Shown here piece after piece: positions 1 through 64,000 of a stretch of 64,000 nucleotides of DNA. Where the stretch lies: positions 124,001 through 188,000 of the forward strand of contig JAKVBG010000003.1 in NCBI GenBank assembly GCA_022447605.1, written 5' to 3'. The notes under the pieces were generated by a model that was not told where the DNA came from, ran no database searches, and saw only the letters and a program-made list of their open reading frames with translations. Every line of letters begins with the position of its first letter. Positions within the stretch are counted from its first letter, which is position 1. Position numbers and translations under genes: made by a program. This stretch comes from Mariniblastus sp. Its GTDB lineage: Bacteria > Planctomycetota > Planctomycetia > Pirellulales > Pirellulaceae.

Positions 1-1196
1 GCTTCGGTCAAGGGACCGGCATAACTGAAATCGGCCGAAGTCTTCGCCTGGCCCATGCAAGCGTCAACCCATTGATGGTAATGGTTAACCTTTTCCATCT
101 GCGGGCGAGGGCGATCCTTGAACTTCGCTTCAGGGAAAAGAACCGCTTCGCCGACGTGAGGCAACAGCATGATGCCCTGCTCACCCACAAACAGCGAGCC
201 CTGCCCCGGCAGCTGGTACGATTCGGGCAAGGCGAACTCGGCCGGCAATGCCAAGTCGTCGGATGAGGGAGGTGCATCGGCCCCATCGTACCAGCGCCAT
301 ATCATCCGATCAGTCGTGTAATCCGTCCCGGGGAATTCGTATTCGACCACATTCCGCGTCGGGTGACCGACCCCGGTCGGTTCACGGCACTCGGTCCGTA
401 CCGTCAAGGGTGCCGTCAGTGCCAATGCACCGTAAGGTGTGTCGAAAATATGAACACCCATATCCCCCAACGTCCCCGTGCCGAAGTCGATCAACTTCCG
501 CCAGTTGCCGGGGTGGTAGACCCCGGGGGCAAAGGGACGCATGGAAGCCGTGCCAACCCACAGGTTCCAGTCCAGTGTGTCTGGCGGGGCGACCTGGCTG
601 GCAAAGGACCCTCCATCGTAACCCCAGTTCTTGTTGGACCAGGCGTGGACGTGGCTGACTCGTCCGATCATTCCGTCCTGAATCATCTGCTTGGCACGGC
701 GATAAGGTTCGGCCGAGTGAACCTGGATCCCCATCTGAGTTGCCAGCTGTTTCTGTTGGGCCACCTCGTTCAGGCGGCGGGCCTCGTGGACTTCGTGCGT
801 CAACGGTTTTTGGCAATAGACCGGCTTGCCGAGATTCATGGCCGACATGGCGGCCGGTGCATGGGTGTGATCGGGGGTCGAGACCACAACCGCATCGATC
901 GAGTCACCCATCTCCGAGAGCATTTGGCGATAGTCGGAGAAGAAGCGGGCCTGGGGATGCTTTTGATGGGCGCCCGTCAGTCGACCGGCATCCACATCGC
1001 ACAGCGCTGCCACCTCCACCTGGGGATGGGAGGCAATCGATGCCAGGTCGGCACCGCCCATTCCTCCCACACCCACGTGGGCCGTGCGGAGTTTTTCGAC
1101 CGACATCCCGACCGGTAGCGAGCGGGCCAACGGTGCAGTAGTGACAATGGCTCCGGCCAGTTTGACGAACTGTCGACGTTGCAATTTCCCGGTCAT
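1..1196 (-). CDS. Gfo/Idh/MocA family oxidoreductase, Tat-exported (3' end outside window)
   Basis: The frame is open from an ATG at 1196 down to the window edge, giving 398 visible residues; the C-terminus lies outside. An AGGAA Shine-Dalgarno site precedes the ATG. The N-terminus MTGKLQRRQFVKLAG followed by a hydrophobic stretch is a twin-arginine export signal. A Rossmann fold follows, with the glycine-rich GVGGMGG dinucleotide motif near residues 40-46, then VSTPDHTH and the KPVYCQKPLTHEV segment, which is the planctomycete version of the EKP motif carrying the catalytic lysine. Near the edge the sequence FSYAGPLTEA is typical of the C-terminal part of this family. Family members of this length are usually about 440 residues, so only a short tail is missing. 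Such exported paralogues are abundant in planctomycetes and are thought to act on sugars or sugar derivatives in the periplasm; the substrate cannot be predicted. Confidence 0.9.
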   Translation of the reverse strand, partial: MTGKLQRRQFVKLAGAIVTTAPLARSLPVGMSVEKLRTAHVGVGGMGGADLASIASHPQVEVAALCDVDAGRLTGAHQKHPQARFFSDYRQMLSEMGDSIDAVVVSTPDHTHAPAAMSAMNLGKPVYCQKPLTHEVHEARRLNEVAQQKQLATQMGIQVHSAEPYRRAKQMIQDGMIGRVSHVHAWSNKNWGYDGGSFASQVAPPDTLDWNLWVGTASMRPFAPGVYHPGNWRKLIDFGTGTLGDMGVHIFDTPYGALALTAPLTVRTECREPTGVGHPTRNVVEYEFPGTDYTTDRMIWRWYDGADAPPSSDDLALPAEFALPESYQLPGQGSLFVGEQGIMLLPHVGEAVLFPEAKFKDRPRPQMEKVNHYHQWVDACMGQAKTSADFSYAGPLTE

Positions 1197-1567
1197 CTCA
1201 TGGTTCCTGTTTCAAAATGCAAAAATAAAACGTCGGTCCCCGGACCGTTCATTCTCTCAGGAGGTTAGCAGATATTCCTCCGCTTGGATCTCCCCGCAGA
1301 CGGGGTGTTGGTCGATTATTTGCCAAACGGACAGATGTTTCAAATAGAAAACCGAATCCCCCTGGCCACAGCGACCGTTTCCCCCTTGTTTTGCGCCGTT
1401 TGCCACCAGGCCGACCTCGCCAGACAAGACAGCCCGGCAGACCACCTGAAGCCGGGTGGCCAATAACGGCCCTTTCAAAATCGGGCTGGGCGGGAAATCC
1501 AGCTGGATTTGAAAGCCGATGAATCCTAAAATTCAGCATGCTACCGCCTGTCGAACGGTCAAGGTGA
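1197..1567. other. Divergent intergenic region between the oxidoreductase and the VWA operon
   Basis: This 371-base gap separates two divergently transcribed units and must hold both promoters. I see no convincing coding frame, hairpin terminator or RNA gene in it. The short open frames present lack ribosome-binding sites and recognisable protein sequence. Confidence 0.5.
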
Positions 1568-2566
1568 ATGACGCAGCCAACTCACAACCCCGCCGGCTCT
1601 CAACCGACTGCCGCGCCAGCCCGTACGGAGACATCGGAGTTGCCCCGTCGGACCGTGCCAGCCTGGCTGCTCTCCTTCCTGCTGCATACATTGATCCTGT
1701 TTTCCCTGTTGTTTCTGTTGAGCCGCTTCAGCGGCGGGGCCAGCGAAGTCGAAAACCGAGCCGGGGGAATCGTGCTGGTCAACGCGGTCGCTAAGACCAC
1801 TGAATATCTCGCTGAGGGGGACGTCACCGAACCGTCGCCAGCCGCCGCCCAGCAACAGAGCCCACCCCCGATGGCAACGGAAGAACGGCCGCCCGACCTG
1901 GCCGGCCTGGAATCGAACCCGTCCGAACTGACCGGGGTTGGTCAGGATTTTTCCGAAGCCCTGTCCGGGGCCGATTCACTGCTGGACGGGATGAACAGCC
2001 AACGCCCGATCGGTGGCCAGGTCACGACCGAGGTGTTTGGCGTCAAGGGAACCGGTTCCCAGTTCGTCTATGTCTTTGATCGGTCAGCCAGTATGGAAGG
2101 ATACGAGGGACGACCACTGCGAGCGGCCAAACAGGCCCTGATTGAAAGCCTGGAATCGCTGAAAGAGAATCACCAGTTCCAGATCATCTTCTACAACGAC
2201 CAGACCAAAATTTTTCGACCGGATGGCAGGGGCGACCGACTCGCCTTTGCAACCGATCTGATGAAGCAGAAGGGGGCTGGCTTTGTGCAGTCCATCCGCG
2301 GTGACCGGGGAACCAATCATATGCAGGCGATCAAGCAAGCGCTCGCCTTCGGCCCCGACGTGATTTTTCTGTTGACCGATGCCGAGGGCGGATTTAACCA
2401 GCAGGACCTGTCCCGTATCAGCCAGTGGAACCGGGCCGGTACCGTTATCAATGCCATTGAATTTGGAGTCGGTGGGAAACCGACACTGACCAACTCACTT
2501 AGAATTTTGTCCCGTGAAAACGGGGGACAGTATACGTACAAAAACGTTTTGTCATTCCGGGATTAA
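1568..2566 (+). CDS. TonB/TolA-topology transmembrane protein with C-terminal von Willebrand A domain
   Basis: 332 residues; ATG start preceded by a close AAGG. Residues 1-30 are polar and probably cytoplasmic. Residues 31-53 form one transmembrane helix (VPAWLLSFLLHTLILFSLLF...) containing Ser36-x3-His40, the same spacing as the functional Ser/His pair in the TonB and TolA membrane anchors. A Pro/Ala/Gln-rich linker follows (about 84-110). Residues 164-330 are a von Willebrand A domain: the MIDAS motif D171-x-S173-x-S175, a Thr at 249 and an Asp at 271 (LLTDAEGG) are all present, so metal binding is likely. It heads an operon with ExbB and two ExbD proteins. Known: VWA domains bind protein ligands through a metal ion, and ExbB/ExbD energise TonB-like partners. 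Inferred: this protein is the transducer of the ExbBD complex encoded next to it. The VWA assignment is firm; the TonB-like role is a hypothesis. Confidence 0.88.
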   Translation: MTQPTHNPAGSQPTAAPARTETSELPRRTVPAWLLSFLLHTLILFSLLFLLSRFSGGASEVENRAGGIVLVNAVAKTTEYLAEGDVTEPSPAAAQQQSPPPMATEERPPDLAGLESNPSELTGVGQDFSEALSGADSLLDGMNSQRPIGGQVTTEVFGVKGTGSQFVYVFDRSASMEGYEGRPLRAAKQALIESLESLKENHQFQIIFYNDQTKIFRPDGRGDRLAFATDLMKQKGAGFVQSIRGDRGTNHMQAIKQALAFGPDVIFLLTDAEGGFNQQDLSRISQWNRAGTVINAIEFGVGGKPTLTNSLRILSRENGGQYTYKNVLSFRD

Positions 2567-2620
2567 ACCACTCCGTCCCGGCAAGACAACCGGTGCCGTC
2601 AACCGTATAAGGATGTCACG

Positions 2621-3643
2621 TTGAACCTGATAAAAATTCTCCAATCCATCATCTTGTTCCCGGCCTTCATCGCTGTGGTTTGGACCAGTGCGGCCGGGGC
2701 CCAGGATGTGCTGGTGACAGGAGTTGCTGATTCGTCAGCCACCAGCAAGCGCAAAGGTCTCATCACCGAATGGCTGGGAAACGAGATCACACTGGAATCC
2801 TCCGGGCGCGCCAGGCAAGTCGATGCGGACAAGGTCATCGAGATCCAAACCACCTGGCCCGACACCTACCAAACGGCAATCGACCTGCTGCAACAGAAGC
2901 GTTTTGCCGATGCCATTGGACCACTGCAGTCGGCCATCAATGCCGAAACCCGACCTTGGGCCCAGCGGGCCATGGCCGGCAAGCTGATCGAATGTTACTT
3001 GGCAACCGGCAACGAGGGACTGGCGGTGGACGAATTTGTGGCCATCACCCGCGCCGATCCACAGACCCGTTTCTACAAGCTGGCTCCCCTGCCCTGGGTT
3101 AGCACCGTGGCCAACGGTGGCCCTGGTCAGAATGCCAGGGCCTGGATGGAATCGGCGGACCCGGTAGAGCGACTGATGGGCGCTGCCTGGGCGCTGTCCG
3201 GCCCGGAAAGGAGTTCGGCCATCACCGTCCTTAAGGACCTGGCCGGCGACTCCCACGCCTCGATTGCCGCACTGGCCAAATCGCAGTTATGGAGAACCGA
3301 AAGCGTCAGCGCCAAACCGGACACGGTCCGGCGCTGGCAAGCCGAACTGCAGGTGATGCCGCGTCCCGTTCGGGCCGGTGCCTACCTGATGCTGGCCGAT
3401 GCCCAGTCGCGAAACCAGATGCAGGAAGAAGCCGCCCTCAACCTGATGCGGATTGCCATCCTCCACCCGGAACAACACGGCTTGGCGGCGGCCGCCTTGT
3501 ATCGTTGTGCCAAGTTGAGGCAGAATGCGGGTCATCTCGACGAGAGCCGAACCTTGTGGACCGAGATCCAGCGAAACTACCGTGATACCTTGTGGGCCAA
3601 ACAGGCGTCGGCCCACCTGACCGAATCCAATTCCAATAATTGA
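2621..3643 (+). CDS. Exported TPR-like helical-repeat protein of the ExbBD/VWA operon
   Basis: 340 residues. The start is a TTG at 2621 with AAGGA eight bases upstream; the ATG inside that site runs into a stop after three codons, so TTG is preferred. Residues 1-27 form a signal peptide ending in SAAGA. After a short beta-type region (residues 30-85) the remainder is alpha-helical with repeated Ala/Leu-rich pairs such as AIDLLQQKRFADAIGPL and KLIECYLATGNEGLAVDEF, which fit tetratricopeptide-like repeats. It is probably periplasmic. It is followed by the ExbB gene, with ends that nearly touch, so it belongs to the same transcription unit. TPR proteins usually mediate assembly; I infer a scaffold or adaptor for the envelope complex. 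No enzymatic motif is visible. Confidence 0.75.
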   Translation: MNLIKILQSIILFPAFIAVVWTSAAGAQDVLVTGVADSSATSKRKGLITEWLGNEITLESSGRARQVDADKVIEIQTTWPDTYQTAIDLLQQKRFADAIGPLQSAINAETRPWAQRAMAGKLIECYLATGNEGLAVDEFVAITRADPQTRFYKLAPLPWVSTVANGGPGQNARAWMESADPVERLMGAAWALSGPERSSAITVLKDLAGDSHASIAALAKSQLWRTESVSAKPDTVRRWQAELQVMPRPVRAGAYLMLADAQSRNQMQEEAALNLMRIAILHPEQHGLAAAALYRCAKLRQNAGHLDESRTLWTEIQRNYRDTLWAKQASAHLTESNSNN

Positions 3644-3654
3644 ATGGTTGTTTG

Positions 3655-4446
3655 ATGATACATTTCAGGATGAAACCCTTCAGGATGAACCGGGCGAGCT
3701 GTCTGCGATACCCGTTCATGATTTCACTCTTTACGATCCTTGTCACGGACGCTTCCCGGCTGTGGGCACAGGAAGATATGGCCGCGGAATCCGAGGCACC
3801 CGCTGGCTTGATGGGCATCATCTTCTCGGGTGGCATTGTGGGCGCCATCATGATCTTCATCCTGCTGGCCCTGTCGATGACGGCTGCCTACCTGATCTTC
3901 GATCACTTGATGACCATTCGACAGAAAGACCTGATGCCCCCCGGACTGGCTGACCAGGTGCGAGACGCGCTGGTGGCTGGAGACGCCAACGCAGCCAGGC
4001 AGGCTTGCAACGCCCGGCCCAGTTTCCTCTCGTTTGTGCTGATGCACGGGATTGCCGAGCTGGAATTCGGCTGGAACGCAGTAGAAAAATCCCTGGAAGA
4101 CGCGCTGGCCGAGCAGTCGGCTCGGCTGTTCCGCAAAATTGAATACCTTTCGGTGATTGGCAATATCGCGCCGATGGTCGGCCTGTTGGGTACGGTGATC
4201 GGGATGATCATGGCCTTCCAGGAGGTTGCCTCAACCCAGGGCATGGCCAGCGCACCGCAACTGGCCCAGGGAATCTACCAGGCATTGATCACGACCGTAG
4301 GTGGATTGATCGTCGCCATCCCGGCCATTGGGGCATTTGCCATTTTCCGAAACCGGATCGACCAGTTCGTCGCCGAGGCCGCCTTCTCGGCACAGAACGT
4401 GTTTGCACCGCTGCGACGGAAAGCGAAACGAAAGGGAGCCGAATGA
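3655..4446 (+). CDS. exbB: MotA/TolQ/ExbB family proton channel subunit
   Basis: About 263 residues from the first ATG at 3655; a TTG at 3640 overlapping the previous stop, and ATGs at 3670 and 3685, are in-frame alternatives and none has a clear ribosome-binding site. An N-terminal hydrophobic segment ending near LWAQ may be a signal sequence, as is common in planctomycete ExbB proteins. Three further membrane segments follow; the last two carry the family signature (IGNIAPMVGLLGTVIGMI and ALITTVGGLIVAIPAI) with the conserved threonines lining the proton path. The protein forms the stator-type channel with ExbD in the inner membrane and couples proton flow to a periplasmic partner. Its stop overlaps the ExbD start by four bases (ATGA), so translation is probably coupled. 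No tonB gene is present; the first gene of the operon is the likely partner. Confidence 0.93.
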   Translation: MIHFRMKPFRMNRASCLRYPFMISLFTILVTDASRLWAQEDMAAESEAPAGLMGIIFSGGIVGAIMIFILLALSMTAAYLIFDHLMTIRQKDLMPPGLADQVRDALVAGDANAARQACNARPSFLSFVLMHGIAELEFGWNAVEKSLEDALAEQSARLFRKIEYLSVIGNIAPMVGLLGTVIGMIMAFQEVASTQGMASAPQLAQGIYQALITTVGGLIVAIPAIGAFAIFRNRIDQFVAEAAFSAQNVFAPLRRKAKRKGAE

Positions 4447-4868
4447 AGGCCCCACGTTACAAGCCGGCCAAAAAGTACGGGTTCAACATGACACCGATGA
4501 TCGATGTCGTGTTCCTGTTGATCATCTTTTTCCTGGTATCGAGCCACCTGGCCCGCCAGGAGAACCAGATCGAAATGGAGTTGCCCGTCGCCCAGTCAGC
4601 CGATGATGATGTGGAACAGGACACGCCCCGTGTCACGGTCAATGTCAAAGAGGATGGAACCATCTGGGTGGGGGGGCGACCGGTCTCCGCCGAGGCGCTC
4701 ATCCAGCGGTTAACCGCAGCGCGGCAACAGCAAGGGGATGACCTGGAAGTCCGAATCCGGGGAAGCCGAGTAGCGCCGTACGCGTTTTTTGAACCGATCA
4801 TGTTGGCCTGTACCGAGTCGGGGATCTGGAATGTGACGTTTGCCGTCTACCGGGAGGAAGTCCGGTGA
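4443..4868 (+). CDS. exbD: ExbD/TolR family biopolymer transport protein (first copy)
   Basis: 141 residues, ATG start overlapping the ExbB stop by four bases. A short basic cytoplasmic N-terminus (KAPRYKPAKKYGF) leads into MTPMIDVVFLLIIFFLVSS, the single transmembrane helix with the proton-carrying aspartate in the PMIDVVF motif. The remaining about 100 residues form the periplasmic ExbD/TolR domain. In the family ExbD forms a dimer inside an ExbB pentamer. It overlaps the second ExbD gene by four bases. Having two different ExbD genes in a row suggests a heterodimer rather than the usual homodimer; that is an inference. Confidence 0.93.
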   Translation: MKAPRYKPAKKYGFNMTPMIDVVFLLIIFFLVSSHLARQENQIEMELPVAQSADDDVEQDTPRVTVNVKEDGTIWVGGRPVSAEALIQRLTAARQQQGDDLEVRIRGSRVAPYAFFEPIMLACTESGIWNVTFAVYREEVR

Positions 4869-5326
4869 AACGACCGAGCCTGCATGTCAATCGGAGTGGT
4901 GACACCAGCATGGATGCGGCCATGACACCGATGATCGATGTCGTCTTCCTGTTGCTGGTCTTTTTTGTCTGGACAGCCAGCTTCCAGATCATCGAACAGA
5001 TCCTGCCCAGCCAGATGTCCGCCCAGATGGGAGCGGAACCGAGCGAGTTGGACGAACCGCCGCCGGAAGCCGATTTCGATAATGTCGTCATCCGTATCAG
5101 CTGGAACGAGGGACAGCCTGCCTGGCAACTCAACGATGTGCCGGTCGAATCGATCGATCAGCTAAACGCCCAGTTGGCAGCCATTTCAGCAGTCAAGATC
5201 GACGCACCCGTCATCCTGCACCCGGACCAGGTGGTCCCGCTGGGAAACGTAATTCAGGTTTACGATCTCTCCAAGCTGGCCGGTTTCCAGCAAATTTCAT
5301 TTGCCGTCACCCCGGAAAAACTGTGA
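4865..5326 (+). CDS. exbD: ExbD/TolR family biopolymer transport protein (second copy)
   Basis: 153 residues, GTG start overlapping the preceding stop by four bases. The transmembrane segment MTPMIDVVFLLLVFFVWTAS keeps the functional aspartate. The periplasmic part differs strongly from the first copy and begins with an acidic, Pro-rich stretch (SELDEPPPEADFD). Its stop codon overlaps the ATG of the next gene. The two copies share the membrane motif but little else, so they look like an old duplication with divergent periplasmic specificities rather than a recent one. Confidence 0.92.
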   Translation: MKRPSLHVNRSGDTSMDAAMTPMIDVVFLLLVFFVWTASFQIIEQILPSQMSAQMGAEPSELDEPPPEADFDNVVIRISWNEGQPAWQLNDVPVESIDQLNAQLAAISAVKIDAPVILHPDQVVPLGNVIQVYDLSKLAGFQQISFAVTPEKL

Positions 5327-7830
5327 TGCGCATCGTTCGAATCTTGCTGCTATGGGCGATCGTCTGTTCGCCGCTTGCCGGGCCACCGCCGGCTTGGGCC
5401 GAACAACAGGATGAGATCCAGGAAACGGTCCGGGTGGTCGAGGGCTTGCGACAACGCCGCATGTTCGAACTGGCCAAACAACTTGTCCAGACCGAGTTAT
5501 CGGACCCGGAAATCGACCCGACCCAACAGGTGCAGTTACAACTTGCGTTGATACGGACCTTGGTGGCCGAAGCGGTCGCCACGCCACTGGCCGAACGGCC
5601 CGTCCTCTGGCAACAGGTGACGCAAACGATCGATGACTTTCGCCTGGCCAACGGGGATCACCCTCGGCAGATCCTGATCGATGTTCAACAAGCCCTGGCC
5701 CATCAAACCCGGGGCAACCTGTTGGTCCAGGAGATCGCGGCGGAAATGGGGGGTGCAACCGAAAAGGATCAGGCCTTGGTGGAATTGCGAAATGCCAGCC
5801 GTGAAATCAAGCAGGTTCTCGCCAAAGTTGACCGTCTGATACCCGAGCAACGGGGCCGCCAGCTGAAAGACCACGAGCTGTCGGTCGACCAGCTGTTGAA
5901 CCTGCGGCGGAACATGCGGTTCCAGGAAGCCCGCACCAACCTGATTAAAGCCCAGTTGTACGAACCGGACGACCGGTTGAATCGCCTGGACACCTTGAAC
6001 CTCGTGAGCGACCGAATTGACGAAGTCCTCAACCAATCCAACCCGGATCAGCCGCTCTGGTGGCAGGCGCAAATCAACCAGGCCAAGTGTTACACCTTGT
6101 TGGGCAATAGCGCGGCGGCAGACTCCCTGTTGCGGGAATTGCCACTGAAACAGCTACCAGCCAGCCAAGCCTCGCAACTACTCGAACAGAAGATTGAAGT
6201 GGCCATCACCTCGGGCCAAACCGACCGCATGAGCCGATTGCTGGGTGAGATTCAGCAGGCCAATACGACCGATCCCAACCTGCAACTTTCCATCCTTCGC
6301 CTCTACATGCAGCTGGCCAAGACAGCTCAAGACGCACCAGCTCGTGGCAAGTGGCAACAGACGGCAGCCGGGCTGACACGGTCGATCGAAACAACCAACG
6401 GCCCATACTGGGGGCGAAGGGCCGAGTTGGTCCTGATCGGGCCGAGCGGCGTGGTCCCACCGAGCACGGGTAATGGCAGCCAACCCGGCATGAACACCGA
6501 CGCTTCCATCCTGATCCGCATGGGGGACCAGGCCGTCCGCAAGAACAATCTGCAGGATGCGGCCCGGGCTTACGCGAAAGCTGCCAGCGAAGCAGAGCAG
6601 AAAGGTGACGGGGAACAGTCCCTGCTGGCCAGCGTTCGGCTCTCCCAGGTTCATGAAAAAACGGGGGATCATGAAGCGGCTCACGATGTCCTGATCACGT
6701 CGTCCCTGAAACATGCCGGACTGCCGATCGCCTCGGCTGCCCACCTGCGAGGCTGCTGGAACTGGGCGCAGTTCGCCAAACAGGACCCCTCTCGCAGCGC
6801 CCAGTTCATTTCCCTGTTGCAGCAGAACCTGACAACTTGGCCGGACGCGGTAACGGCCGACCAGGCGCGGCTCTGGATCGCCGGCTACTTCCAGGCGGAA
6901 TCGGATTGGCCTAAGGCGATCACCGCCTACCTGGCCATCCAGCCACAAAGCGTCAAGGCAGTTGAGGCGTGCCGCCAGTTGGCGTACTGTTACTCACGGT
7001 TTCGTGATACACACAAAGGGAAGGATCCGGAAACAGGGTCATTGGCCCGGCAGGTGATCGACCATTTCACGACCAACGGCGAGCCCCCACGGATCGCCAT
7101 CCTGCTGTTGGCCGAGGTCGGACTGACCTCTGGCCAACTGACTTCGGAACAGGTCACTGCCCTGCTCACCCCGTTCATCGAGCAATCCGGTGACAAGCAA
7201 TTGGCAGCCAAGCAGCAGGCCCAAGCCTGGCGCGTGGCCGCCCTGGCGCTGCAGGGGAAAACTTCAGACCTGGCCCGCAGTGCATTGGCCGACCTTCCCA
7301 ACCAGCCAGCGCTGTTGCAACTCTGTGGTACTGCGCTACAAAGATCGGAGGCGTTCGCGGCCCCGGGGCAACAGACGAACCTGGCCGAACTGAAGCGGAT
7401 CCTGGCCGATAAGGGATTGTCGGCCGTCAACGAACCGGCCGCGCGGACCTATTGGCAACTGGAACAGGCGCGCGCCTTGCAACAACTCGGACAGGAAGAC
7501 GAGGCGATCAAACTGCTGGAACAGTTGGCCCGTGAAAAACCCAAGTCGCAGGAAATTCAATTGCGACTGGGAAGATCCCTGGCCCAAACGGCCCCCGGAT
7601 CGGAAGCCACATTACGACAGTGGCGCCGCATTGCGGCCCAGGTCAAACCCCGCTCGGATGCCTGGTTTGAAGCAAAACTACAGGTCGCCACAGCCCTGTC
7701 GGCTGCGGGAGAAAACGGGAAAGCACTTGATATGCTTAACTACATGAAAGCGATTCCACCCGGCTGGCAACCGTCCAGGTGGAAGGCTGAATTTGACCAG
7801 CTCTTGCGGCAATTGAAAGAACAGGGCTAA
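5326..7830 (+). CDS. Large exported TPR-like protein ending the ExbBD/VWA operon
   Basis: 834 residues from the ATG at 5326, which overlaps the ExbD stop; a GTG at 5323 directly before it is also possible. A signal peptide (MRIVRILLLWAIVCSPLAG...AWA) is present. The rest is almost entirely alpha-helical with many TPR-like pairs, for example AADSLLRELPLKQLPASQAS, NNLQDAARAYAKAASEAEQ and AIKLLEQLAREKPKSQEIQL, and a low-complexity Gly/Asn/Pro spacer near residue 385. No catalytic motif is visible. It is likely a periplasmic scaffold of the same complex. Its TAA stop at 7828-7830 overlaps the stop of the convergent zinc-ribbon gene. Family membership beyond helical repeats cannot be given. Confidence 0.8.
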   Translation: MRIVRILLLWAIVCSPLAGPPPAWAEQQDEIQETVRVVEGLRQRRMFELAKQLVQTELSDPEIDPTQQVQLQLALIRTLVAEAVATPLAERPVLWQQVTQTIDDFRLANGDHPRQILIDVQQALAHQTRGNLLVQEIAAEMGGATEKDQALVELRNASREIKQVLAKVDRLIPEQRGRQLKDHELSVDQLLNLRRNMRFQEARTNLIKAQLYEPDDRLNRLDTLNLVSDRIDEVLNQSNPDQPLWWQAQINQAKCYTLLGNSAAADSLLRELPLKQLPASQASQLLEQKIEVAITSGQTDRMSRLLGEIQQANTTDPNLQLSILRLYMQLAKTAQDAPARGKWQQTAAGLTRSIETTNGPYWGRRAELVLIGPSGVVPPSTGNGSQPGMNTDASILIRMGDQAVRKNNLQDAARAYAKAASEAEQKGDGEQSLLASVRLSQVHEKTGDHEAAHDVLITSSLKHAGLPIASAAHLRGCWNWAQFAKQDPSRSAQFISLLQQNLTTWPDAVTADQARLWIAGYFQAESDWPKAITAYLAIQPQSVKAVEACRQLAYCYSRFRDTHKGKDPETGSLARQVIDHFTTNGEPPRIAILLLAEVGLTSGQLTSEQVTALLTPFIEQSGDKQLAAKQQAQAWRVAALALQGKTSDLARSALADLPNQPALLQLCGTALQRSEAFAAPGQQTNLAELKRILADKGLSAVNEPAARTYWQLEQARALQQLGQEDEAIKLLEQLAREKPKSQEIQLRLGRSLAQTAPGSEATLRQWRRIAAQVKPRSDAWFEAKLQVATALSAAGENGKALDMLNYMKAIPPGWQPSRWKAEFDQLLRQLKEQG

Positions 7831-8111
7831 CCTGTTTGCCCAACATAGCCATGCATGTCTTCGATCTTTGCCTCGACCTTAGCTCGGTCCATACGAGTCG
7901 AATAATCAATCACGATGACTTGGCATGGCACACAACGATTTGCATTGAAATACTCCGCTCTGGAGGGAAAGTATTTTTTCAAACCCGAGTTGGACAAATC
8001 CCTGTCCATGAACGCCAGTGATCGAAACTGCTGTCGTTCGACCCAGGATATCGGTACATTGGCGACGGAAAAACCTTGCTCCATCTTGTTTCCGCAGTGG
8101 GGGCATTTCAT
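7827..8111 (-). CDS. Small zinc-ribbon protein (DUF6487-like)
   Basis: 94 residues from the ATG at 8111, which has AAGGTGA upstream; the frame continues further 5' but that extension lacks a binding site. The protein starts MKCPHCGNKMEQGF and has a second Cys pair in RCVPCQVIVIDY, giving a CxxC...CxxC zinc site around a small beta domain. The arrangement CPHCGxxMExGF followed by a Trp-containing strand resembles DUF6487-type putative zinc-binding proteins; this is by pattern recognition only. The function is unknown. The gene converges on, and overlaps by four bases, the end of the ExbBD/VWA operon. Confidence 0.72.
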   Translation of the reverse strand: MKCPHCGNKMEQGFSVANVPISWVERQQFRSLAFMDRDLSNSGLKKYFPSRAEYFNANRCVPCQVIVIDYSTRMDRAKVEAKIEDMHGYVGQTG

Positions 8112-8314
8112 GAGGTCACCTTTTCCAACGGTTCCTCGGTCGAGGTGACAACCGTCTCCGTCGGCGAGGAAAGAAGAAGATTCCAGGCCATCCCCTGCGG
8201 ATGGCCTTTCTCTTCTATTCGCTGTGGGCACGAAAATCTGGCGATGATTCCAAAATATCTGTCCGACTGGAAAGTGAGTCATCACACCCTGGTGCTGGCC
8301 GTCCCGACTCGACC

Positions 8315-8350
8315 AAAAAAATGGCTGCCGGTATCAAACCGACAGCCATT
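8315..8350 (-). terminator. Rho-independent terminator after the small secreted-protein genes
   Basis: On the minus strand a 13-base stem with one mismatch (AATGGCTGTCGGT pairing with ACCGGCAGCCATT, short loop) is followed directly by a run of seven T. It lies about 70 bases past the stop of the gene ending at 8420 and closes that unit. Confidence 0.85.
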
Positions 8351-8419
8351 GTATCGTCTTCTGCTTACTCTGGTCCGAATTCCCAGGTCCGGATTCTCGG
8401 ACCGGTCATTTCACCCTGT

Positions 8420-9004
8420 TTATTCCCAGGGACCGCGGACCGGGTAAACACCGAACTGGTTCGTGTTGGAGGGCGGGTAAGGCGTGTTGGCAAACTTGCC
8501 GGCGCCGGCACCCACACCAGGGTTGTTGCGACCGAACTGGTGGTAGATCGGCATGCTGCGAGTTTGGCCAACACCCCAGGCGTACTCAGTCTGGTAAGCG
8601 GCCGTCGGCGGAACAACCAGGGCTGTGGGCGCCCCGTATCGCCAGTAATTGTAGCCCCCGTGCCAAGGCCGCATGGCAGCCTGGCTCTGATTCCACTGGT
8701 GGATCCGCTGGGCATCGATTCCGCTCTTGCTGTAGGCGTACACGGGATGCGGGCTGAAACCATCACGCAAGGCCATTCCAGCGCGTTGCATCGCGCCAGC
8801 GTAATTACGACAGCCAGGAGGGCAATTGGCAATCGACATTCCATCGGCAGGCGAGAACGTGCAATTATCATTGCATGTCGAGCATTGACCGTCGCTGACG
8901 CCACAGGCGCCACTATTGGCAACGCATTGTCCGTTTACATTCGCACTCAGAGCAAGTACGGCCAACATGGTGGCAGTGCTCAGGAGGATCGAGATTTTCT
9001 TCAT
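8420..9004 (-). CDS. Small secreted Cys-rich protein, unknown function
   Basis: 194 residues; ATG at 9004 with AAGG in good position. A signal peptide (MKKISILLSTATMLAVLALS...NG) is followed by a Cys-rich segment (QCVANSGACGVSDGQCSTC, CNDNC, NCPPGC) with eight cysteines within about 45 residues, then a region rich in Tyr, Trp and Gly (PWHGGYNYWRYG) and a Pro/Asn-rich tail. The cysteine spacing suggests disulfide bonding or metal binding outside the cytoplasm. I do not recognise the family. The gene lies 95 bases downstream of a second small secreted Cys/Tyr-rich protein gene, so the two may be co-transcribed up to the terminator at 8315-8350. Confidence 0.75.
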   Translation of the reverse strand: MKKISILLSTATMLAVLALSANVNGQCVANSGACGVSDGQCSTCNDNCTFSPADGMSIANCPPGCRNYAGAMQRAGMALRDGFSPHPVYAYSKSGIDAQRIHQWNQSQAAMRPWHGGYNYWRYGAPTALVVPPTAAYQTEYAWGVGQTRSMPIYHQFGRNNPGVGAGAGKFANTPYPPSNTNQFGVYPVRGPWE

Positions 9005-9099
9005 GGTATTACCTTTTCGCCGTCAATCCGGCTTTGCAGTCGTGAATACGAATCGCCAAAGAAACATCGGCGACAGTCTCTGGTTTGATGCTTCTCCGG

Positions 9100-9687
9100 T
9101 TACTTGCGCGAGGCAGCGTTGCTTCCGTTTTGAACCGGCTTCACAGCGACCGTGTCTGAAAAATTGAACCCGTTGACTGCACATCCATTCGAGATGCAAT
9201 CACCCGTTACACAATCGCCCGAATGGCAATGGCCACCATGCCCCGTCTTGGAGGAGTATCGGTGTTTGGCCATGCGGTATCGACAGCGCGCCAACGCCGT
9301 GCTGGTGCAGGCCAAGTTGCCAACGCGGTAGCCGTTGGCCTGCCAGTGAACCGTCGTTTTGTTCAAGGCACCACCACATGGGTAGCGACAGCCACTGTGA
9401 TAAAAAGCGTCACTCCCGGCGGTCCAGTTGTAGTAATTACGGGAGTGTTGGTACAGCATCTCGTGCGGCATCAGCGGCTGGTACGTGTAATAACTATGCC
9501 CGACATTGGCCGGAACAGGCTGAGGAGCTACATACATTTGAGCATTGGCACTGCTCGCACCGGGCTGCGTGTAATATTGTGAGAACAAGTAGTTTGGCAA
9601 GGTCCCGTCTTGGGCGTTTACCGTCCCTGCAATCAAACCTGCAATGACCAAGCCAGCCATTGAAAAATAAATATTCCTGATCTTCAT
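9100..9687 (-). CDS. Small secreted Tyr/His/Cys-rich protein, unknown function
   Basis: 195 residues from the ATG at 9687, chosen because a GGGAG site lies seven bases upstream and a signal peptide (MKIRNIYFSMAGLVIAGLIAG...NA) starts there; a longer in-frame upstream extension has no such support. The mature part is rich in Tyr, Gln and His (SYYTYQPLMPHEMLYQHSRN) and ends in a His/Cys cluster (HGGHCHSGDCVTGDCISNGC) that could bind metal. No family is recognised. It resembles its downstream neighbour in size, export signal, aromatic content and cysteine clusters, so both may be envelope or matrix components. Confidence 0.74.
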   Translation of the reverse strand: MKIRNIYFSMAGLVIAGLIAGTVNAQDGTLPNYLFSQYYTQPGASSANAQMYVAPQPVPANVGHSYYTYQPLMPHEMLYQHSRNYYNWTAGSDAFYHSGCRYPCGGALNKTTVHWQANGYRVGNLACTSTALARCRYRMAKHRYSSKTGHGGHCHSGDCVTGDCISNGCAVNGFNFSDTVAVKPVQNGSNAASRK

Positions 9688-10014
9688 GATCGGGCTCCCT
9701 GCTGATTCCCTTGATTTTTGGCGCATGCCATAACTGAATCCATTCGATTCCTTTCTGCTTTCGGCCAGTGAGAACAACCCGTTTCAGGTAAATATGGCTC
9801 TCCCCGGGTGAAATCGCCGGGGGCCGTGGTACAACCCGGAAAACCGTCTGTGACCGAAACCGGCAGATTGGTACAATCCTCCTAACCATCCTGACATGTA
9901 TTGGCAGGCCCGAAACCGAACCGTTTCCCGATCCACACCGGCCATCCAAGGGGCTCGAGTGAGGCGGTCTGCGGCGAGCCGGTCGAACTGTTCGGATGGC
10001 ATGGTTCCCATTCC
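9688..10014. other. Divergent promoter region between secreted proteins and topoisomerase genes
   Basis: About 330 bases without a supported gene. A TACAAT hexamer at 9872-9877 could be a -10 element for the plus-strand topoisomerase unit, but the matching -35 is poor. No hairpin terminator or RNA gene was recognised. Confidence 0.35.
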
Positions 10015-10020
10015 GAGAGG
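10015..10020 (+). promoter_or_regulatory. Shine-Dalgarno site deciding a TTG start for topoisomerase subunit A
   Basis: GAGAGG lies eight bases before TTG at 10029, where translation would begin [10 protein letters not shown]. The in-frame ATG 33 bases upstream (9996) has no Shine-Dalgarno sequence. The TTG is therefore the better start. Confidence 0.6.
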
Positions 10021-10028
10021 TACACGAT

Positions 10029-12509
10029 TTGGCCAAGAAGCGCGCTGCCCGTAGAAAAGCAACTAAGACCAAGCGATCCAAGGTACGCTCCCAACCCTCC
10101 CGTAACGGCAAGTCCGAGCCGAGCCTGTTTGACAGTCTCGACGACACATTGTCCGCGGTCCCCCTCCGCACCCTGGCCGAGGACCGGTACCTGAATTACT
10201 CTCTTTCGGTCATTACCAGTCGCGCTCTGCCCGATGTGCGCGATGGGCTGAAACCGGTTCAACGGCGCATTCTCTACACGATGCACCAACAGCGGCTGGA
10301 TCATGCCAGCAAACACCGAAAATGTGCCAAGGTCGTCGGTGACGTGATGGGTAACTATCACCCCCATGGCGACAGCTCGATTTACGAGGCCCTGGTTCGC
10401 ATGGCGCAACCATTCTCGTTGCGCATTCCCCTGGTCGATGGCAGCGGCAACTTTGGCTCGGTGGACGGCGACAACGCGGCTGCCATGCGATACACCGAAT
10501 GCCGCATGACGCAGATTGCGGGTGAGGTGCTGAACGACCTGGCCACCGAAACGGTCGCCTTCAAGCCAAATTATGACGGCAGCCGCAGAGAGCCGGTCGT
10601 CCTGCCAAGCCGTGTTCCCAACCTGCTGGTCAACGGGGCAACAGGCATCGCGGTCGGAATGGCCACCAATATCCCGCCCCATAACCTGAAAGAAGTTTGC
10701 AAGGCTTTGCTCAAGCTGTTGAGCAACCCGGACATCAAAGGTTACCAACTGGTCGGCGAAAACGCTGTTCAGGGCCCCGATTTCCCCACGGGTGGCCAGA
10801 TTACCAATTCGAAAAAAGAGCTTCGCGATATCTACGCCACGGGCCAGGGAGCCATCCGTTTGCGGGGCACCCACAAGCTCATCGAAAACCGAAAGCAGGG
10901 AAGAGTCCTGCAAATCACGTCGATTCCGTATGCCGTCAATAAGGCCAATTTGGTGGAACGTATCTCCGAGATCGTTTTCAGCGGCAAGATGCCACTGGTC
11001 ACGGAGGTGCGAGATCTCTCGACAGACGATATCCGGATCGACCTGCTGCTCAAAAAGGGGGCTGACGAAAACAAAGTCCTCGCCTATTTGTACAAAAACA
11101 CCCAGTTGCAGACCAATTTTAATGTCAACCTGACCTGCCTGGTGCCGACGGAAAACCCGGAGGTGGGTGCACCGGACCGGTTGGGTCTCAAGGAAATCCT
11201 CTGGCATTTCCTGCATTTTCGCCTGGAAGTCATCACCCGGCGTTTGGAAAACGAGCTGGACGTGTTGAATCGGCGGATCCACATTCTCAATGGTTTCGTC
11301 ACCATTTTTGATGCCCTCGACACCATTATCCGGATCATCCGCAGGTCCGACGGCAAAGCGGACGCAGCCGAAAAAATCATGAAGCGGTTCCCGGCCAAAA
11401 AGGGTGGACTGGATGCCGAACAGACGGACGCCATCCTGGAACTGAAACTTTACCGGCTGGCGCGACTGGAAATTCAGCTGATCCAGGATGAGCTGAAAAA
11501 GAAAAAGCGGCGGGCCAGCCAGATCAGGAAATTGCTGCGGGAAGATACGGCCGACACCAACCAGTCGGGACGATGGGCAATCGTCCGCAAAGAGATTGAA
11601 GAGCTGGTCACTGGCTACTGCAAGGACAAGGATTCCAGGCGACGAACCCTGATCGAATCGGTGGATGCCGAACCGGAATACTCAGCCGAAGACTTCATCG
11701 TTGCCGAAGATTGCCATGTGCTGGTGACCCGCGACGGGTGGGTCAAGCGGCAGAAACAGATTTCCGACCCCGGCAAGAGCCGTGTCCGCCAAGGGGATAG
11801 CGTCCTGGCCTGCATCGCCGGATCGACCCGGGCAACGGTCGGGTTCTTTTCGTCTTTCGGCTTCTGTTACACGTGCCGTTTTATCGACATCCCGGCGTCC
11901 ACCGGATTCGGTGACCCGATCCAGAAGATCTTTCGCCTGAAGGATGGTGAGAAAATCGTCTCCGCCATCTCCTTCGACCCGCGTTTATACAACCTGGTTC
12001 CCCCGGACGAGAACCACTTTCCCGAAGATTTCGGGATCGCCGTTTCCAGCAACGGGTTCGCCCTGCTGTTCAGCTGTGACGCGCTGGTGGAACCGTCGAC
12101 CCGCAATGGGCGGCGCTTTGCCCGGGTAGGCACCGGCCACAAACTGGTCGGCGTGCAGGTCATCGACGATACGTACGAGACGACCCTGGCCATTTCCCGT
12201 GATTGCCGGGCCATGGTTTGCCCCACCAGTGAGATCAATTTCCTGTCAGGTCCCGGCAAAGGAGTGACCTTGATCCGACTGGCCAAGACGGATGAATTGA
12301 TCGGCTTCAAAGCCTCCAAGGGAGAGAGAGACCTGTTGCTGGTCGAAACCAACCGGGGTGCGCAGAAGACCATTTCCACTGCCAAGTACCGCGTTACGGG
12401 CCGGGGCGGCAAGGGGACCGAAATCCAGAAAAACGGCAAGATTGCCAGGATCGTCGAACCGGTGCCTGAATCACCCCCACCTTTCAACTCGGCGGGCGAA
12501 GAGTCCTGA
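10029..12509 (+). CDS. Type IIA DNA topoisomerase subunit A (GyrA/ParC-like)
   Basis: 826 residues from the TTG at 10029 (837 from the ATG at 9996). The breakage-reunion domain is complete: [48 protein letters not shown] and AAMRYTE with the catalytic tyrosine at residue 155. The C-terminal part is a beta-pinwheel. Residues after Ser/Arg-rich basic N-terminus are otherwise canonical. A GyrA-box-like TGRGGKG sits very near the C-terminus (about 790-796), not at the start of the pinwheel as in E. coli GyrA, so gyrase versus topoisomerase IV cannot be decided from sequence alone; I leave the symbol blank. With subunit B encoded 50 bases downstream it forms an ATP-driven A2B2 enzyme that passes one duplex through another in chromosome supercoiling or decatenation. 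Confidence 0.93.
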
Positions 12510-12559
12510 CATGACGATCGACCAAGAAATCGAGACCCACACGGAGGTCAATCATTACG

Positions 12560-14476
12560 ATGGCGACTGCCAGTAAAGAATACCTGAGTAAGAACATCAC
12601 GGTTCTCGAGGGACTCGACCCGGTGCGCAAGCGCCCCGGAATGTACATTGGTGGCGTCGGTATGCCGGGGCTTCATCACCTGATCTGGGAGATTCTGGAC
12701 AACTCGATTGACGAGGCGATGAACGGACACGCCAGCGAGATCCACGTGCAATTGCACAAGGATGGCCAAACCGTCACGATCTCGGACAACGGCCGCGGGA
12801 TCCCGATCGACAAGCACTCCAAGACGAAGAAATCGGCCCTGGAAACGGTCCTGACTGTGCTGCACGCCGGCGGCAAGTTTGATGGCAACAATTACAAGAC
12901 CTCGGGTGGTTTGCATGGCGTGGGTGCCTCCGTCGTCAACGCGCTCTCCAAGAAACTGGTGGCCGTCGTTCGCCGTGGTGGCTCCCAATATCGAATGGAA
13001 TTCAGCAAGGGGCTGCCCAAATCGAAGCTGCAGAAACTGAAGGGAAAGATCCGCGGTTCGGGCACTTCGATCACGTTCACACCGGACCCGACCATCTTTC
13101 CCAAGACCGATTTCGATACCGGGATCATTCGATCGAGGCTGGAAATCGCCAGCTACCTGCACCGGCAGATCAAGTTCACGTTCTCCGACGACACAACCAA
13201 GACCAAGGAAGTCTTTCTGCACGAGCGTGGAATCGTGGATTACCTGGAAAAAGTGATCAAGCAGCGGAAGACGGCCGCCATCCACGAGCTGCCGTTCAGT
13301 TTCAGCCTGGACGGAGAAACCCGGCTGGAACTGGTAATGCAATGGACCGAATCGACCGACGAACATGTACGCTCGTACGTCAACGGCATTACCACGGGCA
13401 GCGGCGGCACCCATGAAAACGGGTTCCGCTCCGGCCTGTCCAAGGCGGTTCGCAATTATTTTGACATGCACAACCTGACTCCACGGGGTGTCAAAATCTC
13501 CCTGGAAGACATCCGTGAAGGCCTGGTCGCCATCGTCTCAGTCTTCCTGGCAGAACCCCAATTTCAGGGCCAGACCAAGGATCGGCTAAACAACCCGGAA
13601 ATAACTGGAGTCATGGAGAGCGCGGTCCGCCCGGCCCTGGAACAGTGGATGAACGACAACCGGAGCACGGCCGACGGCATTGCCGCCCGGATCATTGCCT
13701 CGGCCCGGGCGCGGGCTGCCTCGCGGGCCGCCTCGGCCGCCGTCTCACGCAAGGCGAGCGGCAAAAAGACGATGCTACCAGGCAAGTTGAGCGACTGTCT
13801 TAATTCCGGCCGGGCCGATTCTGAACTGTTCATTGTCGAAGGTGATTCGGCCGGCGGTAGCGCCAAGCAGGGACGGGACCGCAACTTCCAGGCCATCTTG
13901 CCATTGCGAGGAAAAGTTCTGAACACCGAGAGTGCGACCCTCAAGAAAATCATCGAGAACAAGGAGATCCAGGATATCATCGCCGCAACCGGCATGGGGA
14001 TCGCCAAGAATGCCAACATTGCCAACCTGCGCTACGACCGGATTATCCTGTTGGCCGATGCGGATTCCGATGGGCATCATATCACGACCCTGCTGCTGAC
14101 GTTCTTCTATCGGCACATGCCCCAGCTGATCTACGAAGGGAAACTGTTTGTCGCCATGCCGCCACTCTACCGGATCGACATCGGCAAGCAGACGTACTGG
14201 GCGGCCGATGAAGAAGATCGACAAAGGATCCTGGCCGAACACCAGGACGGGCGCTCCACACCTGAAATCACCCGCTTCAAGGGGCTGGGCGAGATGATGC
14301 CAAAAGTCCTCTGGTCCACCACGCTCGACCCGAAGACCCGTCGACTGCTGAAAGTGGAGGTGGATGATCACCTGGAAACGGACCGCGTCGTGTCGGACTT
14401 GATGGGGCGGGACGCATCGGCCCGCTTCAAATTCATCATGGAACGCGCCGAAGAGGCGAACGACATCGATGTCTAG
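12560..14476 (+). CDS. Type IIA DNA topoisomerase subunit B (GyrB/ParE-like)
   Basis: 638 residues, ATG start with GGAGG twelve bases upstream. GHKL ATPase motifs are present: LEGLDPVRKRPGMYIG, ILDNSIDEA, DNGRGIPI and GGLHGVGASVVNALS. The TOPRIM domain has EGDSAGGSAKQGRDR and the metal-binding DADSDGHHI; QILPLRGK-type sequence and FKGLGEM follow. Length fits ParE and short GyrB proteins without the extra proteobacterial insert. The linker before TOPRIM is unusually Ala/Arg-rich (RARAASRAASAAVSRKASG). It supplies ATP hydrolysis to the A subunit encoded upstream. The order A then B in one operon is the reverse of the common gyrB-gyrA arrangement. Confidence 0.93.
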   Translation: MATASKEYLSKNITVLEGLDPVRKRPGMYIGGVGMPGLHHLIWEILDNSIDEAMNGHASEIHVQLHKDGQTVTISDNGRGIPIDKHSKTKKSALETVLTVLHAGGKFDGNNYKTSGGLHGVGASVVNALSKKLVAVVRRGGSQYRMEFSKGLPKSKLQKLKGKIRGSGTSITFTPDPTIFPKTDFDTGIIRSRLEIASYLHRQIKFTFSDDTTKTKEVFLHERGIVDYLEKVIKQRKTAAIHELPFSFSLDGETRLELVMQWTESTDEHVRSYVNGITTGSGGTHENGFRSGLSKAVRNYFDMHNLTPRGVKISLEDIREGLVAIVSVFLAEPQFQGQTKDRLNNPEITGVMESAVRPALEQWMNDNRSTADGIAARIIASARARAASRAASAAVSRKASGKKTMLPGKLSDCLNSGRADSELFIVEGDSAGGSAKQGRDRNFQAILPLRGKVLNTESATLKKIIENKEIQDIIAATGMGIAKNANIANLRYDRIILLADADSDGHHITTLLLTFFYRHMPQLIYEGKLFVAMPPLYRIDIGKQTYWAADEEDRQRILAEHQDGRSTPEITRFKGLGEMMPKVLWSTTLDPKTRRLLKVEVDDHLETDRVVSDLMGRDASARFKFIMERAEEANDIDV

Positions 14477-14503
14477 CAAGGCACCGGCCGGAGCCGGGTG
14501 TCA

Positions 14504-14524
14504 CCTGGCCGGAGGCCAGCCAGG
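14504..14524. terminator. Possible hairpin between convergent genes
   Basis: CCTGGCC-GGA-GGCCAGCCAGG contains two alternative six-base stems between the topoisomerase stop and the convergent metalloprotease stop. No T-run follows on either strand, so termination is only suggested. Confidence 0.25.
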
Positions 14525-14529
14525 TTCCG

Positions 14530-15792
14530 CTATCGACGACGACGACTGATCAAGGCCAGTCCGCCAAGACTCAACAGGCCGAACGTCGCCGGTTCCGGAA
14601 TGGCGATTGCGGCAACACTGACAGTGAGACCGTAGAACTGGGTATCGATGTCGATCGAATCGTCGTTATCGGCACCCCTGACCCTGACAAAATAGGTGCC
14701 GGCGTCATCGAGCTGCAACCCGGTCAGCTGTTCATTGCCACCCAGGCCAGTCACGTTGGAGGAACCGAGCAACGTCGTTCCATCGGTGTCAAACAGCGCC
14801 AGGTCCAGGTTACTACGGGCCCGCGTATCAAAATCACCGCCGCCGCTGCCACCTTGCTCATCGATGTTGTAGACATAGCCGAGAGCTTCCAGATTGATAT
14901 CGACCAGGGATGCCGAGGCAATTTCAAAACTCCAGAAGTCGGTATCCGACTGGTCGTCGATGCTGACAAAGTCGACATCGGTATCGGCGACCGATTCCTT
15001 GTTGCCGTCCTGGCCACGGGCAGCTGACGCGCCATCGGCAATCAGGCCGAGGCCGGTTGCCAAGGCGACCGAATCGTTACCTTGCTGACCATTGCTCTTC
15101 TCGTTCACATCACCGTATCCACGATGGGCCATCAGGATATCGTGGTGCTGCGGACCATCAAAAGAAGTCTGGATAAACGGCTCCATCAGGTAACGGTCGG
15201 TGGAAGATTCGACATGGGGCATCCCGATGCCGTGTCCATGCTCGTGGGAGATGACGTTCCTGAACCGTATCGAATTGTTCGACGTGTTGTTGTAGAACGT
15301 GTCATCCGTATCGATGACCATGTCACCCGCATTGGGGAAGAAGTTGTAGGCCAAAATGCCGCTGTTGCCGTCAATCGGGTGACCACCAATTCGGATGTCG
15401 GCGCGAACACCGGCAGCCCCAGCCGAATTCAAAAACTCGGCATTATCATCCGTTGGTTGGAAACTGTACTCCAGCCCACTGATCGATCCCCAACGATCGA
15501 AGACATTCTGAAACTGCGCCAAGTAGGCCGCTTCGCTGCCGTAGATACCGATCAGCCGCGACTTCAAGTCACTCGGGGCAGCCGATTCACCGATAAATCC
15601 AGGGATGTTCAAACCGTCATTGACGATCCCCCAAGTCAGGTGCAACGGGTCGCCCATGGAAAACCCCTGCGCCTGCGACAGCGCGGTACCGCCCGACCAT
15701 CGACTGATATCTGGCACAACAGCTTGGCCCATCAACGAAGTGCTGGGCGCGATCAAGCAGACGAGAGAGCAAGCAAAGGTGAGAATTCGCAT
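14530..15792 (-). CDS. Secreted metzincin (matrixin-like) metalloprotease with PEP-CTERM anchor
   Basis: 420 residues with an N-terminal signal peptide (MRILTFACSLVCLIAPSTS). The zinc site is H183-E-H-G-H187-G-I-G-M-P-H193, matching HExxHxxGxxH of metzincins and the HExGHxxG form of matrixins; YLMEP about 15 residues later gives the Met-turn. Residues 265-395 look like a C-terminal pre-peptidase domain (DFWSFEIASASLVDI, ALFDTDGTTLLGSS, GTYFVRVRG). The protein ends IPEPATFGLLSLGGLALI plus RRRR, a PEP-CTERM sorting signal processed by an exosortase and attached to the envelope or extracellular polymer. It is expected to degrade proteins outside the cell. All catalytic residues are present. Confidence 0.9.
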   Translation of the reverse strand: MRILTFACSLVCLIAPSTSLMGQAVVPDISRWSGGTALSQAQGFSMGDPLHLTWGIVNDGLNIPGFIGESAAPSDLKSRLIGIYGSEAAYLAQFQNVFDRWGSISGLEYSFQPTDDNAEFLNSAGAAGVRADIRIGGHPIDGNSGILAYNFFPNAGDMVIDTDDTFYNNTSNNSIRFRNVISHEHGHGIGMPHVESSTDRYLMEPFIQTSFDGPQHHDILMAHRGYGDVNEKSNGQQGNDSVALATGLGLIADGASAARGQDGNKESVADTDVDFVSIDDQSDTDFWSFEIASASLVDINLEALGYVYNIDEQGGSGGGDFDTRARSNLDLALFDTDGTTLLGSSNVTGLGGNEQLTGLQLDDAGTYFVRVRGADNDDSIDIDTQFYGLTVSVAAIAIPEPATFGLLSLGGLALISRRRR

Positions 15793-15972
15793 CGGTTTGT
15801 CCGTCGAGGTGTTGAGGTGTCAAAAGGCAGGAACAAGTCACCTGTTACCGTCGGTTGGATCCCCGGGAAACGGGGCCGCTCGTAACTGAATCTATCTTAA
15901 TCGGCTGACCGACCCATCGCAAAACATTTCTTCAGCATTTACCCCGCTTGGCGGCCCAGCGCAGAGAACGGC

Positions 15973-15999
15973 AACCGAAGCTTAACCTTCGGTTTTTCG
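15973..15999 (+). terminator. Hairpin with T-run facing the plus strand at the end of the helicase gene
   Basis: AACCGAAG-CTTAAC-CTTCGGTT is a perfect eight-base stem with a six-base loop, followed on the plus strand by TTT. The helicase stop codon lies in the loop. The T-run faces plus-strand transcripts, and no plus-strand gene lies just upstream, so it may limit antisense transcription into the helicase; the minus strand lacks a T-run. Confidence 0.4.
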
Positions 16000-18408
16000 G
16001 GTGTTTTCCAGCCATTTTTCCGTATCGGTGGCGTCCACCTGCCGACAAACATTTTCCAGTTGGTCTGCTATTTCACCGATCTCGTCCCGCCACTCGGCCG
16101 GTTCGATATCGGGCGGACAGAGTTCGGCAAACTCGTCGATCAGCAGAATCATCCTCAGCAGATGGCGAAAGATCATCCCCTCCTGTTTCTGCAGTCGGTT
16201 GCTGGTGATGTACTTGTTGAAGTCACCGCCAAAATCGAGCACCGCACCCGCCACCCAGACGGGCCAGACGCGCAGGTCATCCACGCCTGGAAAATCGTGT
16301 TGGAACAGACGCTGCAACTTCTGGGGCAGGGTCAACACAAAGACACGTTCTTCGTCGAACCAGCCAGGTTCCCGCTCTTCGTCCACTTCCGCGCCGAACA
16401 GTTCTTCGGCGGTGGCTAAACCGAGCTTGAGTAGTTGGGCATCCAGGCGAGTCGTTGCCAGAGGGCCGGCTGGCATCTCGTCCAACGGCGGAATACGAAT
16501 GGCCCGACCCAGGGAGCGGGGAAGTTCCAGCAGGCTCTCCATCGCCTGGATCCGTTCGGTGCGGTCGGCGAGACCCAGGTGGTTCATCAGGAACAGCCCG
16601 TACAGGGGATGAACACCCCGCAGGTGGAGCAAGTCGGCCATGGCATCGGTCGGGTAGGCCAGCTCAGGTCGATAGCGGGGTGGTCCCTCGGCAGGCGTCG
16701 TTTCGGTCTTACTGGCCGGGGAAGACGTCGGCCCTGGGTCAGGCTTGCCACTCGGCTGACTCGACCGTTGACCCAAATCGAGCACCGGCTGCCCAGCCTT
16801 TTCAGTCGATTCCGTCTCACTCGGATCCTGCTGGTCGGCCGGCGACGCTTGGCCACCCGTCTCCTCTACGTCCTGTTCTAACAATGGCGGCTTCGGTTGT
16901 AGTTCAACGTAACCTCCTCGCCACAAAGTCATTAACCGGCGATCCAGGTCGCGCTGGGCCCGCTCCCGCGATTTTTCGTCCAGCAACCGCCCATCAACCA
17001 ACTGGCGGATCGGTTCCACTTCGGGGGCGACATCCAGCATGTAAACCAGCAACCGCCAGGGCAATGGCCCGCGACTGGCCAAGTCGGCCGGCGCGGCAGC
17101 AACCAGTTGCTGAAACTGCTGCTCCGACCAGTACTGGACCTCGGAATGCCGCTTGGGCATCTTCTTTTTGAGCGCTTTTTTTGCCTTGCGGAGCCCCGGG
17201 TCTTTGGTGTCGTCCGGGATCTGGTCGTATTTTTCACGCCAGCGGAGGATCTTCACGTCATCCTCATGAGGCAGCGCAATCACATAGCCCCGGTCATCGA
17301 ACTGGGGCCGCCCTGCCCGACCGAACATCTGGTGCGCCGAGCTGGCATCAATCAGTCGTTTCTTGGCCGGAGGCCCCTTGAGCAAAGTGGGCAGGACCAC
17401 GCTGCGGGCAGGCAGATTGATTCCCGCGGCCAGGGTTTCGGTGCAGACACAGACCGACAGCAGTTTTTCCTGGAACAGTTGCTCCACGATTCGACGGTAA
17501 CAGGGCAAGACACCGGCATGATGTACTCCCACCCCGCGCATCAGGATCTGCTTCAGCTTGGGGCCCGCACCTCGAGACCAGTCGTGCAAATCGAGCCGCG
17601 CCGAGATCTCTTTTTTTTGCTCCGGTTCTACCAGTTTTTTACCTTTCAACTGCTCGGCAATCGTCCAGCACTGTTCCCGATTGAAACAGAACAGCAAAGT
17701 GGGGGTCAACCTCGCCTCGAGACTCCCCTCAACCATCGACTCCAATTGCTCTGACAGCAACTGATCCTCTACCCAGCGGTAGGTCAGGGGCACTTTGCGC
17801 TCGGTACCCTGGACCAGGTCGAGGTCCCTCTGGTGACGCGTGCGGAGCCAATGGCAAAAGGCGGGGGCATTGCCAACGGTCGCACTGAGCAAGAGCGTTC
17901 GGACCGATCCGGGCAACAGGCTCAAGCCAAATTCCCAGACGATCCCCCGGTCCAGATCGTTGAAACTATGGAACTCATCCATCACCACCGCCCAGACATC
18001 ACCCAGCTCGAACGTTTCGGGCTGCAATAAACGATTCAAGAGAATTTCTGCCACAACAACCAGGATGCTGGCGTTCGGGTTGACCTTCCGGTTGCCCGTC
18101 ACCAGGCCAACATCGTTGGCAGAAAATCCCCACTCCACCGCTTTCTGTTGCAGTTCTCGGAATTTTTGGTCCGTTAATGCAATGAGGGGGGTCGTGTAAT
18201 AGGCCGTTTTCCCCAGCTGTAGCGCTTCGTAGATAGCTGCTTCGGCCACCAGCGTCTTGCCGGTCCCGGTCGGGGCGCACAGCAACACGCCTTGGCGACT
18301 GGCAAACCAGGCAAACAGCGCTTCTTCCTGAACCGGGTACGGCTCGAACGGCAAGCGGTCAAAATAGTCCTGGGCAATCTCATCCCGCCGACTTTGGAGT
18401 TCTGCCAT
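15982..18408 (-). CDS. Ski2-like superfamily 2 DEAD/DEAH-box helicase
   Basis: 808 residues, ATG start. N-terminal RecA domain: Q-type aromatic region (PYPVQEEAL), Walker A CAPTGTGKTLVAEA (about 43-56), TTPLIALTDQKF, Walker B VVMDEFHSF and LLLSATVG. Second RecA domain: TLLFCFNREQC, VGVHHAGVLP, TETLAAGINLPAR and motif VI HQMFGRAGRPQFDDRG. The order and the GVHHAG/NLPAR motifs match Ski2/Mtr4/archaeal Hel308-type enzymes, not RecQ or PriA. A Ser/Pro/Thr/Glu-rich low-complexity spacer of about 90 residues (near 520-610) separates the helicase core from a C-terminal helical region. It probably remodels RNA or DNA-RNA structures using ATP; the substrate is not evident. It sits alone between unrelated genes. 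Confidence 0.88.
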   Translation of the reverse strand: MAELQSRRDEIAQDYFDRLPFEPYPVQEEALFAWFASRQGVLLCAPTGTGKTLVAEAAIYEALQLGKTAYYTTPLIALTDQKFRELQQKAVEWGFSANDVGLVTGNRKVNPNASILVVVAEILLNRLLQPETFELGDVWAVVMDEFHSFNDLDRGIVWEFGLSLLPGSVRTLLLSATVGNAPAFCHWLRTRHQRDLDLVQGTERKVPLTYRWVEDQLLSEQLESMVEGSLEARLTPTLLFCFNREQCWTIAEQLKGKKLVEPEQKKEISARLDLHDWSRGAGPKLKQILMRGVGVHHAGVLPCYRRIVEQLFQEKLLSVCVCTETLAAGINLPARSVVLPTLLKGPPAKKRLIDASSAHQMFGRAGRPQFDDRGYVIALPHEDDVKILRWREKYDQIPDDTKDPGLRKAKKALKKKMPKRHSEVQYWSEQQFQQLVAAAPADLASRGPLPWRLLVYMLDVAPEVEPIRQLVDGRLLDEKSRERAQRDLDRRLMTLWRGGYVELQPKPPLLEQDVEETGGQASPADQQDPSETESTEKAGQPVLDLGQRSSQPSGKPDPGPTSSPASKTETTPAEGPPRYRPELAYPTDAMADLLHLRGVHPLYGLFLMNHLGLADRTERIQAMESLLELPRSLGRAIRIPPLDEMPAGPLATTRLDAQLLKLGLATAEELFGAEVDEEREPGWFDEERVFVLTLPQKLQRLFQHDFPGVDDLRVWPVWVAGAVLDFGGDFNKYITSNRLQKQEGMIFRHLLRMILLIDEFAELCPPDIEPAEWRDEIGEIADQLENVCRQVDATDTEKWLENTRKTEG

Positions 18409-18752
18409 GATGAGTCTGGTTTGCTAGCAGTCTGGTTCGTTCGCTTCCGGTCAATCCGATGTGTCGTCAAATTGTTACCGCTGGAGCAATATCGCGACAG
18501 CTGGCAGACCCGTTTTTTCTACCGATCAATCAGCCTAACTGCATTTGATGCAAGGAGTTGGACCTCATGGCCAACCACTCTGGTGAACTTGGCATCAAAC
18601 CTGCTCGTAAAATTGTGGCATACCAAGCCATGCCACCCGTCAACAACACGACGCTGTTACACAAGCTTAAGCCAGGTCGCCGACACGATGGTCGAATATT
18701 CGTGGGCCATTCCCGCGAGGTCGCGGCCCTGGCTGAAATCAGGAGAATCAAC
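18409..18752. other. Intergenic region upstream of a small membrane protein
   Basis: 344 bases between divergent genes. The frame of the following small gene stays open back to 18558, and an ATG at 18567 has AGGAG nine bases upstream, so the 3' half could instead encode a 62-residue N-terminal extension. The 5' half shows no coding signal. Confidence 0.35.
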
Positions 18753-19016
18753 ATGTCTCAACGTCGATCGCATTCGAAACGTCGCAACCGTTCTGGTAAG
18801 GGAAAGGCCGCTTCCACCCTGCTGGGTAATCTTCTGGTCGAACTGGTCGGCTTTGCCACATTGCTGATCGTTCTTTTTTTCGTCCATACGACGCCCGTGG
18901 AGAGCCAGCCCTTGAGCGCGATCTCTGATCACCCTGCATCGGCATGGAGCGCCGGCCATGAATTCTGCGCCTACGTCTCCGAGTTACTGGGAATCCCGAT
19001 CTCGTTCCCAAACTAG
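18753..19016 (+). CDS. Small basic single-pass membrane protein, unknown
   Basis: 87 residues from the ATG at 18753, with AGGAG seven bases upstream. A very basic N-terminus (MSQRRSHSKRRNRSGKGK) precedes one transmembrane helix (LLVELVGFATLLIVLFFV) and a short external tail with one Cys. Basic residues on the N-terminal side place it in the cytoplasm. An in-frame ATG at 18567 with its own Shine-Dalgarno site would give 149 residues. No family is recognised. Its TAG stop overlaps the stop of the convergent esterase gene in a shared CTAG. Confidence 0.6.
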   Translation: MSQRRSHSKRRNRSGKGKAASTLLGNLLVELVGFATLLIVLFFVHTTPVESQPLSAISDHPASAWSAGHEFCAYVSELLGIPISFPN

Positions 19017-20005
19017 GATGTCCCGGGGGATTCCTTCGCGGCCGCTCCGCTTGCCGGAGGTGGAGTGGTACCCATCATCGAGCGAACTTCCCGTCCAATC
19101 TCGTTGAACAAATTTTGCGTTTGGTCAAAGACGCCCGCCATCGACAGAAAGCCGTGAATCATGCCTCGATACAGGCTCCGTTTTACCGGCACACCCGCCG
19201 CGCTCAATCGGTCGCTGTATTGCGTGCCCTCATCACAAAGCGGGTCATACTCCGCCACGACAACCAGCGCCGGGGGCAGACCGGAGTGGTCCTCAGCTGC
19301 CAACGGCGCGAAATAGGGATCCAATCCATCGACCGGGTCGGGCGCATAGTGCCGCCAGAAATACTGCATCAAGGGACGGTCCAGCAAGTATCCCTCGGCA
19401 TTGGCCTGGTAAGAAGGCGTGTCCCAACCGTACTGGGTAACCGGGTAGACCAGCACCTGGCAAGCAAGCTTCGGGCCGTTCGTGTCACGGGCCTTGAGCG
19501 CGACGGCGGCGGCCAAGTTGCCGCCCGAACTGTCCCCAATCAGACCGATCCGGTCGGCATCCATCCCGAGAGCTGCCGCATTCTCAAACACCCACTCGGT
19601 TGCCGCATAGCAGTCATCGAAGGGGACCGGGTATTTATGCTCAGGTGCTTTCTGGTAATTCACCGTCATCACCACGCAGCCTGTCACGTTGCAGATGGCC
19701 CGGCTGACGTTGTCAGCCGAGGCGGTATTGTTCAACACCCAGCCCCCGCCATGAAAATAGATCAACCCGGGTAAGGAGGATTTGGCTTTGTCAGGGCTGG
19801 GGTGGTAGATCCGAACGGGCAAATCGGCTGTGGGGCCCGGGATAAAATCGTACTGGACCGCATGGACCTCTTCCGGCGTGCCAGCCAACGCCCGAAACTC
19901 GCGGGTCACCCGCCGCGCCTCGGCGGGAGTCATTTCGTGAAACGGTTTCGCCTCGGAATCGGCGAACTCTGCCAGAAAGGTTTGCACCTGGGGGTCAAGT
20001 GGCAT
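19013..20005 (-). CDS. Alpha/beta hydrolase, hormone-sensitive-lipase-type esterase
   Basis: 330 residues, ATG at 20005. The oxyanion-hole motif YFHGGGWV (about residue 77-84) and the nucleophile elbow GDSSGGNLAA (Ser near 158) are diagnostic of the HSL (bacterial lipase IV) family; an acidic residue in VVAEYDPLCDEG and the histidine in RGMIHGFLSM complete the triad. No signal peptide is seen, so it is probably a cytoplasmic carboxylesterase for short acyl esters. The start overlaps the end of the upstream membrane-protein gene by 11 bases, so the two are co-transcribed. A Pro/Ala-rich tail ends the protein. Confidence 0.9.
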   Translation of the reverse strand: MPLDPQVQTFLAEFADSEAKPFHEMTPAEARRVTREFRALAGTPEEVHAVQYDFIPGPTADLPVRIYHPSPDKAKSSLPGLIYFHGGGWVLNNTASADNVSRAICNVTGCVVMTVNYQKAPEHKYPVPFDDCYAATEWVFENAAALGMDADRIGLIGDSSGGNLAAAVALKARDTNGPKLACQVLVYPVTQYGWDTPSYQANAEGYLLDRPLMQYFWRHYAPDPVDGLDPYFAPLAAEDHSGLPPALVVVAEYDPLCDEGTQYSDRLSAAGVPVKRSLYRGMIHGFLSMAGVFDQTQNLFNEIGREVRSMMGTTPPPASGAAAKESPGTS

Positions 20006-20330
20006 TTTTGCCCCCAGTTGCCTTGATCAGGAATACGATGCCGTAGATCGCCAAGGCGAATCCACCAGAAGGCACCGTGATTATCAACGCCAAAGGGGCA
20101 CCCAAACCGGCAAACGAAATGAGGGGGCCCAGGTTAACTCCCCACACGACTGCGTGCTCGGGCGCGTCCCCTGCCGCCAAACCAGACATATCGATATTAA
20201 ACGTCGACGTAATTAAAGCAGTAAGCAAGATGACAAGAATGGGCCAGATACTCCACAGCACCAGAGCCATTGGCAGGAGTGCGTGGAGTACGAATTTCCG
20301 TTTCTTCTGCTTGCTGGATTCCTTGACCAT
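19995..20330 (-). CDS. Small integral membrane protein, unknown
   Basis: 111 residues from the ATG at 20330; the frame is open further upstream but that part looks non-coding and no strong ribosome-binding site supports either start. A basic N-terminus (MVKESSKQKKRKF) is followed by a long hydrophobic segment (LHALLPMALVLWSIWPILVI), a polar loop and a second hydrophobic region of one or two helices near the C-terminus. No family is recognised. It overlaps the downstream esterase gene by 11 bases. Confidence 0.6.
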   Translation of the reverse strand: MVKESSKQKKRKFVLHALLPMALVLWSIWPILVILLTALITSTFNIDMSGLAAGDAPEHAVVWGVNLGPLISFAGLGAPLALIITVPSGGFALAIYGIVFLIKATGGKNAT

Positions 20331-20552
20331 GGCAATGCATCTTAGCTTTGTGGCAAGAGAGAAACAAGCGACTTCCGCACAGCCAGTGATAGAGCACTGA
20401 CCGGATGTCTTTCTGAGCAACGGGGACGCATCTGGTGACGAACCGCCAGGCCAACGTCCTCTAGTACCATCGGCACCCAAGCAGGTTGGTCTGTCCAGCA
20501 AAGAAACCTCTGGACCGACCAACGGCTCAAGCCCTTCCAAATCCGTCAAGAT

Positions 20553-22115
20553 TCAGTCGAGAAACCCGACCAGTTCCTGGCTGCGACTCGGCTGTTGCAG
20601 TTTGCGAACCGCCTTGGCCTCGATCTGTCGAATCCGCTCGCGGGTCACCTTGAAAATATGGCCCACCTCTTCGAGCGTGTAACTGTAACCATCTCCCAGG
20701 CCGTAGCGTAGCTTGATGATCTCCCGTTCCCGGTAGCTGAGTGTTTTCAGGACCTTGTGAATGCGGCCCCGCAACATCTCCTGCGACGCCCCAATCGACG
20801 GGCTCTTCGCCTCGTCATCGGGCAGCAAGTCACCAAAATGGCTATCTTCGCTATTGCCAACCGGCCGATCGAGGCTGATCGGGTAACGGCTCATAGCCAA
20901 CACCCGCCGCGCTTCATCAATGGTTGTTTCGGAACGACGGGCAACTTCTTCAAGTGTCGGCTCCCGGCCCAGCTCCTGCAACAACTGGCGAGAAACCGTT
21001 CGCACGCGAGACATGGTCTCCACCATGTGAACCGGGATTCGAATCGTACGGCTCTGGTCGGCAACGGCCCGCGTAATGGCCTGGCGAATCCACCAGGTAG
21101 CATAGGTGCAAAACTTGAAACCGCGACGGTATTCAAATTTGTCGACCGCCCGCATCAGGCCAGCGTTTCCTTCCTGGATCAAGTCCAGGAAACTGAGCCC
21201 ACGATTACGATATTTCTTGGCGATTGACACGACCAGTCGCAAGTTCCCTTCCGACAGCTCCCTCTTCGCTTTCTGGTATCTGGAATAAACCTCCCTCAAA
21301 AACCGAATCCGGTTTCGCAGGCTGGCCGGTGATTCCTGACAAGCGACCAGGATGGTCCGCATTTCGTCCATCCAGGGCTGTCGCTCCTCGGCGGGCTTCT
21401 TCGTTTTCTTGTGGGCCTGGATTTTTTGCTGCAACTCGTCGACGCGATGGCTGAAATCCTCCACGGTCCGGAGCATCGTCTCGATGCGTTGGGTTCGCAG
21501 GCCGAGTTCTTCGATCAGTCGAACAGATCGACGACGGCGACGGGCCAGGTTCTGCCATGCTTTGCGGCGAGCCGTTTTTGTTTCTGATTTTGAAAACGCG
21601 GTAAAGTAGTCCCGCCGGTTCCGCTTGAGCAGAACATCCAGCGTCCGCAGGTTGTGTGGGATTCGCCCAAGGATCTGCTCCTTTTCCAGTCGATCGGTCA
21701 CCGAGACCTGCACCGTCCGGTCAAACGGCAATTCTCCCCGGTGCACACGGAGCAATGTCTTGTAGGCCGACTGAATCACGTAATCGCATTCCAGCAACTT
21801 GGTCCGGAACTCGCGACGCGTCTCTTCGATGCGCTTGGCCAGTGCAATTTCCTGTTGACGGGTCAACAGGGGAATTTCCCCCATCTGCGTCAAGTACATG
21901 CGAACGGGGTCATCTGACCAGGACTCGGTCTCGTCAACACCGGCCAGCAATTCTTCACTGGCTTTCAGTTCGGTATCCGCAATCTGTCCATCATTGGCGG
22001 CGGGCGTCGCTCGGTCTTCGTCCGATTCGATACCCGGGTCAACAAATGGTCCATTGCCGGAAACCCTGGTCCTGGTTGCTTCGTCTTCATAGTTTTCCAG
22101 TATCGCGTCGTACAA
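20553..22115 (-). CDS. rpoD: Primary RNA polymerase sigma-70 factor RpoD/SigA
   Basis: 520 residues from a TTG start at 22115, supported by GAGGAG seven bases upstream and by the absence of a suitable ATG. Region 1.2 ([20 protein letters not shown]), region 2 with the core-binding [20 protein letters not shown], region 2.4 [20 protein letters not shown] for the -10 element, region 3 ([12 protein letters not shown]...[11 protein letters not shown]) and region 4 with [20 protein letters not shown] for the -35 element are all present. The acidic N-terminal region is short and a basic helical insert lies between 1.2 and 2.1. It directs housekeeping transcription. A long gene-free leader region precedes it. 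Confidence 0.95.
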
Positions 22116-23008
22116 GTTCGCACTCCTCAGGCAATTAGTACGTTATTCGGGAATGACGTTGCATGGGCCAATCGACTAACTGCAGGTCAATCACAAAAAC
22201 TCTGTAAGTCTACCACTATATTTGGATTTGCAGCGGAGTGGTCATTATTTGGAAAGAGATTCCGATTAGAAAATCCGTGCCTGCCAACAAGAGGGTTGAC
22301 TCGAAGGCTGGTCGGGATGAAAGCAGTCTGGCAACCTGGATCGTTACAAACACCCAAGCTTGCCCCTCTTGTTTCACTGACGCCAACAAAGCGTACCGTG
22401 AGACCCGTTCATGTTACTGCTATCAAACCTTCAGCCCAGCGATCAACAGTCCTGTGTCTGCAACTGGTTCTACTTAGACTCTCTCCCGACTCCCGCGCGG
22501 GGTGACCTTTTTTAAGGTCTGGTTTCAATGGAAACCTGCTTCGCAGCCAACTGCTCTTTCAGACGGAACATCCCATAGACAACCAGGACTGTTGGGCATT
22601 AGACGGAGCATAGGTCTGCGATGCCATAATTTTAACTGCCGACCGATAAGGGTCCAGCAGTAAAAGAGCCTCTCCTGACAGAAATTGCCAGTATCTCGGA
22701 TTTGAGACTTCCCCGCAGCGACTGCTATCAGAGACGGAGTTGCCCCAATCATTCACCACACCCGGCTATCGGTCGTTGATTTTTCTGGGTGAACACTTAA
22801 ATTTGACTGAAATTACTCCGCCAACTGACAAATCCGTCACGTTTTACGCGATTGGATCAAATTACTAGACTACGCCCCATCACCGATAAGCAGCTTACAG
22901 AAACGAGCCTGTTTTGTATTGCTGCTGATTATTATGGGCGTTTTTACTTGGTCGTTTGACAGTCAGAGTGCGTGATTCTTTCAGAAACATCAACAAAAAG
23001 GCAATTCC
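22116..23008. other. Long gene-free region upstream of rpoD
   Basis: Nearly 900 bases between divergent genes with no convincing coding frame; short frames inside lack binding sites and family resemblance. Features seen: the palindrome CCCGCGCGGG at 22492-22501, and a hairpin GACCTT-TTTT-AAGGTC at 22504-22519. Base composition is more AT-rich than neighbouring genes. It should hold the rpoD promoter(s) and could hide a small RNA; I could not match it to RNase P RNA, tmRNA, SRP RNA or 6S RNA by eye. Confidence 0.4.
22123..22128 (-). promoter_or_regulatory. Shine-Dalgarno site deciding the TTG start of rpoD
   Basis: GAGGAG on the minus strand ends seven bases before TTG at 22115. It fixes the sigma-factor start at a non-ATG codon. 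Confidence 0.65.
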
Positions 23009-23560
23009 ATGGCTCAACTTTACCTTTTGCCTTGTGCCAATTGTGGCCACAAAATTGAGATCGAACCAAAACAGGCTGGCAGTGAAATCGTATGCCCTGC
23101 CTGCCAGGCTAAGATAACCGCTCCGACAATGGGAGGCATCAAGAAACTGGAACTGTCCCAATCGTCGGGCGTCATGGTCGATCCCAAAGCCGGGTCCACC
23201 TCAGGGCGGCATTACGGGATCAAGCAGTGGCTGTTTGCCGGGGGACTGCTGGTTCTCGTGCTGGCGGCCGTTTCCGGTTTTGCCATCTGGTTTTATGCCG
23301 ACAGCCTGGTGACGATCAGCGATATGGATGCCCGGGTCGCCCAGGCGAACCAGAATATTCCCAATCTGCGTCCTGCGCAAGTTTGGGATGCGTGGGATGA
23401 TCTGACCAGCGCAGGTCCAATGGACGAATGGAAGGAAAGCCCCCGGCAGGGTCAAAACAAACAGGCCGGCTATCTCAAGAGTTTTGCCTATGGCTTCATG
23501 GGGATCGCCGCGCTGGGTCTGGTGTCAATCGGACTTTCATTCCTGGTCAAACAGCGTTGA
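23009..23560 (+). CDS. Zinc-ribbon protein with two transmembrane segments
   Basis: 183 residues, ATG start. The N-terminus has CANCGHKIEIEP...VCPACQAKITAP, a CxxC-x18-CxxC zinc ribbon of the kind found in planctomycete membrane proteins. One transmembrane helix (WLFAGGLLVLVLAAVSGFAI) follows at about residues 73-95, then a roughly 65-residue external segment and a second helix (GFMGIAALGLVSIGLSFLV) near the C-terminus. Both the ribbon and the C-terminal KQR are predicted to be cytoplasmic. The function is unknown. It stands alone, convergent with a methyltransferase gene. Confidence 0.75.
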   Translation: MAQLYLLPCANCGHKIEIEPKQAGSEIVCPACQAKITAPTMGGIKKLELSQSSGVMVDPKAGSTSGRHYGIKQWLFAGGLLVLVLAAVSGFAIWFYADSLVTISDMDARVAQANQNIPNLRPAQVWDAWDDLTSAGPMDEWKESPRQGQNKQAGYLKSFAYGFMGIAALGLVSIGLSFLVKQR

Positions 23561-23733
23561 TCCAATCAACGATACGGACTGGGTGTTCACGGTAAAACAC
23601 CGATTACTTTGAGACAAATCGGTATCACAGCACAACGAGCCTGTTGTTTCGTCCACCCGGACCAGAGCGACCGCGCCCGACACCGAGCGGGTGACTCAGG
23701 CAGAAGCCCTCAGGCATGTGATCTGTTGGCAAG

Positions 23734-24591
23734 CTAGTCCACCCGCAGGATGAAGATGGCATCTTCCGTTGCCTCATCCAGGTGAACGGGCTGCGACAGA
23801 TCGTATTGAAAATCAAAAACAGCTTCGACGTTCAGGCCATCAACCCGGCGGATCAACTGGCAGAACTGATCGGCGGTATAGGTGCGGAACCGCAACTGGT
23901 CGCAAATACGAAACTGCCGGCTGGGCGTATAGATGTCGTATTGCATGGCGTACTCTTCGTAACGCTCTTCCAGCTTGCGTTCCGTTAGCCACAAGTCACT
24001 ATTGACGGTTAGATGGCCCCGCGTGGCGGACCACGCTTCGCTTTCACACGCGTCCCCGGTCAGTGGAACCAGATGAATGCCGAGCACGTAGATGCCCCCA
24101 CTTCGAATGGCACGGGCCATGCACTGCAGGTGCCCTACGGCCAGCGCATCGGTATTCAGATGGCGAAAGCTGTTGATCATGTTAAAGCCGAGATCAACTC
24201 GACCGGACAGCCGAAAGTCGGCCATGTCGGCTACCACGGCCGTTTCCGGCAACCCGAATCGGGCCAATCGGTGATTGCAGAACGCAACGGCTTTGGGATT
24301 CAGGTCATTGCCCGCCACCTGCAAGCCGGTTTTTCCCAGCCGGTACAACAATCGACCGGTACCACAGGCAGGCTCAAAAACCGACTCGACCGGGCGGTCA
24401 AGGAACCGCTCGGCACAAGCCAACAGAAAATCAAATTCAGCCTTCCAGTCCGAACCGTAAACCAGATCGTAATACTTGGGATAATCGTAGATATCGCCCT
24501 GAATTTCTTCCACGCCGCTCGCGCCCGATCCTCGGATTACACATGTCTCGATCGTTTCTAATCGATCCAGGAAAGAACGACTACCCGGCAC
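23734..24591 (-). CDS. Class I SAM-dependent methyltransferase
   Basis: 285 residues from a GTG at 24591; another GTG at 24513, just before EEIQGDIYDYPKYYDLVYGS, is a plausible later start, and neither has a strong binding site. SAM-binding motif I is VFEPACGTGRLLYRL and the acidic residue closing beta 2 is in VAGNDLNPKAVAFC; VADMADFRL and VDLGFNMINSFRHL give the next motifs. The overall pattern fits the Methyltransf_25 type group. The C-terminal half is beta-rich (YDIYTPSRQFRICDQLRFRT). The substrate cannot be told. It follows the kinase gene on the same strand at 81 bases and may share its transcript. Confidence 0.85.
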   Translation of the reverse strand: MPGSRSFLDRLETIETCVIRGSGASGVEEIQGDIYDYPKYYDLVYGSDWKAEFDFLLACAERFLDRPVESVFEPACGTGRLLYRLGKTGLQVAGNDLNPKAVAFCNHRLARFGLPETAVVADMADFRLSGRVDLGFNMINSFRHLNTDALAVGHLQCMARAIRSGGIYVLGIHLVPLTGDACESEAWSATRGHLTVNSDLWLTERKLEERYEEYAMQYDIYTPSRQFRICDQLRFRTYTADQFCQLIRRVDGLNVEAVFDFQYDLSQPVHLDEATEDAIFILRVD

Positions 24592-24672
24592 CAGTTCCAG
24601 CGAGAGGAATCACGGGCACCCGTCCTCGCGACCAATCCGCTGTTCAACAAAGACACAGACAATCCCAGGCTC

Positions 24673-26220
24673 CTAGGTAGCGCCATCCTGCAAAGCCTGG
24701 GTATCTACCGCTTCATCATCAGCAGGCTGGCCTAGCAATTTTTGCAGCGTAGCCCTTACCTTGGCGAACTTCAAAGGCAAATCGAGTGGCAACCGCTGGT
24801 CGGAAACCTTGGCATCAGCCAAGTATTTTTTCACACCGGACGTCACCAGGATGATCGCCGGGATATCGCGTGTCTCCTCGTTGTCGGCAAATTCATTGAA
24901 AGCCTGGATCCCCTCATAGCCGAGCCCGGAGCAGCCGAAAATGACACAGTCAGCCGGTCGTTCCTCAGCCGGATCAAGTTCCATGAAACGAATCAGCGCC
25001 CGTTGCGGATCCCCAATCACCAAAACCCGGTAGCCGAGATTTTTCAGTTTTTCCCGCAGCGCATTCTGAATTTTCTGATTGGAATCAATCACCATCACGG
25101 TCTTGCCACTGCCCTCCACCTCTCGATGAGCCAGCTTCTGGTAATCCTCGGCATCTTTCCTGGCTGCCTCAGGGTCGTAACGCTGGGTCTTGCCGCGCTC
25201 AATCGCCTCGATCGTCTGTTCGATTTCCCGCAGGGCCAGCCCGGGAGTCTGAGGCCTTTTTTCCGGGTCGAGTTCCATCAAGCGATTCACCAGGATCACC
25301 ACACGGTGTGGCATATCCGGATCGTAGTTCGTCAACGGAACGATCTCCCGGTAGCGCCGCGGGGACAACCGCTTGATCCGCTCGCGGGTTTCCTCCAGCG
25401 GGGAAGCCCCCGCCAGCATATGGTACAGAAGTACCCCCAGGAAATAGACATCGCTCCGCTCGTCGTTTCTGGCAACATTGGTCGCCTTCTCCAAACCGGC
25501 GTAATCGATACTGCGCGGGTTGAAATTTGTCTGGACAGACGAGTCCACGTCCATCTCCTTGTTGACCGACGCCAGTCCAAAATCGACAAGCTTGGCTTGT
25601 CCGTTGGTAGACAAAAGGACATTGGAAAGCTTCACATCCCGATGACCAATCCCCTGCTTGAGCGCGTAATCCAGCCCAGCCGCCACATCGCGAACAAGCT
25701 TCAACGCGACATGCCGCTTGATCACTCCGTGGGCTTTCACATAATCTCGCAGGTTCTGACCTTCGATGAAGTCCATTACCATGAACGTTCGCCCGCCCTC
25801 GTCGGAAACTTCATGGATGGGCACAATATTCGGGTGGCGCAATCGCATCACGGTACGCGCTTCGCGCAAGAATCGATCACGGGTATCCAGGTCGGATGAA
25901 TATCGGTTTCTCAACACCTTGACCGCCTTGATTTCACCCGTTTTTTGGTGAGCGGCTCGATAGACCCTGGCAAAGGTACCTGCACCAACCATGTACAGTA
26001 CTTTCCATTTCCCGTAGAAATAGCCGCGACGGTGACCTTCGATCAACCGTTGTATTTGCCAATTGGTCAAATACTCCTGCTTCAGCAGAACGCTCTGCAA
26101 TGCCTCGAACGTCGTTCCACGACCGCCGGCAGCCGACATCGCGCGGTCGAGTTGGGCAGATTCCAACAGCCGACATTCATGGGCACGTTGGGATAGTTGT
26201 TCGGCTGATAATTGTGACAT
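24673..26220 (-). CDS. Ser/Thr protein kinase with C-terminal degenerate receiver domain
   Basis: 515 residues, ATG start. Residues 1-70 are a helical extension typical of planctomycete kinases (LLKQEYLTNWQIQRL). The Hanks-type kinase domain follows with VGAGTFARVYRA, the lysine in IKAVKVLRNR, catalytic H193-R-D195 in GIGHRDVKLSNVLL and LVDFGLAS, so it should be active. Residues about 374-497 resemble a response-regulator receiver (TVMVIDSNQKIQNALREKL, a threonine/serine strand IILVTSG and a C-terminal LPLKFAKVRATL with the conserved-type lysine), but the phospho-acceptor position is Gly429 (CVIFGCSGLGYEG) instead of Asp. There is no transmembrane helix. It is probably a cytoplasmic signalling kinase with a phosphorylation-independent receiver acting as a docking or regulatory module. 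Confidence 0.9.
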   Translation of the reverse strand: MSQLSAEQLSQRAHECRLLESAQLDRAMSAAGGRGTTFEALQSVLLKQEYLTNWQIQRLIEGHRRGYFYGKWKVLYMVGAGTFARVYRAAHQKTGEIKAVKVLRNRYSSDLDTRDRFLREARTVMRLRHPNIVPIHEVSDEGGRTFMVMDFIEGQNLRDYVKAHGVIKRHVALKLVRDVAAGLDYALKQGIGHRDVKLSNVLLSTNGQAKLVDFGLASVNKEMDVDSSVQTNFNPRSIDYAGLEKATNVARNDERSDVYFLGVLLYHMLAGASPLEETRERIKRLSPRRYREIVPLTNYDPDMPHRVVILVNRLMELDPEKRPQTPGLALREIEQTIEAIERGKTQRYDPEAARKDAEDYQKLAHREVEGSGKTVMVIDSNQKIQNALREKLKNLGYRVLVIGDPQRALIRFMELDPAEERPADCVIFGCSGLGYEGIQAFNEFADNEETRDIPAIILVTSGVKKYLADAKVSDQRLPLDLPLKFAKVRATLQKLLGQPADDEAVDTQALQDGAT

Positions 26221-26946
26221 CTGGGTTCTAGGAATACAAAATAATGACGGAGCAGTTTTCGGTGGTTGCTATTTCAGACGGGCATCCCGATGAGCGTCTC
26301 TGGTTGCGCTGGCCCGGGCAAATCTCTGAACAAAGAGAAACGGCGCGCAGGATCGGCCATCGTCGCCAAAAACCCGGCCTTCTAGTCTATTCCACACCTG
26401 ATTTTCGGGCAACTTTTTGCCGCCTTGGATTCCAGCAACCGTCTTAAAATCACGGCAATCACCGTGAAAAACCCGATATTCGTTAAATTAGTCAAGCTGA
26501 AAACACTCACTAGTCCTTCCCCTGCCCGGCTAGGCAAGGAGTGATCCGCCCCCGGACGAGGCTGGATGCAATCCGTCGGAGCTGCGTATGGCGATACCTG
26601 TGGCACTGCTTTTAGCACTGCTTTTCAGGCAGATTCTCGTCCGGGTGGCTGCCCTGGAAAAGCCAGTCGTCAGGGTACGGTGAACGAGATGGATTCGATC
26701 GTCCGTCATGGTTCATCACCTGTGGGGTATCGTCACTGCCACAGCCCCGGTCACCCACCGAGCGCCTAAAGCACCATTGGCAGGGTACTTACATACAGCG
26801 CACAGCCCTCTCTCCAAATGCTATCACGTTGCCACCAACGGGCTGCTCGTGGGAACCGGCCAAAAAGCATGGCATTGATCTGGTTCTGGTCGCTAAATAC
26901 TGCTAGAAGCTGAAGTTGCGTTAAAGCGAATGATCCTGCCTCCACG
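26221..26946. other. Divergent intergenic region, no gene recognised
   Basis: About 725 bases between the kinase and the large secreted protein. The open frames in it are short and without family resemblance or ribosome-binding sites. It contains the near-direct repeat TGGCACTGCTTTTAGCACTGCTTTT around 26600-26628. A structured RNA could lie here but none is recognised. Confidence 0.35.
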
Positions 26947-29727
26947 ATGGCAACCAAGATCGAGAACTCTCACACCCGCTGCGTCATGCGTTGCAAGACT
27001 ACCCGAACAAGAGCTTACCCGAACTGGCAACCGGTTCTCTCGTTGATTCTGGTCGGGCTGATCGTATTGACCGGTTCGCCGGCGGCTGCTCAGTTTCACG
27101 AAACGTTTGATACGGATTCCGTCTCCTGGTCATTGGCGGAAACTGATTGTGACGTCCCCAAGTCGAGGTGGTTGCAACAACGCAAGCGCGAAGATCAGCG
27201 AAGCTACGAGCAACTGTTTTTCCCCTGTGGACCAGGCACCAAGGTCCTGGTGGCCCACCCGGTTACCCCGGCCTTTGTGATTCCGGAGTTATCGGCCGAA
27301 CTGACCTTCTGTTGCAATCGCGCGGGGGCGAGGCTGATGGCGCGGATTGTCCTGCCCCACTCTCCGCGCCTGGACGAAAAAAAACCGATCACCACGTACG
27401 TGTCGGGGCCGATCTGCCAGGTGGCCGGCCAGTGGACGAAACTGGAATTCCAACCTGGAGAATTGTCAGCTGCCTTGCGAGAACAGCTCTGGCTGCTGCG
27501 GCGACAACATGGCCCCGGGGTCACGTTACAGAACGCCTACGTGGACCAGATCGTATTGAACACGTATAGCGAGCCCGGCACGGTGGATGTTCGGGTCGAC
27601 GATCTCAAACTTCATTCGATTGTCTCCGCTGAAAGCACAGCGCAGGAGGTTCGTATCTATGGCCCGATCGTGCAAGCAACATCCAATCCAGCCCGAGACT
27701 CAAACGTCGTACCGGCCCAGGCAACGGAAGTAGAAGAACGTCAGCCATCCCTCATTCAACGTGATGGCACGGTGCTATTGGCTAACGAGAAACCGTATTT
27801 TGCCAAGCTGATTCAACACAATGGTGAGTCGTTTGCATTCCTCCAATCACTCGGTTTCAACACGATCCAGTTGCGTTCAACCGCCACGCCCCAGCAATTG
27901 CGGGAAGCGCGCCAACTCGGTCTCTGGCTCGTCTGTCCGCCGCCCAGTTCGATCGGAATCCATTCGATTCCGTTTGCCTACGACCGGGTCCTGGCCTGGT
28001 CACTCGGGGAAAACAAGTCCGTTCGGGATTTACAGAACATCCAGGCCACGGTCCGTGAAATTCGCGAGTCGGACCTCCGTACCGGGCGTCCAATCGTCTG
28101 CAATGTGCAGTCCCACTGGTCCTTGCTCGGCCGCGAGGTCGATATCGTCTCGCTCGGACTGGAGCCGGTAGGGACGAGTTTCATTGCCAGTGGTTACAGC
28201 GACTGGATCAAGGATCGCGCCACATCGGCCGGAAGCAGGCCGGTGTGGGCCGACCTGCAGACAGAATATTCAGCCAAAATGCAGCAGCAGGCCCGCTCGA
28301 TTGCGACGGATCTCCCCCCCACACCGATCGAGGCACAACAGGTCCAGTTCCTGGCCTATGAAGCGCTGGCCGGGGGTGCCCGCGGAATCCGCTTCCTGTC
28401 CCGAAACCGTCTCGATGGGGATGACCCGGCCACGCGCCTCCGCGCCTTGACCATTGCCAACGTCCTCAGCCAGTTGAACCAGCTCGCCCCGTGGGCCGCC
28501 GGCGGTGCCGTAAGGGGAGAACTCGCCTTGAAAGATCAAGACGGACCCCTGGAAGTGACCGCCCTGGATACCAGTCGAAGCCGCTTGTTGCTGGTTCAGC
28601 GCCCCACCCATCGGGAACAGTATTGGGCAGGCGATGTACCGATGAAGACCGTCTCGTTCTGGGACCGTTCAGCCGCCTTTACCGATCGAGCCTACCAGGT
28701 TACTCCGGCCGGCCTGAACCCGGTCGCTCACAAACGGGAACCTGGTGGCACCCGAATCACGATTGAAAATTGCCCTTTCGCCACGGCAGTCGTACTGACT
28801 CAGGACCCGTTGGTTGTCAGTCGCCTCAACCGCGCCTACGACAATCAGCCCGGACAACCGACTGCGATGGAACAACATATGGATCTGACACGCCAATGGC
28901 TGGCCATCATGCAATTGGTGGAAGGGCAACTGGGAAGTATGGGACGCAGCTCCGCGACTGCCAGCGGTGCGCTGAACGAAGCCGTCAATGCGATGCGACA
29001 AGCCAACCGTTTGCAGCTGGCAAGCAGCGATTCGATTGCCCTCAAGTACGTCACCCAAACTAACGAGCGGCTCTCTTTCGTCCGCCGTGAATTGATGACC
29101 GAACCACTGGGTGACTTTTCGTCCAAGACTTCCACGCCGCTGTTAACCCATCTCAGCCTGGTGCCACTGCACTGGCAACTGGCCGACCACCTGCAACAAA
29201 CGGCCTGGAAGCCAAACAGTTTGACAGGTGGTGACTTCGAAAACCTGGAACATATGACCAACGCGGGTTGGCGCAATCGTCGCCTGGAATTTTCCGGGGT
29301 GAACACGCAAGTCGAATTGACCCGGGAAGCAAAAGCCGAAGGGACCTATGGGCTGAGAATCAGTGTCGACGCGGACCCATCGGTCGGTGTCCTGCCAGCG
29401 ACACCCGTCTGGATCACCAGCGCGCCGGTTGCCGTGAAGTCGGGTCAACTCGTGCGGATTCATGGTTGGGCCAATGTGCCGAAGGTGATTTCCGGCAGCC
29501 AAGATGGCTTGACCATTACGGACAGCCTGGGAGGCGAGAATCTGGCCGAACGAATTCCCGTCACCGAGGGTTGGCAGGAGTTCACGCTCTACCGCGGGGT
29601 TCCACAGGACGGAGAACTGACCGTCACGCTCGGGCTGACGGGTATCGGCACAGCCATGGTTGACGAAGTGACCATTCGTGTAGTCGACTTGCCCGAACCT
29701 GGTGTGCGGGAAGCCCGCAATCAGTGA
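26947..29727 (+). CDS. Large secreted protein with glycoside-hydrolase-like barrel and C-terminal carbohydrate-binding-like domain
   Basis: 926 residues, ATG start; a later in-frame ATG at codon 14 is possible. An extended signal sequence (WQPVLSLILVGLIVLTGSPA) ends near residue 49 (AAA-QFHE). Residues 50-220 form a beta-rich domain beginning FHETFDTDSVSWSL. Residues about 270-520 have the pattern of a glycoside-hydrolase-type TIM barrel: a name-and-face motif ANEKPYFAKLIQHNGESFAF, LQSLGFNTIQLRS, LGLWLVCPPPSS, RVLAWSLGENKS and a late strand with ALAGGARGIRFLSR. Residues 780-910 form a beta-sandwich of the CBM4/9 type (GGDFENLEHMTNAGWRNRR, YGLRISVDAD). I cannot locate two firm catalytic glutamates, so enzymatic activity is uncertain. 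Likely function is polysaccharide binding or processing outside the cell. Confidence 0.75.
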   Translation: MATKIENSHTRCVMRCKTTRTRAYPNWQPVLSLILVGLIVLTGSPAAAQFHETFDTDSVSWSLAETDCDVPKSRWLQQRKREDQRSYEQLFFPCGPGTKVLVAHPVTPAFVIPELSAELTFCCNRAGARLMARIVLPHSPRLDEKKPITTYVSGPICQVAGQWTKLEFQPGELSAALREQLWLLRRQHGPGVTLQNAYVDQIVLNTYSEPGTVDVRVDDLKLHSIVSAESTAQEVRIYGPIVQATSNPARDSNVVPAQATEVEERQPSLIQRDGTVLLANEKPYFAKLIQHNGESFAFLQSLGFNTIQLRSTATPQQLREARQLGLWLVCPPPSSIGIHSIPFAYDRVLAWSLGENKSVRDLQNIQATVREIRESDLRTGRPIVCNVQSHWSLLGREVDIVSLGLEPVGTSFIASGYSDWIKDRATSAGSRPVWADLQTEYSAKMQQQARSIATDLPPTPIEAQQVQFLAYEALAGGARGIRFLSRNRLDGDDPATRLRALTIANVLSQLNQLAPWAAGGAVRGELALKDQDGPLEVTALDTSRSRLLLVQRPTHREQYWAGDVPMKTVSFWDRSAAFTDRAYQVTPAGLNPVAHKREPGGTRITIENCPFATAVVLTQDPLVVSRLNRAYDNQPGQPTAMEQHMDLTRQWLAIMQLVEGQLGSMGRSSATASGALNEAVNAMRQANRLQLASSDSIALKYVTQTNERLSFVRRELMTEPLGDFSSKTSTPLLTHLSLVPLHWQLADHLQQTAWKPNSLTGGDFENLEHMTNAGWRNRRLEFSGVNTQVELTREAKAEGTYGLRISVDADPSVGVLPATPVWITSAPVAVKSGQLVRIHGWANVPKVISGSQDGLTITDSLGGENLAERIPVTEGWQEFTLYRGVPQDGELTVTLGLTGIGTAMVDEVTIRVVDLPEPGVREARNQ

Positions 29728-29760
29728 TCCATCTTTTTCCGGGTTCCCGTCAGGAGACAA

Positions 29761-29790
29761 AAAAACCGGCCGTTAGGCCGGTTGTATTTT
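29761..29790 (-). terminator. Strong bidirectional terminator between secreted-protein gene and rplX
   Basis: AACCGGCC-GTTA-GGCCGGTT is a perfect eight-base stem with a four-base loop. The minus strand has TTTTT immediately after the stem and the plus strand has GTATTTT. It ends rplX transcription and probably also the convergent plus-strand gene. Confidence 0.92.
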
Positions 29791-29822
29791 CAGGCGTCAG
29801 TGTCGCCCTGCAGGATCAGGAA

Positions 29823-30170
29823 TCAATTCTTGGTATAGGCTGACTTCGGTGGGGAAACCAATCCCATCGACGTATCGCTTGAACGGGCAAACCGTTCCTT
29901 GCTGCCATCTTCCAGGTACCGGTACCCGATCCGGGTCGGCTGGTTGGTCTTGGGGCAGAGTGCCATAACGGTCGACGCATGGATCGGCATCTCCTTATGC
30001 AAGCGCCCTCCCTGTGGGTTGCGCTGGCTTGGCTTGACATGCTTGTAGACCATGTTCACACCTTCAATAAGAAGCTTGTTCTTGGCATGGTCTACCGAGA
30101 CGACTTTGCCGGTCACACCACGGTCTTTACCGCGAATCACCTGGACCATATCACCGACTTTGATTTTCAT
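29823..30170 (-). CDS. rplX: 50S ribosomal protein L24
   Basis: 115 residues, ATG start. The N-terminus MKIKVGDMVQVIRGKDRGVT is the KOW motif of L24, followed by GKVVSVDHAKNKLLIEGVNM and KHVKPSQRNPQGGRLHKEMP, all characteristic. The C-terminus is about ten residues longer than in E. coli L24. It is an assembly-initiating protein of the large subunit that binds 23S rRNA. It is encoded alone, not inside the spc operon with L14 and L5, and is followed by its own terminator; its neighbours are cutC and a secreted protein. Confidence 0.97.
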   Translation of the reverse strand: MKIKVGDMVQVIRGKDRGVTGKVVSVDHAKNKLLIEGVNMVYKHVKPSQRNPQGGRLHKEMPIHASTVMALCPKTNQPTRIGYRYLEDGSKERFARSSDTSMGLVSPPKSAYTKN

Positions 30171-30267
30171 GGTTCACTCTATTTCTGAAGTTGCCTGCGG
30201 GCACGTTTACAATCAAATGGAACCGCGAATCTTCGTACACGAACCTGGAAATGTCAAGGCTTAAACC

Positions 30268-30981
30268 TTAATCACCGCAACTGAAATAGGACTGCAGGTT
30301 GGCCAGAGTGGACTCAATTTCGCTGCCAACCGACCGGTAATCCCTCGGATTCCCCCCAGAAAAACTGCCGTGAACCTGCTCGATACCGAGGACCCGGACC
30401 ACTTCTATCACGTTGGCCGCAGAAATGCCCCCGGCCGGCAGGATGTTCAGCTCTCCCCCCGTTTCTTCGACCAATTCCCGCATCACCTGCAATCCGGCAG
30501 GGCAACCATCGGCCCGTCCGCTGGTCATTACCCGGTCGATGCCCAGATCGATCAATTGGCGACTGGCGGTCGACCAGTCAGCCAGGTGATCGAATGCCTT
30601 GTGGAACACCAGTTCCCCCTCACCGACCAGGTCCCGCATCTCGCGGCATCGCTCCCGATCCACGCTTCGGTCGGCCGTCACCGCGCCGAAGGCCAGCCCG
30701 GAAACCCCGGCCGCCAGGAGCCACTGGGCGCTGCGGATCATCGTTTGCCATTCATGCGGTTCGTAACAGAAATCGCCTGATCGGGGTCGCACCATCGCCA
30801 CCACCGGGATCGTGACCTGATCCAGCACCGACTTGACCAAACCGGACGAAGGGGTCAGTCCATCCAATTCCAGAGCAAAATTCAACTCGAGTCGCTCCGC
30901 CCCGGCTTGCTCCGCGACCAGCGCTCCCTGCAGTGAGTCAACACAGGCCTCAACCAGGAATGGGACCGAATCCGTTGCCAT
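30268..30981 (-). CDS. cutC: CutC family protein (copper homeostasis)
   Basis: 237 residues, ATG start; the preceding gene on the same strand ends seven bases upstream, so translation is likely coupled. Family motifs: LVEACVDSLQGALVAEQAGA, AERLELNFAL, the MVRPRSGDFCY segment, GLAFGAVT, VFHKAFDH and RVMTSGRADGC, then GGELNILPAGGISAANV and QVHGSFSGG. It is a TIM-barrel protein described as involved in copper tolerance in E. coli, although direct copper binding is disputed. The alignment of all core motifs is complete. Confidence 0.93.
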   Translation of the reverse strand: MATDSVPFLVEACVDSLQGALVAEQAGAERLELNFALELDGLTPSSGLVKSVLDQVTIPVVAMVRPRSGDFCYEPHEWQTMIRSAQWLLAAGVSGLAFGAVTADRSVDRERCREMRDLVGEGELVFHKAFDHLADWSTASRQLIDLGIDRVMTSGRADGCPAGLQVMRELVEETGGELNILPAGGISAANVIEVVRVLGIEQVHGSFSGGNPRDYRSVGSEIESTLANLQSYFSCGD

Positions 30982-30988
30982 GGATCGC

Positions 30989-32161
30989 CTACCGGTCCTT
31001 TTCCGGGTGACAGTACTTCAAGGCCAACAGGCAATAACTGGTCACCAGATTGGGGTCACCTTCGTACCAGCGGTCTGCCTCGTTTGTCCAGGAACCGTTG
31101 GCGTGCTGCCGGGATTGAAATGCATCGAGCAGGTCAGCCCGCCAGTTATGCTCGTTCCCGTTGGCATCCAGGATCGTTCGTTCGCCATTGGCATCCAGCG
31201 CCTTGGCAAAAACATGGTAGTAATAATACAAGCCCTGCAGACCCATACCCGGGTTCGTCTGCAGGTCATAATGCCGCGAGATCCAGTCCTTGGCGGATTG
31301 CACCCGGATATCGTCCTTGGAGAGCCCGGCGTAGAGGAAACTTTTCAGCCCGGCGTACGTCATCGATGCGTAGCTACGTAAACCACCGTCCGGGGTCCGG
31401 CCACCATCGACCTGCACCTTGGTTTCACCTTCCCCCACCGGTGTGTAAATAAAACCGCCCCGATCGTCAGGGGTCACATGGGTGGCAAATTCCTGTTCGT
31501 TGTACTGACTGGGAAGATTTTGCGCGCGGGACATGAAAACGACCGCTTTCTGGACCGCTTCACTCGAGGAATCCTCACCGGCCGCTTTCAGTGCATCGAT
31601 GAAAAACGATGTATTCGACATGTCTGGACGTTTATGCTTGCCGTACCCCTGGCCACCATAAAACGTGCTACTGCGCTCATACCCCTCGGCCTCATCCCAC
31701 TGGATGTTCTTTTGGAAATCGATCGCCTTGCGAATGATCTCATCGTACCGACCATCCGTATTGGCAGCCACAAAGCACATCACGGCGACGCTCGTTTCGT
31801 AGTTCCGCAGGTTACTGTCCGGCGCATAGACACCGCCGTCGGGCCGAATGAAGCCTTGCAGATAGTTCAGGCTCTTTTGCACAGCCGGGCTACTTTGAGG
31901 AACCCCGTTTTCCAGCAGCGCCGTGGTACACATGGCCGTCACAGCCGGCCCCAGCGATTCACTGAAAGAACCATTTTCGGCCTGACTGTTTTCCAGGTAC
32001 TGGATCGCCTTGGAAACGACCTGCCGGTACGCATTGGCGTCCACCGCTGCCACGTCCTGTCGATCAGTGGCCGAAAGATCCTGGGCCCGAGCCAACCCGC
32101 CCAGGCCGACCAGCACAACGAACCAGCTGGCTGAAAAGCGATAAAAGTATCTGGCGGTCAC
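30989..32161 (-). CDS. Exported prenyltransferase/squalene-oxidase-repeat protein
   Basis: 390 residues from a GTG at 32161 with a purine-rich GGGGAGAGG upstream. A signal peptide (FSASWFVVLVGLGGLARA) is followed by alpha-alpha toroid repeats of the prenyltransferase/squalene oxidase type: AIQYLENSQAENGSF, SLNYLQGFIRPDGGVY, DGGLRSYASMTYAGLKSF, GLQGLYYYYHVFAKAL and DAFQSRQHANGSWTN. The QxxxGSF/W spacings match the QW-like repeats. No DxDD cyclase motif is evident, and the protein is exported, so a binding or structural role is more likely than terpene cyclisation. Planctomycetes encode many such proteins. It lies directly before cutC in the same unit. Confidence 0.83.
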   Translation of the reverse strand: MTARYFYRFSASWFVVLVGLGGLARAQDLSATDRQDVAAVDANAYRQVVSKAIQYLENSQAENGSFSESLGPAVTAMCTTALLENGVPQSSPAVQKSLNYLQGFIRPDGGVYAPDSNLRNYETSVAVMCFVAANTDGRYDEIIRKAIDFQKNIQWDEAEGYERSSTFYGGQGYGKHKRPDMSNTSFFIDALKAAGEDSSSEAVQKAVVFMSRAQNLPSQYNEQEFATHVTPDDRGGFIYTPVGEGETKVQVDGGRTPDGGLRSYASMTYAGLKSFLYAGLSKDDIRVQSAKDWISRHYDLQTNPGMGLQGLYYYYHVFAKALDANGERTILDANGNEHNWRADLLDAFQSRQHANGSWTNEADRWYEGDPNLVTSYCLLALKYCHPEKDR

Positions 32162-32355
32162 CTTGCCTCTCCCCTGTTGCTGAATTTAAACGTAGCGCGT
32201 CATTCATCTGTCGTTGGGACGAGCCCCCATGACCCTCTTCCATCATCACCAGTTACCGGCTGCCGACCAACCCGAAAACGGGTAAATGCCGGGTTTCATG
32301 CGACGGCCGCAGGAGTGACACTTGGGCAGCGGAAGACACGTCTTTCACCCTGCCA

Positions 32356-32643
32356 TCAATTCACAATCGCCAAGATATCTGCCTCGCTCATGATCAGCAG
32401 CTCCTGGCCATCGACATCGATTTCCGTCCCCGCGTAACTGGAGAACAGGACACGGTCACCTTCACCAATTTGCGGTTTGGCGCGATTTCCATCTTTCAAC
32501 ATGGATCCCTCTCCAACCGAAAGCACGCGACCTTGTTGCGGTTTCTCTTTGGCACTCTCAGGAAGCACAATTCCGCCGGCCGTAGTTTCCTCGGCTTCCA
32601 TTCGCTTGACAACGATCTTGTCACCAAGGGGTTCGATTCTCAT
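32356..32643 (-). CDS. groES: Co-chaperonin GroES
   Basis: 95 residues from the ATG at 32643; a TTG four codons upstream lacks a binding site and would give an atypical N-terminus. The sequence MRIEPLGDKIVVKRMEAEE, the mobile loop TTAGGIVLPESAKEKPQQG, GDRVLFSSYAGTEI and DILAIVN are all canonical. It forms the heptameric lid of GroEL. No groEL lies next to it, so the pair is split in this genome. I looked for a CIRCE inverted repeat (TTAGCACTC-N9-GAGTGCTAA) upstream and did not find one. Confidence 0.96.
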   Translation of the reverse strand: MRIEPLGDKIVVKRMEAEETTAGGIVLPESAKEKPQQGRVLSVGEGSMLKDGNRAKPQIGEGDRVLFSSYAGTEIDVDGQELLIMSEADILAIVN

Positions 32644-33048
32644 TTCAAATTCCAAGTTGGAGGTGATTCACTGAACCGGTGAACCAGGTTTGGTCCACCT
32701 GCCAGTTCAGTATGGAAAGCCTATTATTGTTTCATGGGAGAAAAACGGCTTCAAGGCGGAACGGTCGAGAAGCGGAAATTGTTTGATTTCACGCTGTTTC
32801 AAACAACCTGAACCGTATAATTTGCCAAAAATGCCCGTTTCTACGCCAAGGGATGGTAAGGGTGGGCGAATGCCCATTAGCAGGCTCTCTGCCAGCCTAA
32901 AAAGCGAGCATCGGTCTGCGAATTGTTGGTTTCGCGACGGTTGTGGTACGATTTTCTACTCGAACTTTGCAACCGGATCTTGAGCATGCCAACCCCCTCG
33001 GCCTATCTGGGAATTTCAAGAATCAAAGACTTGGCAAACTGGAAAAAG
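32644..33048. other. Divergent intergenic region between groES and a coiled-coil protein gene
   Basis: About 400 bases with no supported coding frame upstream of 32986. It must hold the groES promoter on the minus strand and one for the coiled-coil gene on the plus strand. A TATAAT element is present (separate entry). Confidence 0.4.
32816..32821 (+). promoter_or_regulatory. Candidate -10 element (TATAAT)
   Basis: A consensus TATAAT sits in CCTGAACCGTATAATTT, about 230 bases before the coiled-coil protein start. The same flanking sequence, less one base, surrounds a TATAAT ahead of the ParA gene (41316-41331). No convincing -35 is seen at 17 bases. Confidence 0.3.
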
Positions 33049-34218
33049 ATGAATCACCCACGACTCAACCTCGCTGTTCTGATGGTCGTTGCCCTGGTTG
33101 TTCAGCCGGCACGGGCCATTCAAGTGATTGATCCTGAGGAACGACCGACTGAGACGGGCGCCTTTTTTGAGCGCACCCACGGGGCTCTGGAAGTCGCCCT
33201 GGAGATGTTCGACGAACAGCGCGAAATGCCGAAGAACGACGACTTGGCCTTCTATGACTTTTTGAGCCGGACCAAGGAATCTCAACAGCGAAAAATCGAA
33301 GGTTACCTGGAGGTGGCCGCCGAGTCGCTAGGTATCTCCAAGATCAACGATCGCCGAGAGAAGATTGCCAGCCTGCGAAATCAGATCATCACCTCGCGCA
33401 AGAACATCTCAATCTACCAGAGAAAACGGATCTCGGCTCCCAAGTCGACTTACAATCCACTGGCCGTCAGCCAAAAAGGTTACGACAAGAAAATCAACCA
33501 GGAACGGGAGAGTATCCAGCAGGCCGAAGCGGCAATCGAGGAAGAGAAGGAGACCTTGATTGCCGAGCTGAACCAATTGGGCATGAAAATCACACCGGAC
33601 AATGTCGACATCCTGCTTGAGTCGATCACGGGTGACGAGTTTGTTCGCATCTCAGTGATTTTTGATAACGCCAAACAGTTTGCCCGTGACCTTGAGCAAT
33701 TAACCGACCAGACGGGAGAGGACCTGGAGACGGCCAAGAAGTATTACGGTGTCTACCTGATGCTCTTGAAAACGATTGACCAGCTGCAAAACAAGTTCAT
33801 CGACAACGTGGATGACGTTTACTATCCCAAGCTCGATCAGTACGCCCAGGAGGCCAAACAGAATATCCGTGAAGCCCGCCAAGCAATTCAAGCAGGCGGC
33901 AACGCCAGGGTGTTGGAAAACAACATCTTCAACAACCAGATCACGTACGATGCGGCCATGTTCTACAAACAGAGCCTGGCCAAACAGAAATCCCAAATGG
34001 AGCGTGCCAATCGTGAGACCCGGAAAAACATCCTGACCGCCGTCAACACGTATCGCACGGCCGCACTGAGCAAGGATCTCGCCTCGTTGATGGCCGTCAG
34101 CCGCCGGGCCTTTGAGTCGATCTCCAATCTTTCCATGCCGGATCTGCGGCCTTTCGACAACACGCGGATGAAAGAAGAATTCAGCAAGCTGACCCGCGAG
34201 ATGCAAACGGATCAATAA
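33049..34218 (+). CDS. Exported coiled-coil protein, unknown
   Basis: 389 residues from the ATG at 33049, where a signal peptide begins (MNHPRLNLAVLMVVALVVQP-ARA) with GGA five bases upstream; an in-frame ATG at 32986 would add 21 residues before the signal. After the signal the protein is highly charged and helical, with long heptad-like stretches (REKIASLRNQIITSRKNISI, INQERESIQQAEAAIEEEKE, EEFSKLTREMQTDQ). It is predicted to form extended coiled coils in the periplasm. No enzymatic motif or known family was recognised. Confidence 0.75.
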   Translation: MNHPRLNLAVLMVVALVVQPARAIQVIDPEERPTETGAFFERTHGALEVALEMFDEQREMPKNDDLAFYDFLSRTKESQQRKIEGYLEVAAESLGISKINDRREKIASLRNQIITSRKNISIYQRKRISAPKSTYNPLAVSQKGYDKKINQERESIQQAEAAIEEEKETLIAELNQLGMKITPDNVDILLESITGDEFVRISVIFDNAKQFARDLEQLTDQTGEDLETAKKYYGVYLMLLKTIDQLQNKFIDNVDDVYYPKLDQYAQEAKQNIREARQAIQAGGNARVLENNIFNNQITYDAAMFYKQSLAKQKSQMERANRETRKNILTAVNTYRTAALSKDLASLMAVSRRAFESISNLSMPDLRPFDNTRMKEEFSKLTREMQTDQ

Positions 34219-34258
34219 CGGCTTGCCCGACGAGGCTTTCCACTCGCTGGGACCGGGA

Positions 34259-34855
34259 TCAGGCGGGATACGTCTGCAACTCGGTCACCACGGCATCCAG
34301 CGCAATATCCCAGGCCGCCGGCACCCTCGCTTCGACCCGCTGCAGCTCATAGGCCAAGCCGATCAAGGCAGGACGAGGTTCGTCACCCGCTTTGCGGGTG
34401 AACGCAAAACTCCGATCGTAGTACCCGCCGCCAACCCCCAGACGGTTGCCAGATCGATCGAAGGCGACCAGGGGGAACAGGGCCAGGTCGAGCTGGCTGG
34501 CCGAAATCCACTCGGACTCGGCAACGGCCGGCTCGTCAATTCCGAAACGGTTTTTTTGCAGTTCGACGTCCCGGGTCCAGCGGGCAAAGCGCAACGGTTC
34601 GGTCTTGCCGCGCAGGATCGGCACGAACACCTGCTTGCCCTCCTGCAAGGCGCGGTCCAACAGGGGCAAAGGGCTGATCTCACCATCAAAAGGGAGGAAC
34701 CCTGAAAGACGTTCACTGGCCCGATAGTCGGCCCGCTGCGCCACCTGCTCCGAGATCCGGTAACTGGCCTGCCGGGCATACGCAGCGGGAATCGACTGCC
34801 GCGCTGCGCGGATCTGCTTCCTCAAGTCGGCATCCTGTGATTCGTGTGAAACCAT
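34259..34855 (-). CDS. 5-formyltetrahydrofolate cyclo-ligase
   Basis: 198 residues, ATG start six bases after the hutF stop, so it is the last gene of the hut operon. The N-terminal basic segment DLRKQIRAARQSIP, the substrate region FLPFDGEISPLPLL, and the signature DRSGNRLGVGGGYYDRSF are diagnostic. The enzyme converts 5-formyl-THF to 5,10-methenyl-THF with ATP and removes an inhibitory folate form. Being placed with histidine-degradation genes fits one-carbon metabolism, since this route releases formate. The symbol fau/ygfA is used for the E. coli homologue. Confidence 0.93.
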   Translation of the reverse strand: MVSHESQDADLRKQIRAARQSIPAAYARQASYRISEQVAQRADYRASERLSGFLPFDGEISPLPLLDRALQEGKQVFVPILRGKTEPLRFARWTRDVELQKNRFGIDEPAVAESEWISASQLDLALFPLVAFDRSGNRLGVGGGYYDRSFAFTRKAGDEPRPALIGLAYELQRVEARVPAAWDIALDAVVTELQTYPA

Positions 34856-34861
34856 CCTTTT

Positions 34862-36205
34862 TCAATCCTGTTGGGCTGGCTGTGCCTGCTCGTCACGGTC
34901 AAAAACGACTTGCCCCCGCACCAGCGTTTTGCGGACAGCCCCGCCCCACTGGCAGAAGACGGCCCGGTCGATGATCCGTTCCATTGGACAGTCGGAAAGG
35001 GCCGGATGCTCAGCATCGAGGACCACCAGATTGGCCGGCTGGTGGAGACTGATCTGGCCGCTGCCCGCATGGCCCATGGCACGGCAGCCCCCGGCCAGCA
35101 CTTCTGCCAACAACCGGTCACCACAGGAGCGTTCTGTATCGCTCAGCACGGCGCGACGATGCGTGGTCAGCCGTTGGCCATATTCCAGAAGCCGCAATTC
35201 GGCGAAGGGATCGAGCGCCACATGGGAATCGCTCCCAATCGAAATCCGTCCTCCGGCTTCGATAAAGTCGGCCACCGGGAACAGGCCGTCCCCCAGGTTG
35301 GCTTCGGTCGTCGGGCACAACCCGGCCACGGCGCCCGATTCGGCCAGCCGGCCGCACTCCTGTTCGGTCATGTGGGTCGCATGAATCAGGCACCACCGGC
35401 CGTCGACCTGCACGGTATCCAGCAACAGTTCCACTGGCCGTTTCCCATAGCGGGACTGGCAATCGGCTATTTCGGCCGTCTGTTCGGCCACATGGATATG
35501 GACCGGGGCAGCTGAGCCAATCAGCGGGTTCAGCCGTTCCAGGACCGGCCCAATCGTATCGGGGTCGACTGCCCGCAACGAGTGGAATGCCAAGCCGAGA
35601 CGGAAACGTGGTTCTGCTCCCCACTTCGCCAGCAGTTCCTGGGCGACCGACTGCAACTGTTCGATCGAAAGCTGGAAACGTCGTTGGGCACCCACCAGGG
35701 GCCGCCCATCAAAGCCGCCACGCTGGTAGAGAACAGGGAGCATACAGATGGCGATCCCCGTATCAACAGCTGCCTGGACCAGTTGGTCGGCCAACAGGCC
35801 AGCTTGCGGGTACGGTCGGCCATCAGGTTGATTGTGGATGTAGTGAAATTCTCCCACCTCGGTATAACCGGCCGCCAGCATAAGCCGGAAGAGTCGACAG
35901 GCGCGGTGGTAATAAGCTTCCGGTGAAAGACGTTCCACGCTGTGGTACATCTGCTCGCGCCAACTCCAGAAACTGTCGCGCTGGACTGTGCGAAATTCAC
36001 TCAGGCCGGCAAACGTCCACTGGAAAGCGTGGCTGTGAACATTCGGAATGCCGGGAATCACGACACCGCCCAGGTCGACCGCGTCACCCCGCTCGACACC
36101 CGCCTGCAGGGCGGCGATCTTCCCGTCGGAATCGACATGCAACTGGACATCCGTCAACCAACAGCCGTCGATCCAAGCGCGATCGGTCCAATATTTCTTG
36201 GTCAT
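34862..36205 (-). CDS. hutF: Formimidoylglutamate deiminase (HutF)
   Basis: 447 residues from the ATG at 36205; a GTG one codon upstream is possible. This amidohydrolase-superfamily protein has the metal motif PNVHSHAFQW, the strands ending HIHVAEQ and HATHMTE, and the final ligand in IGSDSHVALDPFAELRLLEY, which match HutF. It hydrolyses N-formimidoyl-L-glutamate to N-formyl-L-glutamate and ammonia. It acts between HutI, encoded five bases upstream, and HutG. The combination hutF-hutG marks the five-step histidine route. Confidence 0.93.
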   Translation of the reverse strand: MTKKYWTDRAWIDGCWLTDVQLHVDSDGKIAALQAGVERGDAVDLGGVVIPGIPNVHSHAFQWTFAGLSEFRTVQRDSFWSWREQMYHSVERLSPEAYYHRACRLFRLMLAAGYTEVGEFHYIHNQPDGRPYPQAGLLADQLVQAAVDTGIAICMLPVLYQRGGFDGRPLVGAQRRFQLSIEQLQSVAQELLAKWGAEPRFRLGLAFHSLRAVDPDTIGPVLERLNPLIGSAAPVHIHVAEQTAEIADCQSRYGKRPVELLLDTVQVDGRWCLIHATHMTEQECGRLAESGAVAGLCPTTEANLGDGLFPVADFIEAGGRISIGSDSHVALDPFAELRLLEYGQRLTTHRRAVLSDTERSCGDRLLAEVLAGGCRAMGHAGSGQISLHQPANLVVLDAEHPALSDCPMERIIDRAVFCQWGGAVRKTLVRGQVVFDRDEQAQPAQQD

Positions 36206-36210
36206 CACAT

Positions 36211-37485
36211 TCAGGAATCCGGGGGGCCGTCCAGTGGTTCATTCACAACTGGGCGACCCGATATATAGACCGCCGTGCATGGCTGGTGCCCGATCAGGTA
36301 AGCCAGTTCCTCGGGCGAATCCAGGTCCCAGACAGCCACGTCAGCCCGCTTGCCCGTTTCCAGTGAACCGACCTGGTCGTCGATACCGAGCGCCCGGGCC
36401 GCATTCAGTGTCACCCCCCGAATACTCTCCAGCGGGGTCAACCCAAACAGGGTGCATCCCATGTTGGCAACCAGCAGGGGGTTCATCAAGGGTGAGCTAC
36501 CCGGGTTCATATCGGAACCCAAAGCAATCGGCACACCCATTTCGCGCAACGCCTCGACAGGGGGACGCTCCGTTTCGCCAAGGAAGTAGTAAGCTCCCGG
36601 CAACAGGGTCGCCACCGTTTGGTGCCGGGCCATCGCCTCGACCCCGGGGCGCTGCAAGTACTCCAGGTGGTCTGCTGAAACGGCTCCCATTTCAGCCGCC
36701 AGCTTGGCCGAGCCCATATGGCTCAGCTGCTCGGCGTGGATCTTGATCGGGAACCCGAGGTCAACCGCCGCCTGCAAAACCCGTTCTGTCTGCGGCAGGT
36801 CAAAGGCGATCGATTCGGCAAAGATATCGACTGCGGTTGCCAAGTCCTTAGCCGCCGGCATCATCTCGTTACAAACCAGGTCCAGGTAATCATCGGGTCG
36901 ACCCGCAAACTCGTCAGGCAAGGCGTGGGCGCCGAGGAACGTGGCGTGAACATCCACGGGCGACGTCTCTCCCAGCGAGCGGATTACCCGCAACATTTTC
37001 AATTCCGTTTCCAGGTCGAGGCCGTAGCCCGATTTGATTTCCACCGTGGTCACACCAGCGCGAAGCAAGGTGCGCAGGCGAGCGGCCGCGGCGCGATACA
37101 GCGCATCCTGGCTGGCAGACCTCGTTGCCCGCACCGTAGACAGGATACCTCCCCCTTGCTCAGCGATCTGCCGATAGCTGGTCCCTTCCAGTCGCTGCTG
37201 CCACTCGGCAGCCCGACTGCCACCAAACACCAGGTGTGTGTGGCAATCGACAATGCCGGGACTCACCAGTCGACCCTCGAGATCAATGATGTCGACCGAG
37301 GGATCGATCTCGGGCAGGCTGGACATGCTTCCCAGCCATTGGATACGGCCGTCGCTGACAGCCAGGGCGCCTTGTGGAATCAAGCCCCAACCGGCATCCA
37401 CCCCCGCATCCAATGTGATCAGGTTGCCCTGGACGAACAGTTGGTCCCACTGCTTGGTTTGCACGTGATTCAGTTTCGACTCCAA
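36211..37485 (-). CDS. hutI: Imidazolonepropionase (HutI)
   Basis: 424 residues from a TTG at 37485 overlapping the hutG end by 16 bases; a GTG at codon 8 (37464) is an alternative start. Amidohydrolase motifs: VDCHTHLVFGGSRAAEW, TTVEIKSGYGLDLETELKML, HATFLGAHALP, IKIHAEQLSHMGSAKLAAEM and GSDMNPGSSP, all typical of HutI. It hydrolyses 4-imidazolone-5-propanoate to formimidoylglutamate in the cytoplasm using a single zinc or iron. Its stop lies immediately before hutF. Confidence 0.95.
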   Translation of the reverse strand: MESKLNHVQTKQWDQLFVQGNLITLDAGVDAGWGLIPQGALAVSDGRIQWLGSMSSLPEIDPSVDIIDLEGRLVSPGIVDCHTHLVFGGSRAAEWQQRLEGTSYRQIAEQGGGILSTVRATRSASQDALYRAAAARLRTLLRAGVTTVEIKSGYGLDLETELKMLRVIRSLGETSPVDVHATFLGAHALPDEFAGRPDDYLDLVCNEMMPAAKDLATAVDIFAESIAFDLPQTERVLQAAVDLGFPIKIHAEQLSHMGSAKLAAEMGAVSADHLEYLQRPGVEAMARHQTVATLLPGAYYFLGETERPPVEALREMGVPIALGSDMNPGSSPLMNPLLVANMGCTLFGLTPLESIRGVTLNAARALGIDDQVGSLETGKRADVAVWDLDSPEELAYLIGHQPCTAVYISGRPVVNEPLDGPPDS

Positions 37486-38273
37486 TCCAACAAAACCTCG
37501 ATCAACCGGTGAATCTCATGGGCGACCTGGTCGGCCGTCTCCGCTTGCCAGCTCATCTCCGACTCGTCCATGTAAGTCGCCTGCGAAAGTTCCAGCTGCA
37601 GACTGTTGACCGAAGAGGGCCGGCCATAATGACGTGTGATGTAACCGCCGATAAAACGGCCATTGTCCACGTAAGAGTAACCGGACAATCCCTGGCAGAA
37701 TTGGCCGACTCGATCCGACATCGAGGGCGGGCAAGTCGACCCGTGCTGGGTCCCCATGTTGAAGTCAGGCAAGCTCCCCTCGAACAGCAACGGTACCCGG
37801 CTGGCAATCGAGTGGGCATCCAGCAGAACGACTTTTCCGTGGATGTCCACCAGGCGTTCCAGTTCCCGCTGCAGTTGCTGGTGGTACGGTTGCCAGTACT
37901 GCCTGGTGCGCTGCGCGATCTCTTCGGCCGCCAAGGGTGACTCGTCGATATAGATGGGCTGACCGGTAAACGTCCTTTCCGGGCAAAGACCGGTGGTCAC
38001 CTTGCCGGGGTACAAGCTCTGATCGTCCGGGGGCCGATTCAAGTCAACCACGTAACGGCTGGGACGCGCGATGATCGTCGAGACGTCGGTCAGCTCATGG
38101 ATCCGGTAAAGCTGCGGCAGGAACCAGTCCGTATCGGTGGAAGCCTGACCGGCAGGCGTCATCCGCAACCGCAAATCTTCCGGAATCCAGTCGCCGCTAT
38201 GCGGGAAGCTGATCAACAGCGGGAGTTGGCCCGGGTGAAATTCGTACAGATTCTCGATTTGACCGTTGGACAT
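37470..38273 (-). CDS. hutG: N-formylglutamate deformylase/amidohydrolase (HutG)
   Basis: 267 residues, ATG start, first gene of the minus-strand hut operon. FGase-family motifs: PLLISFPHSGDWIP, TDTDWFLPQLY, STIIARPSRYVVDLNRPPDD, LLDAHSIASRVP, GGYITRHYGRP and LQLELSQATYM. It removes the formyl group from N-formylglutamate to give glutamate and formate, finishing the pathway. Divergently transcribed from hutU, with 135 bases between the starts that should contain promoters for both. Confidence 0.93.
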   Translation of the reverse strand: MSNGQIENLYEFHPGQLPLLISFPHSGDWIPEDLRLRMTPAGQASTDTDWFLPQLYRIHELTDVSTIIARPSRYVVDLNRPPDDQSLYPGKVTTGLCPERTFTGQPIYIDESPLAAEEIAQRTRQYWQPYHQQLQRELERLVDIHGKVVLLDAHSIASRVPLLFEGSLPDFNMGTQHGSTCPPSMSDRVGQFCQGLSGYSYVDNGRFIGGYITRHYGRPSSVNSLQLELSQATYMDESEMSWQAETADQVAHEIHRLIEVLLDWSRN

Positions 38274-38408
38274 GAAATCGCACCCACGATTAAAATCGCT
38301 ACAGTGACCGTTACCCTAACTTCATAACTTGCCGACAACCCGCTACCGCGGCCGGGCCATTTATCATACCAGTCGTTCACTCCTCGTTTCTATCACAGGA
38401 ATCCAATT

Positions 38409-40088
38409 ATGGCGATCGCTGATTCATCCACACGACGATCGAACCGGGTCGTCCAGGCTCCCACCGGCACGGAAATCAGCTGTAAAAGCTGGTTAACCGA
38501 AGCTCCCCTGCGAATGTTGATGAACAATCTCGACCCGGAGGTTGCCGAACGACCGGAGGAACTGGTCGTCTATGGCGGGATCGGCCGGGCTGCTCGCAAT
38601 TGGGAATGTTTCGATCAGATCGTCACCTGCCTGCAGAACCTGGAAAACGACCAGACCTTGTTGGTTCAGTCCGGCAAACCGGTCGGGATCTTTCCGACCC
38701 ATCCCGACGCGCCCCGCGTCCTGATTGCCAACAGCAACCTGGTACCCCATTGGGCGAACTGGGAGCAATTTCATGAACTCGACCAGAAAGGCCTGATGAT
38801 GTATGGCCAGATGACGGCCGGGTCGTGGATTTACATCGGCAGCCAGGGAATCTTGCAGGGGACCTACGAGACGTTCGTATCGGTCGGCCGGACCCACTTT
38901 GCAGGTGACTGGTCCGGGAAGTGGATCTTGACCGCCGGGTTGGGTGGCATGGGGGGAGCCCAACCCCTGGCCTGCACGATGGCCGGCGCTTCGATGCTGG
39001 CGATTGAATGTGATGAAACCCGGATCGCCAAACGACTGGAGACCAAGTACCTCGATCACTGGACCCGCGATCTGGACGAGGCCCTGCAGATCATTCACGA
39101 TTCGTGTGCCAACGATCAACCCGTTTCAGTTGGCCTGCTTGGCAATGCGGCCGAAGTCCTGCCCGAGATGCTCCAACGGGGCATTCGCCCGGATGCCGTG
39201 ACCGATCAGACATCCGCTCACGATCCCCTGAATGGTTACCTGCCGATCGGTTGGAGCCTGGAACAGGCAGAGCAATTGCGGCAAACCGATCCGCAGCGGG
39301 TCGTGACCGAGGCCAGGCAGTCGATGGCCCAGCACGTGCGGGCCATGCTCGCGTTTCATGAGCTCGGCATCCCGACGTTCGATTACGGCAACAATATCCG
39401 GCAGGTCGCCCAGGAAGAAGGGGTAGAAAATGCGTTCGATTTCCCCGGCTTTGTCCCCGCCTACATTCGGCCCCTGTTTTGCCGCGGCATTGGCCCGTTT
39501 CGCTGGGCGGCCCTATCGGGTGACCCGGAGGATATCTACAAGACCGACGCCAAGGTCAAGGAATTGATTCCCGATGATCCCCACCTGCACCACTGGTTGG
39601 ACATGGCGCGACAGCGGGTGGCCTTCCAGGGCCTGCCCTCGCGGATCTGCTGGGTCGGGCTGGGAGATCGGCATCGACTCGGACTGGCGTTCAATGAAAT
39701 GGTCCGCAACGGCGAATTGTCAGCGCCGGTCGTCATTGGGCGGGACCACCTCGACTCCGGCAGCGTGGCCAGCCCCAACCGGGAAACCGAATCGATGCAA
39801 GACGGATCCGATGCCGTTTCGGACTGGCCCCTGCTCAATGCCTTGTTGAACACGGCCAGTGGCGCAACATGGGTCAGTCTCCACCATGGCGGGGGCGTCG
39901 GCATGGGTTTTTCCCAACACTCGGGCGTCGTGATCTGTTGTGATGGTACGGAACAGGCCGACGCGCGAATCGCCCGTGTCCTGTTCAATGACCCGGCCAC
40001 GGGGGTCATGCGCCACGCGGATGCCGGGTATGAAATCGCCCGCGAATGTGCCCGTGAAAAAGAACTGAACCTACCAATGCTGGATTGA
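38409..40088 (+). CDS. hutU: Urocanate hydratase (HutU)
   Basis: 559 residues, ATG with AGGA eight bases upstream. The urocanase sequence is continuous: [60 protein letters not shown], the NAD-binding [14 protein letters not shown], and the catalytic region [19 protein letters not shown], plus [14 protein letters not shown]. It hydrates urocanate to imidazolonepropionate with tightly bound NAD. It lies divergent to hutG-hutI-hutF; no histidine ammonia-lyase (hutH) gene is in the window. An aminotransferase gene follows seven bases later. Confidence 0.97.
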
Positions 40089-40095
40089 GGAAGCG

Positions 40096-41232
40096 ATGAA
40101 GATCGAACCGTTCCTGACCGAACAGTTTTTTACCGATTACGAGTTTTCAGCACCTTACCTGCTGGCCTCTTCCGATTGTGAAACCATGTCCATTGAGGCG
40201 CTGCTGGACCTCTCCGGATCGAGTCTCGCAGCGCTCGGTCAAGTCACCCTCGGTTACACCGAATCGCAGGGCAACCCACAACTCCGGTCGCAAATCTCCC
40301 AGATGTACGATGCGGTCTCGGCCGAGGACGTGGTGGTGCTGACTTCCCCGGTCGAGGGAATCTATCTGGCCATGCAATCCCTGCTGGAGCCGGACGATGA
40401 AGTCATCGCCCTACGCCCGGCCTATGATGCGTTAAGCAACGTCGCGCGCCACCTGTGCCGGGACGTGCGGGACTGGAACCTGGTCCCCACCGGGAACGGC
40501 TGGGAACTCGACCTGGACCAGCTGGCCGCGCAGATCGGCCCCCAAACCAGAATGGTCGTGGTCAATTTCCCACATAATCCAACCGGTTTTGTGCCCCACC
40601 CGGACCAATGGAAGCGACTGGTTGAATTGGTTCGTAAACACGATACGTGGCTGTTCTGTGACGAGATCTACCGCGGGCTCGAATTTGATACGCCGATCCT
40701 GTCGGCCGCCGACGCGTACGACAAGTCGATCGTGCTGGGAGGGCTATCCAAGACGTATGGCCTGCCCGGCTTGCGGGCTGGCTGGCTGGTCATTCGGGAC
40801 GCCCAGCTGCGCGACGAACTGATCAACTGGAAACACTATACGACCATCTGCCCAGCCGCCCCGACCGAGTTCCTGGCCGGGCAAGCTTTACAGGTTCGTC
40901 AACAGCTGGCCGATCGGAGCAAGGCAATCATCCAGAAAAACCTGGAGCGGTTTGAGGATTTCCTCGGCCAGTTTCCCGACCTGTTTGTCTGGCGCCCGCC
41001 CACGGCCGGATCGGTAGCGTTTGTTGAATTGAACCTGCCCAAACTCGGTTTTGACTCGGCCACCGACTACTGCCACCACCTGGCCCGGCAGCACGGGATC
41101 GTGCTGTTACCTGGAAAATGCCTCGGGTTCGAAGATCGATTCGTCCGCTTCGGCTTGGGCCGCCAGTCGTTTGCAACGTCTCTGCAAGCGTATTCAAAAG
41201 TCGTCTCCCAGCAGGTTTCAGCCCGCGGCTAA
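40096..41232 (+). CDS. PLP-dependent class I/II aminotransferase
   Basis: 378 residues, ATG with AGGAA upstream, eight bases after hutU. Fold-type I motifs: LGYTESQGNPQLRSQIS, NFPHNPTGFVPH with the PLP-contacting Asn, FCDEIYRGLEF with the Asp, the Schiff-base lysine in LGGLSKTYGLPGLRAGW, and the arginine in DRFVRFGLGR. It lacks features of the well-known aspartate or histidinol-phosphate groups, and no substrate is clear. Coupling to hutU suggests a role in histidine or imidazole compounds, for instance transamination, but this is inference. Confidence 0.9.
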   Translation: MKIEPFLTEQFFTDYEFSAPYLLASSDCETMSIEALLDLSGSSLAALGQVTLGYTESQGNPQLRSQISQMYDAVSAEDVVVLTSPVEGIYLAMQSLLEPDDEVIALRPAYDALSNVARHLCRDVRDWNLVPTGNGWELDLDQLAAQIGPQTRMVVVNFPHNPTGFVPHPDQWKRLVELVRKHDTWLFCDEIYRGLEFDTPILSAADAYDKSIVLGGLSKTYGLPGLRAGWLVIRDAQLRDELINWKHYTTICPAAPTEFLAGQALQVRQQLADRSKAIIQKNLERFEDFLGQFPDLFVWRPPTAGSVAFVELNLPKLGFDSATDYCHHLARQHGIVLLPGKCLGFEDRFVRFGLGRQSFATSLQAYSKVVSQQVSARG

Positions 41233-41323
41233 TGCCCTCGACGGGACGAAGCTTGTGTGGAAACGGCAGGAAACGCTAGCGTCGGGCCGACAATTCGTCT
41301 GGCATCCCATGAAGGCCTGACCG

Positions 41324-41329
41324 TATAAT
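41324..41329 (+). promoter_or_regulatory. Candidate -10 element upstream of the ParA gene
   Basis: Consensus TATAAT within CCTGACCGTATAATTT, about 50-75 bases before the possible starts. No good -35 hexamer at 17 bases is seen. It shares its flanks with the element at 32816-32821. Confidence 0.35.
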
Positions 41330-41402
41330 TTCCGCCGCTGGAAGCGGTCTGCCGAGACCGTCCTCTGGCAGGACGGCCGTTATGGAAAATGGAGTTTCCG
41401 CC

Positions 41403-42236
41403 ATGCGCACGATTGCCATCATCAACCAAAAAGGGGGCGTCGGGAAAACGACGACCGCTGTCAACCTGAGCGCGGCACTGGCCGAGGCGGGTCAGCGTGT
41501 TTGGTTGATCGACCTCGACCCCCAGGCCCATGCATCACTGCACCTCGGCGTGACCCCGCAGGACGACGCGCCCACGATGTACGACGTCCTGACCGACGAC
41601 TGTCCGATGGAAGAAGTGATCCACCCGGTTGAGACGGACCTCTGGATTTCACCCTCCCACATTGACCTGGCAGCCGCCGAGATGGAGCTGGCCGGTGAAG
41701 TTGGCCGCGAGATCATCCTCCGCGATGCGATGGCCCGTGTGTCACAGGAATTTGATTATGTCATCCTCGATTGCCCACCTTCCCTGGGCGTACTGACCCT
41801 CAATGCGTTGACCACAGCAGACGAAGTTTTTCTGCCACTCCAGCCCCACTTCCTGGCCCTGCATGGCCTCAGCAAATTGCTCCAGACGATCGAACTGGTC
41901 GCCCGGCGACTCAACCCGCGCCTCGTGCTGTCCAGCGTCCTGTACTGCATGTTCGACAGCACGCGTCTAGCCGGTGAAGTGATTGGCGACGTTGAACGGT
42001 TCCTGGATGAAGAGCGGGACTCCAACTCGGTCTGGTCCAATGCCTACAGCTTTGATACGCGGATTCGCAGGAATATCCGCCTGGCCGAAGCACCCAGCTA
42101 TGGCCAATCGATCTTCAACTATGCGGCCCACTCCAACGGCGCCCAGGATTACCGATCCCTGGCGATGGAAGTCATCCAGCCCCGTGAGCCGGAGACCGAT
42201 TCGGTCATCAACAACCTGTCGATGGTGCATCAGTAA
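41403..42236 (+). CDS. ParA/Soj-type ATPase without an adjacent ParB
   Basis: 277 residues from the ATG at 41403, with GGAG eight bases upstream; an ATG at 41382 with AGGA is equally placed and would add seven non-conserved residues. The deviant Walker A NQKGGVGKTTTAVNL, LIDLDPQAHASLHLG, the Walker B segment YVILDCPPSLGVLTLNAL and the late motif VLSSVLYCMFD(S)TRL fit ParA/Soj. Signature lysine in KGGVGKT is present. ParA ATPases position chromosomes, plasmids or protein clusters by nucleotide-dependent DNA binding. No parB or parS is visible nearby, so it may be an orphan that positions other cargo. Confidence 0.92.
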   Translation: MRTIAIINQKGGVGKTTTAVNLSAALAEAGQRVWLIDLDPQAHASLHLGVTPQDDAPTMYDVLTDDCPMEEVIHPVETDLWISPSHIDLAAAEMELAGEVGREIILRDAMARVSQEFDYVILDCPPSLGVLTLNALTTADEVFLPLQPHFLALHGLSKLLQTIELVARRLNPRLVLSSVLYCMFDSTRLAGEVIGDVERFLDEERDSNSVWSNAYSFDTRIRRNIRLAEAPSYGQSIFNYAAHSNGAQDYRSLAMEVIQPREPETDSVINNLSMVHQ

Positions 42237-42596
42237 CCGCCAGGTCGAGTCGAAGGAGACGCCGCCCCCGCGCGGCAGTTGACCGTCTGGCTCTGCTCTC
42301 TGCTCCCTCCTTAACGTTCTCAGCGTTCCCACTGCGCCGATCGTCAGGCTTGCATCCGCATCCCGTCGAGCCGATGGAGGCGCTCAAAGCCACCCAGGCA
42401 CCTTCAAAAACCGGGAGCCTGGACCCGGTCGACGTTGTCCCCGGCCGTCCAGCGATCCGAATCGTTCGGTTTTTAATCGTTGAGTTTTGCCCAGCCGCTA
42501 TCAATAATTGAAGGGGAGACTGTCCAGTACCCCTCCCGTTGATCGGTCCTGTCCCCGGGACAGGGTATGATTCCTTGACTTAACAACCGAAATCTG
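42237..42596. other. Intergenic region downstream of the ParA gene
   Basis: 360 bases. A small hairpin CCGAA-TCG-TTCGG followed by TTTTT at 42457-42474 could terminate plus-strand transcription. The remainder has no coding signal. A promoter for the following secreted-protein gene is expected but not identifiable. Confidence 0.4.
42457..42474 (+). terminator. Possible weak Rho-independent terminator after parA
   Basis: Five-base stem CCGAA/TTCGG, three-base loop, then five T on the plus strand. The stem is short and the distance to the parA stop is about 220 bases, so it is tentative. Confidence 0.4.
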
Positions 42597-43430
42597 ATGC
42601 GACTGATTTTTCCAAAGATCCTTTTTTTGTTTGGTTTCATGACGGCCTGCCTGTTGGCAGTCCGCGCCGAGGCCGAAGGGAACCGCGACTACTCGGCCAC
42701 CCTGGCCAAGACCGATGAACTCAAGGTGGTCGCCGGCAAGCTGCGCTCGGAATTCACCCAGCAGCTGCGCCGCTCAGACGTTTATGGTCCGTTGCTCGTT
42801 CGCACCGTCTGGCTCAAATCGTATGCGCGGCAAATCAATCGCCGAGCCCGATTCCAGTTCAACTGCGATTGGCGACGGGAGATCAGCAGCATCGACCAGG
42901 CAGTCTGTGATATGGAAGCGCTGATGTACCAGGCTCAACTGCGGGCTGCTTACGGCCTGGAACGACCGATCGACCCGCAATGCCTGGCATGCATCTACCA
43001 ATTGCTGGGGCAATGCAAGTCGATCATCTACGCCCTCTGTGTCGATGGCGGGTTTATCCAGCCGGTGTACCAGCCTGCAGCGCCCCCCACGCTGCCGGCG
43101 CCAGGTTACCTGCCGGAATCCGTCCTGCCCGGCCAAAGCGTACCCACCCCTGCCCGGCAACCAACCGAATCCGAGCTGATCGCGCCGGGGCCACCCCTCA
43201 CGCTCAATCGCCTGCCGAATCAGATCCCGATGACAGGCCCGACAGGGACCCTCGCCTTACCCACCCCCACACGGTCCACGCTGAGTCCCCGACGACTTCC
43301 CTGGTCCACTGCGGGGAGACCGCCTGAAACGACCCTCTCCTCCCCCCTTTCGACGGCCCCGCCCGTCTATTGGAACGGACCGTTCCGGGCTGCCCCCCCA
43401 ACCGACAGTTTCAGCCTGTTTGGAAACTGA
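42597..43430 (+). CDS. Exported protein with Pro-rich C-terminus, unknown
   Basis: 277 residues, ATG start. A signal peptide (MRLIFPKILFLFGFMTACLLAV-RAEA) precedes a globular alpha-helical region (residues 27-150) with four cysteines (NCDWRR, VCDMEALM, CLACIYQLLGQC) that could pair. Residues 160-277 are low-complexity and rich in Pro, Thr and Ser (PPTLPAPGYLPESVLPGQS, ALPTPTRSTLSP), predicted to be disordered. No family was recognised. It is probably an envelope or extracellular protein. Confidence 0.7.
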   Translation: MRLIFPKILFLFGFMTACLLAVRAEAEGNRDYSATLAKTDELKVVAGKLRSEFTQQLRRSDVYGPLLVRTVWLKSYARQINRRARFQFNCDWRREISSIDQAVCDMEALMYQAQLRAAYGLERPIDPQCLACIYQLLGQCKSIIYALCVDGGFIQPVYQPAAPPTLPAPGYLPESVLPGQSVPTPARQPTESELIAPGPPLTLNRLPNQIPMTGPTGTLALPTPTRSTLSPRRLPWSTAGRPPETTLSSPLSTAPPVYWNGPFRAAPPTDSFSLFGN

Positions 43431-43595
43431 CACGATTCCTTGTCGCCGGTTACAGATGACCCGTGCCCGGCCCCTTCTTCTTCAGGTAAGATCAAGGCAG
43501 AGACATTCCCGGCGGAAACCGTTCGGACCGCCCGGATACCCCGGTTGGAACGAATCCGTTTGTCCCCGCTGTCCAGAACTCGGAAACAGTAGAAG

Positions 43596-44027
43596 ATGAC
43601 CCATTTTCCACCCACGGTCGACGAATTGATCCATGAATTCCAGGAGATGGAAGACTGGGACGAACGGTACGATTACATCATCGACCTGGGCCGCGAATTG
43701 CCCGCGTTGGACGAGTCCCTCCAGACCGAGGAACATATCGTGCAAGGCTGCATGAGTACCGTTTGGTTGGTCACCCAGGTCGATCCGGGTGAAACTCGGC
43801 CGATGCAGATCCAGGCCGATAGCGATTCGATTATCGTCAAGGGCCTGATCGTCATCTTGTTGGCCCATTACGACGACAAGCCAGCGGCCGAGATCCTGAA
43901 ATCAGACCCGGGCCAACTGTTTGAACAACTGGGACTCAACCAGCATCTCAGCCCCCAAAGGCGAAACGGGTTGTTTTCCATGGTCAAGCGACTGAAACAA
44001 CTGGCGGCCGATCATCTGGCCGCCTGA
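43596..44027 (+). CDS. sufE: SufE family cysteine-desulfurase activator
   Basis: 143 residues, ATG start. The sulfur-accepting cysteine is in the canonical segment VQGCMSTVWLV (about residue 51-57), after DWDERYDYIIDLGRELPAL; GLIVILLAHYDDKPAAEIL and LGLNQHLSPQRRNGLFSMVK complete the family pattern. SufE takes persulfide from SufS and hands it to the SufBCD scaffold for Fe-S cluster assembly in the cytoplasm. Length is typical. No other suf gene is adjacent. Confidence 0.95.
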   Translation: MTHFPPTVDELIHEFQEMEDWDERYDYIIDLGRELPALDESLQTEEHIVQGCMSTVWLVTQVDPGETRPMQIQADSDSIIVKGLIVILLAHYDDKPAAEILKSDPGQLFEQLGLNQHLSPQRRNGLFSMVKRLKQLAADHLAA

Positions 44028-44046
44028 TCTGCGGCCACACGGTCCG

Positions 44047-45546
44047 CTACTGCTTCGGATCCTGAGACCCCGCGGGTAAGCTGATTCGGTCCAACATCTG
44101 TTTTGCCTTGGCGCGGTAGAGGAACATCCCTTGGGATTGAAGCGCCGATTGCAAGAGCTGTTTTGCCTGCTCACGTTTCCCTTCCTGGTCCAGGATCGTG
44201 GCCAGGTAGTAGGCGATCTCAGGGGGCAAACGCTGCATCCGCGCCACCCGGGAAAAGATCGTCTTGGCATCCTGAGATTTACCAATCTTGAGAAGTGCCC
44301 AGCCAAAGGCGGCCTGGGCAATCTGGTTATTGGGCAGCCCCTGAAAATTCCGCTGGGCCAACTGGACGGCCAACTGCTGTTTGGATTCGTCCGGGTTCTC
44401 AGCCAGGGAAAGGACATACATGTTGGAGATATCGAAACTGGACGGTTGTTGCAGGTAGAGCTCCGCAAACATCGACTCGGCCTGCGGATAATCGCCCCGG
44501 GCAAAAGCGATTCTCGCTTTCATCAGATCGGTCGCCGGTTTTTCACCCTGCTTGGCCTCAGCCGTGGCGATCGCCTGTTCGGCCGTCTCGTAATTTTCCT
44601 GGCTCATCGCCCAGTTCCCCAGTTCCATTTGAACCACCGGGTTATCCGGGTAGCTGGCTGCTGCCTGCTTGACCCATTGCTCAGTCCCCTCGGCATCTCC
44701 CTTTTGCCGAAACCAGGTCGCCAGGACCAACTCGGTCGGTCGACTGTCCGGGACGACAGCCCGGAATTTCCTCAAGTAACTCTGGCTGGTTTCAATGTTG
44801 CCCGTTTGAAACTCGATCTCGGCGCGGGCCAATAGCATCTTGGGGCTGTTGGCAGCCAACTGCTCCCATTGCTGAACCAGCGCCAGGGCATCTTCCAGTC
44901 GGTTCTGCCGCTGGGCAATGATCTGCTGGGCGTCGATTGTCTCCAGTTGATAATGGCGCTGGGCGACCGGCGATCGCTCGGAAGCCTCCATTTGACGGGC
45001 CGCCTTTTCGACCAGGGCCAGGGCATCGCTCAGCCGCCCTTGGCTCAGGGCCAGGCGGCTGAAGGCAAGCGAAATAGCCGGGTCATCCGGATGCTCGATG
45101 GCCGTGCGTTCCAAAATGGCCTGCCCGCCTGACGCATTGCTGACCGTAAAATTGGCCCCCGCCAGCAACAGTCCCTGGGGCGGCAAATTCGGGTCCAGTT
45201 CGGCCAACTGCTTGGCGGCCTCATCGACCGCCGCAGCATCCAGTTGAACAAACGCGTTGGCCAGCGCGGCCAAACGTTGCTGCTGCGGAGAATCGGCCGG
45301 GTATTCACCCGGGATCAACTCGTTCATCTCGTTGGTCACGGCCGCCACAATCTGGGCGCGTTGGGCCGCATTCTGTTGAGCCGTGTTGGCTGGTGGGCCG
45401 GCAGCCGGATCCTGTTGGCCTGCCTGTTGGGGCGCCCGGGCCCGGTCCACGATGTCATTGGCAAAGTCCTGGCCGACCGTTTCGAAAACGGACAGGCAGG
45501 CAACCAGCAAGCCCAAGCAGCAGGGCAAAAAAACTCGTCGGTCCAT
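44047..45546 (-). CDS. Exported tetratricopeptide-repeat protein
   Basis: 499 residues from the ATG at 45546; the frame extends upstream but the signal peptide (MDRRVFLPCCLGLLVACLSV...VGQ) begins here. After a Gln/Ala/Pro-rich linker (RAPQQAGQQDPAAGPPANTA) the rest is TPR-type helical repeats, for example AISLALFSRLALSQGRLSDA-like, ALALVQQWEQLAANSPKMLL, EGTEQWVKQAAASYPDNPVV and AKQLLQSALQSQGMFLYRAK. It is predicted to be periplasmic. No catalytic site. The next gene on the same strand (metF) ends about 120 bases upstream. Confidence 0.82.
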   Translation of the reverse strand: MDRRVFLPCCLGLLVACLSVFETVGQDFANDIVDRARAPQQAGQQDPAAGPPANTAQQNAAQRAQIVAAVTNEMNELIPGEYPADSPQQQRLAALANAFVQLDAAAVDEAAKQLAELDPNLPPQGLLLAGANFTVSNASGGQAILERTAIEHPDDPAISLAFSRLALSQGRLSDALALVEKAARQMEASERSPVAQRHYQLETIDAQQIIAQRQNRLEDALALVQQWEQLAANSPKMLLARAEIEFQTGNIETSQSYLRKFRAVVPDSRPTELVLATWFRQKGDAEGTEQWVKQAAASYPDNPVVQMELGNWAMSQENYETAEQAIATAEAKQGEKPATDLMKARIAFARGDYPQAESMFAELYLQQPSSFDISNMYVLSLAENPDESKQQLAVQLAQRNFQGLPNNQIAQAAFGWALLKIGKSQDAKTIFSRVARMQRLPPEIAYYLATILDQEGKREQAKQLLQSALQSQGMFLYRAKAKQMLDRISLPAGSQDPKQ

Positions 45547-45668
45547 TATTTTTCTTTCACAAAAAGACTTCGGCCAACCGGACTGGCCGCCCAAAAAAAA
45601 TTTGGCTGGCGAATATTGTATGGGTGATCCATCACTCGATCCAGCAAGCGATAGGCAGCTTCCCGGCT

Positions 45669-46550
45669 TCAACCCGATCTTGTCGAGGCGATATCGACCG
45701 CCTCGAGAATAGCATGCGTCGCATCGCTACGATTCAGTACATAGAAATGCAATCCCGCCACCCCCTGCTCCAACAAGGAACGCGTCTGCTCCACTGATTG
45801 TTCGACCCCGACCTGGAATTGCCACTGGGGATCGTCATGTTTCGACAGGCGATCGATAAATGACTGGGGTAGCTTGGCACCACACAAGCCAGCAATCCGC
45901 TGGATCTGGTTCAGGCTGGTAACCGGTAACAATCCGGCCACAATCGGAACCTCGATCCCCAGGTCCCGGCAGCGATCACAAAAACGAAAGAAGTCCTCGT
46001 TCTGGTAGAACAGCTGAGTGATAATCAAATCGGCTCCCGCATCGACCTTCCGCTTGAGGTTAACCAGATCGTCCTCGGCGCTGGGGGCTTCCCGGTGAAC
46101 TTCCGGGTAACCGGCCACGGCAATACCGAAATGTGGATACTGCTCGTGGATCAGCTCGACCAGTTCATTGGCGTAACACAAGCCGCCCTCGACCGGAAGG
46201 AAGTGATCGACGCCTTTTGGCGGGTCGCCTCGCAGTGCGACCAGGTAATCGATGCCTCGCTTGGTGGCCAACTGCAAGTATTCATGCAACTGGCTAACCG
46301 TGCTGTCGACGAGCGTCAGGTGGGAAGCGACCGGGATTCCAAACTGCTTCTTGATCTGGCTGACGATATCCATCGTCTTGTCACGCGTCGAACCACCCGC
46401 CCCATAGGTACAAGTTGCGAAATCAGGGCCGCACTCCATCAATCGTGCAACATGGCGGTACAGGTTCGCCTCACCCTTTTCGGTCTTGGGTGGAAAAAAC
46501 TCAAACGACAGGGCTGGTCTGTTTTGCTGGAATGTGTCCGAGAGCGACAT
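45669..46550 (-). CDS. metF: 5,10-methylenetetrahydrofolate reductase
   Basis: 293 residues, ATG start with no strong Shine-Dalgarno site. Family signatures: LSFEFFPPKTEKGEANLY, ATCTYGAGGSTRD, HLTLVDSTVSQLHEYL, YLVALRGDPPKG, IAVAGYPEVHREAPSAEDDL, RKVDAGADLIITQLFYQNED and PIVAGLLPVTSL. It is an FAD TIM-barrel enzyme that reduces methylene-THF to methyl-THF for methionine synthesis. All substrate and flavin contacts known from MetF appear present. Confidence 0.97.
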   Translation of the reverse strand: MSLSDTFQQNRPALSFEFFPPKTEKGEANLYRHVARLMECGPDFATCTYGAGGSTRDKTMDIVSQIKKQFGIPVASHLTLVDSTVSQLHEYLQLATKRGIDYLVALRGDPPKGVDHFLPVEGGLCYANELVELIHEQYPHFGIAVAGYPEVHREAPSAEDDLVNLKRKVDAGADLIITQLFYQNEDFFRFCDRCRDLGIEVPIVAGLLPVTSLNQIQRIAGLCGAKLPQSFIDRLSKHDDPQWQFQVGVEQSVEQTRSLLEQGVAGLHFYVLNRSDATHAILEAVDIASTRSG

Positions 46551-46755
46551 GATCAGTGGTGGATAATCCTGGAAAAACGGTGATCTCTTTTTACGGCTAC
46601 CGGAGATTTTATCCGTTTACGCCCCAAAAAGGTAACCGCCAAGCAGGCCTCGTCGCAATTTTGATTCCGGGTTTTTTTGCTCGCACATTGCTGACAGCGG
46701 AAGTCGTCGATGTTCCAGGGAGAATTCCCCTGTTTCCGGCCCGTTCGGAACTGGG

Positions 46756-48018
46756 TTACAGCACGAGCCGCTCCCCGGACAGCTGCCTCTCCCGACGGGT
46801 CCGTTCGTACATCGCGTTGAGGAGATCAATATCGGCGGGTCGCTGCTGCACCGATCGCCGGGCAAACATCCGTTGCTGGGTCGCAATCATGACGCTGGAG
46901 GGCAATTCAGTGACCTGCCCAAAGGACCGGGCATAATTGACGAAGCTGGGGACATTGGTCGTCACAAAACCGTACACCATGCTGCATGTTCCAATCACCT
47001 TGCCAGTAAAAATACTCGTGTTGATGGCCGTTTTGGCGTAGTCTCCCATGACACAGCCAATGAACTGCATGCCTGTGGGGACACGTTGATCCCCGTACTG
47101 CATGTTGACCTCTCCATAGGTGTTCTTCAGATCACTGTTGCAGGTGCCGGCTCCCAGATTGATCCAACTGCCCAGGTAGCTGTGGCCCAGAAAACCGTGA
47201 TGCTGTTTGTTCGTGAAAGACTCGATCACACAGCTTTCGACTTCACCCCCGATCTTGGACGTATGGCTGATGGCCGTTGAATCCTTCACCGCTGCATGCT
47301 CGCTCACACGGCAACCGGGACCCACATAAACCGGGCCCCGCAGGAAAGAAAAAGGACCGATGCGGGTATCCCGATCAATCACCACCGGACCCTTTCTTGT
47401 ATCCGCCACGACCGATGAATGCATCTCGACACCCGCGGCAAGGAAAACCTGGTCGGCCACTTCCCGGTACGAATCATCCTGGATCCGAAAGTCGATGTTC
47501 TGGCTAAAATGCTCCAGGTTGGCGCGTATGACATCATGGGGGAATTGGTATAGCTCAACCACTCTTGTCATCGGGCCAACCGGTTCGATGCCGGCACACA
47601 ACTGTTCGACCCGCCCCCTGCATTCACCCGGCTGACTGTCGACCAGTTGCTCGGTCGGTAACAGCGCCAAGGAGATGGACTGGCCATGCCGGTAGACCTG
47701 ACGTGTGTCCAGGTCGGCTGCCGGGATTTCTGCCAAAACGCTTTCGATGCAATGCAAATTGGAAACGGAGGGAACCAGCCGCGCATTGACAACCAGCGTC
47801 CAGGCGCTTTCCCGGTCGAGGTGACAGGAGAGCTCCGGAAAATCCAACGACTGGATCGGCTCGAGGTAGCTGCGGACCGAGCCGACGAGATGGCCGTTCA
47901 GCTTTTTCAGCCAGTCAATCAACCGGTACGAACCGCAGCTGATGGCATAGGCCGGCCGGCCCGTTGTCACCGGGAACAGCTGTTCTACCCCGTCGTCCTC
48001 AAAAACGAGGATATTCAT
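46756..48018 (-). CDS. GlmU-family sugar nucleotidyltransferase-like protein
   Basis: 420 residues from the ATG at 48018, which has GAGAGG six bases upstream; a longer frame upstream lacks a start signal. The N-terminus MNILVFEDDGVEQLFPVTTG resembles the start of the divergent GlmU-like family (TIGR03991 type) rather than the canonical LAAGxGTRM pyrophosphorylase loop. The C-terminal 200 residues form a left-handed beta-helix with hexapeptide repeats (GPVYVGPGCRVSEHAAVKDS, ISHTSKIGGEVESCVIESFT, GHSYLGSWINLGAGTCNSDL). Such proteins are thought to transfer nucleotide or acetyl groups to sugar phosphates; the reaction is uncertain because the nucleotide-binding loop is atypical. Confidence 0.85.
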   Translation of the reverse strand: MNILVFEDDGVEQLFPVTTGRPAYAISCGSYRLIDWLKKLNGHLVGSVRSYLEPIQSLDFPELSCHLDRESAWTLVVNARLVPSVSNLHCIESVLAEIPAADLDTRQVYRHGQSISLALLPTEQLVDSQPGECRGRVEQLCAGIEPVGPMTRVVELYQFPHDVIRANLEHFSQNIDFRIQDDSYREVADQVFLAAGVEMHSSVVADTRKGPVVIDRDTRIGPFSFLRGPVYVGPGCRVSEHAAVKDSTAISHTSKIGGEVESCVIESFTNKQHHGFLGHSYLGSWINLGAGTCNSDLKNTYGEVNMQYGDQRVPTGMQFIGCVMGDYAKTAINTSIFTGKVIGTCSMVYGFVTTNVPSFVNYARSFGQVTELPSSVMIATQQRMFARRSVQQRPADIDLLNAMYERTRRERQLSGERLVL

Positions 48019-48172
48019 TGGACACCTCTCGTTCATTGCTTCTCTCAGCGGCGAGCTGCCGCCCGTTGCCAGGGGCGTTACATCCGCTGCGGCCCGAGGA
48101 TCCATCAATTCCCTAGAAACCTTAACGTCGTCGGTCCTCGGGACAAGGCCGGGGAAGAAATCCACGGCGCAT

Positions 48173-48199
48173 AAAAAAAACCGCCACGCAGTGACGGTT
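48173..48199 (-). terminator. Rho-independent terminator after the OmpH-like gene
   Basis: On the minus strand a nine-base stem with one mismatch (AACCGTCAC/GTGGCGGTT, loop TGC) is followed by a run of eight T. It lies about 25 bases past the stop at 48225. Confidence 0.85.
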
Positions 48200-48224
48200 G
48201 GAATTCGAATCGGGTTTCGGCGTG

Positions 48225-48815
48225 TTACTGATTAGCTGACGCCGAGGCAGGGTTCATGGCCTGGATGACCATTCCTGTCAAGTCAACCTTGTGGTGGTAG
48301 ACAATTGTACGATTCACGGCCTGAATGACCTCGGGACGATTGTCACGGCTTATCGGGGCGCTATCGAACCGCATGACCAGTGAAATGCCATACTGGTTGG
48401 CCAGTTTGGAGACCACGGTTTGCATTTCCGAGTAGGTGTCATAGTAGATACCGGCTTCCCGCGCGAGCAGGTCCGCTTCGGCCTGACGGGCTTGAGTCCT
48501 CAAGGCCGTCTGACGTTGTTCCAACGTCGCTTCCAGGTTGTTCCGTTCGGGCGTACCCACACCAAATTCCTCGAGGCCGGCAGCGTCCTTGCGAATCATT
48601 TCCTGTTGATCCTGAATCTTTTTCTTTAGGGCGTCGGCTTCGGCTTTGATCGATTTCATCTTGGTATCAAAGACCGGGTTGTCTTTGAAGACTTTGGCAA
48701 CATCCAGAATGGCAACCAGTCCACCGTTGCTGTTTTCCTGCTGGGCCATCAAGGGAAACGAGATGCAGGTCAAAACCAGACCTGCCATTAACGATTTGAT
48801 CCACTGTGAGTTCAC
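48225..48815 (-). CDS. OmpH/Skp family periplasmic chaperone
   Basis: 196 residues from a GTG at 48815, fixed by AGGAGG seven bases upstream. A signal peptide (IKSLMAGLVLTCISFPLMA) leads to the OmpH start GLVAILDVAKVFKDNPVFD, then a long coiled-coil hairpin (KMKSIKAEADALKKKIQDQQ ... ATLEQRQTALRTQARQAEAD) and the closing beta region (YGISLVMRFDSAPIS). Skp-like proteins form jellyfish trimers that hold unfolded outer-membrane proteins. Its presence supports an outer-membrane biogenesis route in this cell. It is a single-gene unit with its own terminator. Confidence 0.9.
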   Translation of the reverse strand: MNSQWIKSLMAGLVLTCISFPLMAQQENSNGGLVAILDVAKVFKDNPVFDTKMKSIKAEADALKKKIQDQQEMIRKDAAGLEEFGVGTPERNNLEATLEQRQTALRTQARQAEADLLAREAGIYYDTYSEMQTVVSKLANQYGISLVMRFDSAPISRDNRPEVIQAVNRTIVYHHKVDLTGMVIQAMNPASASANQ

Positions 48816-48822
48816 GATTCGT

Positions 48823-48828
48823 CCTCCT
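48823..48828 (-). promoter_or_regulatory. Shine-Dalgarno site deciding the GTG start of the OmpH-like gene
   Basis: A perfect AGGAGG ends seven bases before GTG at 48815, and no ATG lies in the same frame nearby that would leave the signal peptide intact. Confidence 0.7.
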
Positions 48829-49120
48829 GACTGTTGATCGATACGATCTTGTTTTTATTACCTAGCGGTCCGTCGCTTCGGTTGTTTCCACTAACTGGCA
48901 GGGCGAATGCCGTACCAAAACTGCACGATTTGGGTCACACCCTGCAGCCTGACTGTCAAACAGCCAATCCGCAAAGTGATGCTCCCGAACAACGGGAACT
49001 ATTTGCAGTTCGGTTTGTAAAGTTTACTGGAGAATCAATCAATCCAAATCCTGGAAATGATGTCACATCGCAGCAAGATCGCCGACCGTGCTAGCTGGAA
49101 ACGCTTTCAATCCACAAGCC

Positions 49121-49150
49121 CCAGGTGGGATCCAGGTGGGATCCAGGTGG
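49121..49150. repeat. Tandem repeat, 11-base unit, 2.7 copies
   Basis: CCAGGTGGGAT occurs twice in direct succession and is followed by CCAGGTGG. The copies are identical. It lies in non-coding sequence about 80 bases past the stop of the minus-strand giant gene. Confidence 0.9.
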
Positions 49151-49231
49151 CCGGCATGTCCGTACGGGTCGCTCGGTGAGCAGACCCTTTCGACCGGATT
49201 TGGCGCGGACTTTGCCGTCAAGAATCAAATT

Positions 49232-52200
49232 TTATTCGAACTCGAGTAATTGAAACGAGCCGGGATGCATCCTCAAACATTTCAGCAGGCCGCCAGGCTG
49301 GCCGGCATGGGCCTGCCGCAATCGCTCGGATTCCCACAAGGACGAAGAATCGTAACTCAGTCGATTGACGCGGGCAGCCATCACGGCTCCCGGCAAGACC
49401 GGTTGCCCGGTAATTTCAGACAATGGAATGGCCAATTCCACCACCCAGCTCGTTTCATCCTGTGACTGGTCAATGAACCACTGCGGGTTCCAGCCAACAC
49501 TACCGCCTACTGACTCACCCGCCCAACCGCGATGGTCAACGACAAACTGGAAGGACGAGCGGTAATCACGATCAACGTCCAAAGTGATTTCGAGACGGTC
49601 CCTCAAGGAAAGGTCCTGGTCTCGCTGGCGCGGCACACGGGAAACATGGTATGACTGCCCCGGGATTTTACGGCAACGGGCCGCAACGAACAGGAACTCG
49701 TCATCATGAGCCAACAGCAACATATCCTGGTTTCCGCCGCTCTCCTTGCCGACCACGTCCAGTTCCCTCACATGCGTTTGCCCTTTGGCGATCACTTCCT
49801 GCCACACCGCGTCATCCAGTTGGCCATCCAGGCGTGGCCTGGATGTCGCCCGTGGACAGTGGAGACGGTCACTCGGCAACGGGCCCTTTTCGGCCAGGAC
49901 CATCTCCCGCGAGGCGGCTTCGGCAATCGGGTCCATTTCCTGCGACGCGCGGACCAGGGCACGAAACTGGTTCTTGGCGAAAGTAGGACCCTGTATCTTC
50001 TGTAGAATCTGGGCCTCCAGGAATCGCACACGGGGGTCCAGTCCCAGGTCGGGATCCAAGCGCTTGAGCCTGCCCAGAAACCGGCTGGCCAGGCCCAGAC
50101 GCTGTTTCCGAGCATGCTCATGGAGGGACAATTCATCGACCGCCTCTTCGTGACTCGCTTGGACGACGGCATCGGTTTCGTCAGGCTCGACCGGCAATGG
50201 TTCCCAGATCAAGGTGGTTGTGCCATTGGCCGTCGTGGTGCGAGCCATTGAACGGGGCGCCTCGGATGGGACCGGTAATATCCGGCCCGACCGTTCCGGC
50301 CGGTCGATGCCGGCCACCTGTTGCCAATGAAATTCGTCGCTGCTGTAGTACTGCGACAGCCAGAGCAGCGCGCTGGGCGTTAGCGCATGGTCGCCGACCC
50401 GGTTGATCATCTGTTCCAATGTGTGCGCGGCCATTTCCGGTTTACCCAGTTCAACGTAATGATCCGCCAATTGCATCATCCAGACCCCTACGACGGTGGA
50501 CTCCAGGCCCAGGCCGAACGCCTGGATCTGTTGGCGCCAGTAAAGCTGCTCCCTGGGCGAGTTGATTTCACAACTGAGAAGATGATCAAATTGCCGTTGC
50601 TTGGTCGATGCCCGGTTGATCGCATTCAAGTTGCCCATCCGGGTGACACCCTGGCGTCGCGGAACGTTTGCCCCGTTGGATCGCAGACCGGTAAAGGGAT
50701 TGCTGTTTCGAACCGAGAGCGAGCCGCCATAATTTTCATACGTATAGTTCTTCGTCGCCTGGCTGCCATGTCGAATCGGCAAACCGAGTTGAGCCCGGCT
50801 GATCGCCACGTAATCTTCGACCAGGTGACCCACACGGGGTAACAGCTTCTTGCTATCGACACGGATCTCCGAATCGCGGTGGGGTGTGGTGAACACAAGC
50901 CGGTCCACCTGCCAGGTCGTCAATCCATTCTCGGTCAATTGAGTGACAAATTGATGCCGGTCGGCAGCCTGTTTGATCGCTTCCCGCAATAGACTGGTCA
51001 AGTTGACCTGGCCGCTCGGATCTTCACTGGCGACCACGATATTGGGTTGCTGAGTGCGAATCTCGCGAACCAGACGACGAACCATCTCTGGCGAATGAAA
51101 ATCGGCACCCCCGGGTATCGATTGGGCCATGGAACCACCCAGGCGACTGGTCGCCGCCGCCAGATCGACACCCGTTTGGGACCTCAGGCAAAGGGCTGAA
51201 GTGAGGATGTTCTCTTCACTTGAAAACCGGGCCATCATCTCCAAAGGCAATTGATCGGGATGGACTGATATCATCAACGCACCCACGCGATCGGCCCCCT
51301 TGCGTTGTACCGTCCAGGTCAGACCGGCATCCCGGGTGGCCAGTATGCAACCGAGATCACCGGCGGCCCAGCCGTGGGTGGCAGAGGCAAAATAAACCTT
51401 CCGGATCCGCGTCCTGACCGGTGTGCGATGGCGTTGCAACTCGCCCGAATCGGTTGCCAGGGAAAACAGGTAGGTGCCCGGGTTTCCAGCCATGTACAGG
51501 CGGTCACCCGCCAGGGTGAGGCTCGTAAAGTCAAAACCTTGCATCTCCGCAATCGCGGAAGTGTCCACCGGTCGCCAACTGGCCGCGCCGTCCCGCGTTC
51601 TCAGCAGGACCCCGTTATCACCGGCCGCCCAGCCATTCTTTTCATCCAGCATGCGAACCGTTCGGATACGGGGTGTCTCAGGACTCAGGATAACCGAAGC
51701 TTCGTATTGATGGTTCCGCACCACTCCCAGCTTGCCCGACTGGCTGACCGTCACCAGGTCAGTACCGCCCAGCCCTTCGGCATCGGACCAGCCTGGCAAT
51801 TTGGTAGCGCCCTCGGTCGACCAGGATTGGCCGCCGTTTCGTGTATAAAAAATACCGGTCTTGTACAGGTTACCCGCCTGGCCAACGGCCCAGCCATCGT
51901 TTCGAGACTGGAAATTCAGCCGACTGATCTGAGGCAACACCACACCCTGCATCGGCAACCAACTTGCCCCGCCATCCTTGCTTTTCATGACAATCGCACG
52001 ACTGCGGCCCATATAGGGGACGGTGTAGCTGCCCGTAATCCAACCATTCATCGGATCCACGAAGTGAATGGAGTTCCATCGGCAACGGATCGGGTTCTGT
52101 TGATCCGACTCGGTGACCGGCTGTAGTCGGTTCAACTTGCTTAACAGCGAACGATCACCAGGATCCAAACCGACTTGACCGAGTTGCAGCCAATTCCTGC

Positions 52201-52450
52201 CACCATCGGTCGTTCTCAGGATCAAGCCTTGCTCACCAACCGCCCAGCCATTCTGCGAATCAATGAAAAAGATATCGTGAATGGCGGCGTCCTGAACCCA
52301 CGAATCGGGCCGTTGCTGACGCACCATATCTTCCCGTCCGGTAGAGACCGGAACCGGCCCAGCAGCGAACCAGCCGCAGAGCAGCAGCAGGCACAAACAA
52401 AATCGAGAGGTTGCCCGGCAAGGCCAGTCCATTCCTGTGTTTTTTTTCAC
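49232..52450 (-). CDS. Giant exported protein: YCF48-type propeller, degenerate PIG-L-like domain, helical region and CBM9-like domain
   Basis: 1072 residues from a GTG at 52450 with AGGA eight bases upstream. A signal sequence (FCLCLLLLCGWFAAGPVPV) is followed by at least six YCF48/BNR beta-propeller blades (residues 45-385), with repeated GWAVGEQGLILRTTDGGRNW-type motifs. Residues about 387-580 resemble a LmbE/PIG-L deacetylase: GALMISVHPDQ, LVREIRTQQPNIVVASEDP and VNLTSLLREAIKQAADRH align with HPDDE and HPDH motifs, but the second Asp and the His ligands are replaced, so zinc is probably lost. A helical region with an Asn/Gly-rich spacer follows, then from about 868 a CBM9-like beta-sandwich (RPRLDGQLDDAVWQEV, RLEITLDVDRDYRS, WVVELAIPLSEI). 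Likely role is an extracellular carbohydrate-binding or assembly factor. The domain order is unusual. Confidence 0.8.
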   Translation of the reverse strand: MKKNTGMDWPCRATSRFCLCLLLLCGWFAAGPVPVSTGREDMVRQQRPDSWVQDAAIHDIFFIDSQNGWAVGEQGLILRTTDGGRNWLQLGQVGLDPGDRSLLSKLNRLQPVTESDQQNPIRCRWNSIHFVDPMNGWITGSYTVPYMGRSRAIVMKSKDGGASWLPMQGVVLPQISRLNFQSRNDGWAVGQAGNLYKTGIFYTRNGGQSWSTEGATKLPGWSDAEGLGGTDLVTVSQSGKLGVVRNHQYEASVILSPETPRIRTVRMLDEKNGWAAGDNGVLLRTRDGAASWRPVDTSAIAEMQGFDFTSLTLAGDRLYMAGNPGTYLFSLATDSGELQRHRTPVRTRIRKVYFASATHGWAAGDLGCILATRDAGLTWTVQRKGADRVGALMISVHPDQLPLEMMARFSSEENILTSALCLRSQTGVDLAAATSRLGGSMAQSIPGGADFHSPEMVRRLVREIRTQQPNIVVASEDPSGQVNLTSLLREAIKQAADRHQFVTQLTENGLTTWQVDRLVFTTPHRDSEIRVDSKKLLPRVGHLVEDYVAISRAQLGLPIRHGSQATKNYTYENYGGSLSVRNSNPFTGLRSNGANVPRRQGVTRMGNLNAINRASTKQRQFDHLLSCEINSPREQLYWRQQIQAFGLGLESTVVGVWMMQLADHYVELGKPEMAAHTLEQMINRVGDHALTPSALLWLSQYYSSDEFHWQQVAGIDRPERSGRILPVPSEAPRSMARTTTANGTTTLIWEPLPVEPDETDAVVQASHEEAVDELSLHEHARKQRLGLASRFLGRLKRLDPDLGLDPRVRFLEAQILQKIQGPTFAKNQFRALVRASQEMDPIAEAASREMVLAEKGPLPSDRLHCPRATSRPRLDGQLDDAVWQEVIAKGQTHVRELDVVGKESGGNQDMLLLAHDDEFLFVAARCRKIPGQSYHVSRVPRQRDQDLSLRDRLEITLDVDRDYRSSFQFVVDHRGWAGESVGGSVGWNPQWFIDQSQDETSWVVELAIPLSEITGQPVLPGAVMAARVNRLSYDSSSLWESERLRQAHAGQPGGLLKCLRMHPGSFQLLEFE

Positions 52451-52694
52451 GGGTCAATCCTGGTTTCCATCGTCCATTGATTGCCATGTCCACCGCGCCG
52501 CGGCCAGAGGGCGGCGGAAGTCTATCAGGAATGGTTTTCAGCCCCTATAGAAAGTGCCGCTGTCAGGATACGCCGCACCACCAAGCTAGCAGTCGCGGTT
52601 CTGTCGAGAAAAAAGCCGTGTTCCGCCACCCTGCAATCGAACTCCTCATCGCCCCGGACCGAAAGTGACGGTTGTCGGACTGGCGCGCGAGAGT

Positions 52695-53198
52695 TCAGAC
52701 GCGCCGGGCCATCCGGTTGACTGTCTCGAGCACCAGCGAGGTGCGAGGAAACGTCACGATCATTACCAGCAACAGGCCAATCACACCTGCCAGCGAAACG
52801 AGGCTACCATCCAGCACGAAGACGATCAGCCCAAAAAACAGGGCGCTATCGATCACGGCATACCGCACAACCACCTCCGTTTGGATCACGCCCACCAGAA
52901 TTCGCATCCCCAGCATTTCAGTCGCCGACGTGCCCAGTTCCTCCATCCGCTGTCGCGCAAACTGCAGCGCATGGCGACCGATGAGATTGGACAGCAGGAC
53001 AGCGGCCATGACGGACACGATACCTGACACCAGCGAGACTGTGGGCAGCGCCGAAAACCGCGTATGGACCAATTGCCAATCCGTAATGAACAGGCAGAAA
53101 GCCAGAAAGCTGACGGCGCCGAGGATCAGGAATAGCGCGATTGTCTGAACCGTTCGAACGGCCGGTTGCAACTCCTCGATCTGTTCACGGTCAAACAT
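52695..53198 (-). CDS. Integral membrane protein, four predicted helices
   Basis: 167 residues, ATG start ten bases after the preceding small gene. Hydrophobic segments: TIALFLILGAVSFLAFCLFI, PTVSLVSGIVSVMAAVLLSN, VRYAVIDSALFFGLIVFVLD and SLAGVIGLLLVMIVTF. A basic C-terminus (VNRMARRV) is probably cytoplasmic. No family was recognised. It is co-transcribed with the upstream 86-residue protein. Confidence 0.75.
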   Translation of the reverse strand: MFDREQIEELQPAVRTVQTIALFLILGAVSFLAFCLFITDWQLVHTRFSALPTVSLVSGIVSVMAAVLLSNLIGRHALQFARQRMEELGTSATEMLGMRILVGVIQTEVVVRYAVIDSALFFGLIVFVLDGSLVSLAGVIGLLLVMIVTFPRTSLVLETVNRMARRV

Positions 53199-53208
53199 CG
53201 CAATTGGC

Positions 53209-53469
53209 CTAAGAGATTTTGGAAAGCCGCTCCACCAGTTGGGCCGCCAGTTGGGGATCGTCCTGGGCGACCAGGTGGTCGATTGTCTCCTGCTTGACCT
53301 CCAGCTTCAACAGATGGTTCGCCAGGCTCTTCCAGTACTTCTCCCTCTTCTTACCCTCTGAAAGGTAGAGCTCTGTAACAATTTCCTGGGCGCGTTGCAG
53401 GGCAATCGCGTCCCGGTTCTGGTAATAATTGCGAATCACACTCTGTTGGTATTTGGATCGTTCTGTCAT
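53209..53469 (-). CDS. Small helical protein, unknown
   Basis: 86 residues, ATG start. The sequence is charged and entirely alpha-helical in pattern (YQQSVIRNYYQNRDAIALQR, AQEIVTELYLSEGKKREKYW, ANHLLKLEVKQETIDHLVAQ). No signal peptide, membrane helix or cysteine. It leads a two-gene unit with the four-helix membrane protein and may work with it. The family is not recognised, although its clean start and coupling support a real gene. Confidence 0.7.
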   Translation of the reverse strand: MTERSKYQQSVIRNYYQNRDAIALQRAQEIVTELYLSEGKKREKYWKSLANHLLKLEVKQETIDHLVAQDDPQLAAQLVERLSKIS

Positions 53470-53842
53470 CGTTTCTACTCGCCAAGATCTCCAAACATTT
53501 TATCTTATCTTCGCTCCCGTCTGATTCCAGCCGGCAGCTGAACCGGTGCGGGAAACGCGGGTTACTGAAGGAAGTCGTCCAGCCAGGCAAATAAACTGAT
53601 CGATTTCTGGCCACCCGAACCAATTTTTCCCAATCTTTGGAGCTCCCATCGGAATAATAGTTACGGGCCTCAGCCGGGGCGACCCCGCCGGCAGGGAGGA
53701 CGACCAAGCGAGAAAAAGGGCGCACAAAAAACGCCGCTTTGGATTAGGTCGAATGGACCGCCACGTCTAGAATGACCTTAGCACATCCGTGAACTCCCGG
53801 GGGTCCACCGCGCACCACAACCAATCTTTTTGAAATTGGCAG
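53470..53842. other. Divergent intergenic region upstream of the kinase-RDD gene
   Basis: 373 bases without a supported gene. On the minus strand, one frame reads FLCALFLAWSSSLPAG, like a signal peptide, while the continuation that looks protein-like (ARNYYSDGSSKDWEKLVRVA) lies in another frame; this could be a decayed small secreted-protein gene or chance. Promoters for both flanking units should be here. Confidence 0.3.
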
Positions 53843-56641
53843 ATGCAGATTTCGTGCAGTAAATGTGACGCATGTTTCACGATCCAATCAGGATCGACTC
53901 CCAAGTTCTGTAGCGAGTGTGGTGCGCCGCTTGGTTCGGACGAACTGCAGGAACCGGACCAGACCGTTGCACATGCCACGACGGAAGCCGAAGCCTTGAC
54001 CCTGACGCATCGCCCGACGTCCAACCTGCAGGGCCCCGCCGCGAACGTCACCAGCGATCTGGGACAGGAAGAGATTGGCCCCTACCGGCTGGTCCGGCAA
54101 CTGGGCCAAGGTGGCATGGGCTCGGTCTTCGAAGCCGTTCACCAGGAAACGGGACAGCCGGTCGCCTTGAAACTGCTGATCCCGTCACTGCAGGGAACGG
54201 ATGAGTCGATCCAGCGGTTTCGAAGAGAGAGTCAAATTGCCGCCTCGCTCAACCACCCCCGTTCGACGTTCGTTTACGGCGCGGGGAAACATGAAGATCA
54301 GTTCTATATCACGATGGAATTGATGGACGGAGGAACGCTCAAGGATATCGTGACCGCGCAGGGCCCTGTCGAGACCGGCCGGGCCGTCGATTACATCCTG
54401 GACATCATTGACGGCCTGCAGGTGGCCCATGCCGCCGGGATCGTACACCGCGATCTGAAACCGTCCAATTGTTTCCTCGACCGGGAAGGGCGGGTCAAAG
54501 TTGGTGATTATGGATTGGCCAAATCGTTCCTGGGGAGCTCTGAGTTGACCCAAACCGGCGCGTTCATGGGGACACCACAATATGCAGCGCCTGAACAACT
54601 CCGCTCGGGTGACATCGACGAACGAGTCGACATCTATGCCCTCGGCGCCACGCTGTTTTACCTATTGGCCGGCCAGCCCTGCTTTCGGGGCAACCCGGCC
54701 CAGGTGATCGCCAGCATCGCCTCGGAAAAGGCCCCGAAAGTCAGCGAGGTGGTGAGCGGGGTGCCCCGCCCCCTGGTCCGACTGATTGCCCAGACGATGG
54801 AAAAAGACCCGGCCCGGCGACCGCAGAACCTGGAAATGTTGCGTGACATGCTGCTGCCCTACTCGACCCGCGGCGCTTCGCTGGCGGATGTTGGTCGACG
54901 GCTGGCGGCCTTCTTCGTCGACATGGCGATGGTCATCATCATCAATATGATGGTCTTTATGGCGCTGGCTCTCCTCTCGGCAATCCTTGGGCTTCCCCAG
55001 CTCATCCCCGGCCCCTCCAACCCGATCCCTCTGTTGATTGTTCTTGCTTTTGGGGCAGCCTATTTTGTCCTCTGTGAGCATTACTTCGGTCGCGGTGTGG
55101 GGAAATGGCTGATGGGAATGCGGGTGATCGGAGGTGACTCGGAATCTCCCAGCTTGACTGCGGCAACGCTGCGCGTACTGATCCTGCCCGGGCTCTCCTG
55201 GCTGGTCTCCATCCTGATCACCTCTCAGCCGACTCCAGCAAGCGGAACGGGGATCCCGCTGTCCATGGATTTTGTAGAAATCGTCTGGCGGACTTCCTCC
55301 AATCAGTTGTTGTCCTGGAGTGTCATCCTGGTCTGCATGGTGACCGTAAGGCGATCCAACGGGTACCGAGGTATTCATGAGTTATTGTCGGGGACTCGCG
55401 TGGTGCGGCTGGCTGCTGATCTGGAATTTCGACGAATCGACACGTTGCCAATCACGGCTCCGGTCCAGCTCGAAACCGAAAAGGCATTTGGCAGCTATCG
55501 CGCGATTGGCCGTTTTGGTGATAACCTCAAGCCGGTTCCGTACCTGGGAATCGACCCGGAACTTGGGCGGGATGTCTGGATCTACGACGAACTGCCCCCG
55601 CCACAGGAAAACGAGGCCCACCGGTACACGGGGCGGGTGCGTCGCCTCCGCATGATTCATGATGGTCGCCAGACCGGCCTGAACTGGTACGTTACCGAAG
55701 CGGTCAAAGGCGCACCGTTGGCAGAGGTTCTCCACCACACCGATTGCAGTTGGCAGGCCGTCCGGCCGGTGTTGCTGGAACTGGTCATCGAACTGCAGGA
55801 TTCCGGAGCACAAGGCATACTGCCCATCGATCTGGGAGTCGACCATGTCTGGCTTGATGAATCGGGACGGATCAAGCTACTGGACTTCCCGGTCGTCACC
55901 ACCCAGGTCCCCCCTGAAAACGGAGACGATGCAAGTCAGCTCCCCCCGTCCCTGCCGCCCGAAAACCGGTTGCTATTACAACTTTTGGCCCGCTTTGTAG
56001 CGCAACACGATGTCCCACTGCACGTCCGTCAGCTGCTCTCGGAATTGCGCGAACGAGTAGACCAGACGACGATGTTGGCCCTTGCCGAAGCCCGCCTCTC
56101 GGAGGCGGCCGATCGACCCGCCAATTGGAACTGGGACGATCGTCTCGGCGTCCTGGCTGTCACGGCTGGTATCGAAATGAGTGCCATCATGCTATTGATC
56201 AATCTGGTCGGATTGTCCTGCTTCATGATCAGTTCCCACTGGTTGATCCCCTCAGTCGTCTCAATGCTGGCCGGAGTTTTGGCGACTTATGTTTTCGGAT
56301 ACTGTTTTGACGGCGGGATCGCCTTGCGGCTTTCCGAGGTCGCCGTCTTGCGACAAAAAACGATGCGCTCCGCGTCGAAATGGCGGTGCGCGGCCCGCAA
56401 TACGATCGCCTGTTTGCCAATCGTTGTGCTGGGAGCTTCGAGCCTGTTCATGACCTCTTTTGCTAATTTCTCGAGCGAGCCCAACTTAGAACGTGGACTG
56501 GTCCAGGGCGTGATGTTGCTCTGGATGCTGGTGGCCGGCCTGGCAAGCTCGCTGATGGGTCTCAACGTCATCATCTCCCTGCTGCACCCAGCTCGGAATA
56601 TTACCGATTGCCTGACTGGAACCCGATTGTCACGTCAATAA
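53843..56641 (+). CDS. Membrane Ser/Thr kinase with zinc ribbon, two RDD domains and a second degenerate kinase domain
   Basis: 932 residues, ATG start. A zinc ribbon (CSKCDACF...FCSECGAPLG, residues 4-28) is followed by an active-looking Hanks kinase (about 73-330): GQGGMGSVFEAV, VALKLL, catalytic H202-R-D204 in IVHRDLKPSN, D222-Y-G instead of DFG, and GTPQYAAPEQL. Residues 347-522 form an RDD membrane domain (VGRRLAAFFVDMAMVIIIN, GVGKWLMGMRV, GIHELLSGTRVV). Residues 547-700 repeat a kinase fold without key residues: YRAIGRFGDN, no ATP-binding lysine, and LPIDLGVDHVWLDESGRIKL in place of HRDLKPSN, so it is a pseudokinase. Residues 765-932 are a second RDD-like membrane domain ending DCLTGTRLSRQ. 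The layout is a duplicated kinase-RDD module with a decayed second kinase. It is likely a transmembrane signal protein; the ligand is unknown. Confidence 0.92.
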   Translation: MQISCSKCDACFTIQSGSTPKFCSECGAPLGSDELQEPDQTVAHATTEAEALTLTHRPTSNLQGPAANVTSDLGQEEIGPYRLVRQLGQGGMGSVFEAVHQETGQPVALKLLIPSLQGTDESIQRFRRESQIAASLNHPRSTFVYGAGKHEDQFYITMELMDGGTLKDIVTAQGPVETGRAVDYILDIIDGLQVAHAAGIVHRDLKPSNCFLDREGRVKVGDYGLAKSFLGSSELTQTGAFMGTPQYAAPEQLRSGDIDERVDIYALGATLFYLLAGQPCFRGNPAQVIASIASEKAPKVSEVVSGVPRPLVRLIAQTMEKDPARRPQNLEMLRDMLLPYSTRGASLADVGRRLAAFFVDMAMVIIINMMVFMALALLSAILGLPQLIPGPSNPIPLLIVLAFGAAYFVLCEHYFGRGVGKWLMGMRVIGGDSESPSLTAATLRVLILPGLSWLVSILITSQPTPASGTGIPLSMDFVEIVWRTSSNQLLSWSVILVCMVTVRRSNGYRGIHELLSGTRVVRLAADLEFRRIDTLPITAPVQLETEKAFGSYRAIGRFGDNLKPVPYLGIDPELGRDVWIYDELPPPQENEAHRYTGRVRRLRMIHDGRQTGLNWYVTEAVKGAPLAEVLHHTDCSWQAVRPVLLELVIELQDSGAQGILPIDLGVDHVWLDESGRIKLLDFPVVTTQVPPENGDDASQLPPSLPPENRLLLQLLARFVAQHDVPLHVRQLLSELRERVDQTTMLALAEARLSEAADRPANWNWDDRLGVLAVTAGIEMSAIMLLINLVGLSCFMISSHWLIPSVVSMLAGVLATYVFGYCFDGGIALRLSEVAVLRQKTMRSASKWRCAARNTIACLPIVVLGASSLFMTSFANFSSEPNLERGLVQGVMLLWMLVAGLASSLMGLNVIISLLHPARNITDCLTGTRLSRQ

Positions 56642-56667
56642 CGTCAATAACGTCAATAACGTCAATA
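56632..56667. repeat. Tandem repeat, 9-base unit, four copies, at a gene junction
   Basis: ACGTCAATA occurs four times without change. The first copy contains most of the kinase stop codon and the last ends six bases before the ATG of the next gene. Read in the kinase frame, every unit supplies CGT CAA TAA, so each repeat carries its own stop. Confidence 0.95.
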
Positions 56668-56672
56668 ACAAC

Positions 56673-57587
56673 ATGTCGAAGTGTCCCCATTGTCAATCCG
56701 AACTCTTGGTCGGCCTGGTTTCCCACCAGCAACAGGTAAGGTGCGCTCGTTGCGGTACCATCAGCCTGCCTCAAATAGAACAGGGGACTGGCCAACCGAA
56801 CCGCGCGGCGCGATGGAGCTTGTGGCTCGGCGTCTCGTCGATCCTGCTGCTCTGGATCACGGGGATCCCGGCCCTGATTCTCGGCATCCGAGCCCTGTGG
56901 CAGATGCGGTACAACAAACCGACCGAGCGGGAGAAAAAATCGGCCATCATCGGCACCGTTTTGGGCACCACGTTTGGCGTGGTCCTGGGCGGCTGTGTCA
57001 CAGGATTCCTGGGTATATTCATCATGATCTTCATGACCCTGTCCCCCGAAATGTCCGACGACCCGGACGTGATTCGCCAATGGCTGGACGAAGTGGTCCA
57101 GCTCGATATCCCCCAGGAGCTGGAGCCCCATTTCGCCAGAAAATCCATGCCGAGCCGGTCCTTCTCTTTCTACAGTGGGAGTTCCGTCTATGCCGACGAT
57201 TCGCAAGGATTTTCCAACACAAGTTTGCAAATCATCTATATCGGAGCTCTCATCTCCAACAACCCGACGGTTCTGAGAACCTTACAGGACGACTGGGAAC
57301 GGACGGATAAAACAACGTACTCGGAACAAGAGTCCGTCAACAGTGAACAACTCCAGTGGAACTTGGACGGAACGACCACCAAAGTGGATCACGAAACTTT
57401 CCTGGTGCCTGGCGATCCAATATTGCAGTCGCCTGAACTGTCCAACTTCAAAGCCGATCATTACATCGCATTCACCCGCAAGGGTGACGTGGTAGTGGGG
57501 CTACAGCTTTCTAGCGAAGGCCCCGGCAGGATGAGCCAGGACCAGGTCCGCCAGCTGTTCGAGAGCCTGGACATCATCCAGGACTAG
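56673..57587 (+). CDS. Zinc-ribbon membrane protein (DUF4190-like), unknown
   Basis: 304 residues, ATG just behind the tandem repeat. An N-terminal ribbon MSKCPHCQSELL...VRCARCGTISLP is followed by two transmembrane helices (WSLWLGVSSILLLWITGIPA and SAIIGTVLGTTFGVVLGGCV region), resembling the DUF4190 layout, with basic residues between them (RYNKPTEREKKS). Residues 125-304 form an external alpha/beta domain (GFSNTSLQIIYIGALISNNP, HYIAFTRKGDVVVGLQLSSE). The function is unknown. It likely shares a transcript with the kinase. Its TAG stop overlaps the stop of the convergent Nudix gene in a shared CTAG. Confidence 0.78.
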   Translation: MSKCPHCQSELLVGLVSHQQQVRCARCGTISLPQIEQGTGQPNRAARWSLWLGVSSILLLWITGIPALILGIRALWQMRYNKPTEREKKSAIIGTVLGTTFGVVLGGCVTGFLGIFIMIFMTLSPEMSDDPDVIRQWLDEVVQLDIPQELEPHFARKSMPSRSFSFYSGSSVYADDSQGFSNTSLQIIYIGALISNNPTVLRTLQDDWERTDKTTYSEQESVNSEQLQWNLDGTTTKVDHETFLVPGDPILQSPELSNFKADHYIAFTRKGDVVVGLQLSSEGPGRMSQDQVRQLFESLDIIQD

Positions 57588-58129
57588 CCGGCCGCACCAG
57601 CCAAGGCGACCCGCAGGATCAGGATGCAGGTCGGTGCATGAGTGATTTCTCCACGCAGCACCTGATCGACTGCCTCGGCCAGGGGAAGAACCACGTGCTC
57701 AATCTGCTCGGTCCCCTCCAGGTTGGCATCACCGACAGCCAGCCCGCGGGCCACGTACAGGCGGCAGGGAGAGACCACGATCGTGGTAAAAGGATCGACC
57801 GTGGCGAGGTATTCCCACTGGCTCGCCTCCAGCCCCAACTCCTCCTTCAGCTCGCGCCGGGCAGTCTCAGCAGGCTCTTCCCCCGCATCGATCCCGCCAC
57901 TGACGGCCTCCAGCGAGTAGCGCCCCACCGCGTAATGAAACTCGTTCGTAAGGTGCACCCGTTGCTGGTCATCGATCGCCAGAACCGAGACGCCCGGTTT
58001 CATGCTGGCCACCACATGCGTTCCATCCTGTCCATCGGGACGGACCACGTCATCCAACCAAACCTGTAAAAACGGATTTTGCAGGATGTGATTTGTTTTC
58101 TTTATTTGCCATGGTCCATGTGATTTCAT
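57584..58129 (-). CDS. Nudix hydrolase (ADP-ribose-pyrophosphatase type)
   Basis: 181 residues from the ATG at 58129; a longer frame starts at 58165 but GAGAGG sits nearer this ATG. The Nudix box is complete: G-x5-E-x7-RELKEELGL in GGIDAGEEPAETARRELKEE, following AVGRYSLEAVSGG, the ADP-ribose-type arrangement. VSVLAIDDQQRVHLTNEFHY and ATVDPFTTIVVSPCRLYVAR complete the fold. It probably hydrolyses a nucleoside diphosphate sugar; the exact substrate is unknown. Confidence 0.92.
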   Translation of the reverse strand: MKSHGPWQIKKTNHILQNPFLQVWLDDVVRPDGQDGTHVVASMKPGVSVLAIDDQQRVHLTNEFHYAVGRYSLEAVSGGIDAGEEPAETARRELKEELGLEASQWEYLATVDPFTTIVVSPCRLYVARGLAVGDANLEGTEQIEHVVLPLAEAVDQVLRGEITHAPTCILILRVALAGAAG

Positions 58130-58356
58130 AACTGAATGTCCCTCTCCCCGTTGGTGTCCGTACATACCAAAACTTCTAACTAAAAATTGGACTTGGCCTG
58201 ATTAAAAAGGTAGATTTAATTGACAAGCGAGTACAGCAGTCACAACCTCCAGCACCTGCCGGCAGGGTCTCTACCCGGTTTCTCAGCTCATTGAAATCAC
58301 CCTGTCGATGGCCAGCGGCTGGACCACAGTACGTCTTTTCGGTGAAAGGTTTTGGC

Positions 58357-58860
58357 ATGAGTGTGTGGTTAACTGAAACAGAATTCCGGCAAAGTGGTGC
58401 CCACACCACGGGAATCACGATCAACGTGGCATTCCTCCAGGAAATCAAGGAAGAGAATGTCCAGCTGAGACAGCTGATTGATTCGGTGGCGTCCACTTTC
58501 TACCTGTACCCCAAGCTCAAGCCCCAGGCGATGATGGAGCTGTTGTACCGTGTTCGCGAAGAACTGGAAACATATTTTACACTGGAAGAGTCCCTGGGTT
58601 ATTTCAACCAGGCCAAGACCAGCAACCCTTCGGTCTCCCGCTGTGCCTCCAAACTGATGTCCGAGCACGAACAACTGTACCTGCAGTTCAATGACGTAAT
58701 CGAGTTGGTGGAACAGGTCGTCTACCAGGAAACGGCCGTCACCATGGATGAAGTCGAGGAACAATTCAACCGGTTCCGCTCTGCCCTGGCATTGCACGAA
58801 CAGTGTGAAATGGAGCTGATGATGCGGCTCTGCAACGAAGATATTGGCGTGGGAGACTAG
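58357..58860 (+). CDS. Hemerythrin-like helical protein
   Basis: 167 residues from the ATG at 58357 with AAAGG eight bases upstream; the frame is open further 5' without a start signal. The protein is a four-helix pattern with possible iron ligands: an EE pair in YFTLEESLGYF, SEHEQLYLQFNDV and ALHEQCEMELMM, matching the HxxxE and HExx(x)E spacing of hemerythrin-like domains, although one or two expected histidines in the first helices are not obvious. It could bind a di-iron centre and sense oxygen or store iron. Tentative assignment. Confidence 0.65.
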   Translation: MSVWLTETEFRQSGAHTTGITINVAFLQEIKEENVQLRQLIDSVASTFYLYPKLKPQAMMELLYRVREELETYFTLEESLGYFNQAKTSNPSVSRCASKLMSEHEQLYLQFNDVIELVEQVVYQETAVTMDEVEEQFNRFRSALALHEQCEMELMMRLCNEDIGVGD

Positions 58861-58907
58861 GTTGATGGGCCAGCAGGCTGGACCGGAAAGACCAGTCTCG
58901 CCAACGA

Positions 58908-59222
58908 TCAATGGAATGAATCAAGCAGAGAGCTCACCGAACAGGACAACTGCTGCCAGGTGTTGAACAGGTCACCCGTATCGAAATGCCCCGCTTCACA
59001 CCTTCCCATGCCGATCTGGCTGACAGCGATCGTCGGCTCAAGCCGAGCCAATCCATCCAGCAGGCAGACGATCGCTTCTTCACGTTGGGAGCGCGATGCA
59101 ATCTCGTCCAGCGGTAAAAACGGCCGCAATGTCTGGTTCAGTAACCACAAGGCAGCCCCTTCCGCATCGGCCGATTGGACGGTCCAGGCAACGTGTCCGG
59201 ATTGTACGTAAAACTTGCTCAT
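58908..59222 (-). CDS. Small conserved planctomycete-type protein, unknown
   Basis: 104 residues from the ATG at 59222 (a second ATG is one codon upstream). The sequence MSKFYVQSGHVAWTVQSADA EGAALW resembles a type of short protein I associate with planctomycetes; no domain name is known to me. The frame remains open to 59345, but that stretch contains a Rho-independent terminator, which supports the later start. No signal peptide, no membrane helix. Convergent with the hemerythrin-like gene. Confidence 0.65.
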   Translation of the reverse strand: MSKFYVQSGHVAWTVQSADAEGAALWLLNQTLRPFLPLDEIASRSQREEAIVCLLDGLARLEPTIAVSQIGMGRCEAGHFDTGDLFNTWQQLSCSVSSLLDSFH

Positions 59223-59573
59223 CATCAGTAAGACCACTCGATGGAAAACCAGCCAAGCCTCCAGTGGCTTGGTATTTTCTGTATCGCGGATCGGGTGACA
59301 CATTAGGACGCTGGATAAAAAAAACGGCCCCAGCAATTGGGCCACCTCTGGCTGCCGTGCTCAAACATACACGTTTTCCAGCGTCAGGTAAAAAAACGAC
59401 GAGGATTTGTGAAGAATTCAGCCCGCCGCAGGTGACGGTTATGAATTTTATGCTGATCAGGGACCTCATGGACCCGTAGCAAGCAAGAACAACCGACGCA
59501 AAAGGCAGGCCAGTAACCTCCTATTCCGCCAAGCCAGTCCGTATCGACGTGAATGTCACCCAGCCGACCTGAC
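59223..59573. other. Intergenic region with a minus-strand terminator
   Basis: 351 bases between the ABC permease stop and the small-protein start, both on the minus strand. It contains a terminator (59317-59343), after which the small gene must have its own promoter. No coding frame is supported. Confidence 0.5.
59317..59343 (-). terminator. Rho-independent terminator after the ABC exporter operon
   Basis: On the minus strand GGCCC-AATTGCTG-GGGCC is followed by a G and a run of eight T. It lies about 230 bases after the permease stop and separates that operon from the small gene at 58908. Confidence 0.75.
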
Positions 59574-62018
59574 TCAATAGTCCCGGGTCTGAAAAATCAG
59601 GCAAGCCAGGGTCAGCATCACCAGCATGAAGACCAGACCGCTCCACAAAGGTGACCAGGGGTTGGTCCGTTCTACACTATTGCGCAGATCGACATCTTTG
59701 TTCTGTTTGGCATCCCCGGCCGAGGAGAGATGGGTTACCAGCTTGTAGAATTCACCCGGCTTGGGGCAAATTCGGTAAAAGGGAGCCAGGAAATACCGGT
59801 ACGCGTTTTCCAACCAGTCGCCACCCGGCACTAACTGCTCCTCGACTTGACCCGTTTGCAGGTCATACTGCGTTACCCGGTCAGTCCGGTCAGCCACCCA
59901 GAGTTGATTCTCCGACTCAAACGCGACGGCCGAAATGCCGCCCTGACCCGCCACCTGGGCACGTCGTAAAGTGCCTTCGTTTTGGCGATCGAGGATCCAC
60001 AGATTCTGGTTGCGATACAGCAACGCAAACCAGTTCCCGTCAGGTGAGCCGGTGACCATGGCGATGGCGGATCGCGTCTCGGGCTGGTAGCCATTCCGTT
60101 CGATCAGCTGCTCGGCATCCACCGTAATCACCTGGCCGTTGCCAAACGCCAGGACGATCGTGTTGCCCTGATATTCCAGTACGCAACTCATCCGTTTGTT
60201 AAAGTCGAGATTGAGTTCCAGTGATGCATATTTTTGGTACGCCTGATCCTTCCGCTTGAAAATCGAAATCGTGCCCCGGTTATAAACGGCAATGTTGCCG
60301 TTCTGCTGGTTCAAGGCAACATTATCCCGGGAACGAATATCGACCGGGTCCGATGGTCCAACCGACTCAAAGAAATCCTTCTCCGCCAGCCCCTGTTCTG
60401 CATCCTCGCCCGCCTCTTCCTGGCCGACCGGCCCCCCGCCTGAGGTCTGCCGGTAGGCATCCAGCTCCGCCTGGTTCAATTGGTAAAACTGGCCGCTGCC
60501 GGTAACGGCCAGGACCTTCCCCTGGGCCTGGCCGAGCAGAATCGTCCCGGACGGGAACCTGCCCGCCTCGGTAAATTTCATCGATTCGGTGTCGGCGACA
60601 AACATCGAGCCGGCACCCCCCTGCCGGCCGAGTTCCCGGAAACTGAACTTGGCCGAGATCAACTGGTTGGTTGCCGGGTTGAACAGCGGGCCGACCGGGT
60701 CGGGAAGGTCGTTCATCGTTCCAAAAAACATGCCGATGCCAATACCCATCCTCTCCTCGGGCTTCATGGCCGGTTCCAACTTCGCCTGCCAGTCCCCCGC
60801 CCCGCTACTCCAGACCGAACCGGTCTGCAGGACGTCCACTCCCATCGGGCCATCAGCCAGTGGGACGACGTCCATGATGGCCGCATTGTTCATCCGGTTG
60901 TCCACCAGGTTGTAAATGACCCCAACGCCAAAGCAGAAAGCCCAGAAGATGAGGGTCAGGATGACCGACACCGTGGGACTCCGATACAACAACCCGACCA
61001 AAGCCGAAATCGAAAAATAGATGGCAAACACAAGGACATAGAGCGGGATGCTGAGCAGCGTCGCTTGATCCCAGACACCCAGGGCCAAACCCATCCACAG
61101 CCAGACCCCGAGAAAGAGATACCCCGCGCACAGCGCAATGAACACACAGCCGCCAATGAACTTGGAAACGTACAGGCCCCACCTGGAAATCGGCTTGCTC
61201 AACAACAGGTTCAACGAGCCGGGTTCAAACATGTCCGGGATCATGTTGGCCGTCACCAGGATGGCAATCAACAACCCGATCGACATAACAAACTTGTCAA
61301 AGTAAACCGGCAGCTGGCCCGTCAACAATTGGGAAAACTGTTGGTGCGTTACACCTTGCTGGGAAAAGATGTCGACGCGCCACGGTCCGTAATAGAAATC
61401 GAGCGCGGTTTCGCCGCGGGTCACGTTGGGCGACAAGGCCGTGGCCATCAACAGGCGATTCAGGCGGCGCAGCCGGTGGCCCGCCAATTTGCCCACATCC
61501 TGCTCCAACAACCCATCGGCCTCCCCTGGCAGGGGGCGACCGGCCCAGTCCTCCGATTGGTAAAAATCCGGGTTCTCGATAATCGCATTGAGCGCATCGA
61601 CCAACTCACCGTACTGCCGGCTGATCTCCCTCTCTTGACTGGATCGGCCCGGACCCTGGTCTTGCCGTACGGCCGCTTCACCCGGGTCAAACTTGGACTC
61701 GCTGAGTCGAACCAGTTTTCCCTTCAGTTCCCCGGGCAACAGTTCCCAGATGCGGGCAATCGGTTGTTGATCCGGTTGGTCATGTCGCGTCACCAGCCGC
61801 TCAACAATCTTTTGCGGATTAGTGACATTGTTTCCAAAGCTGCTCTTCGGACCGGGAGGATTCCACTGCCAGTGCAATTTCCATTCGACCGTTTCACGCA
61901 GGTAAAACGGGGCAATGGCCAACAGCAAAAGGGTGATCAGGACCAGCAGTACATACAGCACCCGAGTCGCCAAGGCAGCCCGGAAACAGTCTTTGATAAT
62001 GGCCAGGTATGGTCGCAT
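59574..62018 (-). CDS. ABC-2 type transporter permease with large beta-propeller-like insert
   Basis: 814 residues, ATG start, 11 bases after the ATPase gene. An N-terminal helix (RVLYVLLVLITLLLLAIAPF) is followed by a long extracytoplasmic loop (residues 40-220) and five hydrophobic segments (about 230-390; FVMSIGLLIAILVTANMIPD, GCVFIALCAGYLFLGVWLWM, VYVLVFAIYFSISALVGLLY, VSVILTLIFWAFCFGVGVIY). Residues about 470-760 are a WD/BNR-like repeat region (ILLGQAQGKVLAVTGSGQFY, NTIVLAFGNGQVITVDAEQL, PDGNWFALLYRNQNLWILDR, GISAVAFESENQLWVADRTD). A final helix (PLWSGLVFMLVMLTLACLIF) ends the protein. Known family: ABC-2 exporters. Inferred: the propeller faces the periplasm and contacts a partner or substrate. 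Confidence 0.87.
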   Translation of the reverse strand: MRPYLAIIKDCFRAALATRVLYVLLVLITLLLLAIAPFYLRETVEWKLHWQWNPPGPKSSFGNNVTNPQKIVERLVTRHDQPDQQPIARIWELLPGELKGKLVRLSESKFDPGEAAVRQDQGPGRSSQEREISRQYGELVDALNAIIENPDFYQSEDWAGRPLPGEADGLLEQDVGKLAGHRLRRLNRLLMATALSPNVTRGETALDFYYGPWRVDIFSQQGVTHQQFSQLLTGQLPVYFDKFVMSIGLLIAILVTANMIPDMFEPGSLNLLLSKPISRWGLYVSKFIGGCVFIALCAGYLFLGVWLWMGLALGVWDQATLLSIPLYVLVFAIYFSISALVGLLYRSPTVSVILTLIFWAFCFGVGVIYNLVDNRMNNAAIMDVVPLADGPMGVDVLQTGSVWSSGAGDWQAKLEPAMKPEERMGIGIGMFFGTMNDLPDPVGPLFNPATNQLISAKFSFRELGRQGGAGSMFVADTESMKFTEAGRFPSGTILLGQAQGKVLAVTGSGQFYQLNQAELDAYRQTSGGGPVGQEEAGEDAEQGLAEKDFFESVGPSDPVDIRSRDNVALNQQNGNIAVYNRGTISIFKRKDQAYQKYASLELNLDFNKRMSCVLEYQGNTIVLAFGNGQVITVDAEQLIERNGYQPETRSAIAMVTGSPDGNWFALLYRNQNLWILDRQNEGTLRRAQVAGQGGISAVAFESENQLWVADRTDRVTQYDLQTGQVEEQLVPGGDWLENAYRYFLAPFYRICPKPGEFYKLVTHLSSAGDAKQNKDVDLRNSVERTNPWSPLWSGLVFMLVMLTLACLIFQTRDY

Positions 62019-62029
62019 AGTGATCCCTG

Positions 62030-63016
62030 TTACGGTTTGGCATTGCCATCTTCAACGATTTTCAGGAACGCATCCTCCAGCGAAACCTGGCTGCAGGCCA
62101 GCTCAATCAGGCTGACATCGTTACTGCGGAGCCGATCGATCAACTGATCCGTCGCGGCCTGATCGGTCGATTCCACGCGAATGGCAAACTCGTTCGCGCC
62201 AATCCGGTTGAGGATCTCGAACGTTCGGTCGGCAAAGCTCTCGTGGATGGCCTCCGGGTCACCCGACACCGTGATTTCGATACTGGCAACCTCCCTGCCT
62301 TCCCCAGTCAATTTATTGACATAGTCGCCAATCTCATTGACCGAACCACTGTAACGCAGGTTCCCCCGATCCAGGATCGCGACCTGCTTGCAAGTCATTT
62401 CGACTTCGTGCAACAGGTGACTATTCAGGAAAATAGTGACCCCCCGCTCGGCCAGTTTATGGATCACATCCCGCATTTCGGCCCGCGCGCCGGGATCCAG
62501 TCCATCGGTCGGTTCATCGAGGACCACCAACTGGGGATCGTGCAACAACGTCTGAGCCAAACCGAGCCTCTGCAGCATCCCTTTGGAATAGTTCTTGCAG
62601 CGGTCCTTGGCCCGGTCCGCCAGTCCAACCAGCTCCAGCAAGCCATCCCGTTTCTCACGAATCACCCGGTTGGAGACGTTGCTCAGATTGCCGTAACACT
62701 CCAGCGCCGTGTAGCCCGTCATATGGGGTGGAATTCTCAGGTGCTCCGGCAAATACCCGACCAGGCGACGACCGGCTCGACTGCCGGCCGGGAATCCCAT
62801 CATCGAGGCCTGACCCGAAGACTTGGAAATGATGCCGAGCAGGATTTTCAGAAAAGTCGTTTTGCCCGCCCCGTTCGGTCCGAGCAAGCCGTAGACCTCA
62901 CCTCGAAGAACGGTAAACGAAACATCCTTCAAGGCGGCAAATCGCTTCCGAAAAACAAGCCCTTCGGAATAGGTCTTGCTCAATCCGTCCGCCTGTATGG
63001 CCGGAGATTCTTTCAT
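62030..63016 (-). CDS. ABC transporter ATP-binding protein
   Basis: 328 residues, ATG start. Walker A GPNGAGKTTFLKIL, Q-loop region, signature NYSKGMLQRLGLAQTL, Walker B QLVVLDEPTDGLDPGARAEM and the H-loop NSHLLHEVEMTC are present, so it is a functional ATPase of the multidrug/ABC-2 exporter type. The C-terminal 90 residues form an extra domain. It energises the permease encoded 11 bases downstream; together they form an exporter of unknown cargo. Confidence 0.95.
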   Translation of the reverse strand: MKESPAIQADGLSKTYSEGLVFRKRFAALKDVSFTVLRGEVYGLLGPNGAGKTTFLKILLGIISKSSGQASMMGFPAGSRAGRRLVGYLPEHLRIPPHMTGYTALECYGNLSNVSNRVIREKRDGLLELVGLADRAKDRCKNYSKGMLQRLGLAQTLLHDPQLVVLDEPTDGLDPGARAEMRDVIHKLAERGVTIFLNSHLLHEVEMTCKQVAILDRGNLRYSGSVNEIGDYVNKLTGEGREVASIEITVSGDPEAIHESFADRTFEILNRIGANEFAIRVESTDQAATDQLIDRLRSNDVSLIELACSQVSLEDAFLKIVEDGNAKP

Positions 63017-63240
63017 TGACTCATTACCGTTGTGACCCCATTTCCTGACCAGAGCCCTGGAAAAACACTCTCCGCTGGCCTAGTTTTTCCCCGCGATTTG
63101 CCCGATTATGGTCGTTCTACCACTGCTGCCTCAATCATCGGCGTATCGATTATAGTCATTTTAAAACGGGCTTAACATCGCTGTGGACAAAAAGTATACC
63201 CCCCGATCCGTGAACGGGTTTCAACCGGGCCATTTCAACT

Positions 63241-64000
63241 ATGACACTTCCTGATAACAAGAACCGGACATCCCAGGGAGCCGATCAGGATCCGCTGGAG
63301 CCGAATGAACCGCAACCGATCCTGTTTGAAAAATCGCCTTATGGGACGATCGATGCGATCGTGCAACATGATGGCAGTTCCGTCTATTTCTACCTGAATG
63401 GACCAGCCCCTTTCGGTACGCGGGCCTGCTGGGTTCGAAACTTGCAACCGGGGCCCTATGTGCTGGATCAGGAGGCGATGCAGCAGGGGCGGACACCGAT
63501 GCTGCCCCGCACCCACTGCGCCAACCCGGCGGCTCAAGCGCTACCCCGGGAAGAGTCGCTGCACGTGATCTGGCTCGAGGAGGGCAATGGCGCGGTGCTG
63601 CTCGAAGAGAGCGAACCGATTGCGTTTATCCCGCCCTGGAGTGGGCTCGACGGATTCCATGGCTACGCCAAGGAATGTGCGTCCGAGAGTCCGATCTGCT
63701 GGCCCATGCCAGCCAGGGATCAAATGCACCAGCGTTTTGCCCGTGCGGCCGATTTCTGGCTCTCCTTTCAGAATGAAAACGAGAACCCTTTTCAGCCGTT
63801 GCAATCCCGCTTGCTGCAAGTCTTTGATGCCCGGTTTGGCGACTCCCAACCGGGCAGCTACTTTTCAATCGATGGAGGTCGATTTCCGCCTCGCGGCCTG
63901 TCGGTATATGCCCGGCCCGGCCACATCGTGGCGACCACCATCGGCATGTCCTTATGTCCGCAACCGACGGTCGAACTGCAAAGCGAATCGCCCGGCGCCT
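63241..64000 (+). CDS. Unknown cytoplasmic protein, 5' part only (possible SUFU-like domain)
   Basis: The frame is open from the ATG at 63241 to the window edge, giving 253 residues; the 3' end is missing. No signal peptide or membrane helix. The N-terminus is polar (NKNRTSQGADQDPLEPNE). The segment FIPPWSGLDGFHGYAKECAS and the late segment GSYFSIDGGRFPPRGLSVYA recall Suppressor-of-fused-like bacterial domains, but this is recall only. No clear Shine-Dalgarno site. Function unknown. Confidence 0.6.
   Translation, partial: MTLPDNKNRTSQGADQDPLEPNEPQPILFEKSPYGTIDAIVQHDGSSVYFYLNGPAPFGTRACWVRNLQPGPYVLDQEAMQQGRTPMLPRTHCANPAAQALPREESLHVIWLEEGNGAVLLEESEPIAFIPPWSGLDGFHGYAKECASESPICWPMPARDQMHQRFARAADFWLSFQNENENPFQPLQSRLLQVFDARFGDSQPGSYFSIDGGRFPPRGLSVYARPGHIVATTIGMSLCPQPTVELQSESPGA

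Follow-up and report, generated by a model that had tools for sequence, protein, structure and literature searches.

Systems related to the locus

The closest described relatives of the operon studied here are the vWA force transducers, a family predicted by Williams-Jones et al. in 2025 and reported by them in Planctomycetes (PMC12204202, section 8, Fig. 4a-b). In that part of the article, the genes of the family are neighboured by tolQ, a pair of tolR genes and TPR genes, AF3 models show contact of the transmembrane helix with the motor through a His residue, and the vWA genes of the PVC group are often found downstream of the motor. No experimental test of the family was found in a library of open-access articles without preprints. 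Thus, the interpretation of the operon in the window (the whole stretch of 64,000 nt of Mariniblastus sp. DNA that was analysed) is already in print in PMC12204202, while the counts of residue conservation, the part of the docking site contributed by ExbB, the VWA genes with no motor genes in their locus, the motor operons lacking VWA and the natural TPRa-TPRb fusions are added here. The Ser/His transmembrane helix, the Pro-rich disordered linker and the VWA head are shared with the published family, and its gene neighbourhood (TPR, tolQ, two tolR) recurs in the window and its relatives. However, the VWA gene comes first in the window and is accompanied by two TPR genes, whereas the PVC order described in PMC12204202 often has the motor first.

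Three other systems were compared. As in the Ton system (TonB-ExbB-ExbD), an ExbB/ExbD motor with its Thr and Asp residues is combined with an anchor of the form S-x3-H-x6-L (the S, the H and Leu47 of the SHLS motif), a disordered linker and a C-terminal domain; in contrast, the window has a VWA head without TonB_C, two unlike ExbDs and no final Ser of SHLS, and no match to the TBDT plug was obtained in its genome. The TolA-TolQ-TolR/Tol-Pal system with CpoB is resembled in the motor, the anchor, the TPR genes beside the motor and the weak tol_pal_ybgF matches of both TPRa and TPRb, which were below the cut-off, but the head is a VWA domain and neither TolB nor Pal appeared among the six operon genes in Pfam and other profile matches. 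Finally, TPH-vWA proteins with TolQ only (PMC12204202, Fig. 4c-d) are likewise membrane-anchored VWA proteins adjoining a TolQ-like gene, although they are described there as having no Ser/His pair, no ExbD and a proton-binding Asp in their own helix, while the window has ExbDs and a Ser/His helix.

Organization of the operon and its proteins

The operon (1568-7830) comprised six genes on the same strand, as established by ORF calling. The sequence-only reading had described them as overlapping or nearly touching, and the coordinates proved exact, with a gap of 54 nt between VWA and TPRa and overlaps of 4 nt at the remaining four junctions.

Table 1. Features of the operon, with positions in the window
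Feature	Position	Strand	Basis
VWA transducer gene, 332 aa	1568..2566	+	ORF, Pfam, AF2 model, PDB relatives
Membrane anchor helix, residues 32-53	1661..1726	+	AF2 secondary structure
Ser36-x3-His40, the SH of the SHLS motif	1673..1687	+	Sequence, alignment; motif as defined in PMC12905483
Disordered linker, residues 54-150	1727..2017	+	AF2 pLDDT 44-64 in 10-residue blocks; composition
VWA domain, residues 151-326, MIDAS D171/S173/S175, T249, D271	2018..2545	+	AF2, alignment, PDB relatives
TPRa gene	2621..3643	+	ORF, AF2, generic TPR matches in PDB
ExbB/TolQ-family proton-channel protein, N-terminal hydrophobic extension	3640..4446	+	Pfam, PDB TolQ/ExbB, residue conservation
ExbD1	4443..4868	+	Pfam ExbD, membrane Asp21
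ExbD2	4865..5326	+	Pfam ExbD, membrane Asp25
TPRb, 835-aa putative periplasmic TPR protein	5323..7830	+	ORF, weak TPR and tol_pal_ybgF matches

In the AF2 model, the VWA protein has a single membrane helix that is followed by a disordered linker and by a VWA head with pLDDT >90 over most of the length of the head. By analogy with TonB/TolA, an N-in topology would be expected. The Pfam VWA_2 match (E 1.3e-5) reached 26.2 bits, slightly below the curated cut-off of 27; nevertheless, the VWA assignment is settled by the AF2 model together with a 34-sequence profile, whose PDB match to inter-alpha-trypsin inhibitor H4 had an E-value of 1.7e-19. The single helix with its Ser/His pair and the intact MIDAS were found where the sequence-only reading had placed them, and all seven residues were invariant in alignment A1, for whose rows Ser at position 36 was an entry requirement.

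The motor proteins were identified by Pfam matches to MotA_ExbB (E 1.9e-27) for ExbB and to ExbD for ExbD1 (E 3.7e-26) and ExbD2 (E 4.1e-22). The pore threonines of ExbB (T185 and T219) were kept in 75/75 sequences, and the membrane Asp column was Asp in 70/70 for both ExbDs. Where ExbB would receive the anchor helix, Ser79 of TM1 and Pro228 of TM3 were each present in 75/75 sequences; they correspond to a Ser and a Pro in the docking network that PMC12905483 describes for TonB/TolA. The Trp of that network, however, is not conserved on TM1 of these ExbBs, with at most 6/75 Trp in any column. Moreover, Ser79 was also present in 26 of 27 ExbBs lacking VWA and is therefore not VWA-specific.

TPRa was modelled (AF2 pLDDT 93.2) as an N-terminal helix, a small five-strand domain (29-76) and an alpha solenoid (81-339). 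Judged by eye, this N-terminal helix is a putative signal peptide, and another was assigned to TPRb in the same way. The TPR-family Pfam matches were weak and below their cut-offs, and a PDB search with the TPRa fold returned generic TPR matches only, with no functional clue.

Conservation of the Ser/His pair and linkage to ExbB

The survey covered 392 genomes sampled evenly from the planctomycetes; 60 of them had a VWA match, and the best match per genome was judged. ExbB was located within 3.5 kb downstream of this match in 43 of the 60 genomes and was not in the other 17. In G377, motor genes lie directly upstream; by coordinates, the PVC order with ExbB upstream was seen in 6/10 f5 genomes. 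VWA orthologues are thus not mostly separated from ExbBD. Among the 77 ExbB-linked VWA ORFs, window included, exactly two ExbDs followed in 70, and the Ser and His highlighted by the sequence-only reading were conserved in 75 and 77 ORFs, respectively, Leu in 51, while the final Ser of SHLS was not kept. S-x3-H appeared in only 3/513 N-terminal hydrophobic segments of control ORFs (at least 250 aa, read stop-to-stop, some surely not genes), so its occurrence in the VWA anchor exceeds chance.

The motif was rejected as proof of pairing with the ExbB of the same operon, since 43 VWA ORFs with S-x3-H had no ExbB downstream and each genome searched had two or more MotA_ExbB matches, counting MotA. 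Pairing of VWA with the ExbB of its own operon is not obligatory.

In the genome of the window (94% complete), TonB_C (PF03544) had no match at E<=0.001, which extends to the whole genome the earlier remark that no tonB lies nearby, and it was absent among the Pfam hits of the VWA protein up to E 0.1. Furthermore, ten ExbD matches were found in this genome, and its sole OmpA-family match was on another contig.

Proposed mechanism and possible role

The operon probably encodes a trans-envelope machine of the Ton/Tol type, in which a VWA head takes the place that TonB or TolA has in other bacteria, and the reading of the VWA protein as a transducer driven by the proton motive force is supported. 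In this machine, the inner-membrane proton motor would be built from five ExbB and two unlike ExbDs, a stoichiometry borrowed from TolQR/ExbBD. The single helix of the VWA protein would dock on the outer face of ExbB through Ser36 and His40, a presumed contact with conserved residues on both sides, and the linker of approximately 97 residues would span the periplasm. The MIDAS metal may then grip a putative outer-membrane or cell-wall partner, and proton flow would pull on this grip, so that the VWA head would be pulling on a ligand. TPRa and TPRb would be periplasmic partners forming one unit with the VWA protein, as CpoB does with TolA, which is supported by natural TPRa-TPRb fusions adjoining VWA in three loci (L136, L138 and L139). 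In genomes such as G425, G419 and G427, whose VWA locus is devoid of ExbBD, the VWA protein would depend on an ExbBD set encoded elsewhere in the genome.

Regarding envelope work of this kind, the planctomycete Gemmata obscuriglobus imports GFP and labelled dextran of 30-40 kDa, and this uptake is abolished by the uncoupler CCCP: dextran was taken up by 0/816 CCCP-treated cells versus 23% of 1,065 untreated cells, through a system that PMC5394234 calls still to be characterised. A transducer that is widespread, carries a different head and is probably proton-driven offers a concrete candidate for work of this kind, and one whose gene can be deleted. It would also show the Ton/Tol motor to be a general engine with exchangeable heads. 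More speculatively, and improbably as a whole, the VWA-ExbB-ExbD1-ExbD2-TPR machine could be the planctomycete replacement of Ton, powering the uncoupler-sensitive passage of intact macromolecules through the outer membrane and/or press-stud membrane links at crateriform structures; the VWA-MIDAS grip would replace the beta-strand of TonB, and the protein would be one of a wider set of head-swapped proteins of TonB topology in these genomes (VWA, alpha/alpha toroid). In the main text of two essential-gene papers on Planctopirus and Verrucomicrobium (PMC10632474 and PMC12283558), no mention was found of ExbB, ExbD, TolQ, von Willebrand, biopolymer or Tol-Pal.

Alternative explanations

VWA domains have frequent roles in assembly and binding, and BatB from Bacteroides was among the structural matches of the VWA protein (rank 23). 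Accordingly, the protein might be a membrane-anchored assembly or sensing factor similar to BatA/BatB that is not proton-driven, with Ser and His merely holding it near ExbB; this is improbable, as ExbB-linked VWA ORFs never replace the His and replace the Ser in only 2/77, and a long disordered linker joining the anchor to the head suits a reaching part. The Agl/Glt/CglB system of Myxococcus likewise combines one TolQ-like and two TolR-like proteins with TPR proteins and a VWA adhesin. CglB, however, is an outer-membrane lipoprotein, whereas the VWA protein of the window has an S-x3-H membrane helix, and an engine of surface motility or adhesion with VWA as its adhesive part is very improbable here, even though a gliding role was suggested for the family by Williams-Jones et al. 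(PMC12204202).

It is also unlikely, if less so, that the TPR proteins or a transducer encoded elsewhere are the main outlet of the motor, with VWA as a replaceable accessory. A total of 12 out of the 24 same-genus ExbB loci retrieved had no VWA gene upstream in the fetched stretch, including one (L153) in which its presence is not judgeable, the contig ending 234 bases upstream of TPRa. These 12 loci keep TPRa-ExbB and most of them also ExbD-ExbD-TPRb; therefore, the motor can persist without VWA in cis. In particular, L157, with no VWA, fell inside the VWA-bearing set in a tree built with FastTree only, and on this tree VWA would have been lost at least twice if the ancestor had it. Moreover, a weaker VWA match was present in each of 13 same-genus genomes without the operon-type VWA, with S-x3-H in five (G395, G400, G402, G404 and G411). 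Against an accessory role, the linkage of VWA to ExbB is phylum-wide, and VWA and TPR genes stay together in the three fusion loci, which have no motor genes. The lower HMM scores of TPRa and TPRb in the no-VWA operons arose because those loci were absent from the models; their divergence was rejected as a sign of lost constraint, the identities to the window being only somewhat lower, and likewise for ExbB.

Results

Operon and VWA protein

The six genes predicted by the sequence-only reading (VWA, TPRa, ExbB, ExbD1, ExbD2 and TPRb) were confirmed by ORF coordinates at the positions proposed and on a single strand, with a 54-nt gap between VWA and TPRa and 4-nt overlaps at the remaining four junctions. 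The MotA_ExbB and both ExbD domains had Pfam scores well above the curated cut-offs, TPR matches were weak, and VWA_2 fell slightly below its cut-off (26.2 vs. 27 bits). The VWA assignment was secured by a profile search, with a match to ITIH4 (E = 1.7e−19), and by an AF2 model, in which a helix (residues 32–53) was followed by a low-confidence stretch (54–150) and a VWA fold starting at 151, with pLDDT mostly >90, whose closest solved structures were the VWA domains of ITIH, CLCA1 and alpha-2/delta. All the MIDAS residues named beforehand were present, and they were invariant across 34 aligned relatives. The source genome was a 4.99-Mb draft (203 contigs, 94% complete), and the nearest named relatives were Mariniblastus MAGs, with 85% and 77% identity across the full-length VWA protein.

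Anchor motif and motor residues

A total of 128 distinct VWA ORFs were obtained from fetched loci, which were hand-chosen and not random. Of those, 77, at 75 loci, had ExbB downstream, followed by two ExbDs in 70 cases, three in two, one in two and none found in three. Ser36 and His40, proposed as a TonB/TolA-type pair in the anchor helix (S-x3-H), proved conserved in these 77 ORFs, window included (Ser in 75, His in 77), the helix alignment being anchored on Ser/Ala-x3-His, present in all of them. The L069 and L239 proteins carried S-x3-H, while both Ala exceptions were the tandem VWA pair of L240, beside ExbB-ExbD-ExbD, in which Ser was replaced by Ala and His was kept. The next-best helix positions were Trp at −3 (54/77) and Leu at +11 (51/77), the latter being the Leu of the TonB/TolA-type motif SHLS, whose final Ser was not conserved. 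Among the 51 VWA ORFs with no downstream ExbB, S-x3-H was present in 43 and absent in eight; as a control, it appeared in 3 of 513 hydrophobic N-terminal segments from other ORFs.

ExbB T185 and T219, conserved in 75/75 sequences, aligned with the pore threonines of the PDB ExbB, which for E. coli are identified in PMC12905483. The membrane Asp was conserved in 70/70 first and 70/70 second ExbDs, so neither resembles a dead copy. Moreover, Ser79 (TM1) and Pro228 (TM3) of ExbB, the counterparts of a Ser and a Pro that PMC12905483 places in the docking network of TonB and TolA, were conserved in 75/75; the Trp of that network was not conserved, as no TM1 column had Trp in more than 6/75. Ser79 was also present in 26 of 27 ExbBs without VWA and thus marks docking generally at most, not VWA docking.

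The genes present, the S-x3-H anchor, the intact motor residues, the Ser and Pro on the ExbB side, the linker and VWA fold and, in relatives, the TPR fusion were all observed, and the VWA operon is best read as a Ton/Tol-type force transducer. The VWA helix would dock on ExbB, ExbD1 and ExbD2 would form a pair, and the motor would exert force via the VWA protein, whose head is predicted to sit in the periplasm, with a MIDAS that may bind a ligand. The linker of ~97 residues, if extended, would be long enough to cross the periplasm.

Distribution and linkage to ExbB

Using the single VWA sequence as query (E ≤1e−10), matches were found in 60 of 392 evenly drawn genomes of the phylum, the window's own included. 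The proposed linkage to ExbB held across planctomycetes, as in 43 of the 60 the best match was followed on its own strand by ExbB at ≤3.5 kb. The remaining 17 included one (G377) with ExbB-ExbD-ExbD directly upstream and three (L115, L180 and L183) lying ≤2.7 kb from a contig end, where a downstream ExbB could escape notice; S-x3-H was present in 13, G377 among them, and absent in four. A 34-row profile matched 277/392 genomes at E ≤1e−20, many listed matches being the VWA domain alone, and 147/198 genomes of the class at E ≤1e−45. Furthermore, in 16 additional genomes hand-chosen from four families of the class, with gene positions taken by coordinates alone, a same-strand ExbB lay ≤2.4 kb from the best VWA in nine, namely upstream of it in 6/10 genomes of family f5 and downstream in G431, G432 and G435, and was not near in seven.

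Natural variants

In three Pirellulales loci (L136, L138 and L139), TPRa and TPRb formed one ORF adjoining VWA, which suggests that they work as one unit with VWA; ExbB and the two ExbDs were not found within these fetched loci. In L141, VWA was followed by TPRa and TPRb as two neighbouring ORFs, and ExbB-ExbD-ExbD of a different ExbB clade lay ~2.5 kb off on the opposite strand. All four VWA proteins had S-x3-H.

Within the window's genus, 13 of 24 genomes had no operon-type VWA (best matches at E ~1e−31 or weaker; the other 11 at 1e−80 or better), although all 13 had another VWA match. All 12 motor loci fetched from them contained TPRa and ExbB but lacked VWA within the sequence retrieved, its absence not being judgeable in L153, which runs to a contig end. 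In the ExbB tree (FastTree only), 11 of the 12 were unresolved at the genus base, while L157 fell inside the VWA-bearing set, implying at least two VWA losses if the ancestor had VWA. A second type of VWA was found at eight fetched loci, four from these 13 genomes, all with S-x3-H and no ExbB near; a fifth genome among the 13 (G404) also had an S-x3-H VWA.

Two further genera of the family contained second complete VWA-TPR-ExbB-ExbD-ExbD-TPR copies (L223, L224, L225 and L231), with TPR proteins weakly matching those of the window. In one f4 genome, a signal peptidase II gene (Pfam Peptidase_A8) lay between VWA and TPRa, and a similar-sized gap appeared in several related loci. VWA-TPRa-ExbB with no ExbD found in several kb downstream was seen in L080 (after 10829) and L137 (after 10379).

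Coordinates of the operon and of related features in fetched loci
Feature	Locus	Contig	Positions
Six-gene operon (+)	window	JAKVBG010000003.1	1568-7830
TPRa-TPRb fusion ORF	L136		8792-12688
TPRa-TPRb fusion ORF	L138		8752-12576
TPRa-TPRb fusion ORF	L139		8531-12022
Tandem VWA pair	L240		6954-8003, 8036-9115
Signal peptidase II gene	L099		9072-9653
Anchored S-x3-H VWA (own genome)	L073	C151	7917-8969
Anchored S-x3-H VWA (own genome)	L074	C171	8125-9345
Toroid-headed S-x3-H protein (own genome)	L166	C79	6857-8848
Toroid-headed S-x3-H protein	L168		7353-9260
Toroid-headed S-x3-H protein	L169		3365-5488
Toroid-headed S-x3-H protein	L188		9191-11317

Ton components and other motor loci

The own genome had ten ExbD matches across six contigs, eight MotA_ExbB matches and a single OmpA-family match, located elsewhere than the operon. 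Neither TonB_C nor the TBDT plug had a match in this 94%-complete draft, so that the lack of a nearby tonB, already remarked on, extends genome-wide for TonB_C; of the 14 control genomes, E. coli, Caulobacter and Bacteroides gave matches in both searches.

Two more membrane-anchored S-x3-H VWA proteins, with no ExbB near, were present (L073 and L074), and seven more genomes of the genus had relatives of the former. Further clusters of ExbB-ExbD-ExbD and TPR genes occurred on C112 (L156) and C68 (L165, starting at the contig end), where neither a VWA nor an S-x3-H protein was found beside them. Another protein, beside ExbB and a single ExbD in L166, L168, L169 and L188, had an N-terminal hydrophobic segment, then an S-x3-H helix (S59 and H63 identical in 4/4), a low-complexity linker and a squalene-hopene-cyclase-like (alpha/alpha toroid) C-terminal part (PF13243, 4.4e−7, in L166); in L188, ExbB/ExbD lay ~2.2 kb away. 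It may be a further transducer of TonB topology that carries another kind of head. No report joining ExbD and squalene in planctomycetes was found in an open-access library of published papers, nor was squalene-hopene cyclase present in the 8 of 45 papers that a separate search listed.

Discussion

The window operon is genuine and well conserved, and belongs to a family predicted only recently. The same vWA family was found by searches near motor genes in PMC12204202 (Williams-Jones et al. 2025), where Planctomycetes are named among its hosts, tolQ, two differing tolR genes and a TPR gene are noted alongside it, the complex is modelled with AF3 and force transduction is proposed; the transducer idea of the sequence-only reading is therefore an independent rediscovery. 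According to that text, reports of a deletion phenotype are lacking; it gives AglZ as the Myxococcus vWA protein, yet cites the CglB paper. The interest lies not in the concept but in the predicted function, in the natural variants and in a genome in which no Ton system was found. Gemmata takes up GFP and dextran in a CCCP-sensitive manner, by a system called still uncharacterised in PMC5394234 (2017), where the internalised dextran is located in the periplasm; that the VWA operon is behind uptake of this type is a testable guess.
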